From Rhodospirillales bacterium (GTDB taxonomy: Bacteria; Pseudomonadota; Alphaproteobacteria; Rhodospirillales; Casp-alpha2): a stretch of 50,046 nt of DNA. The stretch lies in NCBI GenBank assembly GCA_018662225.1, contig JABJGO010000022.1:1-50046 (forward strand), written 5' to 3'. Position 1 is the first letter of the stretch; every line of letters begins with the position of its first letter. Shown here one piece after another: positions 1-50,046 of this stretch. Made by a program: the position numbers and the translations under genes. The notes under the pieces were generated by a model. That model saw nothing but the letters and a program-made list of their open reading frames with translations, had not been told where the DNA came from and did no database searches.

Positions 1-51
1 CTTGATTGCCCTGGCTGCACCCGTCTGTCTTGTCTGCGATTTCTGTTTCAT
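1..51 (-). CDS. Transposase OrfA N-terminus, IS3-like (partial, runs off the left edge)
   Basis: Reading leftwards from the ATG at 51-49, the sequence begins MKQKSQTRQTGAARAIK and leaves the window. An AGGGGA ribosome binding site sits six bases upstream, which favours this ATG over the in-frame ATG at 57. A basic, Gln/Thr-rich start ending in a V/I-K step resembles the start of IS3-family OrfA proteins, which continue with an IRRATRR segment and a helix-turn-helix. Only 17 codons are visible, so this is pattern recognition. If real, the protein would bind the ends of the element and with OrfB catalyse its transposition. Confidence 0.45.
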   Translation of the reverse strand, partial: MKQKSQTRQTGAARAIK

Positions 52-140
52 CTTCATTCCCCTACGGGTCATTACGATGAACCAGAAACCCTCTCTTATG
101 CAATGCCGCTAGTTTGTTCCATAGGCGCTGACGTCAGACA
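1..140 (-). mobile_element. Edge of an IS3-family-like insertion sequence (partial)
   Basis: The first 140 or so bases do not continue the motA gene that starts abruptly at about 147. On the minus strand they carry a well-formed ribosome binding site and the first codons of a protein resembling IS3-type OrfA, reading out of the window. The exact outer end of the element is not resolved. It should lie between about 120 and 146, where motA homology resumes. No terminal inverted repeat can be confirmed because the other end is outside the window. The call rests on the short N-terminal resemblance plus the break in motA, so it is an inference. Confidence 0.5.
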
Positions 141-146
141 AGAACA

Positions 147-509
147 ATGGGCAGTTACGCACCTGCATTCGGGATGGTTGGGACTCTGTTAGGGCTTGTA
201 AATATGCTCTACACGATGAGTGGGGGGTCATTTGAACAGGTCGGTACCAATATGGCTGTTGCATTGATTACAACTTTTTATGGAATTTTATTTTCGAACC
301 TCTTATTCAAACCAATCGCCGTAAAACTGGAAGATCGCACAAACCAACGTGCCCACACACTCAGCATGGTTGTTGAAGCTGTAAATCTGATCAGCGAAAG
401 ACGATCACCGTCATATATCCGCGAAACTCTGTTTTCGTTTCTTGCAGAGTATGACGATGAACTTGACGGGGAGTCTCCAAAGACGAAAACGGGGGAATCA
501 AATGATTGA
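147..509 (+). pseudogene. motA: motA fragment: C-terminal half of the flagellar stator protein MotA/PomA
   Basis: The 120 codons match only the last two membrane helices and the tail of MotA/PomA. The segment GSYAPAFGMVGTLLGLV is the start of the third helix, followed by a second hydrophobic stretch (about residues 35-57) and a charged cytoplasmic tail. Full-length members have about 250-290 residues, so TM1, TM2 and the long cytoplasmic loop that contacts FliG are missing. An in-frame stop lies at about 129, and neither other frame upstream resembles MotA, so a simple frameshift does not explain the loss. The ATG at 147 may just be an internal Met. The break coincides with the presumed insertion sequence at 1-140. 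The stop overlaps motB. As it stands the product cannot form a normal stator; the 5' part may survive beyond the element, outside the window. Confidence 0.75.
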
Positions 510-1314
510 TAATACCTCCCTGGGAAATGACGAGAAAGTTGCAGACATTGCCAGTGAGCAATTAGCTCCACTCATCAAGGCCGCTCGGCGGCGAAGGAAG
601 GCCGGGCGTCCCGTGCCTCAGCCCCAGGGGCCAGGGGATGAGTGGATGATCACATATATGGATACAGTAACGCTCCTAGTCACCCTCTTTGTCATCTTGT
701 TGAGTTTCGCCAATTTCGATGAGGCCAAGTACCGGGCCTTCACCAATGCGCTGAGCATCACAGATTATGGCGTTGGTGTTCTTTCTAGTTCGCCGCGACC
801 CATCGAATCAGAATTTTCCCAAGACGATATAATTATGAAGACGATCAGCGACACGGCAGAAATCATGGCAGATGAATTCAGGACGTCCATTGAGGCGTCG
901 GGCTTGGCAGATCAAGTCAGCTTGAATTCCGTACCCGCCGGTGTTGAACTGGAGATCAATGAAAGCGTCTTGTTCTCTATTGGTAGTGCAGAACTTACCC
1001 AGCTTGGGCGATCAGTTATCGAAAACCTTGCGGGCATTCTTGATAAACCCGGTATCATGGCATCGGTAGAAGGGCATACTGATAATGTGCCAATTCAGAC
1101 AGAGAAATACGGTTCCAACTGGGAGCTATCGGGTGCTCGTGCATCTGCGGTTGTAAGGTATCTTATCGGAGCGGGGGTAGACCCCGACGTGTTACGGATT
1201 GTCGGCTATGCGGATACGAAGCCAAAATGGAACAATGAGACGGCAGATGGCCGCAAAAACAACCGAAGGGTCAACGTTATTGTCAGTTTCAACGAAGCCA
1301 AAGACCCAGGTTAA
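502..1314 (+). CDS. motB: Flagellar motor stator protein MotB (270 aa)
   Basis: MotB forms the ion channel of the flagellar stator with MotA and anchors it to peptidoglycan. The protein has a basic cytoplasmic N-terminus (residues 1-45), then the single membrane helix starting DEWMITYMDTVTLLVTL, in which Asp54 is the conserved ion-carrying residue. A C-terminal OmpA-like peptidoglycan-binding domain (about 150-265) shows VEGHTDNVPI, the SGARA segment and the RRVNVIV strand. The ATG at 502 is chosen over an upstream in-frame ATG at 442 because it overlaps the motA stop (507-509) and gives the usual MotB length and N-terminus. It appears intact although its partner gene is broken, so function depends on another motA copy or on read-through from the inserted element. 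Confidence 0.93.
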   Translation: MIDNTSLGNDEKVADIASEQLAPLIKAARRRRKAGRPVPQPQGPGDEWMITYMDTVTLLVTLFVILLSFANFDEAKYRAFTNALSITDYGVGVLSSSPRPIESEFSQDDIIMKTISDTAEIMADEFRTSIEASGLADQVSLNSVPAGVELEINESVLFSIGSAELTQLGRSVIENLAGILDKPGIMASVEGHTDNVPIQTEKYGSNWELSGARASAVVRYLIGAGVDPDVLRIVGYADTKPKWNNETADGRKNNRRVNVIVSFNEAKDPG

Positions 1315-1350
1315 TATCGCTGAATATACATTTAGAAATCGAGGTGCGTG

Positions 1351-2025
1351 ATGGCGGAACATGAGTTCTCTTGGAGTCTGGATTATTCGGTTGGCATAGA
1401 CATACTCGATTATGACCATCAGGAACTGTTTGCTACAGTGAACGACCTCCACAATGCCATTTCTGACGGAACCGAAAGCGATGTCATTGTTCCGATTATT
1501 GATCGTCTGTCCAAGTACGTGGCCGAGCATTTCCAACGAGAAGAGCATATATTGTCGGAGTACAATTTCCCTTTTCTTGCGGATCACCGACGAAAGCACC
1601 ACGAATTTGCACGGGTGATCTACGCAATTCGGCATATTCTGGCCAATTGCCCAGAGCGCCTATCATACGACAAATTACTCAACTTTTTGGAAAACTGGTT
1701 GGTCCGTCACATCATGGGCGAGGATATGAAATACAAAGCGTTCATGCGAGGTGACTATGGTCGGCGAGATACTGATATCGTAATGCCAATACCCTCAAAA
1801 AAAGATAGTGAAGCCGTCGAAACCTATGATGAGAAACGGAAAGAGCATGAATTAGTCGCCATTACTGTCCATGTTCCTGTTCAGTTAGCTAACATTATTC
1901 GCCGTTGTGCCCGAGTACTTCAACTTGGTGGCGAGAAGGCCGATCGCCTTGAAGAACTGACGGACCCGATCGGATATCTAAATAATGATGAGGCGCTCAA
2001 AATTGCTAAAATTGTTATTCAATAG
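1351..2025 (+). CDS. Bacteriohemerythrin with a C-terminal extension (224 aa)
   Basis: Residues 5-132 form a hemerythrin domain that binds oxygen at a di-iron centre. The ligand pattern is complete: His23 in DHQEL, His60 and Glu64 in HFQREE, His79 and His83 in DHRRKHH, and His120 with Asp125 in RHIMGED. Beyond the domain there are about 90 residues, a charged linker (130-165) and a helical tail (165-224), that I do not recognise; ordinary bacteriohemerythrins end near residue 135. A GAGG site places the start at ATG 1351 rather than the GTG three bases earlier. The gene follows motB by 36 bp and may be co-transcribed, which would link oxygen binding to motility or aerotaxis (inference). Confidence 0.88.
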   Translation: MAEHEFSWSLDYSVGIDILDYDHQELFATVNDLHNAISDGTESDVIVPIIDRLSKYVAEHFQREEHILSEYNFPFLADHRRKHHEFARVIYAIRHILANCPERLSYDKLLNFLENWLVRHIMGEDMKYKAFMRGDYGRRDTDIVMPIPSKKDSEAVETYDEKRKEHELVAITVHVPVQLANIIRRCARVLQLGGEKADRLEELTDPIGYLNNDEALKIAKIVIQ

Positions 2026-2056
2026 ATCGCCTGAATGTTCGGAGATTACAGAGCCG

Positions 2057-2641
2057 CTAGCCGGATTCCTGCTGATCGAGCCATTGTTGTTTGGTGATGG
2101 CATATACGGCGTCGATCTCGCCATAGGCGAAGCGTGTGCTTTCATATCGCAATCCGATTTTTTTCAGCACGTTCTTTGAAGCATGATTTTCCGGCTCGAA
2201 ACAGGCAACAACCACGTCCAGCGGTGAGTCTTCGAACGCGAACTGCAACAGCCGGGATGCGGCCTCGGTGGCAATGCCCTTGCCCCAAACGGATGTCTTA
2301 TAGAAGTAGCCGATCTCGATCTCTGCGAGCGGAATGCAATCGTTCAGAAGTAAATCCCAATTGGTGTCGTTTTCTTCAATGGGCATGGGGGTCAGGGCAG
2401 CTGAGCCTATCTTCTCCTGTGTTGTTCGGTCGATCACACACCAGACACCGATGCATCCACCATCGCTGCGACGGGTGACAAGGGGCATCTGGGCTTTGAT
2501 CTCAGCGGGTGTGGACGCGCCGCCGCCATAGCGCATGACGCGTTCATCGGTGAACATTTCCAGTGCCAGATCGAGGTCATCCTCGGTCAACGGGCGCAGG
2601 TGCAGGCGTTCTGTGTAAAGATCGAGTTTCATGATCGGCAT
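2057..2641 (-). CDS. GNAT acetyltransferase, RimJ/RimL type (194 aa)
   Basis: The start LYTERLHLRPLTEDD is the classic N-terminus of the RimJ/RimL-like GNAT subfamily. The acetyl-CoA-binding region lies around GYFYKTSVWGKGIATEA (about 122-138), a slightly relaxed form of the usual Q/R-x-x-G-x-G/A loop. It is followed by helix and strand segments ending near YESTRFAYGE. Such proteins acetylate N-terminal or small-molecule amines; the substrate cannot be read from the sequence. Start could be Met1 (2641) or Met4 (2632). The gene is convergent with the hemerythrin gene and lies 5 bp beyond the LysR regulator gene, so the two are probably one transcript. Confidence 0.85.
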   Translation of the reverse strand: MPIMKLDLYTERLHLRPLTEDDLDLALEMFTDERVMRYGGGASTPAEIKAQMPLVTRRSDGGCIGVWCVIDRTTQEKIGSAALTPMPIEENDTNWDLLLNDCIPLAEIEIGYFYKTSVWGKGIATEAASRLLQFAFEDSPLDVVVACFEPENHASKNVLKKIGLRYESTRFAYGEIDAVYAITKQQWLDQQESG

Positions 2642-2646
2642 GGGTA

Positions 2647-3543
2647 CTATTCGGCGGCTAAATTAACAAGCCAGTCGGCCACCAGATCGCGGGCGTGATT
2701 GCGCCTGGGTTGGGTCAGGTCACGCAGGTAGTAGCTGGCGTGCAGGGCCATTGGTTTTGCACATGGTTTTTCGAACACCTCAACCAGATCACCGGATTTG
2801 AGTAGATGATTGATAAACGGCCGGCGGCCCAGCATGACGCCTTCGCCGCGCTGGGCCATCTGCAAGGCGATAAGCGACCCGTCCACCTTCATGCCCTTGG
2901 GCACTTTAAACGGGCCGGTATGGAATTGCTGAAACCATTTGTGCCAGTCTTCGTCATAACCGAGCAGGTGAATAAGTTCGAAATTGAGAATGTCCGCCGC
3001 ACCCGTAGGTCGCTCACGCGCCTTCAGCATACCGGGTGCACACACCGGCACGATGGATGTGGTGAACAGAATATGGGTGTGTTCGTCCGCCACGGGTTCG
3101 GGCAGGATCACAATTTCAAGATCAACATCAGACGCCGAGGCTTCGTTGAATTCCGTATCCAGCGTGCGGATGGACAGATCGATCTCCGGGTGTTTCTTGT
3201 GAAACGATCCCAACTGCGGCACCAGCCAGAGGGTCGCCACGCTGGGCGTGCAGCGGATGGTTACCTGCTGGCCCTGCATATGGGGGAACAGCTGATCGGT
3301 GACCGTGTCCAGTCGTTCGATGGCTTGATGAACACTCTCGAAGTACGCCTGACCCGTACTGCTTAATGACAGTTTGCGGCCATGACGCACAAACAGGGGC
3401 GCGCCCAGATAGGCTTCCAACTGGCGCATTTGCTGGCTGACGGCGGGCGGTGAGATATTCAACTCAGATGCCGCAAGGGCAAAACTCAGGCGCCGTCCGG
3501 CGGCTTCAAAGGTGCGCAGTATGTTCAATCTGGGTCGTCGCAC
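2647..3543 (-). CDS. LysR-family regulator, GcvA-like (298 aa)
   Basis: The N-terminal winged helix-turn-helix (about residues 3-62) carries RRPRLNILRTFEAAGRRLSF and NISPPAVSQQMRQLE, typical of the GcvA branch of LysR regulators. It is followed by a two-lobed effector-binding domain (about 90-295). I choose the GTG at 3543. It has an AGGA site six bases upstream and gives the standard GcvA-like start, whereas the ATG at 3588 would add 15 unusual residues and put the protein through a LysR-box-like palindrome. The gene is divergent from the MttB/dehydrogenase pair, so it most likely controls that module in response to a methylated amine or a product of it (inference). Confidence 0.88.
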   Translation of the reverse strand: MRRPRLNILRTFEAAGRRLSFALAASELNISPPAVSQQMRQLEAYLGAPLFVRHGRKLSLSSTGQAYFESVHQAIERLDTVTDQLFPHMQGQQVTIRCTPSVATLWLVPQLGSFHKKHPEIDLSIRTLDTEFNEASASDVDLEIVILPEPVADEHTHILFTTSIVPVCAPGMLKARERPTGAADILNFELIHLLGYDEDWHKWFQQFHTGPFKVPKGMKVDGSLIALQMAQRGEGVMLGRRPFINHLLKSGDLVEVFEKPCAKPMALHASYYLRDLTQPRRNHARDLVADWLVNLAAE

Positions 3544-3558
3544 GGGTGTTCCTGTCAG

Positions 3559-3573
3559 ATAAGTTTTACTTAT
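3559..3573. promoter_or_regulatory. LysR-box palindrome between the regulator and the mttB-like gene
   Basis: ATAAGTTTTACTTAT is a perfect 6-3-6 palindrome and contains the T-N11-A signature of LysR operators. It lies 16 bases upstream of the regulator's preferred GTG start and 85 bases before the divergent methyltransferase gene, a position suited to autoregulation and activation of the divergent promoter. Confidence 0.6.
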
Positions 3574-3657
3574 GTATTGTGACAGCAAGCATCGCTTGTC
3601 CGCAAGTCCGCTTTTTCCCTAATATTTAGGCGATTCCACAAATCAGGGTGCCCACCA

Positions 3658-5175
3658 ATGCAATTTTTTTCTTATCTAACGGATGAGGACGTTGAATACG
3701 TTCATTCAGCTTCACTGGAAATCCTTGAGGAGGTCGGCCTGCTGGTCCGTAACGAGAAGGCCCGTAACCGCTGTGCCGAACATGGCTGCGTTGTCGACCA
3801 TGAAACCGAAATGGTTCAGCTTCCCGCCCATGTGGTGGAAAAATACCGCGCCATGACACCGCCCACCATCACCCTGCGCGGTCGCGATCCGAAATACGAT
3901 TTAACGTTCCCGCGCGAGCTGCCGGTCATTGCCACGGCCAGCTCCGCCCCCGATATTGTTGATCCGGTCACCGGCAAAGCCCGCCGCGCCACGTCTGATG
4001 ATATCGCCAATATCGCCCATCTGGTGAACGAGCTGCCGGGCTTTGATATGTTCTCAATCTCCACCCTGGCCGATGATGCGCCCACGGGACAGTTCAACCT
4101 GTCGCGGTTCTATCCGGCGCTCAAAAATTGCCTGAAGCCGGTGCGCACGTCTGTTCTGGATGTGGAGGAAGCTAAACAGATCCTCAAGCTGGGTGAGCTG
4201 ATCGCCGGATCACCCGAAGCCTTCTGGGAGCGCCCTTTTATTAATTTCGGTTACTGCGCCATTGTGTCGCCCCTGACCATGGATTTCGATTCCACCGAAA
4301 ACCTTATGTTCTTTGCCGAGAACGGCGTCACGGCCTACGGCACCATCGCGCCCATGGGCGGTTTGAGCACGCCGCTTTCCCTGTCCGGTATGCTGACCAT
4401 TATGAATGCCGAATGGCTGGCCGCGTGTACGCTGGCCCAAATGTCAAAGGCTGGCACGGAGCAGATTTATAACTTCCTGCCGGTATTCGCCGATATGCGC
4501 GACGGGGCCTATGCGCCGGGTGCGATCGAGATCGGCATGATGAATTCTGCCGTGTGTCAGATGGCGCGTTTTTATAATGTTCCAGCGGGCGGTTATCTTG
4601 GCCTGACCAATTCAAAGACCCCCGATGCCCAAGCCGGATTTGAGAAAGGTATGTCGCCCTTATTGGGGGCCGCGTCCGGTGTCGACTTCATCGTCATGGG
4701 TGGGTTGCAGGACGCGCTGATGACGTTCGATTTCGGCCAACTCACCATCGATAACGAAATCGCCCAGATGATCAAAAAAGTCCGTGGCGGTTTCGGGTTC
4801 TCAAAAGAAAGTGCCTCGTTGGCGGAAATCAAGAAAACCGGAGCCGCCGGTATGTTCGCCGCCAACCCGGCCACGCTGGAACGCATGCACACGGCCACCT
4901 TCATGCCGGAACTGGCAGATCGGAAATTGCGTGAACAATGGGAAGACGAAGGCGCGTCGACGATCCAGCAAAGGGCGTTGAACAAGGCACTGGATATCCT
5001 GTCCACCGCCAATCCAGCCGCGTTCGATCTGGAAACAGACGCCCGTATCCGCCGCGAATTTGAAGGCATTGTGGCTGGTGACTCCCAGGTCCCCGAAGGT
5101 TGGGTTCCGTTCGATTTCGGAATCGAAGTCATCACCCGCAAGAAGCGTGTTAACCGTCGTCGTAAGCAGGCCTAA
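3658..5175 (+). CDS. Trimethylamine methyltransferase (MttB) superfamily protein, non-pyrrolysine (505 aa)
   Basis: This is a full-length member of the MttB superfamily, TIM-barrel enzymes that move a methyl group from a quaternary or tertiary amine. There is no in-frame amber codon, so it belongs to the large branch without pyrrolysine, whose characterised members (MtgB type) demethylate glycine betaine or related betaines. The family pattern is seen in the N-terminal segment about HSASLEILEEVG (residues 16-27), IATASSAPDIVDP (about 96-108) and the Gly/Ala-rich barrel around 215-360. Three bases separate it from the dehydrogenase gene, so the two are translationally coupled. No corrinoid-protein gene is found in this window, although the characterised enzymes pass the methyl group to one. 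Substrate is inferred to be a betaine-like compound. Confidence 0.85.
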   Translation: MQFFSYLTDEDVEYVHSASLEILEEVGLLVRNEKARNRCAEHGCVVDHETEMVQLPAHVVEKYRAMTPPTITLRGRDPKYDLTFPRELPVIATASSAPDIVDPVTGKARRATSDDIANIAHLVNELPGFDMFSISTLADDAPTGQFNLSRFYPALKNCLKPVRTSVLDVEEAKQILKLGELIAGSPEAFWERPFINFGYCAIVSPLTMDFDSTENLMFFAENGVTAYGTIAPMGGLSTPLSLSGMLTIMNAEWLAACTLAQMSKAGTEQIYNFLPVFADMRDGAYAPGAIEIGMMNSAVCQMARFYNVPAGGYLGLTNSKTPDAQAGFEKGMSPLLGAASGVDFIVMGGLQDALMTFDFGQLTIDNEIAQMIKKVRGGFGFSKESASLAEIKKTGAAGMFAANPATLERMHTATFMPELADRKLREQWEDEGASTIQQRALNKALDILSTANPAAFDLETDARIRREFEGIVAGDSQVPEGWVPFDFGIEVITRKKRVNRRRKQA

Positions 5176-5178
5176 ACA

Positions 5179-7602
5179 ATGAGCAAAACATTCCCAAGTA
5201 CGGCCCGCATTGTGGTCATCGGTGGTGGCTGCATCGGTACCAGTATCGCCTTTCATCTGGCTCGGTCCGGCGAGCGTGACGTGGTGCTGCTTGAAAAAAG
5301 TAAACTGACCGAAGGTGCCACCTGGCATGCCGCCGGTCTGGTGGGCCAGTTCAGATCGCAACAGAACTTGATGGCGATTATGAACGCCAGTGTGCGGTTG
5401 TTCGATAATCTGGCCGAGGAAACAGGCCAGGAAACCGGCTGGCGCAAAGTGGGCAGCATCCGCATTGCCGCTAGTGAAGACCGGCTCAAAGAGTTGCAAA
5501 AATCCCACTCGTCCGCTCGTGCTGTGGGCTTCGAGATGGATATGCTCTCACCGTCCGAAATTCGCGATATCTATCCGCTGATCAACACGGAAGATTTACT
5601 GGCAGGTGCCTTCATCCCCGATGACGGGCATATCGATCCCAACAGCCTGACCCAGGCCTATGCCAAGGGTTTTCGCGCCAACGGTGGCCGGATATTCGAA
5701 GGCACCATGGTCAAGGAGCTGACCAAATCAGGCGATCGCATCACGCACGTGGTCACCGACCACGGCACCATAGAATGTGACACGGTGGTCAATGCGGCGG
5801 GTCTGTGGGCGCGTCAGGTGGGCTGGATGGCCGGGGTGGAAATTCCCGCCGGTGTGGTTGAGCACCAATATATGGTGACGGAAAAATCCCCGGATATCCC
5901 GGACGGTATTCCGGCGTTTCGAGACCCGGACGGCGGCTATTACGCGAAACCCGAACCGGGTGCGCTGGCCATCGGTGGTTGGGAACGGGCCACCAATATT
6001 GTGAATTCCAAAGACGGTTTCCCGTGGGAGAACGAACGTTTTCTGTTCGAAGACAACATGGACCGGCTGGAAGAAATCTTCGCGCCCGCCGCCCACCGCT
6101 TGCCCATCCTGAATGAACTGGGCGTGCGCACTATTGTGAACGGCCCTATCCCCATCTCCCCCGATGGTGAACCCGTGATTGGGCCGGTGCCGGGCCTGAG
6201 CAATTTCTTCGCCGCGTGTGCGTTTACGTCTGGTATCGCCGCCTCCGGTGGTGTGGGTGAGGTGGTTGCCAACTGGATTTTGCAGGGCGATCCGGGCCTT
6301 GATCTGTGGGCGTTTGATATCCGCCGGTTTGGAGCACTCCATGCCGGGCACAAATTCCTGCATGACCGGGCGCATGAGAGCTATACCAAATACTACGCCA
6401 TTCACTGGCCGGGCGAGGAAGCGGAAAGTGCACGCGGTGTCCGCCGCAGCCCGCTTTACCACACGCTCAAGAACCAGGGTGCCGTGTTCGGCTCCAAATT
6501 CGGCTGGGAACGGGCCAACTGGTTTGCGCGGGATGGCGCGCCACAGGAAGACGTGCACAGTTACGAACGCGCCCACCAGATGGACACGGTGGGCGCCGAG
6601 CACAAGGCCGCCCGCGAAGGTGTGGTCATGATCGACATGTCATCGTTCACCAAGTTCGAGATCAGCGGCTTAGGTGCGTGTTCGTTCCTGCAATATATCG
6701 CCACCGCCAACGTGGACAAAGAAGTCGGCGGCGCGGCCTATACCCAGCTGTGCAATACAAAGGGCGGCATTGAGGCCGACGTGACCATCATCCGCCGGGC
6801 CAAAGACACCTTCTGGCTGATCACCGGATCGGGCTTCCCGGTTCGCGACCGCGGCTGGATTGAAGACAACATGCGCGAAGGCGATAACGTCACCTTGCGC
6901 GATATCACGTCCGGTTACGGCGTGATCAATCTGGCCGGACCACTTTCTCGCGATGTGTTACAGAAAGTTTGTGATGACGATGTATCTAACGAAGGCTTTG
7001 CATTCGGTACGGCAAAAGACATTCGGATTGGCTACGCCCCCGTTACGGCCTACCGGGTGACGTATCTGGGCGAACTGGGCTGGGAGCTTTATATCCCGTC
7101 CGAATACACCGGCTTCGTGTTCGATACGCTACAGGAAGCAGGCCAGCCCGAAGGTATCACCAACATGGGCTACCAAGCGGTGGACAGCTTGCGGCTGGAA
7201 AAGAAGTACCTCGCCTGGGGCTCGGACATCACGCCCGACTACAACCCGTTCGAGGCCGGGTTACAGTTCCTCATCGATTGGGACAAAGGCGACTTCATAG
7301 GTCGGGCGGCGCTCGCCAAAATAAAACAAGACGGTGCGAGGCAAAAAATGGTCTGCTTCGCGCTTCAAAACCCGCTACCCCTATTCGGCGGTGAAGCGAT
7401 CCTCGTGGACGGTAAGGCCATAGGCCAAACCACGTCCGGTAACTACGGCTACACCGTGGGCAAAAGCCTCGCCATCGGCTACCTGCCAACAGAATATCTG
7501 GACAGCAACGACTTCGCTATCGAAGCCTTCGGCCAAACCAGTGCGGCCAGTCTGGTTAAAGGCTCGGCGTATGATCCCAAGCGGGAGAAGGTTTTGCGGT
7601 AA
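5179..7602 (+). CDS. FAD-dependent dimethylglycine/sarcosine dehydrogenase-like protein with GcvT domain (807 aa)
   Basis: The N-terminal half is a DAO-type FAD oxidoreductase. The dinucleotide motif is VIGGGCIGTSIAFHLA (residues 13-28), and GATWHAAG (46-53) holds the His that carries covalent FAD in dimethylglycine and sarcosine dehydrogenases. From about residue 425 the protein matches the folate-binding GcvT/aminomethyltransferase domain, with its C-terminal barrel near 700-800. Known relatives oxidise N-methyl groups and hand the one-carbon unit to tetrahydrofolate. Coupled to the preceding methyltransferase, it fits a route glycine betaine to dimethylglycine to sarcosine to glycine (inference). 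The last 31 bases, up to and including the first base of the stop codon, recur 866 bp downstream (8437-8467). Confidence 0.9.
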   Translation: MSKTFPSTARIVVIGGGCIGTSIAFHLARSGERDVVLLEKSKLTEGATWHAAGLVGQFRSQQNLMAIMNASVRLFDNLAEETGQETGWRKVGSIRIAASEDRLKELQKSHSSARAVGFEMDMLSPSEIRDIYPLINTEDLLAGAFIPDDGHIDPNSLTQAYAKGFRANGGRIFEGTMVKELTKSGDRITHVVTDHGTIECDTVVNAAGLWARQVGWMAGVEIPAGVVEHQYMVTEKSPDIPDGIPAFRDPDGGYYAKPEPGALAIGGWERATNIVNSKDGFPWENERFLFEDNMDRLEEIFAPAAHRLPILNELGVRTIVNGPIPISPDGEPVIGPVPGLSNFFAACAFTSGIAASGGVGEVVANWILQGDPGLDLWAFDIRRFGALHAGHKFLHDRAHESYTKYYAIHWPGEEAESARGVRRSPLYHTLKNQGAVFGSKFGWERANWFARDGAPQEDVHSYERAHQMDTVGAEHKAAREGVVMIDMSSFTKFEISGLGACSFLQYIATANVDKEVGGAAYTQLCNTKGGIEADVTIIRRAKDTFWLITGSGFPVRDRGWIEDNMREGDNVTLRDITSGYGVINLAGPLSRDVLQKVCDDDVSNEGFAFGTAKDIRIGYAPVTAYRVTYLGELGWELYIPSEYTGFVFDTLQEAGQPEGITNMGYQAVDSLRLEKKYLAWGSDITPDYNPFEAGLQFLIDWDKGDFIGRAALAKIKQDGARQKMVCFALQNPLPLFGGEAILVDGKAIGQTTSGNYGYTVGKSLAIGYLPTEYLDSNDFAIEAFGQTSAASLVKGSAYDPKREKVLR
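7571..7601 (+). repeat. 31-bp direct repeat, copy 1 (3' end of the dehydrogenase gene)
   Basis: The 31 bases from 7571 to 7601, beginning ATGATCCCAAGCGGG and ending TTTTGCGGTA, are identical to 8437-8467. This copy covers the final codons and the first base of the stop codon of the dehydrogenase gene. The two copies bracket the membrane-protein gene at 7688-8440. Confidence 0.97.
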
Positions 7603-7687
7603 ACTGGATCGGGTGTTTTCTCGTTTACTGCGATCAATTGTATGCTATGCATGGGATAGTTGAGTATCTGCATGAACTGGTCCTCTC

Positions 7688-8440
7688 ATGAATCAAGAAA
7701 CGCCAAAAATTTCCGCGAGGCTTCTTAACACCGCTGTAGGTAGCTACGTCGGGGCGGAATTTCGAGCGCTGGCAAGAATTTCAACCATTCCAGTATTGCT
7801 ACTGGCTATCATTTCCTACATTGATTCTTCGGCGATTATTGCCCTTGCTGTGTGGCCTGTAATTTCGGAAATCGCGTCAACGGGTGTGATTGCTGTGTTG
7901 TCGGTAAACGTTCATCGAAGGTATTTGTTAGGTGAACAACCGAGATTGTCATTGGGTGATCGTGAGTTTGGTTTTCTTCTTGCGCTCATAATTTTCTTCC
8001 TGCCTACTTATGCATTGGGGTTCTTGAGCGAGGCGCTCACCTCAATTGATCCAGCGCTTCTTAATATCCTGAACTTGTTGTTCTTGGTCGTACTGCTTTA
8101 TGTGTTTCTTCGGGTAGCCCTATGGTTCCCGGCCATTGCTGTAGAGTCAGAAGGAACCTTTTGGGGGCGGGCGGCACGATCATGGAATGTCACGAAGCGT
8201 GGCAAAGTTGGACCATTGTTCTGGTCAATGGTCATTCCAACAATAATGGTATTCCTCCTGACTTTAGTACCATTTGTTGTCTTTGGTGTGGATAGCAGCA
8301 GCTTCGTTGCACAAGTTTTGTTGTTGATCTACCTGTCTGTAATTAGTGTCGCATTCTCAATCTGGGCGGTTCTACTGGTATCTGTTGCGTACAAGCATCT
8401 CATTCAATCCGCCCAGCCTGATATAAACGGCAGCGGATGA
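7688..8440 (+). CDS. Integral membrane protein of unknown function (250 aa)
   Basis: I do not recognise a family with certainty. The protein has about six hydrophobic segments: 30-45, 47-70, 96-115, 125-152, 180-203 and 210-237. There is a conserved-looking stretch TFWGRAARSWNVTKRGK before the fifth. The layout recalls multi-pass proteins annotated as DUF4013-like or glycerophosphodiesterase membrane domains, but this is only a resemblance. Codons are AT-richer than in both neighbours. Its TGA stop lies inside the second copy of a 31-bp direct repeat, so the last codons may have been created when the segment was inserted. Start ATG 7688 has only a weak ribosome binding site. It is probably an inserted gene. 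Confidence 0.7.
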   Translation: MNQETPKISARLLNTAVGSYVGAEFRALARISTIPVLLLAIISYIDSSAIIALAVWPVISEIASTGVIAVLSVNVHRRYLLGEQPRLSLGDREFGFLLALIIFFLPTYALGFLSEALTSIDPALLNILNLLFLVVLLYVFLRVALWFPAIAVESEGTFWGRAARSWNVTKRGKVGPLFWSMVIPTIMVFLLTLVPFVVFGVDSSSFVAQVLLLIYLSVISVAFSIWAVLLVSVAYKHLIQSAQPDINGSG

Positions 8441-8467
8441 TCCCAAGCGGGAGAAGGTTTTGCGGTA
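8437..8467 (+). repeat. 31-bp direct repeat, copy 2
   Basis: Identical to 7571-7601. It supplies the stop codon of the membrane-protein gene (TGA at 8438-8440). If joined directly to copy 1 it would restore the dehydrogenase reading frame ending in TAG. This suggests that the sequence after 8467 originally followed the dehydrogenase gene and that 866 bp were added. Confidence 0.97.
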
Positions 8468-8526
8468 GGGATGCGGGCCGTATCATTGTTACTGTCGCCA
8501 ATGGCGCTCGCGCGGTATCATATAAT

Positions 8527-9012
8527 ATGACATTGAAACGCCTCTTATCTCCTCTGGCACCTGTGGTGCTGACTACCCTGTTTATAGTGGGCGCGGTCGC
8601 CATACCCGGATTCTGGGCAAGCGCCCACGCGCAAGATGATGATGACGTCGAGGGCTACAAAGTCCTCGGCACGGTCATCCCCACGTTCACGGATACAAAA
8701 AGCCCGGATGACGTTGCCGAAGACATCCAACTGGGTGTCTTCAAAGGTGATTACGTCGGCTGTGAAAAGCGCAAGGATTTGCTGAATTACAACAAGGCTG
8801 AGAATGATGGCGATCGTGGGTTGATGAAGAAACTCACATCAAATGGCAAGTGCGTGCCCCTGGACGGGATCCCGTACTTCCTCCTCAAGGCCGGATTTGG
8901 CACCAGCGCGGTTGTCCTCAGCACGGAAACCACGGAAACCCACCTGTGGGTGATGAGCAAAGCGGTGGTGGAATCCCCCCCACCGAAGCGGGAGTCGGTC
9001 ATCAATTTTTGA
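8527..9012 (+). CDS. Small exported protein of unknown function (161 aa)
   Basis: The protein starts with a clear Sec signal peptide: basic MTLKR, a hydrophobic core to about residue 31, and a likely cut after SAHA or SAHAQ near residue 36. The mature part starts with an acidic run DDDDVEGY and has about 125 residues with two cysteines (in VGCEKRKD and GKCVPLDG) that could form a disulfide in the periplasm. ATG 8527 is preferred because it puts the signal peptide at the N-terminus; the ATG at 8437 belongs to the direct repeat and would add 30 unlikely residues. I recognise no family. It is convergent with the mesaconyl-CoA hydratase gene, 3 bp apart. Confidence 0.72.
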   Translation: MTLKRLLSPLAPVVLTTLFIVGAVAIPGFWASAHAQDDDDVEGYKVLGTVIPTFTDTKSPDDVAEDIQLGVFKGDYVGCEKRKDLLNYNKAENDGDRGLMKKLTSNGKCVPLDGIPYFLLKAGFGTSAVVLSTETTETHLWVMSKAVVESPPPKRESVINF

Positions 9013-9015
9013 AAC

Positions 9016-10056
9016 TCAACTCCGTGGCATCAACACCCAGTAGTCGAATTCCAGTACCGCGGCGTCATCGTCCGCAGCCGGAAAATCGGCGCAGTTTTTG
9101 TCTTTGACCGCCACTGTGCGCACCCGCAACGCCCCCAAATCATGCCTGCCCGGCACGGGCTGGCTGTCGAGGATTTCTGACCAGGCATAAATTGTGTCGC
9201 CGGCGAAGGTGGGGGCTATGTGTTTGCCGCCGTTGATGGCTGTCATCCATTGGGCGTTGGCGAGACCGTTGAAGCTTAAGGCGCGGGCCAGCGAGATGAT
9301 GTGGCCGCCGTACATGAGGCGGCGACCGAAGCGGCCTTCTTTTTCCGTGTGCTGGTTGAAATGGACTTTGGCTGTGTTCTGGTACAGGCGCGTTGCCATC
9401 ATGTGTTCGGATTCTTCGATGGTGACGCCGTCCACGTGATCGATCTTTTCGCCCACTTCGTAATCCTGCCACAGATGGGGGCTGCCCGCCGCGACGGCGT
9501 CGTATGCGTCCAGTATCAATTCGTCCGGGATTACAAAGCTGTCTGGTGAAACGGCATCCGGTAAATCGGGCACCACGGTTTCGGGGGCCGGGCTGTTCTC
9601 ATCGCGCTTGCGGACCATGACCCAGCGCACGTATTCGATCACCACCTGACCTTCCTGATTAATGCCGGTGGACCGCACGTAGACCACGCCGGTCTTGCCG
9701 TTGGAATTCTGTTTGAGGCCGATCACCTCGGACGTGGTGGATAGCGTGTCGCCCGGAAAGACGGGCGTCACAAACCGGCCCTCCGCGTAACCCAGATTGG
9801 CGATGGCGTTCAGGCTAACATCAGCCACGGTTTTGCCGAACACCACATGAAACGCCAGCATGTCATCCACCGGTGCACCCGGATAGCCGATGCCTTGTGC
9901 AAACATATCCGATGAGGGCAGAGCAAAACGCGTGGGGTACAGCGCCGTATAGAGCGATACATCGCCCTCGGTCACCGTGCGCGGCGTGGCGTGATGGATG
10001 ATCTGGCCCAGTGAGAAATCTTCGAAGAAGTTACCGGGATTGGTCTTGGTTACCAT
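9016..10056 (-). CDS. mch: Mesaconyl-CoA hydratase-like MaoC-family protein (346 aa)
   Basis: This is a double hot-dog protein. An N-terminal MaoC-like domain (about residues 8-165) has FFEDFSLGQIIHHATPRTVTEGD, shown here only as its key start FFEDFSLG and TVTEGD. A C-terminal hydratase domain (about 195-345) carries TAKVHFNQHTE and YGGHIISLARALSFNGL. Length and layout fit mesaconyl-C1-CoA hydratase (about 343 residues), which interconverts mesaconyl-CoA and beta-methylmalyl-CoA in the ethylmalonyl-CoA pathway. The next gene upstream encodes a CitE-family lyase that would cleave beta-methylmalyl-CoA to propionyl-CoA and glyoxylate. Pairing of the two supports the call; other MaoC hydratases remain possible. 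Confidence 0.8.
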   Translation of the reverse strand: MVTKTNPGNFFEDFSLGQIIHHATPRTVTEGDVSLYTALYPTRFALPSSDMFAQGIGYPGAPVDDMLAFHVVFGKTVADVSLNAIANLGYAEGRFVTPVFPGDTLSTTSEVIGLKQNSNGKTGVVYVRSTGINQEGQVVIEYVRWVMVRKRDENSPAPETVVPDLPDAVSPDSFVIPDELILDAYDAVAAGSPHLWQDYEVGEKIDHVDGVTIEESEHMMATRLYQNTAKVHFNQHTEKEGRFGRRLMYGGHIISLARALSFNGLANAQWMTAINGGKHIAPTFAGDTIYAWSEILDSQPVPGRHDLGALRVRTVAVKDKNCADFPAADDDAAVLEFDYWVLMPRS

Positions 10057-10079
10057 TTGTGTTTGTTCCTTAAGGTGCC

Positions 10080-10970
10080 TTACGCGGCGGTATTCGCGGC
10101 GGCCATTTCTTCGATGGCCTCGGCCAGCGCCACCGAGCGTTTGGCGTCTTCCACGTGCAGGTTTTCGATCAGCTTGCCATCCACCAGTACCACGCCTTCG
10201 CCGCGACCTTGTGCCTCGGTGAAGGCCTCGATGATCTGCTTGCTCCAGGCCACTTCTTTTTCACTGGGCGCGAAGACCTCGTTGGCGGTGTCGATGGTCT
10301 TGGGGTGGATCAGGGTTTTACCATCGAAGCCCAGATCGCGGCCGTGGATGCACGAATGATAGAAGCCTTCGTCATCGGCCAGGTTCAAATGAACCCCGTC
10401 CAGAATGGTGAGGCCATAGGCGCGTGCCACCAACAGGCACTGTGACAGGCTGTACAGCATGGGTTGGCGGTCGCGGGTATGGGCGGCGTGTACGTCCTTG
10501 GCCAGATCGGATGTGCCCATGACAAACCCGGCGATACGGTTACCCGATGCGGCGATGCGCTCCGCGCTCAACACACCAAACGGTGTTTCAATCATGCACC
10601 AGATCGCCATGTCATCGGGCGCACCATTATCTTCCAGAATGGTTTCTGCCATGCGCACGGTATCGGGGCTTTCGACCTTGGGGATAACAATGCCGTGAGC
10701 ACCGGATGTGGCCGCCGCGGTCATATCGGCGATGCCCCATTCGGTCTGAAAGCCGTTTACGCGGATCAGCAATTCGCGCATGCCATAACCGCCTTCGGCC
10801 AGCGCACCACAGATGTTGTTGCGGGCTTCGTCTTTCTGGTTGGGGGCCACGGCGTCTTCCAGATCAAGGATCAGCGCATCTGCCGCCAGTGTGCGGCCCT
10901 TTTCCAGGGCGCGGGCGTTCGACCCGGGCATGTACAGGACGCTGCGGTGTGGTCGATTGTCCTTGTTCAT
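10080..10970 (-). CDS. CitE/malyl-CoA lyase-family protein (296 aa)
   Basis: This is a TIM-barrel CoA-ester lyase of the HpcH/HpaI-CitE family. Visible motifs are RSVLYMPGSNARALEKG at the start, the metal-binding region ALILDLEDAVAP (about 35-46), IRVNG, GIVIPKVES, the catalytic CMIETPFGVL, and DLGFDGKTLIHPKTID near the end. Family members cleave malyl-CoA or beta-methylmalyl-CoA to glyoxylate plus an acyl-CoA, or hydrolyse malyl-CoA; the exact activity is not decided by sequence. ATG 10970 is used because it starts just before the conserved N-terminus and has an AGGAAG site; the longer open frame to 11048 has no family support. The gene lies 23 bp upstream of the hydratase gene, in one transcript. 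Confidence 0.85.
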   Translation of the reverse strand: MNKDNRPHRSVLYMPGSNARALEKGRTLAADALILDLEDAVAPNQKDEARNNICGALAEGGYGMRELLIRVNGFQTEWGIADMTAAATSGAHGIVIPKVESPDTVRMAETILEDNGAPDDMAIWCMIETPFGVLSAERIAASGNRIAGFVMGTSDLAKDVHAAHTRDRQPMLYSLSQCLLVARAYGLTILDGVHLNLADDEGFYHSCIHGRDLGFDGKTLIHPKTIDTANEVFAPSEKEVAWSKQIIEAFTEAQGRGEGVVLVDGKLIENLHVEDAKRSVALAEAIEEMAAANTAA

Positions 10971-11090
10971 CTTTTGCCAACTTCCTGGTTGTATTCTGGT
11001 GATATTAATCAGATTGCGGACACTACAATCCACGTGTCCGAATGGCAAGATTTCGGGGCCAGATCAATAGGGTGGGGGAACTGTAAAACC

Positions 11091-11942
11091 ATGGGAATTC
11101 TATCCATCCAATCGCACGTGTCTTATGGCCATGTGGGTAATGCGGCGGCGGTGTTTATCCTGCAACGTCTGGGTTTTGATGTGTGGCCGGTTCATACGGT
11201 GCTGTTCAGCAATCACCCCGGTTACGGCGATTTCGGTGGGGGGCGTGTTGATGCCTGTGTGGTCGGCGACATTGTGGATGGCCTTGATGCGCGTGGCCTG
11301 TTTCCCACATGCCAGGCCATCATCGGCGGGTACTTAGGCGCCCTTGAATGTGGCGAGATCATGCTGGATGCGGTCCGGCGTGTTCGGGCGGCCAGTAAAG
11401 GTGCTCTATTCTATCTGGACCCTGTCATGGGCGATCGGGAATCAGGCGTATACGTACCCGAAGAGATCGTCGCGTTTTACCGGGATCAGAGCCTGACCCA
11501 GGCCGATGTGATCAAGGCCAATGCCTACGAGTTGGAAATTCTGTCGGGTGAGAAAATTACAGATGTGGCATCAGCCATCGACGCTGCACGGACCCTGATC
11601 CGGGCCCACGGTACCAGGGTGGTGGTAGCCACGTCCATCCCGGCGGAACGTGGTTCCCTTGCAACGGCTTTGGTACGACAAGATAACGCATGGGTGGTAA
11701 CCACGCCGGTGCTACCCGCGGACCAAAAGGGCACTGGTGATGCCTTTATGGCCCTGTTGGTGGCAAACAGCCTGAAGACACCGGGCCAGTCTGACATGGC
11801 GCTTGGCCGATCGGTTTCGGCGATCTGGTCCTTGATGCAGAAAACCTGTGAACGCGGCGCGCCCGAGCTGCTTCTGGTGAATGAGCAGACCCAAATCGAT
11901 GCTCCGGGTACCGTATTCGAAGCGGTTGTCCACGGGCTTTAA
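11091..11942 (+). CDS. pdxY: Pyridoxal kinase PdxY/PdxK type (283 aa)
   Basis: This ribokinase-fold enzyme phosphorylates pyridoxal to pyridoxal 5'-phosphate for vitamin B6 salvage. The N-terminus MGILSIQSHVSYGHVGN and the following TVLFSNHPGYG are hallmarks of pyridoxal kinases. DPVMGD (about 110-115) and KGTGDAF near residue 214, with the catalytic Asp, complete the active site. The frame is open a further 600 bp upstream, antisense to the lyase gene, but the conserved start and a GGGGGAA site fix ATG 11091. The gene is divergent from the lyase gene. It would supply the cofactor for PLP enzymes such as the one at 23850. Confidence 0.92.
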   Translation: MGILSIQSHVSYGHVGNAAAVFILQRLGFDVWPVHTVLFSNHPGYGDFGGGRVDACVVGDIVDGLDARGLFPTCQAIIGGYLGALECGEIMLDAVRRVRAASKGALFYLDPVMGDRESGVYVPEEIVAFYRDQSLTQADVIKANAYELEILSGEKITDVASAIDAARTLIRAHGTRVVVATSIPAERGSLATALVRQDNAWVVTTPVLPADQKGTGDAFMALLVANSLKTPGQSDMALGRSVSAIWSLMQKTCERGAPELLLVNEQTQIDAPGTVFEAVVHGL

Positions 11943-11997
11943 TCTCGGTATGGTGCCTACATAAAAGTGATTCAAACCCTGCGCTGAGGGACCATTA

Positions 11998-12636
11998 ATG
12001 AAGATAACCTATGCTCCGGACATTGGTGTCCAAGGCGGCGTACCAATGCAACCGAAGGGGTATCTCAGCGATATCAACTTTCTGATCGTTGAAGATAACA
12101 GGTTTTCCGCCCGTATTCTCGAAAATATTCTTCGCGCCCTCGGCGCCCGGCACATCAAGCGCGCACATGACGGCGTTGAAGCCGTCTCGGTGCTGAAGTC
12201 TTTTCCGGCTGATGTGTGCTTTGTGGATTGGGTTATGCCCAAGATGGATGGCATACAGCTCACCCAATATATCCGGTCCCATACGGACAGCCCCAATCAG
12301 TTCCTGCCGGTTATTATGGTTACCGGGTCATCAGAATTAGAGCATGTGATGGCGGCCCGAGATGCGGGTGTGACGGAATACCTGATCAAGCCGTGCTCCG
12401 TTCAGCAGATTCTCAGCCGGATCAAGACCGTGGTGGAAAACCCCAGGGCTTTTGTGCGCAAAGACGATTATTTTGGGCCCGATCGCCGCCGTCGCAAGGT
12501 CGAAATAGATGAAGTTGAACGACGCGGTAAAGCGATCGCCGCCAAACCGGCAGAAGATATGAGGACTGAGCTAAATCCCAAAAGCCTCAAACAGGTCGAG
12601 GTCGATAATATTCTCGGCACAGAGCACGAGAACTAG
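11998..12636 (+). CDS. Stand-alone CheY-like response regulator (212 aa)
   Basis: A receiver domain spans about residues 25-148. The acidic pocket is VEDN (about 31-34), the phosphorylated Asp lies in CFVDWVMPKMDG, the conserved Thr in VTGSS and the Lys in YLIKPCS. There is no DNA-binding output domain. The tail has the YFGPDRRRR box seen after many alphaproteobacterial receivers, then about 45 mostly charged residues. Such single-domain regulators act by protein contact, often in motility or phosphorelays. No histidine kinase gene is nearby, so its partner is unknown. Confidence 0.88.
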   Translation: MKITYAPDIGVQGGVPMQPKGYLSDINFLIVEDNRFSARILENILRALGARHIKRAHDGVEAVSVLKSFPADVCFVDWVMPKMDGIQLTQYIRSHTDSPNQFLPVIMVTGSSELEHVMAARDAGVTEYLIKPCSVQQILSRIKTVVENPRAFVRKDDYFGPDRRRRKVEIDEVERRGKAIAAKPAEDMRTELNPKSLKQVEVDNILGTEHEN

Positions 12637-12648
12637 GCTACGCACGCT

Positions 12649-13680
12649 TTACGCGGCTTGTTCGCTCTTCTGCCCAATCAATTCTTCGGCAATCTGGATG
12701 GTGTTCAGCGCGGCACCTTTGCGCAGGTTATCTGCCACACACCAGAAGCTGAGGCCGTTTTCCACGGTGGGGTCGGAACGGATGCGGCTGATGAAGACCG
12801 GGTCTTCACCGGCACATTCAGCCGGGGTGACGTAACCACCGGCTTCGCGGTGATCAACCACGGTAATGCCGGGTGCTTCTCTCAGCGCGTTTCGGGCCGT
12901 CCCTTCGTCGATTTCGTAATCGCATTCAATGTTGATGGCTTCGGCGTGGCCAATAAAGACGGGCACGCGAACGCAGGTGGCATGAACCTTGATATTGGGG
13001 TCGAGAATTTTCTTGGTCTCGACCATCATTTTCCACTCTTCCTTGGTGGAGCCATCGTCCATGAAACTGTCGATGTGCGGGATTACGTTGAACGCGATTT
13101 GTTTAGGGAAATTTTCCATGTTTTCCTGCACAGGGGTGTTCACATAAATCCCCTTGGTCTGGTTGAACAGCTCGTCCATGGCGTCCTTGCCGCCACCGGA
13201 TACAGACTGGTACGTGGAGACGACAACACGGTTGATGGTGGCTAGATCATGCAGTGGCTTAAGGGCTACAACCATTTGAATGGTTGAACAGTTAGGATTG
13301 GCAATAATGCCCTTCTTGCTATGCTGGGCGATAGCTTCAGGATTAACTTCCGGCACCACAAGCGGCACGTCCGGGTCCATACGGAAATGGGATGTATTAT
13401 CGATGACAATGGCACCAGCTTTGGCCGCACGCGGGCTGTGTTCGGCAGAGACCGAGGCGCCTGGTGAGCTCAACACAATATCAATGCCCTTGAAGTCAAA
13501 GGTCGCCAGATCCTGAATCTTGAGAACAGCGCCTTCACCAAGTGACACTTCCTGACCGACAGAGCGTTTAGACGCAAGCGCCACAACGTCGTCGACGGGA
13601 AAATCCCGTTCATCAATCATATTCAGTAGTTCGCGGCCCACATTACCCGTGGCACCCACAACAGCGACTTTATAACCCAT
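12649..13680 (-). CDS. asd: Aspartate-semialdehyde dehydrogenase (343 aa)
   Basis: The enzyme reduces aspartyl phosphate to aspartate semialdehyde, the branch point to lysine/diaminopimelate, methionine and threonine. The NADPH-binding start MGYKVAVVGATGNVGRELL, the catalytic Cys in NPNCSTIQMV (about residue 131), TYQSVSGGGK and the later His-containing ATCVRVPVFIGHAE segment match the family and its usual length. ATG 13680 is chosen at the nucleotide-binding motif; the open frame extends 39 codons further without support. In many proteobacteria asd follows leuB; here leuB is 8 kb away on the same strand. Confidence 0.95.
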   Translation of the reverse strand: MGYKVAVVGATGNVGRELLNMIDERDFPVDDVVALASKRSVGQEVSLGEGAVLKIQDLATFDFKGIDIVLSSPGASVSAEHSPRAAKAGAIVIDNTSHFRMDPDVPLVVPEVNPEAIAQHSKKGIIANPNCSTIQMVVALKPLHDLATINRVVVSTYQSVSGGGKDAMDELFNQTKGIYVNTPVQENMENFPKQIAFNVIPHIDSFMDDGSTKEEWKMMVETKKILDPNIKVHATCVRVPVFIGHAEAINIECDYEIDEGTARNALREAPGITVVDHREAGGYVTPAECAGEDPVFISRIRSDPTVENGLSFWCVADNLRKGAALNTIQIAEELIGQKSEQAA

Positions 13681-13706
13681 TCGTATTCTCCAATTAAAAC
13701 CCTTAA

Positions 13707-14270
13707 CTAGGCAGCGGCAATTAATACCGAGCCGTCGTTTTGTGCAACACCTAAATCCAGTCTTTTGGTCATGGGGATAGAACCGGGGACCGGACACGCC
13801 AACCGTACCGGCATATCGGCGGGCCGGTGGATGTAGCCTGAGCGTGCATAAAACAACACAGTATCCGCATCCGACCAGACGCCTGCGCGCCTGTAACCCT
13901 TGATACTGGCATAACGATCAACCAGCATCAGCATGACACCACCATACCCCTGGCCCTGACAGGCGGGGTCTATGGCAACGCCGCGGACCTCGATTTCCGG
14001 GCCTGTTTTATGCCCGCTTGGGCCATGATCACCCATGTCTTGCAGTGAAACCGTGCCGGTGACAATACCGTTACGGATCAAGACCAGTGGCGTGTTGTCA
14101 TCCTGGGAATGAACAGGGTGGTCCCTGTTGTATGCGCCGAACGTTGCGTGCAAATCCAGACCATCCCACAGTGTCCGCTCACGGATACTGTGGAAGCAAT
14201 CCCACTCGGTCTCGGTTTCCGGCCGCCGCAATTCGAAGCGGCCGCTTCGGGTATGTGCAAAACACTTCAT
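13707..14270 (-). CDS. GNAT-family acetyltransferase (187 aa)
   Basis: The acetyl-CoA-binding motif is visible in VRGVAIDPACQGQGYGGVMLML (key residues QGQGYG), followed by the GYRRAGVWSDADTVLFYARSGY region, where the Tyr near the end of the fold often acts as general acid. The N-terminus MKCFAHTRSGRFELRRP is taken from ATG 14270 because it follows directly on the terminator and an upstream ATG gives a longer, poorly placed start. Substrate unknown. It lies 26 bp upstream of asd on the same strand and may be co-transcribed with it. Confidence 0.8.
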   Translation of the reverse strand: MKCFAHTRSGRFELRRPETETEWDCFHSIRERTLWDGLDLHATFGAYNRDHPVHSQDDNTPLVLIRNGIVTGTVSLQDMGDHGPSGHKTGPEIEVRGVAIDPACQGQGYGGVMLMLVDRYASIKGYRRAGVWSDADTVLFYARSGYIHRPADMPVRLACPVPGSIPMTKRLDLGVAQNDGSVLIAAA

Positions 14271-14289
14271 GGTACCAATCTCCCAACAC

Positions 14290-14317
14290 AAAAAAGCCCG
14301 CGGTGTGATCCGCGGGC
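14290..14317 (-). terminator. Rho-independent terminator after the 44-codon gene
   Basis: In the minus-strand transcript an 8-bp perfect GC stem, GCCCGCGG and CCGCGGGC, closes a 6-base loop and is followed at once by six U. It stands 40 bases after the stop of the small gene at 14358-14492 and 20 bases before the acetyltransferase start, so it separates the two. Confidence 0.9.
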
Positions 14318-14357
14318 CTAGTTTACTTAATAATCGAAAGTAAATTTTAGACCCGCA

Positions 14358-14492
14358 TCACCGCTTTACCTTAATGACGGTATTGGTGTGTACGGCCACA
14401 AAGACAGACGCCATGATCCATGCAGCCACAAGGGTGCCGACCACGAGCGTGGCGACAGTTTGCAGGTCAAACATGGTTGCGTTCATTGTCAT
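14358..14492 (-). CDS. Small membrane peptide, 44 aa, not previously obvious
   Basis: A short frame starts at ATG 14492 (or ATG 14486) and ends at TGA 14358. The peptide begins MTMNATMFDLQT, has one hydrophobic helix of about 20 residues (VATLVVGTLVAAWIMASVFV) and ends with the basic tail VIKVKR. Third codon positions are mainly G or C, as in the neighbouring genes. A strong terminator in the same orientation follows 40 bases later, which argues for a separate transcript. There is no clear ribosome binding site. The topology (short outside N-terminus, basic inside tail) resembles small regulatory or complex-subunit membrane peptides; no function can be assigned. Confidence 0.6.
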   Translation of the reverse strand: MTMNATMFDLQTVATLVVGTLVAAWIMASVFVAVHTNTVIKVKR

Positions 14493-14603
14493 AACGACCA
14501 AGGTCTACCGTAACTTGTTTTGCGGATCAACTGTTTTCTCGCCCAAGGGTGCATCAGTGACGAGTTGGGTGACGAGTCATGACTGCTCGGTTATAGTGGC
14601 CGC

Positions 14604-15635
14604 ATGAAGGCAGTCTACAGTCCAGCGCATACGGCGCATGATCCAAAATTCTTTCTGGTGCGTGGTGTACCCACCGCGAGTACCGAGCAACCCGAACGCG
14701 CCGAGCGGTTGTTGACCGGGCTGACAAAATGCGGCCTTTCGGTTGTTGAACCTGATGATTTTGGCTCTGCCCCCCGAGAATCCATCCATACACCTGAGTA
14801 TCTGGCGTTTCTGGAAACGGCCCATGCAGAATGGTCTGCGCTGCCGGGTGCCTCGGCGGAGATTATTCCAAACATTCATCCCTTGCGGCTGCGGGACGTC
14901 TATCCCGATCATATTGTGGGCCGGGCTGGATGGCATATGGCTGATACCGCTTGTCCCATTGGTGCCCACACGTTCGATGCCGCCTGTGCGTCCGCAAATT
15001 CAGCCCTGACAGCAGCGCAATTGATTCTGGATGGGGATGGTGCAGCCTATGCCCTATGCCGCCCACCGGGACACCATGCCTTTGCTGATATGGCTGGCGG
15101 ATTTTGTTTTCTCAACAACTGTGCGATTGCGGCCCAGCATTTGCGCCAGAAGCACGAACGAGTTGCCATCCTGGATGTGGACGTACATCACGGCAATGGC
15201 ACGCAAGGTATCTTTTACGAGCGAAGCGACGTGTTTACCGTTTCGATCCATGCGGATCCACATCAGTATTATCCATTCCATTGGGGCCATGCGAGCGAGC
15301 GGGGGAACGGTGATGGCGAAGGATTTAACCTGAACCTGCCATTGCCCCTGTTATCGGGGGATCAGGATTTTCTGTCCGCGCTGGATCAGGCCGCGGACGC
15401 CATTCAGGCGTTTAATCCCGGCGCGTTGGTTGTAGCTCTTGGTTTGGATGCGTCCATAGATGATCCACTCAAGGGCATGAGCATCACCACGCCCGGCTTC
15501 CATGCCATCGGGAAGCGGATCGCCGGGATGGGGTATCCCACACTTTACGTGCAGGAAGGCGGTTATTTGTCAGACGTCCTCGGTGACAATCTGGCATCGT
15601 TCCTGAGCGGCGCTATGGATAAGGCCGCACCATAA
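14604..15635 (+). CDS. Acetylpolyamine amidohydrolase / class II histone deacetylase-like protein (343 aa)
   Basis: This zinc-dependent deacetylase of the arginase/deacetylase fold probably acts on acetylated polyamines or other small acetyl amines. Visible motifs are CRPPGHHAF with the two active-site His (about 152-160), FCFLNNCAIAA, the zinc ligands in ILDVDVHHGNGTQ (about 188-200), VSIHADPHQYYP, and the third metal ligand in GLDASIDDP. Length and the start KAVYSPAHTAHDPKFF match bacterial acetylpolyamine amidohydrolases (about 341 residues). The ATG at 14604 has no strong ribosome site. The gene is convergent with the beta-barrel gene 8 bp away. Confidence 0.87.
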   Translation: MKAVYSPAHTAHDPKFFLVRGVPTASTEQPERAERLLTGLTKCGLSVVEPDDFGSAPRESIHTPEYLAFLETAHAEWSALPGASAEIIPNIHPLRLRDVYPDHIVGRAGWHMADTACPIGAHTFDAACASANSALTAAQLILDGDGAAYALCRPPGHHAFADMAGGFCFLNNCAIAAQHLRQKHERVAILDVDVHHGNGTQGIFYERSDVFTVSIHADPHQYYPFHWGHASERGNGDGEGFNLNLPLPLLSGDQDFLSALDQAADAIQAFNPGALVVALGLDASIDDPLKGMSITTPGFHAIGKRIAGMGYPTLYVQEGGYLSDVLGDNLASFLSGAMDKAAP

Positions 15636-15643
15636 AGTATAGA

Positions 15644-16873
15644 TCAGAAGTAGCGTATCAGGCTGAAGTTCACGAAACTGTCACGTTCAAACGCAGCCAG
15701 ACTGTTGTCTTCGTTTATGTTCGTGAGGACCCGGGCCTCAAGCTCAACTTTCCACTGATCATCCAGTCGGGTACTGGCTTCCAACGATAGGGACATTGCG
15801 CCGTCTTCCACGTCAATCAGCCCCCCAATCAGGGCTTGTGTGTCATTCACATCGTTGAGGGCCAACCGCGAACCCAGGAACAGATCGTTATTGAAGACAG
15901 TGGACGGCGCGTTGGCTTCTTTACGGCCGTCCCAATGCAGTTCCGCCAGCAACCCCAGATCGGCATCGCTCTCGGAAATCTGAAAAATGGTATATTCAAA
16001 CCCACCGACCATGGCGCCGAACGGGTCGTCGTGACCCTCGCGCACGATGCCCTCAAATTTCCATAACCATTCATCCATGGTGTACTGCAGGTCCAACCCG
16101 GCCTGGGTGATTAAATCGTAGTGCGGCGCGCGGCGATTGCCAGCGCCGACCGGAAGGCGGGCCTCGCGGCTGAGGCCATGAAAAAAAGACGCGCCCACAT
16201 CCCAATCACCAATGTAATGTGAATAACGGGCTGCCAGGTCCACGTGGCTGGTTCCGGCGCCGCTTTCAAACACGGCTTGAGAATCATCGACAACTTCACC
16301 AGTCCGTAACCTACCGTTCGTGCCCGCAAATGTTCTTTCTCTAAATCCTGGCAGGACGAACGCGTCGACCCGGCCCCAATCCTTTTGCAGGCCAACATTG
16401 ACCATGAATTGACCAAGCTTGGCTTCATCATCGGTGTCTTCGATGGCGTCGGTCTGGTTGATGATGTTTACCAGATGCCGAGATTCGGCGACGCCCCAAA
16501 ATACCCTGTTAATACCAATCAGGTAATCCCACTCGTCCAGACGGTCCGCTACATAGGCCTCACGAATATCCACGTGTGAGCGTTCCGCATCCCGATTGGA
16601 AAACCGGGCAAAGGGGACGAAGACCACTTGGGGCCCATCACCCTCCACCTGATATCGGAATTCCGGACTGAGAGACGCCGAGGTCTCAATACCAGAGTGC
16701 TGGCCGCTAAAACCAGGGGGCTGAGGGAACCAACGCAAATCAAGTGCGGTGGAGCCAGATACACGAACCTCTTCCGCCGCCGCCTGATTGACGCCAAGCG
16801 CCATAAAAATGGACAGGTATAAGATCGCCCATGGTTGGGTTTTGAAGGCGGGAATATGCCAGGTCAGGTTCAT
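15644..16873 (-). CDS. Outer-membrane beta-barrel protein of the RND/LolA-like operon (409 aa)
   Basis: A signal peptide occupies about residues 1-34, with cleavage after NQAAA. The rest alternates polar and hydrophobic residues in short strands and ends in LIRYF, the aromatic C-terminus recognised by the Bam complex, so it is an outer-membrane barrel. I cannot name the family firmly; DUF1302 or alginate-export-like barrels are the nearest in feel. Its start overlaps the stop of the LolA-like gene in ATGA, which places it last in a three-gene operon with a periplasmic carrier and an RND transporter. It may act as the outer-membrane acceptor or channel of that system (inference). Confidence 0.72.
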   Translation of the reverse strand: MNLTWHIPAFKTQPWAILYLSIFMALGVNQAAAEEVRVSGSTALDLRWFPQPPGFSGQHSGIETSASLSPEFRYQVEGDGPQVVFVPFARFSNRDAERSHVDIREAYVADRLDEWDYLIGINRVFWGVAESRHLVNIINQTDAIEDTDDEAKLGQFMVNVGLQKDWGRVDAFVLPGFRERTFAGTNGRLRTGEVVDDSQAVFESGAGTSHVDLAARYSHYIGDWDVGASFFHGLSREARLPVGAGNRRAPHYDLITQAGLDLQYTMDEWLWKFEGIVREGHDDPFGAMVGGFEYTIFQISESDADLGLLAELHWDGRKEANAPSTVFNNDLFLGSRLALNDVNDTQALIGGLIDVEDGAMSLSLEASTRLDDQWKVELEARVLTNINEDNSLAAFERDSFVNFSLIRYF

Positions 16874-17685
16874 TGCAATCGTTTCAGGGTGCTCTTAACA
16901 AAATCCTGTTCGCTGAGTCCGTTCTGGAAACTAAACTCGCCAAACACCAGTTCAGTGCTTTTGCCCGTCTGATGATTACGCATAGAGAGCAAATGGGCGC
17001 GCCAATACTTGCCCTGGTAATAGGTCCAGTTTGACTGTTCAAGGGTTTTCAACAAATCGCCGCGCCGGTCATAGAAATCGATTTTCCGGGCCTGGAAGTC
17101 AGTCTGGTCAACCCAGGCGACTTGCCGGGAATATCCTGAATGCTCGTAAAGCGGTGTCCGCTCAATCACATCACACAACAAATCGCCGCAGGCCTCTTCA
17201 TCGAGATAACGGTAGGCGTACTTGTTTAATTCCAAACCGGTGAAGTCTTCAAAGGCGAATTCACTGCCTACAAACGGGCCGGATTTGTTAACGGACGATA
17301 TCCGTTTGATGCGTTTCAGGGCAGGCAGGTAGAGCCACTGGTCGTCCGCATCCAGTATTTTTGAGTGTGACAATAGCGCCGTGCCATCGATATCAGCGGG
17401 GCTGTCAAAGACTGTAATACTCTTGTCACCGACTTGTTCATCGGGCATCTCGAAGGTCGTAAGCGACAATTCACGAATTGACTCCTGACCCGCTGAATTG
17501 CGCAGGATCATTTTTAAGGAGACTCTCGAGTCCGTGAAGCCTCGGTCGGATCTGTCGCTACGCGCAGCGACGTCGAACCCTTGTTCTTCGGATGTCAGGG
17601 CGAATGCCGGTGCCGTGCTTACAACAGCAACGAGGGCCAGTGCCCGGATGACGTGAGATTTATTCAGCGGGAGCAGGTGCAACAT
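16870..17685 (-). CDS. Periplasmic outer-membrane lipoprotein-sorting-like protein (LolA fold, 271 aa)
   Basis: A signal peptide of about 29 residues ending APAFA precedes a domain of the LolA-like family often encoded beside MMPL/RND transporters. Recognisable stretches are DADDQWLYLPALKRIKRIS, GSEFAFEDFTG and the late WRAHLLSMRNHQTG. LolA-fold proteins carry a lipid or lipidated cargo in a hydrophobic half-barrel across the periplasm. ATG 17685 is used, with a GAGG site; the TTG at 17697 is less likely. The start lies inside the end of the RND gene (26 bp overlap) and the stop overlaps the barrel gene, so the three are coupled. Confidence 0.82.
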   Translation of the reverse strand: MLHLLPLNKSHVIRALALVAVVSTAPAFALTSEEQGFDVAARSDRSDRGFTDSRVSLKMILRNSAGQESIRELSLTTFEMPDEQVGDKSITVFDSPADIDGTALLSHSKILDADDQWLYLPALKRIKRISSVNKSGPFVGSEFAFEDFTGLELNKYAYRYLDEEACGDLLCDVIERTPLYEHSGYSRQVAWVDQTDFQARKIDFYDRRGDLLKTLEQSNWTYYQGKYWRAHLLSMRNHQTGKSTELVFGEFSFQNGLSEQDFVKSTLKRLQ

Positions 17686-20008
17686 TTTTTGCCTCAATCT
17701 TTTTCTTGCCGAGCATCAATACGGCTGGAAGGAACAGGAAATCAAAAATAAGAGCGATCGCAACAGCCATGGCTGTTAATTGCCCCATTTCAGAGTTGAT
17801 TTTGAAGGTGGACGCCGTGAGTACGGAGAATCCAATCGTCAGGATTATGGTTGTGGTGATAATAGCCGGGCCAACCGTGCGGAAGGCATAACGGAGGGCA
17901 TCCTCTGTATTCATGCCCTTTTCCCGGCGGCCACGTAGATATTTAGTCAACAAATGGACCGTGTCATCCACAACAATGCCCAGCGCGGTTGCGGTCACCG
18001 TGGCAGATGCCATGCCAACCTGACCAACCAGTATAGCCCAAAGCCCAAAAGTCATAAGAATTGGGACCGCGTTGGGGATCAGGCTGAGGAAACCCATGCC
18101 GAAGCTACGTAAAGCCAGGGCCATAATGCCAGCAATCAGGACAATGGCGACGGCATTACCACGCAGCATACTGTCGATATTCCGTTCGGAAATAAACGCG
18201 AACATAACAGAGGCGCTGGTCGGACTAGCATGCATAGCTTCGGGTGTGTTTTCGCGCAACCATGCCTTGGAATCCTCCAGGAAGGTCCGAACCCCTACGG
18301 TCGAGATATTGTCCAGTGTGGCGGTAACGCGCGTGGCTGATTTATCGATATTGATCCGATCATTGAGATCAAGGCCGAATGGCAAGGACATTTCATAGAG
18401 CAATAGATACTGTGCAGACAGTGCCCGGTCATCCGGGATTTTGTACCAGCCTGCATCGTCACCGTGCATGTTCTTGTTCAATCGTTTGATAATATCGGTG
18501 TAGCTGTAAACATGTCGCACGCCGGGTTGAGCCCTCAACCAGGTAGCAAATGCGTCCAGGTGCATAAGATACTCCGGATTACTAACGCCGCCGGGCTCAC
18601 CAGATTCCACGGAATATTCGATGGGGTACAATCCAGCCAGATTGTCGATGGCAAACTCTGCATCGCCACGAAATTCAACGCGGTGATCGAAATATTCCAC
18701 CCACTGGTCGTTCAGATTGATCGTCGGCACCATGGTTATGAGACCCAGGGCCGTTGCACCGAAGATGATGAGAATGCTGCGATACCTGGTAATCACCAGA
18801 TCGGCCAGCCACTCCATGGAACGGTCACCCCAGCCCAGATGTTGCTGGCGTTCACGGACGCGCACAGGCAACAGGCTGATGAACGCTGGCAGGAAGGTAA
18901 GCGACAATACCCAGGCGGCGGCGATACCAACGGCCGTAATATTGCCCAGATCGTGGAACGGCGGTGAATCAGAGAAGTTCATCGTCAGGAATCCGACAAT
19001 CGTCGTCAAGCTGGTAATGGTGACCGCCAGCATATTCATGCGAATGCTTTCCTTGAGGGCGGTAATCTTGTCTGCACCCTCGCGCATCAACCCGATCATG
19101 GTGACAAGCACATGGATACTGTCTGCGATCGCCAGGGTCAGGACAATGGTTGGGGCCGTAATGGAAATAGGGGTCAACTTGACGCCGATACTACCGGCAA
19201 ACCCCATGGCGGCGGCGGTGGAAAATCCGATGACGAAGAGGGTGCTGATCGTGCCGGAGAAGCTGCGAAGCAACCCGACCATGATGACGAGGAGAATGCC
19301 ATACATGATGGGGATCAGGGTCATGGCATCATTCTGTCCACTCTCGGCAAATGCATTGTTGAGCATGGAGACGCCGGTCAACGCGATCGTCAAATCTGGA
19401 TACTCTGCCTCAATTTCAGCCCGAAGTGCCCTTACGTAACCCACGGCCTCGGGGACTTCTGTCAGGCTTTTTCCTGGATACTGCAAAACGATGTTGATGG
19501 CGGTTGTTGTGGCGTTCGGCGAGATCAGGTTACCTTGCAGTAGCGGTTCGGCGAGTGCTAGTGCCGTGCGTCGGTCAAGTTCTGCCTGGGGCATGGTTTC
19601 GCCCTGTACGATAAGATCTTCGACCGTCAGATCATCACCATCGGCCCACGTGTGCTGGAAGTTCGTGATCGAATCCACTCGAATAACGAAGGGTGTCTGC
19701 CAGGCAGCGGTTGTCACACGCTCCACTGCCATTGCTTGTGACGGCGTGAACAAGCTGCCGTCTTTGGGCTGAACCACGAACAGGATGTTGTCATTCTTGG
19801 TATAGGTTGCCTGAAAATTCTCGAAATTGATGAGTTCAGGATTGTCCGCGCCAAAAAAGACCCGGTAATTATTTGCAAACTCCAAATGTCTGGCACCGGA
19901 TGCGATCCCAACGACCGCCAGAATAGTCGCCAGAATGATGAGCCAGCGTCGGCGTATTACAAAATCTGCCAGTTTCGTGGCGATGCGGTCGGAAACATTG
20001 GTCCCCAT
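17660..20008 (-). CDS. RND/MMPL-family transporter (782 aa)
   Basis: This inner-membrane exporter has two repeats of the MMPL layout. A first helix at about residues 20-42 precedes a periplasmic loop, then a sterol-sensing-like five-helix bundle (about 220-385). The second repeat has a helix near 410-430, a second large loop (about 435-620) and a final bundle (about 625-770). The segment TATALGIVVDDTVHLLTKYL is the typical fourth-helix motif with paired Asp residues that couple transport to protons. Relatives such as HpnN move lipids to the outer membrane. With the LolA-like and barrel genes it forms an export line from inner to outer membrane. TetR-type operators lie just upstream, so expression is probably induced by the cargo. 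Confidence 0.9.
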   Translation of the reverse strand: MGTNVSDRIATKLADFVIRRRWLIILATILAVVGIASGARHLEFANNYRVFFGADNPELINFENFQATYTKNDNILFVVQPKDGSLFTPSQAMAVERVTTAAWQTPFVIRVDSITNFQHTWADGDDLTVEDLIVQGETMPQAELDRRTALALAEPLLQGNLISPNATTTAINIVLQYPGKSLTEVPEAVGYVRALRAEIEAEYPDLTIALTGVSMLNNAFAESGQNDAMTLIPIMYGILLVIMVGLLRSFSGTISTLFVIGFSTAAAMGFAGSIGVKLTPISITAPTIVLTLAIADSIHVLVTMIGLMREGADKITALKESIRMNMLAVTITSLTTIVGFLTMNFSDSPPFHDLGNITAVGIAAAWVLSLTFLPAFISLLPVRVRERQQHLGWGDRSMEWLADLVITRYRSILIIFGATALGLITMVPTINLNDQWVEYFDHRVEFRGDAEFAIDNLAGLYPIEYSVESGEPGGVSNPEYLMHLDAFATWLRAQPGVRHVYSYTDIIKRLNKNMHGDDAGWYKIPDDRALSAQYLLLYEMSLPFGLDLNDRINIDKSATRVTATLDNISTVGVRTFLEDSKAWLRENTPEAMHASPTSASVMFAFISERNIDSMLRGNAVAIVLIAGIMALALRSFGMGFLSLIPNAVPILMTFGLWAILVGQVGMASATVTATALGIVVDDTVHLLTKYLRGRREKGMNTEDALRYAFRTVGPAIITTTIILTIGFSVLTASTFKINSEMGQLTAMAVAIALIFDFLFLPAVLMLGKKKIEAKNVAPAPAE

Positions 20009-20043
20009 GGTTCTTAAGCTCCTGCAGAATTCATCTCAGTTAA

Positions 20044-20059
20044 CAGAATAATCATTCTG
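20044..20059. promoter_or_regulatory. TetR operator O1 upstream of the RND operon
   Basis: CAGAATAATCATTCTG is a perfect 6-4-6 palindrome, 35 bases before the transporter start. The same arms recur at 20121 and 20751. Position and sequence fit repression of the RND operon by the adjacent TetR protein. Confidence 0.8.
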
Positions 20060-20120
20060 TTTTAGGGCAAAAAAATATAGGCGTGCCGTCGATGCAGCAA
20101 TAATGCCCATTATCTTATTT

Positions 20121-20136
20121 CAGAATACACGTTCTG
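20121..20136. promoter_or_regulatory. TetR operator O2, between the tetR stop and the RND operon
   Basis: CAGAATACACGTTCTG matches O1 and O3 with one arm mismatch (G for A). It lies nine bases beyond the tetR stop and 77 bp from O1, so a repressor could bind both to close the RND promoter. Confidence 0.72.
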
Positions 20137-20145
20137 TTATCAATG

Positions 20146-20745
20146 TCAACCCGCTCGATTGGCGGGTCCCAAGATAGCCAACGCGGCTTCGACGGCTGAG
20201 CCCAGCGTGACAGGGTCAGCACCAGCCCGTGCCATCAGGGCCAGGCCCTTGCAGAGCGCCATAAGCATCTTGCCTGTGCCCTCCGCATCAATTCCCGGAT
20301 CAATATCGCCTGCCGCCTGTCCATTGCGTATGGCGTTCGCAAAAAGGGCTGCGTGATCGTCGAAAATGCGATGAACCTCGGCGGCGATATCGGGATCATG
20401 GGGCGCAACCTCTGCTGCAACATTAACAATCAGGCAACCGTCGCAAAAACTCTCGTCTTGCGCATGTTCCTGAATGGCTTGCCAGTAATTGAAGATCGCC
20501 GCTCGACCCGCATCGGGTTTTTTGAGATCTGACAAGAGCAATTCTGACATGGTTTTTTCGTAGTGACGCATGGCGGCAATGAGAAGGTCCTTCTTGTTGC
20601 CAAATGTTCCATACAGGCCATACCGGCTAACGCCGGTCTCAGATACAATATCCTCCAGCGAGGTATCGGCAAAACCATGGCGCCAGAATACCTGCGTTGC
20701 GCCCTGAATAGCCTGCTCTGGATCAAATTCTCTTACACGTGCCAT
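20146..20745 (-). CDS. TetR-family repressor (199 aa)
   Basis: The N-terminal TetR helix-turn-helix covers about residues 8-55 (REFDPEQAIQGATQVFWRHG, TSLEDIVSETGVSRYGLYGTFGNKKDL in parts). The C-terminal ligand domain contains FCDGCLIVNVAAEVAPHD, a pattern common in the AcrR/NemR-like TetR branch with a reactive-cysteine pair (Cys in FCDGC). The gene stands directly upstream of the RND operon on the same strand, and palindromes of one design flank it: one 5 bases before its own start and two after its stop. It very likely represses itself and the RND operon until the exported compound binds. Confidence 0.9.
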   Translation of the reverse strand: MARVREFDPEQAIQGATQVFWRHGFADTSLEDIVSETGVSRYGLYGTFGNKKDLLIAAMRHYEKTMSELLLSDLKKPDAGRAAIFNYWQAIQEHAQDESFCDGCLIVNVAAEVAPHDPDIAAEVHRIFDDHAALFANAIRNGQAAGDIDPGIDAEGTGKMLMALCKGLALMARAGADPVTLGSAVEAALAILGPANRAG

Positions 20746-20750
20746 GTTTT

Positions 20751-20766
20751 CAGAATACGTATTCTG
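20751..20766. promoter_or_regulatory. TetR operator O3 at the tetR promoter
   Basis: CAGAATACGTATTCTG is a perfect 16-bp palindrome ending five bases before the tetR start codon. It shares its arms with O1 and O2 and suits autorepression. Confidence 0.82.
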
Positions 20767-20795
20767 ATTATCGGCGTCAAGCCAATTGGAATACT

Positions 20796-21656
20796 CTACG
20801 TTGCGGCCATGTGTGTTGGCACCGGGCCACTGAACGTGGTGCGGTACATAAGCCTGCGATGGCCAGAGTAGTCGTTAACCGCAAAATGCTGGGTGGCCAT
20901 ATTGTCCCAGATGGCAACCGTTCCAGCGGACCAGCGAAAGCGGCAACAGAACTCTGGGCGCGTGGCGTGGGCCTGAATACGGTTCAGGATTGGCGTGCTT
21001 TCTTCCTCGCTCATGCCATCCAACCGAGACACATACGTGGGGTTCAAAAATAGCATGTGTCGTCCGGTGATCGGATTCCTCAGGACGGCGGGATGCTTTT
21101 GTTCCTGGTCGGCGGCAGGATCACCCCGCACCATTTTTATGGAGTATCCGGACCGAGTTTCTTCAGGCGGTGACCATTTGGCCCCGTAGGGTTTGCCCAC
21201 ATGAATGGCATCGCGGCCCAGCAGCAGGTCTTTCAGATCATCCGGCAACGCATCCCAAGCGGTGGCCTGCGACGTCCACAGGGTGTCGCCGCCGACGGGC
21301 GGTATCTCAACCGCCGACAAAACGGACCCGGCGGGTGGATGTTCAACAAAGCTGAAATCCGTGTGCCAGTCGCCACCAAAGGTGCCGCCAACTTCATCTG
21401 CCTCTTTCAGCACGCGAATCACATAAGGCTCACCATCCAAAGGCTCCACATAGGATAGTTTGGAAAGTGGCCCGAAAACACGGGTTAGCGATTTTTGCTG
21501 TTCCAGGTTCAGGTGCTGATCGCGAAAAAACACCACCTGGTGCCGGGCAAGGGCATCGATCAGAAAATCAGCGTGCGTCGCCAAATCAGAAGACCTGAGA
21601 TCGATACCCTCGATCTCAGCGCCGATATGGGTCGTCAGCAGGTTTTCTGTGATCAT
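20796..21656 (-). CDS. TauD/TfdA-family Fe(II)/2-oxoglutarate dioxygenase (286 aa)
   Basis: The facial triad is visible: His98 and Asp100 in WHTDFSF and the distal His at about 257 in TQHFAVND, with the 2-oxoglutarate Arg in GHRRLMYRTT (267 or 268). The N-terminus IGAEIEGIDL is typical of the family. Members hydroxylate taurine, alkyl sulfates, phenoxyacids or other small acids and thereby cleave them; the substrate is not evident. The gene lies 10 bp after leuB on the same strand and before tetR, so it may be read with leuB. Its product is probably unrelated to leucine synthesis. Confidence 0.9.
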   Translation of the reverse strand: MITENLLTTHIGAEIEGIDLRSSDLATHADFLIDALARHQVVFFRDQHLNLEQQKSLTRVFGPLSKLSYVEPLDGEPYVIRVLKEADEVGGTFGGDWHTDFSFVEHPPAGSVLSAVEIPPVGGDTLWTSQATAWDALPDDLKDLLLGRDAIHVGKPYGAKWSPPEETRSGYSIKMVRGDPAADQEQKHPAVLRNPITGRHMLFLNPTYVSRLDGMSEEESTPILNRIQAHATRPEFCCRFRWSAGTVAIWDNMATQHFAVNDYSGHRRLMYRTTFSGPVPTHMAAT

Positions 21657-21666
21657 AGCCGTCCGA

Positions 21667-22776
21667 TCAGGTGAGCTTGTCTAATGCCAAAATCACGGCC
21701 TCGCCCATACCCGATGTGGATACTCGGGCCTTGCCGTCCTGCATGATATCGCCGGTACGCAGGCCACCGCCCAGAACATTCTGAACAGCTTGCTCCACCA
21801 AATCCGCGTCTTCACCCATATCGAATGAATAACGCAGGCACATGGCAAAGGACAAAATACAAGCCAGCGGGTTGGCGATGCCCTGACCGGAAATATCGGG
21901 GGCTGAGCCGTGTACGGGTTCGTACATGGCTTTGCGACGACCGCTTTCGTCTGCACCACCCAGGGATGCCGAAGGCAGCATACCGAGTGATCCCGTCAAC
22001 ATAGCGGCGCAATCAGACAACACATCGCCGAACAGGTTGTCAGTGACGACCACGTCGAACTGTTTGGGTGTGCGGACCAACTGCATGGCGCAGTTATCGG
22101 CATACATGTTTTCAAGTTTTACGTCGCTGTATTCAGCCGCATGCAAATCACCCACCACAGAACGCCACAAAACGCCTGTTTCCATCACATTGGCTTTTTC
22201 AACGGAATGAAGTTTGTTACCGCGCTTGCGGGCCAACTCGAAGGCTACGCGGGCAACCCGTTCAATTTCCGGGCTGGTGTAGACTTGGGTATCCACACCG
22301 CGCCTGGTGCCATCTTCCAGTTCTTCAATGCCGCGGGGCTCGCCGAAGTAGACGCCGCCGGTTAATTCGCGGACGATCAGTATATCCAGCCCCTGGACCA
22401 GTTCGGTTTTCAGGGAAGACGCCTCGGCGAGGGCATCAAACACGATGGCCGGGCGCAGGTTGGCATACAGATCCATTTCCTTGCGAAGCGTCAGCAAACC
22501 AGCTTCCGGGCGATGTTCACGAGCGACATTATCCCACTTAGGCCCACCAACGGCACCAAGCAGAACGGCATCCACATTCATGGCCTTGTCCAGATCACTA
22601 TCTGAGATGGATACGCCGTGTGCATCATAGGCGGCACCACCAACAAGGCCTTCATCCACATCAAAACTGACCGAACGATTTGCGGCCATCCAGCCAATGA
22701 CACGCTGGACCTCCACCATTACCTCGGCACCAATGCCATCGCCTGGAAGAATGAGAAGTTTCTTGTTCGCCGTCAT
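21667..22776 (-). CDS. leuB: 3-Isopropylmalate dehydrogenase (369 aa)
   Basis: The enzyme oxidises and decarboxylates 3-isopropylmalate to 2-oxoisocaproate, the third step of leucine synthesis. Motifs include the start [39 protein letters not shown], the substrate Tyr/Lys region [26 protein letters not shown], and the NAD-binding [19 protein letters not shown]. Length is normal. leuC and leuD are 6 kb upstream on the same strand, separated by the LuxR gene and a divergent transporter operon; in many proteobacteria the three are adjacent. Confidence 0.96.
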
Positions 22777-22865
22777 GTGTGGTGTCCTGTAAATTGAATG
22801 TTATGAATATTGAGCGGCGATTTTTACTGACAAGGTCGCCATTCGTCAAACCACGATGGTGTCAA

Positions 22866-23729
22866 TTATGGTATCGGGTATGTTGCCGGGCGAAATTCAC
22901 TCTGGGTGGTCTCAATGGATTGCAGGAATAACGATAGTAATTCGGATTGCGACGAGATTTCCAACTTGGCATAGGCCCGCTTGCGATGGGTTTTGACAGT
23001 GGTCAGCGAGATATCAAGATTGTACCCGATGGATTCTGACGAGTGCCCTTTCAGCACGTACTGGATCACTTCCTGTTCACGGTCAGATAATGTGGGCTTA
23101 CCAAAGCATTCAAACAGCTCATCAATGCGGCTATCCACGGGTTGCGCGTGGGTTTCGTGTTGTTTCAGGGACCAGTATTTCTGCATGGCACCGCAGAAAA
23201 TGGGTAGGTTGAGTTCAAGGTTCGCAATATGGGTATCATCAAATCCGCCCTTGTCCACGGCGTGAAAGATGTCAATTTCGGCGGTGGTGGAATTGCCGAG
23301 TGGAATGGCGATATCCAGTTCTTCCAACCCCTTGGGCCAATCTTCCGTCAAGAAACCGATTTCTTCGGTATCTGAGGTTGTGACCTGAAATGTTTTGTGA
23401 AGGTCGGTATTGAAAAAGTCATCGGGGGCCAGATCGCCAATACGGTAAACACCAGGATCGATCCACACCAGATGTGCCTGATAGAATGGGTTTAACACGT
23501 AGGTGCTACTCACGTAATTGTTGATACCGGATTTAGCCTTTGGCGTCGGAAACGTATCGTAAATGCAGAGCGGGCTTGATCGGCCCCGATTGATGAATAC
23601 TGCCGCCATATCAAACGGCACGATGCAGGAAATACTCGCGATCAGTTGCCGTGGTAGATCATCGCTGTCGATACAGCCGATGATCTTCTCAATCTCCTGA
23701 TGCCACTTAAACGGGTCGCAGGAATCCAA
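22866..23729 (-). CDS. LuxR-type transcriptional regulator (287 aa)
   Basis: A GAF/autoinducer-like N-terminal region of unknown ligand (about residues 10-190) precedes a LuxR helix-turn-helix at about 213-272, seen in TLSDREQEVIQYVLKGHSS, SLTTVKTHRKRAYAKLEI. The gene is divergent from the PLP-enzyme/ABC-transporter operon with 120 bp between start codons, so it probably activates that operon when its substrate is present (inference). There is no receiver domain or luxI neighbour. Confidence 0.86.
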   Translation of the reverse strand: MDSCDPFKWHQEIEKIIGCIDSDDLPRQLIASISCIVPFDMAAVFINRGRSSPLCIYDTFPTPKAKSGINNYVSSTYVLNPFYQAHLVWIDPGVYRIGDLAPDDFFNTDLHKTFQVTTSDTEEIGFLTEDWPKGLEELDIAIPLGNSTTAEIDIFHAVDKGGFDDTHIANLELNLPIFCGAMQKYWSLKQHETHAQPVDSRIDELFECFGKPTLSDREQEVIQYVLKGHSSESIGYNLDISLTTVKTHRKRAYAKLEISSQSELLSLFLQSIETTQSEFRPATYPIP

Positions 23730-23755
23730 AACAGTCCCTTTTCTGAATCACGTTG

Positions 23756-23771
23756 TCCTTCTCAAGGAGGA
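23756..23771. promoter_or_regulatory. 6-4-6 dyad upstream of the PLP-enzyme operon
   Basis: TCCTTCTCAAGGAGGA, an imperfect dyad in the LuxR/PLP-enzyme intergenic gap. It matches a second dyad at 25127-25142 ahead of the solute-binding protein gene at most positions, with the same 4-base spacer. It could be an operator of the divergent LuxR protein. Confidence 0.4.
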
Positions 23772-23849
23772 TATACCGACAGAGCTGGTTCTGGGTAGTG
23801 TTCTCGTATCAAAATAATGAATTCGTTAATCCCAAAACAAGGTCACACT

Positions 23850-25118
23850 ATGTCAGTACTCGATATCGATACCATTCGCTCAAAATTCCCAGCTCTTTCT
23901 TTACCCGGTAATGGAATATTCCTGGATAACCCGGGCGGCACTCAAACGCCCCAGATGGTTATAGACGCCATAACGGATTGCCTGATCAAATCGAACGCTA
24001 ACTTGGGCGGTGCCTTCCGTACATCTCAGGCTGCCGAGGACGTGGTCGCCCAGGCTCATCTGGCGATGGCTGATTTCGTGAACGCGAATTCAGAACGCGA
24101 AATCATTTTTGGTCAGAATATGACCACGCTCACATTTCACATTTCACGTTCAATCGGTCGGATGTTTTCCGAAGGTGACGAGATTATCCTGACCACCATG
24201 GAACACGACGCCAATGTATCGCCGTGGTTGCTTATGGCTCGCGATCACGGGCTTAAGGTCAATTTTCTGCCTTTTGGTAAATCTTCATTCGAATTCGATT
24301 TATCTGAGCTGGATGACATGCTGACGGATCGTACGAAACTGGTTTGCGTTGGCCACGCCAGCAACATGACCGGTACCATCAATGATGTGAAAACCGTCAC
24401 GGAAAAAGCCCACGCCGTTGGCGCGCTGGTCTATGTGGATTCTGTGCAGTACGCACCCCATGGCCCCATTGATGTGCAAGACATCGGTTGCGATTTTCTG
24501 GTTTGCTCACCCTACAAGTTTTTTGGCCCCCATATGGGTGTGTTGTGGGGCCGTGAGGATGTGTTGAAGACGCTGGAACCATACAAAGTCCGACCGGCTA
24601 CAACAGACCTTCCCGATTGTTTCGAGACAGGAACGCTGAACCACGAAGGCATGGCGGGCGTCACTGCCACCGTTGATTACTTCGACTGGGTCGGGCGTGA
24701 GTTAGCCGACGATAGCTACCGGACTCGGTATGGTCAGTTTGCTGGTCGTCGCCAACATGTCCACGCCGCGCTGGATTACCTGACTGATTACGAAATTCCG
24801 CTCACCCGACAGTTGATTGACGGCCTGACGGCCATGCCGGGTGTAAAGGTTCATGGCATTACGAACTCAAACGCCCTGAGCAAACGGGTTCCCACCGTTT
24901 CCTTCACCGCCGAAAGCCATAAACCGCGTGATATCAGTCAGGCGTTGGGTGATCAGGGAATTTATGTGTGGGATGGGCATAATTACGCCATTGAGCCCGT
25001 AAACCATCTGGGCCTTATGGAGGGCGGCGGTGTCGTTCGCGTCGGCCTTGCTCACTACAACACAGCAAAGGAAATCGACCGGACGCTGGAGGTCATTGCT
25101 ACTCACTTAGAGGCCTAA
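23850..25118 (+). CDS. PLP-dependent class V aminotransferase, cysteine desulfurase-like (422 aa)
   Basis: This fold-type I PLP enzyme is related to SufS/NifS and to the 'cysteine desulfurase-like' family. The region FLDNPGGTQTPQ is the usual start, TTMEHDANVSPWLLMA holds the cofactor-stacking His, YVDSVQYAPHGPIDVQ the cofactor-binding Asp, and CSPYKFFGPHMGVLWG the Schiff-base Lys. Residues after 330 carry VPTVSF and the C-terminal domain. The real reaction may be a lyase or epimerase acting on an amino acid rather than cysteine desulfuration. ATG 23850 with an AAGG site is preferred to 23817. It leads an operon with an amino-acid-type ABC transporter, so it probably attacks the imported compound. 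Confidence 0.82.
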   Translation: MSVLDIDTIRSKFPALSLPGNGIFLDNPGGTQTPQMVIDAITDCLIKSNANLGGAFRTSQAAEDVVAQAHLAMADFVNANSEREIIFGQNMTTLTFHISRSIGRMFSEGDEIILTTMEHDANVSPWLLMARDHGLKVNFLPFGKSSFEFDLSELDDMLTDRTKLVCVGHASNMTGTINDVKTVTEKAHAVGALVYVDSVQYAPHGPIDVQDIGCDFLVCSPYKFFGPHMGVLWGREDVLKTLEPYKVRPATTDLPDCFETGTLNHEGMAGVTATVDYFDWVGRELADDSYRTRYGQFAGRRQHVHAALDYLTDYEIPLTRQLIDGLTAMPGVKVHGITNSNALSKRVPTVSFTAESHKPRDISQALGDQGIYVWDGHNYAIEPVNHLGLMEGGGVVRVGLAHYNTAKEIDRTLEVIATHLEA

Positions 25119-25126
25119 GAGGCGTG

Positions 25127-25142
25127 TCCTCCTTGGGGAGGA
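25127..25142. promoter_or_regulatory. Dyad upstream of the solute-binding protein gene
   Basis: TCCTCCTTGGGGAGGA is a 6-4-6 perfect dyad, 9 bases after the PLP-enzyme stop and 62 bases before the binding-protein start. It resembles the dyad at 23756 and may mark a second promoter under the same regulator. Confidence 0.4.
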
Positions 25143-25204
25143 TGTACAGAATTTACGATGAAGAGCAAAATTCACTATCAAAACCAGAACAGGGAGATTC
25201 AAAT

Positions 25205-25996
25205 ATGAAAAAATTACTGACATTATCTATCGCCGCTGTGGCCGTTGTGGTTACAGGTTTCGTGCAGCCAGCCGCCGCTGAAACCCTTCGCGTGGGCATG
25301 GAATGCACGTACGCACCGTTCAATTTCCGCAATGCGGATGGCGACCTTGATGGTTATGACGTAGACGTCGCCAGGGCCGTTGGTGGCCTTATCGGCGCTG
25401 ATCTGGAATTTGTCTGCCAGAAATGGGACGGTATGATTCCGGCGCTTTTGGCCAATAAGTTCGATATCGTCGTGGCGTCTATGTCCATTACGGACAAACG
25501 CCTGGAGAAAATGGATTTTTCCGACACGTACCGCATTTCAGTTGGCCGTCTGGTTGGCAAGAAAAACGCCGGATGGAAACTGTTTGATAGCGCCGACAAA
25601 CCTATACCCGCCAATTTCAAAGGCCTCAAGGTCGGCCTGGAACGGGCAACCACGTATTCAGACTGGTTCGAGAACGAACTTCCCGGCGCAGAAGTGGTCT
25701 TGTACGATAGCAATGAAGCCCTGTATCTGGACCTGGTCAATGGCCGGACCGATATGATCATGACCAATCCCATGAAAGCCCACCTCCGGTTCCTGAGCAA
25801 GGAAGACGGTGCCGGTTTTGAATTTGTCAGCCCGCAGGTTGATGAACGCAAATACTTCGGCATTGGTGTGGGTATCGGCCTTCGTCAGGGCAATGATGCG
25901 TTAAAAGCCCGTATGAACAAAGCTTTGAAGACTCTGACAGATGATGGTTGGCTGGAAAGCTATGCGCTGAAATACTTCCCCTTTGCCATCCATTAA
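25205..25996 (+). CDS. Amino-acid-type ABC transporter solute-binding protein (263 aa)
   Basis: A signal peptide (MKKLLTLSIAAVAVVV to QPAAAE, about 26 residues) is followed by a family-3 binding protein: RVGMECTYAPFNFR at the start, VASMSITDKRLEKMDFSDTY, and GRTDMIMTNP. These are the hallmarks of periplasmic receptors for polar amino acids (Arg, Lys, Orn, Gln, opines). ATG 25205 is used since it gives the signal peptide; the open frame begins 27 codons earlier. A strong hairpin after its stop (26018-26054) separates it from the permease genes, a common way to make more receptor than membrane parts. Confidence 0.92.
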   Translation: MKKLLTLSIAAVAVVVTGFVQPAAAETLRVGMECTYAPFNFRNADGDLDGYDVDVARAVGGLIGADLEFVCQKWDGMIPALLANKFDIVVASMSITDKRLEKMDFSDTYRISVGRLVGKKNAGWKLFDSADKPIPANFKGLKVGLERATTYSDWFENELPGAEVVLYDSNEALYLDLVNGRTDMIMTNPMKAHLRFLSKEDGAGFEFVSPQVDERKYFGIGVGIGLRQGNDALKARMNKALKTLTDDGWLESYALKYFPFAIH

Positions 25997-26017
25997 ATAA
26001 TAGATCGTACTTCCCTG

Positions 26018-26054
26018 ATGCGGTGAGGGCCCCTTTAATTTACCCTCACCGCAT
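26018..26054 (+). terminator. Attenuating hairpin between binding-protein and permease genes
   Basis: A 12-bp stem, ATGCGGTGAGGG paired with CCCTCACCGCAT, with a 13-base loop is followed by a U-rich tract. It stands in the 100-bp gap after the binding-protein gene and before the GTG start of the first permease. It probably acts as a partial terminator or as an mRNA-stabilising 3' hairpin. Confidence 0.8.
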
Positions 26055-26096
26055 TCTTTCCTTTTATTTCTATCCACAAGTGTGGGGTGAGCGGTC

Positions 26097-26792
26097 GTGG
26101 AAGCAATAACAGGTTGGTGGGACGATTTTTTCTGGGGCTCTCTGGTCGTTGTTGAGCTTTTTTTCGTTGCCCTGTTTTTGACGATTCTGTTTGGCCTGAT
26201 TGGTGCCGGTTCCAAGCTGTCGGGCAACAAGACCGCCAAAGCCATCGCCAATGGCTATACGATTATCTTTCGCGGTACGCCTGAGATTTTGGTTCTTTTG
26301 CTGTTTTATTTCGGCTCCGCCATCACCATGACAGCGATTGCCCAGATATTTGACCCCACGATCAAGTTTGTGGATATTCCGCCTTTTTGGGCTGGATCAC
26401 TGGCCATCGCCCTGATTATCGGCTCCTACGCGACCGAGACCTTTCGCGGTGCTTTTCTCGGTGTTGATCCGGGGCAGATCGAGGCCTCGCGGGCGCTCGG
26501 TGTCTCAAATCTGCAAACCTTTATTTACGTCCGTATTCCGGCCATGTGGCGGCTGGCACTGCCGCCATTCGGCAATCACATGCTGTCTTTGATCAAAGAT
26601 ACCGCTCTGGTTGCCATCATCGGTCTGGAAGAGACCCTGTTTGTGGCTGAGCAGGCCATCGGCACCACGGGCAAGCCGTTTACCATGTACATCTTGGTGG
26701 GTGCTATCTACCTGGGGTTTTCCACCATCATCACGCTGTCCGTCATGCGACTCGAGAAGTATGCCAACAAGCATCTGGAGGTGACGCGGTGA
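26097..26792 (+). CDS. Amino-acid ABC transporter permease 1 (231 aa)
   Basis: A HisM/GlnP-type inner-membrane permease: five or so helices, the FRGTPEILVLLLFYFG segment after helix 2, and the EAA loop EASRALGVSNLQTFIYVRIP that contacts the ATPase. It starts at GTG 26097 behind a GGGGTGA ribosome site. Its TGA stop overlaps the GTG of the second permease (GTGA), so the two are made together as a heterodimer. Confidence 0.93.
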   Translation: MEAITGWWDDFFWGSLVVVELFFVALFLTILFGLIGAGSKLSGNKTAKAIANGYTIIFRGTPEILVLLLFYFGSAITMTAIAQIFDPTIKFVDIPPFWAGSLAIALIIGSYATETFRGAFLGVDPGQIEASRALGVSNLQTFIYVRIPAMWRLALPPFGNHMLSLIKDTALVAIIGLEETLFVAEQAIGTTGKPFTMYILVGAIYLGFSTIITLSVMRLEKYANKHLEVTR

Positions 26793-27478
26793 GCTTTGAT
26801 ATTGCCCTGATCATCGACAGTATTCCCAAAATGCTTATGGGGATCGGCCTGACATTTCAGTTGCTGTTCCTGTCGCTGGCGTTGGGTACCGCACTCGGTG
26901 TAATGCTTCTGATATTGCGGATCAGTGGCCGGTGGTATCTGTCTTGGCCCACGATGATCTATATCTATATCTTTCGCGGCACGCCCATTCTGGTGCAGAT
27001 ATTCATCATCTATTATGGCCTGCCGCAGCTTGAGTTCGTCCGTGATGGCATTTTCTGGCCCATTCTCAGGGAGCCCTTTGGTTGTGCCATCGTTGCCCTG
27101 ACCCTGAATACAGGGGCCTATCTTTCAGAAATTTTTCGGGGCGGTGTACTCGGCGTGGATCGTGGCCTGAAAGAAGCGGGCTCGGCACTGGGGCTGTCCG
27201 TAACGGATCGGTTTATCTACATTACAGCCCCCATCGCCATCCGTTTATGTCTGCCCGCGTATAGTAATGATGTGGTCAGCCTGATGAAGAGCACGGCGTT
27301 GGCCAGCACCATTACGCTGCTCGATATGATGGGTATTGCACGAACCATTGTGGCCGAAACTTACGCGCCCTATGAGGTTTTCATATCGGTGATGGTTATC
27401 TATCTGATTATTACGTGGGCTATTCAGAGAACCTTCGGCTGGATCGAAAAACGCATGAGCCGACATGTCAGACAGTGA
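26789..27478 (+). CDS. Amino-acid ABC transporter permease 2 (229 aa)
   Basis: The second HisQ/ArtQ-type permease has the motif [20 protein letters not shown], then [17 protein letters not shown] and the EAA-loop [23 protein letters not shown] start in a 4-base overlap with the first permease. With the first permease and the ATPase it forms the importer for the substrate bound by the 25205 receptor. Confidence 0.93.
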
Positions 27479-27486
27479 GGCAAATT

Positions 27487-28245
27487 ATGAGTGACAGTGA
27501 CGTTATGAGTGAAAACATCATCCAGTTGGAAAACGTCGACAAGTTCTTTGGCGATTTTCAAGCCCTGAAAAACATCAATTTGTCGGTGAAAAAGGGTGAA
27601 CGGATCGTGGTTTGTGGACCGTCCGGGTCGGGCAAATCGACCATGATCCGATGTATCAACCGGCTTGAAGAGCACAATGCGGGCAAGATCGTCGTGAATG
27701 GGCATGAACTGACCAGTGACGTCAAAGACATCGATGCCGTGCGCAGCGAAGTGGGCATGGTGTTCCAGAGCTTCAACCTGTTCCCGCATCTGAGCATCGT
27801 CAAGAATCTCATGTTGGCCCCGCAGTTGGTGCGAAAGGTGTCCAAAGCCGAAGCTCGGGATGTGGCCATGAAGTATCTGGAGCGTGTTAAAATTCCTGAA
27901 CAAGCCGACAAATACCCCAGTCAGCTATCGGGTGGTCAGCAACAACGTGTGGCCATTGCGCGGGCACTCTGTATGAACCCCAAGGTCATGTTGTTTGATG
28001 AGCCAACCTCGGCACTGGACCCGGAAATGATCAGTGAAGTACTGGACGTGATGACCGATCTGGCAAAAGAGGGCATGACCATGATCGTTGTAACCCATGA
28101 AATGGGGTTCGCGCGTTCAGTGGCGGATAGCGTGGTGTTCATGGATGAGGGTGAGATCGTTGAAATGAACCCGCCTCAGGAGTTTTTCGAGAATCCAAAG
28201 AGCGAGCGAACCAAGCTGTTCCTCAGCCAAATCCTCACACACTAA
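27487..28245 (+). CDS. Amino-acid ABC transporter ATP-binding protein (252 aa)
   Basis: Complete ABC ATPase of the GlnQ/HisP group: Walker [12 protein letters not shown]-loop [10 protein letters not shown], signature [15 protein letters not shown], Walker [15 protein letters not shown] and the switch His in [13 protein letters not shown] 27487 has a GAGG site eight bases ahead of it; ATG 27505 is possible. An open frame runs 24 codons further upstream into the permease gene but lacks support. Confidence 0.95.
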
Positions 28246-28263
28246 TCAGGACGTTCAGAAAAC

Positions 28264-29037
28264 ATGGCATACAATCAATTTATCGAAGCCGCCAACAGCA
28301 TGGCGGACGCCAGTGGCGCGGTGATCCGGGCGGGTGACCAGAAATCGTTCCAGATTGTGAAGAAAGGCGATGGTAGCCCTGTGACGTCGGTCGATCAGGC
28401 CACCGAGGACCGAGTTCGCGACATTATATCTGAGGCTTTTCCGGATCATGGCATCGTCGGCGAAGAACGTGATGACCATGCCCCGGACAGCGAATTTGTC
28501 TGGGTGCTCGACCCTATTGACGGAACCTTGCCGTTTTTGGCGGGAATCCCGGTGTACGGAACGCTCATTGCGTTACTGCACCAAAAACGGCCGGTGCTGG
28601 GCGTGATTGATATGCCCATGACCGGTGATCGCTGGATTGGTTGCGAAGGTATGCCGACCACACGCAATGGCGAACCCTGCCGCACGCGCTCGTGCGCTGA
28701 TTTGTCGGATGCCATGATGTCGACCAGTAATCCGGATTACTATGACGAATCAAACGTTTCGGCCCTGGAACAGATGCGCGACCGCAGCAACTGGAATGTC
28801 TACGGTGGTAGTTGCATGGCCTACGCCCAGATTGCGTCAGGTCGTATTGATGTGGGCATGGACGTATTGTTCGACGTGCACGATTACATGGCGCTGGTGC
28901 CCGTTATTCAGGGTGCAGGCGGCATTATTTCGGACTGGAGCGGCAAAGCGCTGGACCTGAACTCAGGTGACCGGTTTGTAGCCGCAGGCGACGCGCGGGT
29001 GCATGAGCAGGCGTTAGAGATACTTAGCGCGATCTAG
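28264..29037 (+). CDS. Inositol monophosphatase-family phosphatase, HisN-like (257 aa)
   Basis: A magnesium-dependent phosphatase of the IMPase fold: GDGSPVTSVDQATE (metal loop), GIVGEERDD, the catalytic VLDPIDGT and the late metal ligand in DVHDYMALVPVIQGAGG, where the family usually has a Trp-Asp pair. Overall it resembles the IMPase-like histidinol-phosphate phosphatase HisN. As the last gene of an amino-acid import operon it may instead remove phosphate from an intermediate made from the imported compound (inference). It is convergent with leuD, 2 bp apart, with no terminator between. Confidence 0.84.
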   Translation: MAYNQFIEAANSMADASGAVIRAGDQKSFQIVKKGDGSPVTSVDQATEDRVRDIISEAFPDHGIVGEERDDHAPDSEFVWVLDPIDGTLPFLAGIPVYGTLIALLHQKRPVLGVIDMPMTGDRWIGCEGMPTTRNGEPCRTRSCADLSDAMMSTSNPDYYDESNVSALEQMRDRSNWNVYGGSCMAYAQIASGRIDVGMDVLFDVHDYMALVPVIQGAGGIISDWSGKALDLNSGDRFVAAGDARVHEQALEILSAI

Positions 29038-29039
29038 GA

Positions 29040-29651
29040 TTAACCAAACAACCAGGGCTGTGACAACCGGCGACCAGCTTCAAACTCGTCGACCTTGTCT
29101 TTTTTCTGCATGGTCAGGCCGATGTCGTCTAGGCCGTTCATCAGGCAGTGCTTGCGAAAGGCTTCAACCTCAAAGCTGATCGAGCCGCCATCTGGTCCTG
29201 TGATCGTCTGGGTGTCCAGATCAACAGAGATCGTTGCATTGGCACCGCGCTCCGCATCATCCATCAACTTGTCCACGTCTTCCTGTGGTAATTTGATGGG
29301 CAGAATGCCGTTCTTGAAGCAGTTGTTGTAGAAAATGTCAGCGAAGCTGGTGGCGATAACGCATTTGATGCCGAAATCCGCCAACGCCCATGGGGCGTGC
29401 TCGCGTGATGATCCACAGCCGAAGTTATCGCCGGTAACCAGAATGCTGGCATTGCGATAGGCCGGTTGGTTCAGCACGAAATCTTCGATTTCATTGCCGT
29501 CATCATCATAGCGCATCTCAAAGAACAGGCTTTTGCCCAGTCCCGTGCGTTTGATGGTTTTCAGGAACTGCTTGGGGATGATCATATCGGTGTCGATGTT
29601 GATCAGGTTCAAGGGGGCGCCGACGCCATCAAGAGTGGTGAATTTATCCAT
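29040..29651 (-). CDS. leuD: Isopropylmalate isomerase small subunit (203 aa)
   Basis: LeuD with LeuC converts 2- to 3-isopropylmalate. Family marks: [39 protein letters not shown], and [20 protein letters not shown]. Normal length. Its ATG overlaps the LeuC stop (ATGA). It is the last gene of the ffh-to-leuD operon. Confidence 0.96.
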
Positions 29652-31063
29652 CAGGCGTCTCCCAATTTGCGAACGTCGGTCAGGTGGCCGGTGATAGCCG
29701 CCGCCGCCGCCATAGCGGGGCTGACCAAGTGTGTTCGGCCACCGCGGCCCTGACGGCCTTCGAAGTTACGGTTTGATGTGGATGCACACCGCTCGCCCGG
29801 TGCCAGTCTGTCGGCATTCATGGCCAGGCACATGGAACACCCGGCTTCACGCCATTCAAATCCGGCTTCGATGAAAATTTTATCCAGACCTTCGGCTTCG
29901 GCTTGTTCTTTGACCAGGCCGGAGCCGGGTACAACCATGGCACCCATGCCTTCGGCCACGTGACGGCCCTTGGCGACCGCCGCGGCGGCGCGGAAGTCTT
30001 CGATACGGCCATTGGTGCAGGAGCCGATGAACACGCGGTCGACTTTGATGTCTTCCAGCAGTGTACCCGGCTTCAGGTCCATGTATTCCAGGGCGCGAGT
30101 TTTGGCTTTGGCAATGTTTTCGTCGGCTTCATCGGCCGGGTCCGGCACAACGCCATCGATCGGCAACACGTCTTCCGGGCTGGTACCCCAGGTAACCTGT
30201 GGGATGATGTCTTCGGCTTTTAGCGTCAGTTCCGTATCGTACGTGGCACCTTCGTCAGACGGCAACGTCTTCCAGTACTCGATGGCCTGTTCCCATGCCG
30301 CACCCTTGGGTGACATGGGGCGACCTTTTACATACTCAAACGTGGTCTCGTCCGGTGCAATCAAGCCTGCGCGGGCACCGCCCTCAATGGTCATGTTACA
30401 GACCGTCATGCGGCCTTCCATGCTCAAATTGCGGATAGCTTCGCCTGCGTACTCAATCACGTGACCTGTACCACCAGCGGTGCCGATCATGCCGATGATA
30501 GCCAACACCATGTCCTTGGCAGTAACGCCTTCGGGCAAAACCCCATCCACAGTGATCCGCATGTTCTTGGCGGGTGTCTGTAGCAGGGTCTGGGTGGCTA
30601 GTACGTGTTCGACTTCGGACGTTCCAATGCCAAACGCCAGCGCACCAAATGCGCCGTGCGTTGCGGTATGGGAATCACCACACACGATCGTCGTACCGGG
30701 CAGGGTCAGGCCCTGTTCCGGACCAACGATGTGCACAACGCCGTGACGGATATCATCCATCGAGAGATAGGTGATGCCGAATTCCGCGCAGTTCTGTTCC
30801 AGGGTTTCCACCTGAATGCGGCTGTCTTCCTCTGCAATACCCTGAGAGCGATCCGTGGTCGGCACATTATGATCCGCCATGGCAAGGGTTGCAGCAGGCG
30901 ACCGCACGCCACGACCAGCCATCCGCAGGCCCTCAAAGGCTTGTGGGCTGGTTACTTCGTGAACCATGTGCCGGTCGATATAAATCAGACAGGTACCATC
31001 GTCCTGGGTATCAACCAGATGGTTGTCCCAGATCTTGTCGAACAGAGTGCGCGGTTGGCTCAT
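29651..31063 (-). CDS. leuC: Isopropylmalate isomerase large subunit (470 aa)
   Basis: This aconitase-superfamily protein binds a 4Fe-4S cluster; the Cys ligands are visible in GSCTNGR and in GCSMCLAMN. Other signatures are DKIWDNHLV at the start, [27 protein letters not shown] and [17 protein letters not shown] in part. It lies 16 bp after rplS, so it shares the ribosomal-protein transcript, an order common in alphaproteobacteria. Confidence 0.96.
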
Positions 31064-31079
31064 TGCTGTACCCTATACC

Positions 31080-31514
31080 TTAGGATTTAGCAGCAGCAAC
31101 AGCAGCTGCACGAGTAGCTTTGGCGTCCAGTTTGGCCTGTGCTTTTGCGCTAGGCGGAACTTTCTTTTCTGCGATACGGGCAGCCTTACCGGTAAGGCCA
31201 CGCAGGTAGTACAGTTTCGCACGACGCACATCACCACGACGAATAACATCGATACTGTCGATTGAGGGTGAGTACACAGGGAACACACGCTCAACGCCTT
31301 CACCGTATGACAATTTGCGTACGGTGAATGATGAATTCAGGCCACCGTTCTTGCGGCCGATGCAGACGCCTTCGAATGCCTGTACGCGTTCACGCGTGCC
31401 TTCAACAACCTTCACGTTGACGCGAAGTGTATCGCCCGGTGCAAATTCCGGCACTTCTTTGTCTGCGGTCAGACTTGCGATCTGCTCTTTTTCGATCTTT
31501 TCAATAATATTCAT
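31080..31514 (-). CDS. rplS: 50S ribosomal protein L19 (144 aa)
   Basis: L19 sits at the 30S-50S interface. [41 protein letters not shown] and [30 protein letters not shown] are all present. A C-terminal Ala/Lys-rich tail of about 20 residues extends beyond the E. coli protein, as in other alphaproteobacteria. Located between trmD and leuC. Confidence 0.97.
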
Positions 31515-31537
31515 GGTCTTTTCCTTCGCTCTTGCAG

Positions 31538-31555
31538 GCAGGGTTTATACCCTGC
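31538..31555 (-). other. Intercistronic hairpin, trmD-rplS gap
   Basis: GCAGGGT and ACCCTGC form a perfect 7-bp stem with a 4-base loop in the 58-bp gap. There is no U-run, so it is probably an mRNA-processing or stability element rather than a terminator. Confidence 0.6.
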
Positions 31556-31572
31556 GCTACCTTTTTGAAACT

Positions 31573-32292
31573 CTAAACTTTGCTCAATGTGTACAATTCC
31601 CAAAGATCGGGCCGTCTTTCACGGGTTACAGCCTCGGCTTGTTCCAGACGCCACGCCTCAATATTGGCGTGATGACCGGATAACAAAACCTCGGGCACGT
31701 CCCGTGTTGACCAGCTTTGGGGTCGGGTATAGTGGGGGTATTCAAGCAAACCCCGCTCAAAACTTTCTTCACTCAGGGAATCAACTGATCCCATGACGCC
31801 CGGTAACAAACGGATACAGGCATCCAATAATACAATGGCCGCTGTCTCACCGCCGGAAAGCACGAAGTCACCAATGCTGATTTCTTCTGCCTCATGTTCT
31901 TCAAGGACACGTTCATCCACCCCTTCGAACCGGCCGCACAGAACCATGGCACCCGGTCCTGTCGCCAATTCCTGCACCCGGTCCTGACATAAGGGCCGAC
32001 CGCGAGGAGTAAGGTAGATAAATGGCAGATCGGCTTGGTATTCGGCTTTGGCAGACTTGATTGCCGCATCCACCACATCCGGTCGCATGACCATTCCCGC
32101 ACCGCCACCAAACGGTGCATCGTCCACCGTATTGTGTTTATCCGTGGCGTGATCGCGAATATCCACAGTCCGCAACGACCAGGCACCGTCCTTTAGGGCG
32201 GTACCAGCCAGGCTCATACCAAGCGGCCCGGGAAACATGTCCGGGTAGATGCTCAGTGCGACGGCCTGCCATGGTGTTGTGGCTGTTGCCAT
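31573..32292 (-). CDS. trmD: tRNA (guanine-N1-)-methyltransferase (239 aa)
   Basis: TrmD methylates G37 next to the anticodon. The trefoil-knot SAM site is visible in [14 protein letters not shown] and [19 protein letters not shown], and the [17 protein letters not shown] segment is typical of the N-terminal domain. Normal length and position between rimM and rplS. Confidence 0.97.
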
Positions 32293-32311
32293 TCTTAACG
32301 CTTCCTCTTTC

Positions 32312-32332
32312 GTAAACCCGGTTAGGGTTTAC
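32312..32332 (-). other. Intercistronic hairpin 1, rimM-trmD gap
   Basis: GTAAACCC and GGGTTTAC are perfect 8-bp arms around five bases. It lies 20 bases upstream of the trmD start and has no U-run. Confidence 0.6.
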
Positions 32333-32341
32333 TCACTCGTA

Positions 32342-32359
32342 AGGTTTCACTTGAAACCT
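32342..32359 (-). other. Intercistronic hairpin 2, at the rimM stop
   Basis: AGGTTTCA and TGAAACCT are perfect 8-bp arms with two bases between. It overlaps the rimM stop codon and is followed 9 bases on by hairpin 1. Confidence 0.6.
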
Positions 32360-32894
32360 AGTTCTTGTCCTGTGCCGCTTCTGGAGGCGGCGGTTCCAGC
32401 AATCCGTCCGGCGGGTCAATAACGACCTTGCCTTCCGTCACGCTGACGACGGGTACGGCGGCTTTTGTAAAGGGGACTAAAACAGTCCCGTCCGCCGTTT
32501 GAATCTCCAGCGACACACCTGCACCTGCATCCAGTACCCAGTGAATGGTGCCAAACGGCGTTCCATCTACCAGTTCCGCTTGCAGCCCGATGAGGTCATC
32601 GTAGTAGAACTCGTCCTCATCCGGCGTGGGCAGTGCGTCCCGTGGCACAAACAGTTTTAACCCTTTGACCGCGTCTGCCTGGTCACGATTACCAACACCG
32701 TCCAGACGGACCAGTAATTGTCCCTTGGCTTGACCCAGGATCTTGCCTTTGTACGTTTTCGACCCGTCCTCACTGAGGAGGGGGCCGTAATCGAACAAGG
32801 CATCTGGCTCCGCTGTAAAGGTCTTGACCCGAAGCTCGCCTTTTAAGCCGCGCGCTCCGGTAACAACACCAACGAAGACCAAATCAGGTACCAT
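32358..32894 (-). CDS. rimM: Ribosome maturation factor RimM (178 aa)
   Basis: RimM helps assemble the 30S head domain. The N-terminal domain shows VGVVTGARGLKGELRVKTFT, and the PRC-barrel part DEFYYDDLIGLQAELVDG. It ends in a Pro-rich tail (LLEPPPPEAAQ). It lies in the usual place between rpsP and trmD. Confidence 0.96.
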   Translation of the reverse strand: MVPDLVFVGVVTGARGLKGELRVKTFTAEPDALFDYGPLLSEDGSKTYKGKILGQAKGQLLVRLDGVGNRDQADAVKGLKLFVPRDALPTPDEDEFYYDDLIGLQAELVDGTPFGTIHWVLDAGAGVSLEIQTADGTVLVPFTKAAVPVVSVTEGKVVIDPPDGLLEPPPPEAAQDKN

Positions 32895-32909
32895 TTATAC
32901 CAGGTGAAG

Positions 32910-32923
32910 CAGGCTTACGCCTG
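32910..32923 (-). other. Intercistronic hairpin, rpsP-rimM gap
   Basis: CAGGC and GCCTG form a 5-bp stem with a 4-base loop. AGGT and ACCT just outside could extend it with a bulge. It is the third gap in the operon to carry a small hairpin. Confidence 0.5.
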
Positions 32924-32926
32924 ACC

Positions 32927-33454
32927 TCAGCCCTTAGCCTCTTCTTCTTCAGCCGCTGGCTCTTCAGCAGCAGCTTCTTCGGCCGGTGCTTCTTCAGCCA
33001 CTGGCTCCTCAGCAGCAGCTTCTTCGGCAGGCGCTTCTTCTGCTACAGCTTCTTCAACCACAGGCTCCTCAGCTGGTGCTTCTTCAGCCGGGGCGTTTGC
33101 AGCGTCTTCAGCAGCCTGCTTGGCAGATTCCTGCTCAGCCAGACGTTCCATGGCTTTTGCTTTTGGCTTGCTCTTCTGCGGCTGATCGTGGATTGCAGGC
33201 ATATCGCCCATGCCAGCAGCCGCCATAAAGCGCTGAATACGGTCAGAAGGCTGTGCGCCTACGCCAACCCAATATTCAATCCGGTCTTTGACCAGAACAA
33301 CGCGTTCCGGGTGGTCTTTGGCCAGCATTGGGTTGTAGGTGCCCAGACGTTCAATGAAACGTCCGTCACGTGATTTGCGGGAGTCCGCAACAACGATACG
33401 GTAGTAGGGGCGTTTTTTTGCGCCGCTCCGGGTTAGTCTGATAGCTAGTGCCAT
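32927..33454 (-). CDS. rpsP: 30S ribosomal protein S16 with long acidic Ala/Glu/Pro tail (175 aa)
   Basis: Residues 1-85 are a normal S16 ([36 protein letters not shown]), which binds 16S rRNA early in 30S assembly. A linker and then a tail of about 60 residues made of repeated [15 protein letters not shown]-like units follow (about 117-175). S16 is usually 80-110 residues, so the tail doubles the protein. The repeat also shows as near-tandem DNA repeats at about 32940-33100. Extended S16 tails occur in some alphaproteobacteria; their role is unknown. Confidence 0.95.
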
Positions 33455-33510
33455 TCTCTATGGTGTCCTTCTCGGTTTTAAGTGTCTTGTTGTCGTTATA
33501 AATAATCGGG

Positions 33511-34920
33511 CTAGCGAGGCATCATACCGGGAGGCATACCACCACCGCCAATCATGCCGCTCATCATGCTTTTCATGCCGCCTTTACCCATCTTCTTCAT
33601 CATGGTGCTCATCTGTTTGAATTGCTTCATCAGACGGTTCACCTCCTGAACTGATGTGCCGGACCCAGCCGCAATACGCTTGCGCCGTGATCCGTTGATC
33701 AGTTTGGGATTCTTACGTTCTTTTTTGGTCATAGACCGGATGATGGCCTCTTGATGGGCGATCATCTTGTCGTTGACGTTGGCTTCGGCCATCTGCTTTT
33801 TGGCCTTATTGATGCCGGGGATCATACCCATGAGGGCGTTCATATCGCCCAGACCGCGAAGCTGCGTCAATTGGGCCGCCATGTCATCCATGGAGAACTG
33901 GCCCTTCATCATGCGCTTGGCGAGGCGCCCGGCCTCTTCTTCGTCGACGGCATCACGAGCTTTTTCGACCAGACCAACAACGTCGCCCATGCCCAGGATT
34001 GAACCTGCTACCCGGCCCGCATCGAAATTATCAAGGGCGTCGATATTTTCGCCGGTACCCATCAACTTGATAGGGCATCCGGCAACGGCGCGCATGGACA
34101 GCGCCGCACCGCCGCGGGCATCACCATCCACACGGGTCAGCACGATGCCGGTGACACCGATTTTTTCATTAAATTCACGGGCCACATTGACCGCGTCTTG
34201 CCCGGTCATAGCGTCGGTGACCAACAGGGTTTCTACAGGCTTGGCCACATCGCGAATGGCAGAGACCTCACCCATCAATTCCATATCAATATGGAGACGA
34301 CCGGCGGTATCGAGCAGCACCACGTCGAAGCCTTCCAGACGGCCGGTTTGCATGGCGCGTTTGGCGATGGCGACGGGTTGTTCGCCCATGACGGGGTTCA
34401 ATACCCGAACGTTCGTCTGCTCGCCCAGCACAACCAATTGCTGTTGAGCAGCAGGGCGGTAAACGTCCAGCGACGCCATCAACACTTTTTTCTTATCGCG
34501 CGTGGTTAGCCGCGCGGCGATCTTGCCGGTGGTGGTGGTTTTACCGGAACCCTGAAGGCCAACCATCAGGATGGCAACGGGTGGGGTACCCACCAGATTA
34601 AGGCCGCTGCCTGTTGGTAATATGGGCACGTCGGATGCGTCTGTTTCTACCGGGCCACCGTTAAGCATCTCAACCAGATGTTCGTGCACAATGGAAACGA
34701 CCATCTGGCCGGGGGTTACGCTGCGGATGACTTCTTCGCCGAGGGCACGTTCTTTGACGCCTTCAATGAAGTCTTTGACCACGGGCAAGGCCACGTCTGC
34801 TTCCAACAAGGCCACACGAATTTCGCGCAAAGCGCTTTCGACGTCGGACTCTGACAGAGCACCACGTTTTTTCAGCTTATCGAATATGCCGCCTAAGCGG
34901 TCGGATAATCCGTCGAACAT
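33511..34920 (-). CDS. ffh: Signal recognition particle protein Ffh (469 aa)
   Basis: Ffh binds SRP RNA and signal sequences and delivers nascent membrane proteins to FtsY. The N domain is followed by the GTPase domain with VGLQGSGKTTTTGKIA, DTAGRLHID and TRVDGDARGGAAL. The Met-rich M domain (about 330-469) ends in MMKKMGKGGMKSMM and GMPPGMMPR. The gene heads the operon down to leuD. Its receptor gene ftsY is at 46011, separated by the accessory island. Confidence 0.97.
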   Translation of the reverse strand: MFDGLSDRLGGIFDKLKKRGALSESDVESALREIRVALLEADVALPVVKDFIEGVKERALGEEVIRSVTPGQMVVSIVHEHLVEMLNGGPVETDASDVPILPTGSGLNLVGTPPVAILMVGLQGSGKTTTTGKIAARLTTRDKKKVLMASLDVYRPAAQQQLVVLGEQTNVRVLNPVMGEQPVAIAKRAMQTGRLEGFDVVLLDTAGRLHIDMELMGEVSAIRDVAKPVETLLVTDAMTGQDAVNVAREFNEKIGVTGIVLTRVDGDARGGAALSMRAVAGCPIKLMGTGENIDALDNFDAGRVAGSILGMGDVVGLVEKARDAVDEEEAGRLAKRMMKGQFSMDDMAAQLTQLRGLGDMNALMGMIPGINKAKKQMAEANVNDKMIAHQEAIIRSMTKKERKNPKLINGSRRKRIAAGSGTSVQEVNRLMKQFKQMSTMMKKMGKGGMKSMMSGMIGGGGMPPGMMPR

Positions 34921-35032
34921 TCGTTTCCGGCCTAATCAATACAAACAACGCAAAACGCGCCAGTGCGCGAAACTCGCGGACTGGCGTTGCCCCTTAAAGA
35001 CATAGCTATGAAGCAATGTGTTGAGCGGGCGG

Positions 35033-35061
35033 ACATTATGGCGCGGGCCCTGCCCTGTCAA
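35033..35061 (-). promoter_or_regulatory. Sigma-70-type promoter for the ffh operon
   Basis: On the minus strand TTGACA (35061-35056) and TAATGT (35038-35033) are 17 bases apart; CATAAT with 15 bases is an alternative -10. It lies about 110 bp upstream of the ffh start and is the best promoter match seen in the divergent gap. Confidence 0.6.
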
Positions 35062-35203
35062 GGCTTTCAGTGCCATCGCATTAACCGGAAATTGCGGTGG
35101 CGCAGGGCAACACACCATAAGGTTGCGTTAAGGTGGTATTTATTATTAGTTTAGCACGTAAAAAGGGCAATTACTTAATCGCGAATTTGAGGGATACCGA
35201 CCC

Positions 35204-35401
35204 ATGGTCATGAAAAACGCCACCAAACCAGCCAATGATGACATGCCGCAAGGTCGTCCAATTCTGCCGGATGCCATGAAGGGCCGTCCCGATGCCCGTG
35301 AGCTCAGGGCCTTTTTGAAATCCTATGAAGCCATTGACGATCCGGAATCGCGCGAAATGATCCGCAATGCGGTGTCCGCAGCGGCGGCTGAGTCGGCTTA
35401 A
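35204..35401 (+). CDS. Small conserved-looking hydrophilic protein (65 aa)
   Basis: A 65-residue soluble protein with no membrane segment: a Pro/Gly-rich first half (PQGRPILPDAMKGRPDAREL) and a helical second half (LRAFLKSYEAIDDPESREMI, then an Ala-rich end). A GAGGGA site stands nine bases before ATG 35204. I do not recognise a family. It is read away from ffh and 50 bp upstream of the Fe-S protein gene, so the two may share a promoter. Confidence 0.6.
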   Translation: MVMKNATKPANDDMPQGRPILPDAMKGRPDARELRAFLKSYEAIDDPESREMIRNAVSAAAAESA

Positions 35402-35451
35402 GCTGTCTAAACACGCTTGACCTGCGACATATTCCATATCCAGATTACGGT

Positions 35452-36147
35452 ATGGTGACTGTTTTAGATTCAATTGTCGCAGCGATCTCAGCCGCAGGCT
35501 TCAGCTTTCGCGGGGCGTTTCATCCCGCAGCGGGCCATCCCACACCGGATGATCAGGTGCCAGATGGCACAGGCACCGTGGTGTTGATCGGCAATGTGGG
35601 CAGCAGTATGTGGCCGTATTTTGAAGCCGGTCGTCGGGACGAGCCGGATGCACTTGATGCCTGGACGCGGCGTGCGTTGGCTGAACTGGTATCTGATCTC
35701 GGTACACTGTGTAACGGCATGGTGGCGGTCCATCCGTCGGACGGCCCGCCGTATAACCCGTTTCAGCAATGGGCCATGCGCGCTGACTGTGTCTATCCGT
35801 CACCCATTGGGCCGTTGATCCATCCCGATTACGGATTGTGGCACGCTTACCGGGGGGCTTTGCTCATAAATGAGGTGTTGGATCTACCCGATCCTGACAC
35901 CCGACCCAGCCCTTGTGATAGCTGTGAAGACAAGCCGTGCCTGAATACGTGCCCTGTTTCGGCATTCTCACCGGGTGCCTATGACACGAAGACCTGCGCC
36001 AATCATCTGGCCACACCCAAGGGCGAAGCGTGCCTCGCACAAGGGTGTCTGGCCCGTGGCGCCTGTCCCGTGGGGCAAGGTTACGCCAATATAGAAGCCC
36101 AAAACCGTTTCCACATGAGCATCTTCCGCGACAAATATGGCGGATAG
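35452..36147 (+). CDS. 4Fe-4S ferredoxin-domain protein, QueG-like C-terminus (231 aa)
   Basis: The C-terminal third carries eight-Cys iron-sulfur spacing: CDSCEDKPCLNTCPVSAF, then a second group CANHL, C-L-A-Q-G-C and GACPVGQ. This arrangement is similar to the ferredoxin part of epoxyqueuosine reductases. The N-terminal 150 residues contain VVLIGNVGSSMWPYF and a Trp/Pro-rich part, without the cobalamin domain of true QueG. Such proteins are annotated only as Fe-S binding. Likely an electron-transfer protein with unknown partner. No clear ribosome site before ATG 35452. Confidence 0.75.
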   Translation: MVTVLDSIVAAISAAGFSFRGAFHPAAGHPTPDDQVPDGTGTVVLIGNVGSSMWPYFEAGRRDEPDALDAWTRRALAELVSDLGTLCNGMVAVHPSDGPPYNPFQQWAMRADCVYPSPIGPLIHPDYGLWHAYRGALLINEVLDLPDPDTRPSPCDSCEDKPCLNTCPVSAFSPGAYDTKTCANHLATPKGEACLAQGCLARGACPVGQGYANIEAQNRFHMSIFRDKYGG

Positions 36148-36277
36148 TCACGTCACACGTAAAACTTTCCGGCTTTAGCCCAAACGCCGGTTCCGGTTAA
36201 AAAACGGACTGATACTCACAGATCAAATGATGCCTGCTGATAGCCAGAATCGGGCAGGGTTGCTTTTCTCCAGACGC

Positions 36278-36976
36278 TCAAGTTCGGTTACTATCTACAC
36301 GCATGAAGACCACATCGATTTGCAGTTGCCGGCCATGATGTTGAGAAAAGTAATTTTGCCAGACCATGAATGGCTCAAATCCCCATGCATGTAAGTCATT
36401 TAGAAAGCTAATGTACGTTTCTTCACCTTCGTACAAAGTAATCAGCGACAACTCCAATTGAATACCGACAATCTTTTCGAGATTCCCTTGAGCACCATCC
36501 AGTACGTTTCTTTCGAATCCTTGAGTATCAATTTTTAGAAAAACGTTCGCCGAAGATGTGCAGTAAGTCTCCCAAACGGCATCGATTGTCGTGATCGGTG
36601 TCGTCGCCTGTTCGATAATTCTTGCTCTGGGTATGGCTTCAATCAAATCCTTATGTGGAAGCATAAGCGAACTCATATCGGTCGCCTCGCATACATTAAT
36701 TGCGGTTTCTCCCAGTTCGCCGCCAATAGCCGTTCTGGGAGCAATGTCCCATTCATTATCACGCTGGGCCATCTTGGTTAGTTCAGCATGGGCACTGGGT
36801 AGGGGTTCGAATGAAATGATACGCCGTTTGTAACCAGCCTTGCGCAATCGATCACGCGTTTGGCCCAAATTTGCCCCCACATCCAAAAACAAATCCACGG
36901 AGAAATCGTCAAGGATACGATTTATCCTTCCATCAGGCGTATGTCGTAACTTTGGTGTTCTGGTGAGCCAACGCAT
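36278..36976 (-). CDS. FkbM-family SAM-dependent methyltransferase (232 aa)
   Basis: The SAM-binding motif LFLDVGANLGQTRDRLRK, then IISFEPLPSAH, and the later VFLKIDTQGFERNVLDGA and IVGIQLELSLITLYEG are the FkbM-family hallmarks. Members O-methylate sugars or polyketides and are frequent in surface-polysaccharide clusters, but no glycosyltransferases are nearby. The codons are AT-richer than those of the flanking genes, so this is probably an acquired single gene. It faces away from the DUF1538 gene. Confidence 0.85.
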   Translation of the reverse strand: MRWLTRTPKLRHTPDGRINRILDDFSVDLFLDVGANLGQTRDRLRKAGYKRRIISFEPLPSAHAELTKMAQRDNEWDIAPRTAIGGELGETAINVCEATDMSSLMLPHKDLIEAIPRARIIEQATTPITTIDAVWETYCTSSANVFLKIDTQGFERNVLDGAQGNLEKIVGIQLELSLITLYEGEETYISFLNDLHAWGFEPFMVWQNYFSQHHGRQLQIDVVFMRVDSNRT

Positions 36977-37322
36977 ATTTGCAGCCTATGCAGTTTGAAC
37001 GAGGTTATCTACATACAATATCCAACAAGCAATCTTCATCAAGAGTTCAACGTGAGGCATTTGACGTAATACACAAAATAATGGCTGCCTCAGGGCTATG
37101 GTAAAGTCTGCTATGGGAGGTGTCTTAATTGATCGGCAATCATCGTCTATTCACCCGCTGTTGTCGCGCACAGGGGGCATTCGTCCACCAGATCGAGGGC
37201 GGTCATGATTAACGCTGATAAGGCTTGATATTTGACGTAAGTCAATGAGCCGCCCCCTGGGTAGAGGTAGACTTACCTCTGTCTACTGTTGGGCATAATC
37301 TGCAACTGCGTGGAGAAGAGCG
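36977..37322. other. Non-coding gap upstream of the DUF1538 operon
   Basis: About 345 bp without a credible gene. It must hold the promoters for the FkbM gene (leftwards) and the DUF1538-PII operon (rightwards). The only clear structure is the dyad at 37263-37280, 43 bases before the DUF1538 start. Confidence 0.6.
37263..37280. promoter_or_regulatory. Dyad upstream of the DUF1538-PII operon
   Basis: AGAGGTA and TACCTCT are perfect 7-bp arms separated by GACT. An overlapping pair GTAGAC/GTCTAC (37267-37286) allows an alternative fold. It could be an operator or a leader hairpin. Confidence 0.45.
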
Positions 37323-39083
37323 TTGGCCCGCGAGATTCGATACGGGGACCTCGCTCGCGAGTTATCCCTAGAGCAAGTTTCAGTAAGTTACGGCGACTTA
37401 ACACCCGCTGTACAATACGATGACGCGGGTAACGTGATCCCGCATCGGCCAGAAAATCTCCATCTTACACCTACCAATATACAGCGGCTATTGGGGCCTT
37501 ACATTGGTGTAAGGCTCGGTAATCAGGTGAAGGCCGTCGTGCCACTGGCGCTTTACCTCATATTATTCCAGCTCTTAATTCTAAGGCAGGCAGTTGCAGA
37601 TTCCTGGATTATTACCGCTGGATTGTTCGCGGTCATCATTGGCCTGATGCTTTTCATGGAAGGTCTTAAGCTCGGCCTTATGCCGTTCGGTGAAACCATC
37701 GGCAATAATTTACCCAAGCGTGTAACCTTGCCCGTTGCCCTTACTGTTGCATTCTTATTAGGGATCAGCGTCACATTTGCCGAACCGGCCATCGGTGCTT
37801 TGAAGGCAGTGGGGATGTCTGTTGATCCCGTTCGCGCCCCCTATCTCTGGGCGCTACTCAACCAGTGGTCCGGTGTATTGGTGCTGATCGTCGGTATGGG
37901 GGTGGGGTTGGCTGCGGTGCTTGGGACCGTCCGATTCCTGAACGGATGGAGTCTCAAGCCCTACATATATCTCACGCTGGGGCCAGTGCTTGCTCTGACA
38001 TTTTGGGCCATGACAGATGCGGAACTGACTAAGATTCTGGGGCTTGCCTGGGATTGCGGTGCCGTCACCACGGGGCCTGTGACCGTGCCTTTGGTGCTTA
38101 GTCTCGGCATTGGTATTGCGTCAGCCGGCGGTACCGGAAAATCGTCACTTTCGGGATTTGGTATCGTCACCCTGGCATCGCTGTTTCCGGTTCTTGGCGT
38201 TATGTTATTATCCTTTTATCTGGCCGCGACGATCACACCTGAATCCATCGTTGCAGCGGCGGCGGTTATGGCGGTAGCAACAGAGGGCGTTGTGCCCTGG
38301 CACGAAACAACACCATTTGCCGAGGTTATCGGCGGTGTCCGGGCCATTGTGCCACTAGTCCTCTTTCTATTGGTGATTCTCAAGGTCGTCCTGCGCGAAA
38401 AGATTCATGAGGCGGGAATCGTTGCCTACGGACTGGTGCTGTGCGTGCTGGGCATGATTGTTTTCAATCTGGGGCTCAGCTATGGCCTATCCAAATTGGG
38501 AGGTCAGTCTGGTGAAATAATACCCGCCGCGTTCATCCAGCTCGATTACATTGAAGACTCCCCCCTGTACTTTTATGAGGTGGGTATCGCCATCGCGCTA
38601 TTTTTTGCGGCCGCATTGGGCTTTGGTGCGACCTTGGCAGAACCTGCACTGAATGCCCTGGGTATCACGGTTGAAAACCTGACCAACGGTGTGTTCAAGA
38701 AGCGTATGCTGCTCTATGCGGTTTCCATCGGTGTCGGATTTGGAATCGCTACAGGCGTGCTCAAGATTATCTATGATTTGCCCATCGGTTGGCTGCTCAT
38801 TCCTGGTTACGGGCTGGCGTTAATCCTGACCTATCTGGCGTCTGAGGAATTCGTCAACGTCGCATGGGATAGCGCAGGCGTGACGACCGGCCCCATAACG
38901 GTACCACTGGTGCTGGCCATGGGGCTGGGGTTTGGAAACGCTGTTGATGCGGTGGAGGGATTTGGAATCCTGTCCATGGCATCTGTGGGGCCCATCCTCA
39001 GCGTGCTTATAACGGGTGTTTGGGTTCAAGGCAGGGCGCGCCGAAAACGCGGGGCATCTGAACAAGAACCGGAGGCAACATGA
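37323..39083 (+). CDS. DUF1538-family membrane protein with internal duplication (586 aa)
   Basis: A multi-pass protein with two homologous halves (about residues 60-300 and 336-565). Each half has an AEPA motif after a helix (153-156 FAEPAIGALKAVG and 439-442 LAEPALNALGI). Each also has the AWDxxxVTTGPxTVPLVL block (242-259 and 514-531), followed by a GFGI segment and more helices. Such paired signature loops are typical of secondary transporters and channels, but the DUF1538 family has no known substrate that I can name. A soluble N-terminus of about 55 residues is present. It starts at TTG 37323 behind GGAGAAG; no ATG lies nearby. Its stop overlaps the first PII-like gene, so the PII proteins most likely regulate it. 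Confidence 0.85.
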   Translation: MAREIRYGDLARELSLEQVSVSYGDLTPAVQYDDAGNVIPHRPENLHLTPTNIQRLLGPYIGVRLGNQVKAVVPLALYLILFQLLILRQAVADSWIITAGLFAVIIGLMLFMEGLKLGLMPFGETIGNNLPKRVTLPVALTVAFLLGISVTFAEPAIGALKAVGMSVDPVRAPYLWALLNQWSGVLVLIVGMGVGLAAVLGTVRFLNGWSLKPYIYLTLGPVLALTFWAMTDAELTKILGLAWDCGAVTTGPVTVPLVLSLGIGIASAGGTGKSSLSGFGIVTLASLFPVLGVMLLSFYLAATITPESIVAAAAVMAVATEGVVPWHETTPFAEVIGGVRAIVPLVLFLLVILKVVLREKIHEAGIVAYGLVLCVLGMIVFNLGLSYGLSKLGGQSGEIIPAAFIQLDYIEDSPLYFYEVGIAIALFFAAALGFGATLAEPALNALGITVENLTNGVFKKRMLLYAVSIGVGFGIATGVLKIIYDLPIGWLLIPGYGLALILTYLASEEFVNVAWDSAGVTTGPITVPLVLAMGLGFGNAVDAVEGFGILSMASVGPILSVLITGVWVQGRARRKRGASEQEPEAT

Positions 39084-39478
39084 CAAAACGCGAAATCGTC
39101 GTACTGACGGACGTATCCCTGATTACTTGCGTCGTGCAACGTGGTTTGGCTGATAAAATTATTCAGGCCGCGCGCGCAGCGGGATCGCAGGGGGCCACAG
39201 TCAATTTTGCCAAGGGCATGGGTATTCGTGAACGCTTAGGCATTCTCGGCGTTGCTGTTGATGTGGAAAAAGAAGTAATCCACGTCGTGGTCTCCTCAGA
39301 ACAGCAGGAACGGGTGTTTGAGCAGATGTATCTTGCTGGTGAACTGGATACGCCTGGCATGGGTATCATGTACCTGACTCCACTGGAAAAAGCCGCCACC
39401 TATGTGCCGGAGGAGGTTCTTCAAAAATTGACGGCCAAAGCCGACCAAGGTGTAGATACTGGCGCACAGACTGAGTAG
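39080..39478 (+). CDS. PII-like signalling protein 1 (132 aa)
   Basis: A small ferredoxin-like trimeric PII fold: KIIQAARAAGSQGATVNFAKG leads into a T-loop at about 38-62, and the B-loop/strand part LDTPGMGIMYLTPLE is at 89-103. The Tyr51 that is uridylylated in GlnB is not present, so modification of the usual kind is unlikely. The gene overlaps the DUF1538 stop by 4 bases (ATGA) and precedes a second PII-like gene by 10 bases. PII proteins bind ATP, ADP or other nucleotides and gate partner transporters (AmtB-GlnK, SbtA-SbtB); by analogy this one should act on the DUF1538 protein. Confidence 0.82.
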   Translation: MTKREIVVLTDVSLITCVVQRGLADKIIQAARAAGSQGATVNFAKGMGIRERLGILGVAVDVEKEVIHVVVSSEQQERVFEQMYLAGELDTPGMGIMYLTPLEKAATYVPEEVLQKLTAKADQGVDTGAQTE

Positions 39479-39488
39479 GCACGGATTT

Positions 39489-39827
39489 ATGAAGATTGCT
39501 ACAAAAACCAAGCTCATCACCTGCATTCTGCCGCAAGGTAGTGGCATTGACCTTGTTGAGCGCCTATCGCGGGAACAGGGCATAAGTTCAGCCAATGTTT
39601 CGGCGGGAAGAGGTCGTGGTGCTGGACCGGTGGGCAGTATCGGCGCGTGGGATGAAATTGATATGCTGACGGTTACCGTTCCTGTGGAAAGGGCCGATGA
39701 GATTTTCGATTTTATCTTCCATGTTGGCGGTTTGGATCAGCCACGCGGTGGCATCATGTTCCAGCAAGCCGTTTCTCCTGTGACTGAGTTCAACTTACCT
39801 CATATCGAAGAGCCCCACGCCGATTAA
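39489..39827 (+). CDS. PII-like signalling protein 2 (112 aa)
   Basis: A second PII-fold protein, different from its neighbour: TKLITCILPQGSGIDLVERLSRE, a T-loop region of small residues (GRGRGAGPVGSIG, 40-52) and VGGLDQPRGGIMFQQAV as B-loop/strand. No modifiable Tyr in the T-loop. Two different PII-like genes behind one transporter gene suggest a mixed trimer or two separate sensors. ATG 39489 follows the first PII stop by 10 bases. Confidence 0.8.
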   Translation: MKIATKTKLITCILPQGSGIDLVERLSREQGISSANVSAGRGRGAGPVGSIGAWDEIDMLTVTVPVERADEIFDFIFHVGGLDQPRGGIMFQQAVSPVTEFNLPHIEEPHAD

Positions 39828-39918
39828 CACGTCTCCACTTGGTTGAATTGCTGAATACGCCAAGAAATACCTGATCATCAGTTTTAATGACGAATATGAA
39901 CCGCTATTTCAATGAAAT

Positions 39919-41310
39919 ATGGATGAGTTTATGATGGATTATCAATTTTTGTCATGGGCCATTTTACTTGGTGGGCTATCTGCTGCGTCGTTGCCTCTCG
40001 GATCAGTTTTGGGATTGAAGTGGCAGCCAGGCAATCGTGTTATCGGTGGCATGACTGCTTTTGGTGGCGGCGCTCTAATAGCGGCCTTGGCAGTTGAGTT
40101 GGTCGCCCCGACGACGATGCACCTGGTTCAAGCTGAGAACGCAGTTGCAAAAAATGAAGCCTCCCATCATCTAATTTATATGTTAATCGGAGCCATAATT
40201 GGCGGCGTAATATTTATTGCACTCGATAGTATTATTAATTCTCAGGGCGGTTTTTTACGAAAAACCTCGGCGACAATAGAATATTTTACCAACCGTAAAT
40301 CCGCCCGTAGGAAAACGATACTAGAGCATTTAGCAGGCAGTGAACTAATCAGGCACCTTCCGCTCAAAATCGTGGAAGAGATGGTCACCAAGGTAAATGA
40401 AAGAAGGTTCAAAGCTGGTGCTGTGCTCTTTGATGAAGGTGCTGATGGTGACGAAGTGTTTTTTATCGAATCGGGAACCGTCTCTATTACGAGGGGGGCT
40501 AAGGTTATAGCCCTTCTAACATCCGGCGATGTTTTGGGAGAAATTGCTCTTGTGACAGGCGCTCCCAGAACAGCGACGGCGGTTGCGAAAGATGATGTTT
40601 CTGCGCTTACCTTTCCGAAAGAGGATTTCGATGAATGGAGGTCACAATCTAGCGAATTTGATAAAGCAGCAACTATCCTGTCTGCCAGCAGACTAAAAGA
40701 GCTCGTTGATCGGGACGATATCGATATCGATGCAGGGCAGTGGGTGGACGAAGCGATGGCGTCATTGATAGAGGTAGCTGTAGTACCCACAGACGTACAG
40801 CTTCAAGAAGTCAGTAAGGAGCATGGCGGCGCCCCTGTAGCAATTTGGTTGGGGATTTTATTAGATGGAATTCCAGAAAGTTTCGTTATTGGGGCTGCGC
40901 TTGTCGTTTCTATTTCGGCTGCGGTATCGCAAAGTGGCGCTGACGCTATAACGTTAGGTTCTATTATTCCCTATACGCTAATAGCGGGGTTATTCCTTGC
41001 TAACTTTCCTGAAGCGATGAGTAGTTCAGTTGGCATGAAGAAGCAGGGCTGGAACAACCTCAGAATATTCTTTATGTGGTTTAGTTTGATGATTATGACG
41101 GCCATTGGCGCGGGTGTTGGCTATTGGTTAGGCGGCAGCGTGGATCATGGCGTAGTCGTTCTTATAGAAGGGCTTGCAGCTGGCGCTATGTTAACAATGA
41201 TCGCTGCAGCAATGATACCTGAGGCGGTTCATCTAGGGGGAAGCAATGTTACTGGATTATCAACATTATCCGGCTTTCTGGCAGCAATAGCATTTAAACT
41301 ACTCGAATAA
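39919..41310 (+). CDS. ZIP-like transporter with an internal cyclic-nucleotide-binding domain (463 aa)
   Basis: Three helices (about 10-33, 42-65, 85-108) are followed by a soluble CNBD (about 137-260). It carries AVLFDEGADGDEVFFIESG and the phosphate-binding cassette LGEIALVTGAPRTATAVA with its Arg. Five further helices (about 308-463) follow. Helix 4 holds LLDGIPESFVIGAAL and helix 5 ANFPEAMSSSVG, variants of the ZIP metal motifs HNxPEG/HExPEG in which the His are lost, and EGLAAGAMLTMIAAAMIPEAVH is close to the ZIP C-terminus. The CNBD sits in the helix 3-4 loop, where ZIPs have a His-rich variable loop. It is AT-rich. It could be a cAMP/cGMP-gated ion or metal transporter (inference). Confidence 0.82.
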   Translation: MDEFMMDYQFLSWAILLGGLSAASLPLGSVLGLKWQPGNRVIGGMTAFGGGALIAALAVELVAPTTMHLVQAENAVAKNEASHHLIYMLIGAIIGGVIFIALDSIINSQGGFLRKTSATIEYFTNRKSARRKTILEHLAGSELIRHLPLKIVEEMVTKVNERRFKAGAVLFDEGADGDEVFFIESGTVSITRGAKVIALLTSGDVLGEIALVTGAPRTATAVAKDDVSALTFPKEDFDEWRSQSSEFDKAATILSASRLKELVDRDDIDIDAGQWVDEAMASLIEVAVVPTDVQLQEVSKEHGGAPVAIWLGILLDGIPESFVIGAALVVSISAAVSQSGADAITLGSIIPYTLIAGLFLANFPEAMSSSVGMKKQGWNNLRIFFMWFSLMIMTAIGAGVGYWLGGSVDHGVVVLIEGLAAGAMLTMIAAAMIPEAVHLGGSNVTGLSTLSGFLAAIAFKLLE

Positions 41311-41355
41311 TTCTATGATTAAGACCGTAAGAGCAGTTTCTGAATTGTTGGGAAA

Positions 41356-41430
41356 ATGTCCGCGACGGGTCAGGAGCAGATGTCTAAGGGGCCCAAAATG
41401 AATTCCGCTTTCCGCCCTATTGCGGATATT
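41356..41430. repeat. Two degenerate TGTCCGC-type palindromic remnants
   Basis: Bases 41356-41383 (ATGTCCGC to GCAGATGT) and 41402-41430 (TTCCGC to GCGGATAT) resemble the better-kept palindrome at 49884-49911. They lie in the 233-bp gap between the ZIP-like and cyclodeaminase genes. A 31-codon frame across this stretch is not convincing. Confidence 0.45.
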
Positions 41431-41543
41431 TTCTCGAACAATGCTGACTCTAACCTTGAAATCCAACAGGTATGAGGCGCGTTAACCGCTCCCACTATTA
41501 ACCAGGAGGAGACATTGGAAGATGCTTCCTGTACGGTTCTACA

Positions 41544-42491
41544 ATGAATGAAAATCACTCAATTCCCTATCTTTCTGAGGACGTACTTTCAGGGCTGGGC
41601 ATTACGACAACAGATGTCATCTACAGCATTGAAACTTTCATAACCGGGAGTGCCAATGGAACTGTATGGAGTGCGCCAAAGGCTGTAATAACACCACCAG
41701 ACGGACGATACATGATGGCAGCCCTAGCGGCAGCAGATGATCCTGCATTTTTGGCTGTTAAGACCGTCGTGTTGAACCCTCGTAACACAGACCGTGGCCT
41801 TCCTCAGATAAATGGGCTTGTCACTATGTTGGATAGTGAAACAGGTTTGCCTGTTGCGATACTCGACGGAAATTGGATCACGGCGGTACGAACAGCCGGG
41901 TTAAGTGCTGTTGCTGCGAAGCATATGGCGAACCCTAATGCATCCATTGCAGCGTTTGTAGGGTGCGGCGTACAGGCCCGAAGCCACCTGCAAACTTTTA
42001 CCGACATGTTTCCATTGGATGGGATTAGGGTATTTGGGCGTGGACAGGCGAATATAGATAGCTTGTGCAAGTTAGCCGGTGACCTTGGGTTGTCATCCCG
42101 GATATGTGCATCAGGCGAGGATGCCATCAAAAATGCCGATCTGATTATAACATCCATTACCGCTACGGGACAATCTGACCCATTTCTGGATGCAAACGTT
42201 TTGTCGCCGGGTTGTTTTGCGGCGATCACCGATCTGGGTGTGCCGTGGCATAAGAGCAGTTTTCACGCATTCGACCAACTCGCCATAGATGATACGGCCC
42301 AGGAAGCAACATTACCCAATAAACTTGCGGCACCTGAACATGTGACAGGCGATTTATCCGAGCTGGTATTAGGTAAGTTCAAAGGACGCAACCATGTTGA
42401 TGATCGAACGGCATTTGTTTTCCGTGGCCACGCCCTTGGGGACCTTGCCTTAGCGGCATTAGCTTTTCAGCGATTTAGTGAAAATAAGTGA
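41544..42491 (+). CDS. Ornithine cyclodeaminase/mu-crystallin family protein (315 aa)
   Basis: An NAD(P)-dependent enzyme of the OCD family. The substrate Lys/Arg residues appear in FLAVKTVVLNP and WITAVRTAGLSAVAAKHMA (about 73 and 116). The Rossmann motif is AAFVGCGVQARSHLQ (about 137-151), and the C-terminus DDRTAFVFRGHALGDLALAA is typical. Members act as ornithine cyclodeaminase, alanine dehydrogenase, ketimine reductase or in siderophore precursor synthesis; the sequence does not decide. Start ATG 41544. The gene stands alone between the ZIP-like and ACR3 genes. Confidence 0.85.
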   Translation: MNENHSIPYLSEDVLSGLGITTTDVIYSIETFITGSANGTVWSAPKAVITPPDGRYMMAALAAADDPAFLAVKTVVLNPRNTDRGLPQINGLVTMLDSETGLPVAILDGNWITAVRTAGLSAVAAKHMANPNASIAAFVGCGVQARSHLQTFTDMFPLDGIRVFGRGQANIDSLCKLAGDLGLSSRICASGEDAIKNADLIITSITATGQSDPFLDANVLSPGCFAAITDLGVPWHKSSFHAFDQLAIDDTAQEATLPNKLAAPEHVTGDLSELVLGKFKGRNHVDDRTAFVFRGHALGDLALAALAFQRFSENK

Positions 42492-42594
42492 TCCCCAACA
42501 CAAGCATGATGCCCGCTTTGGGTCCAGGCTGTGTCAGAACGTTTCCGGATTTGCCCATATTGACCGTCTTTAAACACTTCCGCTGATAGTCGTA

Positions 42595-42623
42595 TGTTCA
42601 TCAGTGATATGACGTCTTATAAT
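42595..42623 (+). promoter_or_regulatory. Weak promoter candidate upstream of the ACR3 gene
   Basis: A perfect TATAAT (42618-42623) with a poor TGTTCA -35 box 17 bases upstream. It is about 80 bases before the ACR3 start. Confidence 0.35.
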
Positions 42624-42653
42624 CCAAATAAAATGACCACACTAATTTGAAAC

Positions 42654-42672
42654 GCACCCCTCTCGTGGGTGC
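42654..42672. promoter_or_regulatory. Hairpin in the ACR3 leader
   Basis: GCACCC and GGGTGC, perfect 6-bp arms with a 7-base loop, 30 bases before the ACR3 start. No U-run. It could be an operator or a leader hairpin; it does not resemble a known ArsR box. Confidence 0.35.
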
Positions 42673-42701
42673 AAATAGTACAGCCTTAGGATTTTTGTAT
42701 T

Positions 42702-43760
42702 TTGCATTCGGATGCCGCCAGTACCGACGCCCCCGCCCCCGTAATGGGACTGTTTGAACGCTGGCTATCGCTTTGGGTTGGCGCCGCTATTATCGCCGGA
42801 GTCGGCCTCGGCATACTCTCTCCTGATCTATTTCAATTCATCGCGTCGCTCGAATATGCAAACGTCAACTTTGTCGTTGCTGTTCTCATTTGGGTGATGA
42901 TCTACCCGATGATGGTGAACGTGGATTTTTCCAGCCTGTCTCATATCGGTGATCGCCCCAAGGGCTTGATCATCACGCTGGTGGTAAATTGGCTTATCAA
43001 GCCGTTTACCATGGCCGCACTTGGGGTATTTTTCTTTACCATCGTTTTCAAGGATCTCATCAATCCTGCGGATGCCAAGCAATACATTGCGGGTGTTATC
43101 TTGCTGGGAGCGGCCCCTTGCACGGCAATGGTGTTCGTGTGGAGCCAATTAACCAAGGGCGATGCGACCTATACGCTCGTCCAGGTCTCGGTGAATGACA
43201 TCATCATGATTTTTGCCTTCGCCCCCATTGTGGCTTTGTTGTTGGGGGTTACGGATATTGTCGTGCCGTGGGAGACTCTTTTAACGTCTGTCATCATGTA
43301 TGTTCTAATCCCCCTTGTGGCCGGCGCCATAACACGAAAGCTGTTATTATCTGGTGGCACCGCCCACATTGATAAGTTCACCGGAAAACTGAAGCCGTTT
43401 TCAATTGTTGGTCTTTTGACAACTGTGGTTCTTTTGTTTGGGTTTCAGGGCGGTGTCATCATTGGCAAACCGCTTCTCATATTGCTGATCGCTGTGCCAC
43501 TGATTATTCAGACTTACGGTATTTTCCTGATCGCATACGTCGCCGCATGGCGTTGGAAGGTTCCTTTCAATGTTGCCGCGCCCTGTGCATTGATTGGATC
43601 GTCGAATTTTTTCGAGTTGGCCGTGGCTGTAGCCATCAGCCTGTTTGGACTACATTCTGGTGCCGCGTTAGCGACGGTTGTTGGCGTGCTGGTAGAAGTA
43701 CCCGTGATGTTATCCCTGGTGGCAATCGCGAACAGGACCAAGAAATACTTCCCTGCCTGA
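42702..43760 (+). CDS. ACR3-family arsenite efflux protein (352 aa)
   Basis: A ten-helix bile-acid/arsenite-family exporter. Signatures are [20 protein letters not shown] at the start, [28 protein letters not shown] with the key Cys of helix 4, and [18 protein letters not shown] with the Asn/Glu of helix 9. It pumps arsenite out. Start is TTG 42702 (AGG site 11 bases upstream) or ATG 42744, just before the usual GLFER start. There is no arsR, arsC or arsH beside it, which is unusual for an ars pump. Confidence 0.9.
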
Positions 43761-43894
43761 TCTAACGGAACCGGCGGTGTGGCGCTGGTTAGCACTGTGC
43801 TGAATCCGCTTTGGGTGCACCAAGAGCAAGCTGTTACATATCAATAGTGTAGTTTGGGTGGACTTAGGCCCGGTTCAGGCCATATTGTCCGGCC

Positions 43895-44737
43895 ATGAGC
43901 AACTTAGAATTCAGCAAGATGCACGGTCTCGGTAATGACTTCGTGGTGTTTGACGGGCGGGTGAAAAATCCCGGACTGTCCGCTGCGGCTATTCGCGCCG
44001 TTTCCAACCGCTATACCGGCGTGGGGTGTGACCAGCTTATCGTGCTGGAGCCATCGAAGAACGCTGATGTGTTCATGCGAATTTTTAATGCGGATGGCGA
44101 TGAGTCCGGTGCCTGTGGCAATGCTACGCGGTGTATTGGCGCGCAGATGATTGATGAGCTGGGCCGTGACAAGGTTGTCATTGAAACGATTTCCGGCCTG
44201 TTGGAAACGGAACAGGCATCCGGCGGGCGTATCAGTGTGGATATGGGGCCTGCCAATCTGGATTGGCAGGATATTCCGCTGGCCAGTGAAACAGACACGC
44301 TTCATTTACCCATTGAGATTAATGGTTTGCGTGATCCCGTGGCTGTCAACGTGGGCAACCCGCACATGGTTTTCTTTGTGGATGATGCCAGCGTGTGCCC
44401 TATCGATGAATTTGGTTTCCAGCTTGAACGCCACGCCCTGTTCCCTGAACGCACAAATGTTCAGATGGCTGAGGTTCTGGGCTATGACCGTATCCGCCTG
44501 AAAACATGGGAACGCGGTGTGGGCCGAACACTGGCGTCCGGGTCCAGCGCCTGTGCCACCCTGGTGGCGGCACACCGCCGCGATCTTTGTGGCCGAACGG
44601 CAGACGTGATCGCCGATGGTGGCACGCTGTCGATTGCGTGGCGTGACGATAACCATGTGGTTCAGACCGGTCCCCACGCGGTGAGCTATCGTGGTACGAT
44701 TGATCCCGGTCAGCTTGATCAGGAACCGTCGACATGA
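43895..44737 (+). CDS. dapF: Diaminopimelate epimerase with Ser at one catalytic Cys position (280 aa)
   Basis: DapF interconverts LL- and meso-diaminopimelate for lysine and peptidoglycan. The symmetric halves and FSKMHGLGNDFVVFD, ESGACGNATRC (catalytic Cys74), NVGNPHMVFFV and WERGVGRTLASGSSACATLV are visible. The second catalytic Cys normally stands in TxACGTGACA; here that position is Ser215 (TLASGSS), with the nearest Cys at 220. The protein is otherwise full length and in the conserved order dapF-mtaB-ftsY. Its stop overlaps mtaB by 4 bases. Confidence 0.92.
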   Translation: MSNLEFSKMHGLGNDFVVFDGRVKNPGLSAAAIRAVSNRYTGVGCDQLIVLEPSKNADVFMRIFNADGDESGACGNATRCIGAQMIDELGRDKVVIETISGLLETEQASGGRISVDMGPANLDWQDIPLASETDTLHLPIEINGLRDPVAVNVGNPHMVFFVDDASVCPIDEFGFQLERHALFPERTNVQMAEVLGYDRIRLKTWERGVGRTLASGSSACATLVAAHRRDLCGRTADVIADGGTLSIAWRDDNHVVQTGPHAVSYRGTIDPGQLDQEPST

Positions 44738-45993
44738 GCGCGCGCCCAACCAATACACAGGTCATCACACTGGGTTGTCGGCTCAATGCGTTCGAATCTG
44801 AAATGATGCGCGAGCATGGCGCTGAGCAGGGTTTCGATGATGCGGTGATTATCAACACCTGTACTGTCACAGCCGAAGCCGAGCGCCAGTCGCGCCAGAC
44901 CGTGCGCCGCGCCGTGCGCGATAACCCAAACGCTAAAATCGTGGTGACGGGCTGTGCGGCGCAACTGGACCCGGAAGGCTTTGCCGCCATCGACGGTGTG
45001 GACCGGGTTATCGGCAACGCAGAAAAACTGAAACCGGCTTCGTTCGGCGTGGGTGATCACCCGGCGGTCGAGGTTGCCGATATTATGACCGTCACGGAAA
45101 CCGCACCCCATCTGATCAATGGCTTTGACGGACGGTCGCGGGCTTTCATTCAAATTCAACAGGGCTGCGATCATCGCTGCACATTCTGTATCATTCCCTT
45201 CGCCCGTGGTCCCAATCGTAGCGTACCCGCAGGGGCTATTGCCGAGCAGATCAGAAAGCTCGTCGCCGCCGGGTTTGGTGAGATCGTTCTAACGGGTGTG
45301 GATATTGCATCCTATGGCGGCGACCTGCCCGGTAAGCCGTCACTGGGTGAACTGGTCCGCCGCTTGCTGGCCGCCGTTCCTGAATTACCCCGGTTGCGTT
45401 TAAGCTCTATCGATCCGGCTGTGATGGATGATGCCCTGTTCCAGGCTCTGGCCGAAGAAGATCGCCTGATGCCACATCTGCACTTAAGTCTTCAGGCCAT
45501 GGACGATATGGTGCTGAAACGCATGAAGCGCCGACATTCGGTTGCTGGTGCCCTTGCCTTTGCTGAACGCGCCCGTAAGGTGCGACCCGATGTGGTGTTT
45601 GGCGCGGACATCATTGCGGGCTTTCCCACGGAAACGGACGAGATGTTTCAGGCCACCGTGGATAATTTGAAAAAACTGGGCGTGACCTATTACCATGTCT
45701 TCTCTTATTCCGAACGTCCGGGCACGCCAGCCGCCAATATGCCAGCCGTGCCAAAACCTGTCCGTAAAGAACGGGCTGAGATTTTGCGCCGGGTGGGTGA
45801 CGAAGCGCTGTCCGAATATCTCGGTACCCTCGCCGGATCAGTTGCCCAGGTTCTGATCGAAAAGGATGGTACCGGGTTCAGCGAGCATTATGCGCCGGTT
45901 CTGGTCAGCGATGATCCGACACCCGGTTCCATCGTGCGCGCCCATGTGGATAAATTCGACAACGAGCGGCTGTACGCCTCTTTAGCAGCTTAG
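44734..45993 (+). CDS. mtaB: tRNA threonylcarbamoyladenosine methylthiotransferase MtaB (419 aa)
   Basis: This radical-SAM enzyme adds a methylthio group to t6A37 of tRNA. The N-terminal UPF0004 domain has Cys in LGCRLNAFES, NTCTVTAEAE and TGCAAQL, which bind the auxiliary cluster. The radical-SAM cluster is CDHRCTFC, followed by TGVDIASYG, SSIDP and the TRAM-like C-terminus. Its ATG overlaps the dapF stop, and the gene precedes ftsY by 17 bp. Confidence 0.95.
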   Translation: MSARPTNTQVITLGCRLNAFESEMMREHGAEQGFDDAVIINTCTVTAEAERQSRQTVRRAVRDNPNAKIVVTGCAAQLDPEGFAAIDGVDRVIGNAEKLKPASFGVGDHPAVEVADIMTVTETAPHLINGFDGRSRAFIQIQQGCDHRCTFCIIPFARGPNRSVPAGAIAEQIRKLVAAGFGEIVLTGVDIASYGGDLPGKPSLGELVRRLLAAVPELPRLRLSSIDPAVMDDALFQALAEEDRLMPHLHLSLQAMDDMVLKRMKRRHSVAGALAFAERARKVRPDVVFGADIIAGFPTETDEMFQATVDNLKKLGVTYYHVFSYSERPGTPAANMPAVPKPVRKERAEILRRVGDEALSEYLGTLAGSVAQVLIEKDGTGFSEHYAPVLVSDDPTPGSIVRAHVDKFDNERLYASLAA

Positions 45994-46010
45994 TGGGGGC
46001 GGCTTGATCC

Positions 46011-46928
46011 ATGGGTTGGCTTGATCGACTGAAAACGGGGCTGGGACGCACCACTGAAAAACTGAGCGGCGGTATTACCGAACTGTTTCGCGGTCGCAAA
46101 CTGGACCGCGCTGCGTTGGATGAGCTGGAAGAATTGCTGATCACCGCAGACATGGGGGTTTCCACCGCCACACGCCTGACCGATGCCTTGGCGAAAACAA
46201 AATTTGATCAGGAAGTTTCGGCTGATGAAATCCGCGCCACGCTGGCTGGGGAAATAGCGGCCATTCTGGAACCTGTGACCAAGCCATTGGAAATCGACAC
46301 ATCCCACAAACCATTTGTGGTCCTCATGTGCGGCGTGAACGGCTCAGGCAAGACCACCACCATGGGCAAGATGGCCAAGCTTTACAAAGAACAGGGGCAT
46401 GCCGTCATGCTGGCGGCTGGCGATACGTTCCGCGCTGCCGCCATTGAACAGCTTCAGGTTTGGGGCGAACGGGCGGATTGTCCGGTCATCGCCCATGATC
46501 AGGGATCAGACGCCGCATCACTGGCATTTGATGCCATGGGCCAGGCTCGGGATGCTGGCAGTGATATTTTGATGATCGATACGGCGGGCCGTTTGCAAAA
46601 CAAAAACAATCTCATGGACGAGTTGAAAAAAATTATCCGGGTGATCAAGAAGCAGGACGAGACCGCGCCGCACGCTGTTCTATTGGTGCTGGATTCCACC
46701 GTGGGACAGAACGCTCATTCGCAGGTCGAGGTATTCAGCGACATGGTGGATGTGAGTGGCCTGATTATGACCAAGCTGGACGGTACTGCCAAGGGTGGCG
46801 TTGTGGTGGGGCTGGCTGAGAAGTTTGGCCTGCCGGTTCACGCCATCGGTGTGGGCGAAAGTGTGGAAGATTTGCGCCCGTTTGATGCCAGGGAATTTGC
46901 AGACAGCATGATGGGCCTCTCGTCATGA
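46011..46928 (+). CDS. ftsY: Signal recognition particle receptor FtsY (305 aa)
   Basis: FtsY is the membrane-associated GTPase that docks the SRP. A short N-terminus precedes the N domain (RAALDELEELLITADMGV). The GTPase domain follows: CGVNGSGKTTTMGKMAKLY, DTFRAAAIEQLQ, DTAGRLQNK, TKLDGTAKGG and the end GVGESVEDLRPFDA. It lacks the long acidic N-terminal A domain of E. coli FtsY, as usual in alphaproteobacteria. Confidence 0.96.
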   Translation: MGWLDRLKTGLGRTTEKLSGGITELFRGRKLDRAALDELEELLITADMGVSTATRLTDALAKTKFDQEVSADEIRATLAGEIAAILEPVTKPLEIDTSHKPFVVLMCGVNGSGKTTTMGKMAKLYKEQGHAVMLAAGDTFRAAAIEQLQVWGERADCPVIAHDQGSDAASLAFDAMGQARDAGSDILMIDTAGRLQNKNNLMDELKKIIRVIKKQDETAPHAVLLVLDSTVGQNAHSQVEVFSDMVDVSGLIMTKLDGTAKGGVVVGLAEKFGLPVHAIGVGESVEDLRPFDAREFADSMMGLSS

Positions 46929-46945
46929 TAGATATGTCATAACGG

Positions 46946-47797
46946 ATGGCGCTTGAACCCCACCTGATTGCCATCGTGATTTTTGCGGCCCTGATGCACG
47001 CCACATGGAATGCACTGGTGAAGGTCAGCGGTGACAGGTTCTTCACCATGGCTGCCCTCATGGGGACAGGCACCATAATATTGATCCCAGCCTTGTTTTA
47101 TGTGGATTGGCCCACGGCCGAGGCCTGGCCGTATCTGTTGGTGTCGTCGTTGTTGCATCTGGGCTATTTCGGGGTGCTGATTTTCTCGTACCGATTTGGT
47201 GATTTGAGCGCTGTGTACCCGGTTGCGCGGGGCAGTTCACCTGTCTTGATCGCGGTTGGGGCTTACCTGTTCGCGGCACAATCGATCAGCATGAGTGCGG
47301 CATTGGGCTTGGCCCTCGCCAGTGGCGGCATGTGCCTGTTCGCGTTCGAAAAAGGTCTGCCGACCCGCCACCTTATGAAGCCATTGTTGATGGCGCTGAC
47401 GGTAGGCGTTTTCATTGCGTCTTATACCGTGGTGGACGGCATCGGTTTACGGTACTCGTCCAGCGCGTTCAGCTACATCGCTTGGTTGTCATTTCTGGAT
47501 GGCATTCCGCTTATGGCGTGGGCCTTTATTTTTCAAGGTAATGCATTTCGAACGTACCTGCGCACCGATGGGCGAAAGGCTATGGTGGGCGGTGTGTTCT
47601 CGCTTGCCGCTTACGCGTTAGTTCTTTACGTGCTGAGTATCGGCTCCATGGCCCATGTGTCAGCGTTGCGTGAAACGTCTGTGCTGTTTGCGGTGGTGCT
47701 GGGTGCCGTGACATTGAAAGAACGGTTCGGTGCCATACGCTGGGTCGCCGCCATTGCCATCGTCACCGGGGTGGTTACGATGCACGTAGTAGGATAA
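46946..47797 (+). CDS. DMT/EamA-family permease (283 aa)
   Basis: Ten hydrophobic segments in two EamA repeats: residues about 5-140 begin AALMHATWNALVKVSGDRFF, and the second repeat starts near 148 and ends in TLKERFGAIRWVAAIAIVTGV, a typical EamA end. Drug/metabolite transporters of this type export amino acids or other small metabolites; the substrate is unknown. It starts 17 bp after ftsY and precedes the amidase by 11 bp. Confidence 0.85.
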   Translation: MALEPHLIAIVIFAALMHATWNALVKVSGDRFFTMAALMGTGTIILIPALFYVDWPTAEAWPYLLVSSLLHLGYFGVLIFSYRFGDLSAVYPVARGSSPVLIAVGAYLFAAQSISMSAALGLALASGGMCLFAFEKGLPTRHLMKPLLMALTVGVFIASYTVVDGIGLRYSSSAFSYIAWLSFLDGIPLMAWAFIFQGNAFRTYLRTDGRKAMVGGVFSLAAYALVLYVLSIGSMAHVSALRETSVLFAVVLGAVTLKERFGAIRWVAAIAIVTGVVTMHVVG

Positions 47798-47808
47798 AGG
47801 GTTTTACA

Positions 47809-49215
47809 ATGACAAATACATCAACAGATTTGGCCATGTTGTCAGCGACAGAGCTGACCCGGCTTTACGCCTCAAAAGAGATTTCTCCGGTGGACGTTGC
47901 CAAGGCATGCCTCGGCCGCATTTCCGCCCATGACCATGCGGTCAACGCATTTTGTCTGGTGGATGAAGAAACCACGCTCAAAAGTGCAACTGAATCTGAG
48001 TCCCGCTGGGCCAGAGGTGAGCCGTGTGGACAGGTGGATGGCATACCGACCACCATCAAGGACTTACAGCTGACCAAAGGCTGGCCCACTCTGCGCGGCT
48101 CCAAAAGCACCAATCCGGATGGGCCGTGGGATGAAGATTCCCCGGCGGTGGCGCGACTGAAAGAAAATGGCGCTGTTTTGTTAGGGAAAACAACCACGCC
48201 AGAATTCGGCTGGAAAGGCGTAACCGATAATCCACTTACCGGTATCACCCGCAATCCATGGAATACGGGCCGTACACCCGGTGGATCATCGGGTGGCGCT
48301 GCTGTGGCCGCCGCCCTTGGTATGGGTGCGTTGCATATTGGCACAGACGGCGGTGGTTCCATCCGCATCCCGGCTTCATTTACCGGCATCTTTGGTCATA
48401 AGCCCAGCTTTGGTCGTGTACCGGCGGCCCCGCTCAGCCCCTTTGGCACCGTATCGCATATCGGTCCCATGACCCGCACCGTGGCGGACAGTGCGCTCAT
48501 GCTCAATGTTCTGGCCGAACCGGACGCGCGGGACTGGTTTAGCCTGCCCTACGATAACGCCGATTATCTGGATGGCCTGGGTGACGGCATCAAGGGTATG
48601 AAAATTGCTTACAGCCCGACGCTCGGATACGCCGAAGTGGATGCCGATGTGGCCCGTGCCGTGGATGAAGCTGTTCAGGTGTTTAGTGATCTGGGCGCCC
48701 ACGTGGAAGCGGTCGATCCCGGTTTTGATGATCCCTATGAGATTTTCGAGGCCCATTGGTATGCCGGTGCGGCAAACCTGTTGCGTGATTTCACGGATGA
48801 GCAACTGGCCATGATTGATCCGGGCCTGCGTGAGATCGCCGAAGACGGCCTGAAATACAGCCTGATGGATTATATGGCGGCGGTGAATGCACGCGGGCAA
48901 CTGGGCCAGCACATGCGCCTGTTTCATGAAAAATGGGATTTACTGATCACGCCAACATTGGCCACCAGTGCGTTTGAGGCTGGCAAAGAAATTCGCGATG
49001 GTGTGGACAAAAAACGCTGGATGGAATGGACGCCGTTCAGCATCCCCTTCAACCTGACCCAGCAACCGGCTTGCTCTGTGCCGTGTGGTTTTTCAGATGA
49101 TGGCATGCCGGTGGGCCTGCACATTGTCGGGCCCATGCATGATGATAGAATGGTACTCAGGGCCGCTGCTGCATTTGAGGCTGTCCGGCCATTCCCCATG
49201 CCTGATATGCCATGA
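47809..49215 (+). CDS. Amidase-signature family hydrolase (468 aa)
   Basis: An amidase-signature enzyme with the Ser-cisSer-Lys triad: Lys in TTIKDLQLTKG (about residue 81), GRTPGGSSGGAAVAAALGMG with the cis-Ser, and the nucleophile Ser in GTDGGGSIRIPASFTGIFG. These enzymes hydrolyse carboxamides. GatA is related, but there is no gatB or gatC here, so a catabolic amidase is more likely. Start ATG 47809. The stop overlaps the DUF924 start by 4 bases. Confidence 0.9.
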   Translation: MTNTSTDLAMLSATELTRLYASKEISPVDVAKACLGRISAHDHAVNAFCLVDEETTLKSATESESRWARGEPCGQVDGIPTTIKDLQLTKGWPTLRGSKSTNPDGPWDEDSPAVARLKENGAVLLGKTTTPEFGWKGVTDNPLTGITRNPWNTGRTPGGSSGGAAVAAALGMGALHIGTDGGGSIRIPASFTGIFGHKPSFGRVPAAPLSPFGTVSHIGPMTRTVADSALMLNVLAEPDARDWFSLPYDNADYLDGLGDGIKGMKIAYSPTLGYAEVDADVARAVDEAVQVFSDLGAHVEAVDPGFDDPYEIFEAHWYAGAANLLRDFTDEQLAMIDPGLREIAEDGLKYSLMDYMAAVNARGQLGQHMRLFHEKWDLLITPTLATSAFEAGKEIRDGVDKKRWMEWTPFSIPFNLTQQPACSVPCGFSDDGMPVGLHIVGPMHDDRMVLRAAAAFEAVRPFPMPDMP

Positions 49216-49796
49216 GCATTTCGCTACAGGAACGCGGCATCATTGATGCCATGATGGCGGTATGGTTTGGCGCACGGGACTCAGCCGAATTTGGTGAACA
49301 ACGCAAAGAATGGTGGGGTGCGTTCGAAGACTTCGATGCGGCCATTCGCGAAACCCTGTTGCCCCATGTGGGCTCTGCCGCTCGCGGCGATCTGGATCAC
49401 TGGATATCTGATGTGGATGGTGGATTGGTGCTGATCATTCTGCTCGATCAGGTGCCACGCAATATGTTTCGGGGCACAGCACAGGCTTTCGCCACCGATA
49501 CAAAGGCCGTGGAGGTTGCCCGGCAATACCTTGATCTGGGGTTTGATCAGTTGTTGCTCGCCGCACAGCGAACTTTCGCGTACCTGCCGTTTGAGCACAG
49601 CGAAAATATTGCTGATCAGGATTACTCAGTGGCGTTGTTCACTGAATTGGGTGACGCCTCCAATTTGGATTTCGCAGTACGACATCAGGAAGTAGTGGAA
49701 CGGTTTGGCCGGTTTCCCCACCGCAATGAGTTTCTGGGCCGCACAAGCACACCAGAAGAGCTTCAGTTCTTGACCCAACCGAACTCATCGTTCTAG
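49212..49796 (+). CDS. DUF924-family protein (194 aa)
   Basis: An all-helical protein of the DUF924 family, recognised by VWFGARDSAEFGEQRKEWW near the start, LIILLDQVPRNMFRGTAQAFATD (shown for its core DQVPRNMFRG), and the C-terminal FGRFPHRNEFLGRTSTPEE. Function unknown; the family is widespread and probably binds a partner or ligand. Its start overlaps the amidase stop, so the two are co-translated. Confidence 0.88.
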   Translation: MSISLQERGIIDAMMAVWFGARDSAEFGEQRKEWWGAFEDFDAAIRETLLPHVGSAARGDLDHWISDVDGGLVLIILLDQVPRNMFRGTAQAFATDTKAVEVARQYLDLGFDQLLLAAQRTFAYLPFEHSENIADQDYSVALFTELGDASNLDFAVRHQEVVERFGRFPHRNEFLGRTSTPEELQFLTQPNSSF

Positions 49797-50046
49797 CGAC
49801 AGCCTCATATGGTTTGATTCATAATGTGAGACAGTTGAAACACACAAAATTGAGAATTTGCCTGAATTTGGTACCACAGACAATGTCCGCATTGTGACGC
49901 AGAGCGGACGTGAATCACGATCTGCCAATACTTCGGTTGATGACCCTTATGTATGGACCGGCTGCAGGATGCAAGAGAGATATTGTTGGATATCGGAAGT
50001 CGCTGATATGTATCCGGCCTGTTTGATCGGCGCGCGGGCCGTGGCC
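49797..50046. other. Right-edge intergenic region
   Basis: No convincing gene ends or starts here. An ATG at 50008 with GGAAG nine bases upstream opens a frame to the edge but is too short to judge. The palindromic repeat at 49884-49911 is the only structure seen. Confidence 0.6.
49884..49911. repeat. TGTCCGC-type palindromic repeat (best copy)
   Basis: GTCCGC (49885-49890) and GCGGAC (49904-49909) are perfect 6-bp arms around 13 bases. Weaker relatives occur at 41356, 41402, about 42510 and about 43805, all intergenic, which suggests a dispersed palindromic family. Confidence 0.6.

Follow-up and report, generated by a model that had tools for sequence, protein, structure and literature searches.

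Canonical PII proteins (GlnB/GlnK) bind nucleotides through the GDGK residues of the B-loop and the RxR residues of the C-loop, and Tyr51 of the T-loop is the residue that is modified. Paired PII regulators also exist, as NifI1 and NifI2 regulate nitrogenase, and PDB entry 9p1x is a structure that we take to be NifI1/NifI2. Direct inhibition of transporters by PII proteins has been described for GlnK-AmtB and SbtB-SbtA (PMC10710835). The partners named in the accessible portion of that source are ammonium, nitrate/nitrite, urea and bicarbonate transporters only, and PII partners so far are apparently restricted to trimeric transporters. The accessible text of PMC6516651 concerns another, different PII-like membrane protein.

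In the DUF1538 family, UmpAB of Halomonas zhaodongensis has been characterised as a two-component Na+(Li+,K+)/H+ antiporter and is reported to be a heterodimer, with pH-dependent Na+(Li+,K+)/H+ antiport observed in E. coli upon co-expression of UmpA and UmpB (PMC5484666). As no PII open reading frame is reported for the active E. coli clone in the accessible text of that paper, PII would not be needed for activity. UmpAB homologues occur in cable bacteria (PMC10030654), and a machine-learning study places DUF1538 among pH-adaptation genes, tabled with MnhB, MrpF, TrkH, Kdp and others (PMC13255231). At the level of titles and abstract openings, no link between DUF1538 and PII was found in the literature. 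The words PII and P-II have no occurrence in PMC5484666 or PMC13255231, and PII has none in PMC12093952.

Gene arrangement at the locus

The window, meaning the whole stretch of 50,046 nucleotides that was analysed from a Rhodospirillales bacterium, carries on its forward strand a membrane protein gene (37323..39083, 586 amino acids) followed by two PII-like genes, here called PII1 (39080..39478, 132 amino acids) and PII2 (39489..39827, 112 amino acids). All three open reading frames are present at these positions, with PII1 overlapping the membrane protein gene by 4 bp and PII2 following after a gap of 10 bp, as described in the first-pass annotation. The membrane protein gene starts with a TTG codon, with GGAGAAGAG directly before it. 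Its product is a member of DUF1538 (PF07556, 356.5 bits over two repeats, cut-off 22.6), which is the sole Pfam family that it matches, and is of the long-fused type, a predicted cation/proton antiporter with a UmpA-like and a UmpB-like half.

The duplication of the membrane protein, also read from the sequence at the outset, holds as well, as the motifs AEPA and AWDxxxVTTGPxTVPLVL are each present twice. Alignments place AEPA of the first repeat at residues 153-156 (37779..37790), including Glu154, and AWDCGAVTTGPVTVPLVL at residues 242-259 (38046..38099), including Asp244. In the second repeat, AEPA occupies residues 439-442 (38637..38648), including Glu440, and AWDSAGVTTGPITVPLVL occupies residues 514-531 (38862..38915), including Asp516. 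The alignments further delimit an N-terminal pre-membrane extension of about residues 1-55 (37323..37487).

Linkage of DUF1538 and PII-like genes across genomes

Linkage between DUF1538 and each PII type was surveyed at 109 long-fused loci, comprising 21 from a phylum-wide sample and 88 other distinct loci. PII1 and PII2 lie downstream of DUF1538 at 21/21 loci of the phylum-wide sample. Among the other loci, PII1 is directly downstream in 85/88 and PII2 is present in 79/88, and all of the misses (nine loci without the full pair) fall at contig ends or in masked stretches. As the gene order is kept at every long-fused locus with complete, unmasked downstream sequence, it is not due to chance. 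The 4-bp overlap of DUF1538 and PII1 recurs at 45 of 85 loci. Across 120 sampled genomes, PII1 and PII2 (the latter scored with a PII2 profile) were found in exactly the 22 genomes with long-fused DUF1538, and at those loci; strong PII1 matches scored 178-217 bits and the next best match scored 69.

The conserved linkage expected of a PII-gated transporter is therefore found at the long-fused loci, and the survey as a whole shows it to be conserved, not absent, across many phyla and in several gene architectures. Two PII genes per transporter had been called unusual, a view that these counts reverse, as the pair is the rule within the long-fused subfamily.

Split and short-fused DUF1538 loci in the phylum-wide sample have one adjacent PII in 42/45 cases. 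Three split pairs with complete flanks (L214, L215 and L220) have no PII alongside, and neither do the gene fragment at L223 and the remnant at L225; across DUF1538 as a whole, PII adjacency thus has exceptions. The three split pairs, which are not of the window's long-fused type, led us to restrict the idea of a universal DUF1538-PII linkage to the long-fused loci examined, where it holds, and to abandon it for the family at large. On Clostridial plasmids, a fused DUF1538 gene is followed by one gene encoding two PII-like domains, and the two types of paired PII do not group together in a tree with weak support. Related single PII-like genes away from any DUF1538 gene are present at loci L198-L207.

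The two PII-like proteins

PII1 belongs to the PII superfamily by profile (PF00543, 29.7 bits, cut-off 25) and has a PDB profile match to GlnK 6yc6 (E 1.3e-5), with alignments and a comparison with the genome's own GlnB also used in its annotation. PII2 gave no match to Pfam or NCBIfam. Its best PDB profile match is 9p1x_H (E 3.4e-5), and its predicted fold, with a pLDDT of 83.5, matches GlnK 6yc6 in Foldseek (E 1.8e-5) and GlnK1 2j9d in VIA-align (Z 12.1, rmsd 2.5 over 96 residues). By this profile match and predicted fold, PII2 is assigned to the PII superfamily. It is also the fast-evolving partner, with a mean pairwise identity of 0.32, compared to 0.59 for PII1 and 0.62 for DUF1538.

PII1 contains the T-loop motif GMGIRERLG, Lys64 and a B-loop that reads TPGMG where GDGK is expected. 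GDGK was found in 0/85 PII1 and 0/79 PII2 proteins, and RxR after the B-loop, counted for PII1 only, was found in 1/85; the genome's own GlnB has both. Judged from sequence, the canonical ATP/2-oxoglutarate residues are replaced in PII1 and PII2. The window proteins were said from the start to have no classic modified Tyr, and indeed there is no Tyr in either T-loop stretch. Among the relatives, a Tyr anywhere in the T-loop stretch occurs in 17/85 PII1 and 26/79 PII2.

The locus resembles GlnK-AmtB in that a PII gene is linked to the gene of a membrane partner, but DUF1538 is unrelated to Amt by Pfam, there are two PIIs, and PII1 and PII2 are without GDGK, RxR and the Tyr51 site, with a shorter T-loop in PII1. 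As in SbtB-SbtA, a PII-like protein is paired with an ion transporter; however, DUF1538 is not SbtA, given its PF07556-only Pfam assignment, and the link to carbon fixation is not seen. NifI1/NifI2 shares with this locus two diverged PIIs that are encoded together, and it is a chain of 9p1x that provides the top PDB profile match of PII2. The target here is presumably a transporter and not nitrogenase, and hetero-assembly is a property that we infer for the present pair.

The membrane protein and its substrate

The first-pass annotation had considered the membrane protein a partner of no known substrate, which overlooks the characterised UmpAB in the same family (PMC5484666). The NCBIfam models for UmpA (NF041627, 202.8 bits, cut-off 490) and UmpB (NF041628, 156.8 bits, cut-off 500) match the window protein best on its N half and C half, respectively. 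As both scores are below the cut-offs, the protein is a homologue and not an equivalog, and as they are far below, its substrate may differ from that of UmpAB. Ten split UmpA proteins also score under the cut-off of 490, at 357-391 bits. A search of 398 genomes for Halomonas-type UmpA at E 1e-125 yielded none, a result that does not imply absence.

The window protein and UmpAB have in common two homologous halves and the AEP Glu and Asp, residues that are shared by ten aligned repeats from split, short-fused and long-fused proteins. Four diverged long-fused proteins from one genus (L190-L193) contain 0-1 AEP motifs and do not match the Asp motif pattern, so these residues are not strictly universal. 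Unlike UmpAB, whose clone has no reported PII, the window protein is fused and comes with an N-terminal extension and two PII genes. The extension is a feature of the long-fused type: the split and short-fused proteins compared (including L142 and L143) begin without it, and it could possibly be a PII docking segment.

An AF2 model of DUF1538 from 29 sequences reached a moderate pLDDT of 77, so fold searches with it settle nothing firm about the fold. Foldseek gave no convincing fold match (best E 0.034, TM 0.14), the best VIA-align hit had a Z of 5.0 with an rmsd of 9.9 over 147 residues, and phmmer against PDB sequences returned only a chance antibody match (E 0.77).

The identity of the transported ion can be considered in light of the neighbouring genes. 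SbtB-SbtA and GlnK-AmtB are the model PII-transporter pairs (PMC10710835), alpha carbonic anhydrases (PF00194) account for 2/64 upstream neighbours scanned, and the scores fall under the UmpA/UmpB equivalog cut-offs, all of which would suit a long-fused DUF1538 that carries another ion (bicarbonate, ammonium or other), with the PII pair fitting flux to the carbon or nitrogen state like SbtB or GlnK. We consider this unlikely, as the most frequent upstream neighbours are Na+/H+ exchangers (13/64 scanned) and not carbon genes, and as the RuBisCO large chain is no commoner in relatives with long-fused DUF1538 or the PII pair (5/13) than overall (24/61). With no enrichment, the idea of a role in carbon fixation was rejected.

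At 13/109 long-fused loci, a Na+/H+ exchanger with a cNMP-binding domain is encoded within 600 bp (Pfam domains were examined for 7 of these 13 exchangers), and the farther flanks of long-fused loci, about 854 kb in all, yielded none. In the window, the next gene, 92 bp after PII2 on the same strand (39919..41310), encodes a ZIP-like metal transporter into which a cyclic-nucleotide-binding domain is inserted (PF00027, 73.2 bits; PF02535, 16.2 bits, below cut-off). A related gene follows the operon in a Nitrospinae locus (L066), and the tie of this gene to the operon is weaker than that among the three core genes.

With cNMP-binding-domain transporters recurring as neighbours, single PII-like genes occurring without a nearby DUF1538 and three split pairs having no adjacent PII, the PIIs might be co-transcribed with DUF1538 yet target something else, such as the neighbouring exchanger or a metabolic enzyme. 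This appears very improbable, as a PII sits beside DUF1538 in 21/21 long-fused and 42/45 other loci while the exchanger is near in only 13/109, and as none of the 120 sampled genomes has PII1 or PII2 unless it also has long-fused DUF1538.

A candidate PII-gated antiporter

Gene order, exclusive co-occurrence, PII profile and fold, kinship to UmpAB, the acidic residues and the association with Na+/H+ exchangers were all obtained by computation, and on this basis we lean towards PII1 and PII2 jointly gating DUF1538 as a monovalent-cation/proton antiporter, with the three genes forming one transport module. The proposal of a PII-gated transporter made in the first-pass annotation gains from the conserved linkage, the exclusive co-occurrence and the tandem-PII gene of Clostridia, and loses its premise of a partner without known substrate. 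In such a module, DUF1538 would be a covalently joined UmpA-UmpB pair that swaps Na+ (perhaps K+ or Li+) for protons between the two sides of the cytoplasmic membrane. Each of its two related repeats would contribute a conserved Glu (in AEP) and a conserved Asp to this exchange. PII1 and PII2 would co-assemble, probably as a 1:1 hetero-oligomer on the trimeric PII fold, and we infer that they bind DUF1538 directly, docking on its cytosolic face. The action would be inhibitory, with the T-loop blocking or locking the transporter in one ligand state and being released in the other.

A point against this module is that PII partners described so far seem to be trimeric (PMC10710835) and that UmpAB is reported as a heterodimer (PMC5484666), as far as the accessible text of both sources goes. 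The PII pair might instead activate or tune the transporter, for example at a pH or Na+ set-point. The pH dependence of UmpAB activity (PMC5484666) offers a property that could be tuned, and the much less constrained PII2 would fit a modulatory subunit. We nonetheless doubt this, as the PII-transporter pairs described in the accessible portion of PMC10710835 are all inhibitory and UmpAB works in E. coli with no cognate PII reported in the accessible text of PMC5484666.

Extending joint gating by PII1 and PII2 to the family, we suggest, tentatively and with somewhat less than even confidence, that DUF1538 antiporters may be an unrecognised PII-gated class and the first PII-controlled cation/proton antiporters, in which a PII hetero-oligomer or tandem double-PII would couple Na+/pH homeostasis to a non-canonical ligand (not ATP/2-oxoglutarate), and that the two-PII design may have arisen more than once. 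If true, PII control would extend to Na+/pH homeostasis, and the almost unstudied DUF1538 family would gain a testable regulatory mechanism. The paired PIIs, encoded separately in many phyla and by a single tandem gene in Clostridia, provide a natural system for asking why two different PII subunits are used.

Finally, promoter and terminator scans gave results at about chance level. At Rfam gathering thresholds, the single match in the window was a borderline ffh RNA at 34950-35001, and 14 other loci matched only a tRNA and a cobalamin riboswitch; the idea of control by a riboswitch was dropped. The cobalamin riboswitch belongs to locus L037, where about 1.1 kb separates it from the DUF1538 genes downstream.

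A three-gene operon of a DUF1538 transporter and two PII-like proteins

The operon comprises three closely packed genes on the forward strand, and the coordinates, motifs and spacing that the first-pass annotation had assigned to them were confirmed. The first gene (37323-39083) encodes a 586-aa DUF1538 membrane protein with two PF07556 repeats (356.5 bits). The second, PII1 (39080-39478), overlaps the end of the DUF1538 gene by 4 bp and matches PF00543 with 29.7 bits (cut-off 25), and the third, PII2 (39489-39827), starts 10 bp past PII1. Pfam and NCBIfam scans gave no match for PII2, which is recognized as a PII protein by profile and predicted fold: a profile of 18 PII2 sequences searched against the PDB returned PII proteins (top match 9p1x_H, E 3.4e-5), and the predicted structure (pLDDT 83.5) matched GlnK proteins (Foldseek E 1.8e-5) and aligned to 2j9d with a VIA-align Z of 12.1 and an rmsd of 2.5 over 96 residues. 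The corresponding PII1 profile (15 sequences) found GlnK 6yc6 (E 1.3e-5).

DUF1538 and PII genes are linked across phyla

In a phylum-wide sample, DUF1538 was present in 55 of 120 genomes, and every locus beyond mere fragments was read. Long-fused loci, in which one gene encodes UmpA-like and UmpB-like halves as in the window, carried both PII1 and PII2 in 21/21 cases, and one directly adjoining PII gene was found at 42 of the 45 split (umpA, umpB) or short-fused loci (29 loci, L144-L172; the split pairs of L180, L187 and L197; and 10 of the 13 loci L208-L220). The candidate PII-gated transport system of the first-pass annotation depended on conserved linkage between these genes, and such linkage was found, with no exception in the long-fused type and three among the 45 loci of the other types. 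These three are split pairs with complete flanks (L214, L215 and L220, in genomes G144, G153 and G176), and each genome has a PII1-profile match on another contig, that of G144 (L204) resembling the split-type PII and that of G153 (L206) an unlinked PII-like family. Three DUF1538 fragments were excluded from the count, one with a PII gene (L222), one without (L223) and one cut (L221).

A profile search of the same genomes separated strong PII1 matches (178-217 bits) from the next best (69 bits). The genomes with strong PII1 and PII2-profile matches were precisely the 22, the window's own among them, that have a long-fused DUF1538 gene, and the matches lay at those loci; the PII2 of G086 was below threshold in the profile search and was seen on reading the locus. 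L180 and L187 each combine a split with a long-fused system, at distances of about 0.3 and 3 kb. Related PII-like genes at L198-L207 (60-99 bits with a mixed PII model) had no DUF1538 gene in the stretches read, and an ORF near some of them looks like argB.

With the window protein as query, a scan of GTDB species genomes yielded 254 relatives. The best 80 loci (59-91% identity) span, by their record titles, several Pseudomonadota classes, Nitrospinae, Nitrospirales, Opitutales, Planctomycetota, Elusimicrobia, Bdellovibrionales and Helicobacteraceae; together with 11 loci of further relatives and the window they made 92 long-fused loci, or 88 after removal of four duplicates. In this set, built on the best 80 of 254, PII1 directly follows DUF1538 in 85/88 loci, with a gap of -4 bp in 45 of the 85, and PII2 comes next in 79/88, three of the 79 having been assigned by reading the sequence. 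Of the nine loci without PII2, eight run into a contig end (58-484 bases remaining) and one has masked sequence at this place (L131).

Among 61 relatives, each of the 12 uncut long-fused loci had PII1 and PII2, and the 23 weaker PII1-like matches without exception lay directly 3' of a split-type DUF1538 gene, positions being compared by eye. The exceptions are a PII pair that lies at a contig edge and for which no DUF1538 gene was detected (G023), a doubtful PII2 match (G025, E 9e-4), a long-fused gene cut by a contig end (G031) and a 153-aa DUF1538 remnant without PII (L225 in G004). An adjoining PII gene was found at 19 of the 22 split loci L008-L029, and a contig end cuts the other three.

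Recurrent architectures

Four arrangements recur: split umpA-umpB with one PII, as at a second locus in the window's own genome (L037, contig C49); short-fused DUF1538 (about 500-520 aa) with one PII (L146, L148, L169); long-fused DUF1538 with PII1 and PII2; and, on Clostridia plasmids, short-fused DUF1538 followed by a single gene encoding two PII-like domains. Nine plasmid records match, with PII after DUF1538 in all seven examined. Tandem proteins of 222-224 aa are annotated in Peptoclostridium, Paraclostridium and Vescimonas, and others were read from ORFs, of 217 aa in Acetoanaerobium and 305 aa in Subdoligranulum (the latter counted from the first start codon); of three tandem proteins scanned with Pfam, two showed two P-II stretches and that of Vescimonas a single one. 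In a tree of 65 PII sequences, midpoint-rooted and with weak support (82/99) and an unsettled bootstrap, PII1 and PII2 are separated from the tandem halves, which share the other side with the PIIs of split and short-fused loci. This separation hints that the two-PII design has had more than one origin. The genome's own GlnB, on a very long branch, falls on the PII1/PII2 side.

A fused UmpAB homologue under putative PII control

In the window protein, the best match to the NCBIfam UmpA model lies in the N half (202.8 bits, equivalog cut-off 490) and that to the UmpB model in the C half (156.8 bits, cut-off 500). Halomonas zhaodongensis UmpAB is reported to be a two-component Na+(Li+,K+)/H+ antiporter with activity between pH 6.5 and 9.5 (PMC5484666). 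Since the halves match these models far below their cut-offs and UmpAB is characterized, the window protein is a fused UmpAB homologue of unproven equivalog status, and the earlier statement that the substrate is unknown does not hold at the family level. The AEP-motif Glu and the [YFW]D-motif Asp (Glu154, Asp244, Glu440 and Asp516 in the window protein) are invariant in ten aligned repeats drawn from all three types of protein, split, short-fused and long-fused, and would be natural candidates for cation/proton binding. Both AEP copies occur in 101/105 long-fused and 9/9 short-fused proteins, and one copy in 77/80 split-size ORFs; four diverged long-fused proteins from one genus (L190-L193) have 0-1 AEP and do not match the Asp pattern, which in this wider count was too stringent for split-type proteins.

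Canonical nucleotide-pocket motifs are missing from the two PIIs, GDGK occurring in 0/85 PII1 and 0/79 PII2 and RxR in 1/85 PII1, whereas the genome's own GlnB retains GDGK, RxR and Tyr51 and has a T-loop about five residues longer than that of PII1. Conservation of PII1 comes close to that of the transporter (mean pairwise identity 0.59 against 0.62), and that of PII2 is far lower (0.32), which fits PII1 as a probable conserved docking subunit and PII2 as its faster-evolving partner.

We infer that PII gates the DUF1538 transporter. As AmtB, Amt1, Nrt, Urt and SbtA are listed under PII control in a published review (PMC10710835), the simplest mechanism would be that a PII assembly binds the antiporter on its cytosolic side in a ligand-dependent way and blocks or locks it with a T-loop. 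A clone for which no PII ORF is reported (PMC5484666, section 5) gives UmpAB activity in E. coli, which fits a regulatory rather than a structural role of PII. We rate DUF1538 with PII as a putative PII-controlled transporter, a variant of a kind already known; the interest lies in a pairing so widespread, yet not found in the literature searched.

Neighbouring genes

Of 64 immediate upstream neighbours scanned, 13 were sodium/hydrogen exchangers, the commonest kind, and 12 of the 64 carried cyclic-nucleotide-binding domains. A direct search placed such an exchanger within 600 bp of 13 of 109 long-fused loci, 12 upstream and one downstream. The stretches close to the operon came to 119 kb, and the other 854 kb of flank searched yielded none. 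The 13 loci are non-independent (eight Nitrospinota, four gammaproteobacterial, one of these Pseudomonadales, and one Rhodobacteraceae), but their orientation varies. In the window, a ZIP-like transporter (39919-41310, forward strand) lies 92 bp downstream of the operon with a cyclic-nucleotide-binding domain of the exchangers' kind inserted mid-protein (PF00027, aa 161-240), and in a Nitrospinae locus (L066) a relative of it directly follows the corresponding operon. RuBisCO showed no association (5/13 vs 24/61). The 64 upstream genes scanned also included two alpha carbonic anhydrases and seven glutathione S-transferases. Elsewhere in the window, a borderline Rfam ffh RNA match (34950-35001, reverse strand; 35.1 bits, threshold 35) lies just upstream of the reverse-strand ffh gene, and an ACR3-type arsenite efflux transporter is encoded at 42702-43760 on the forward strand (TIGR00832, 402.6 bits).
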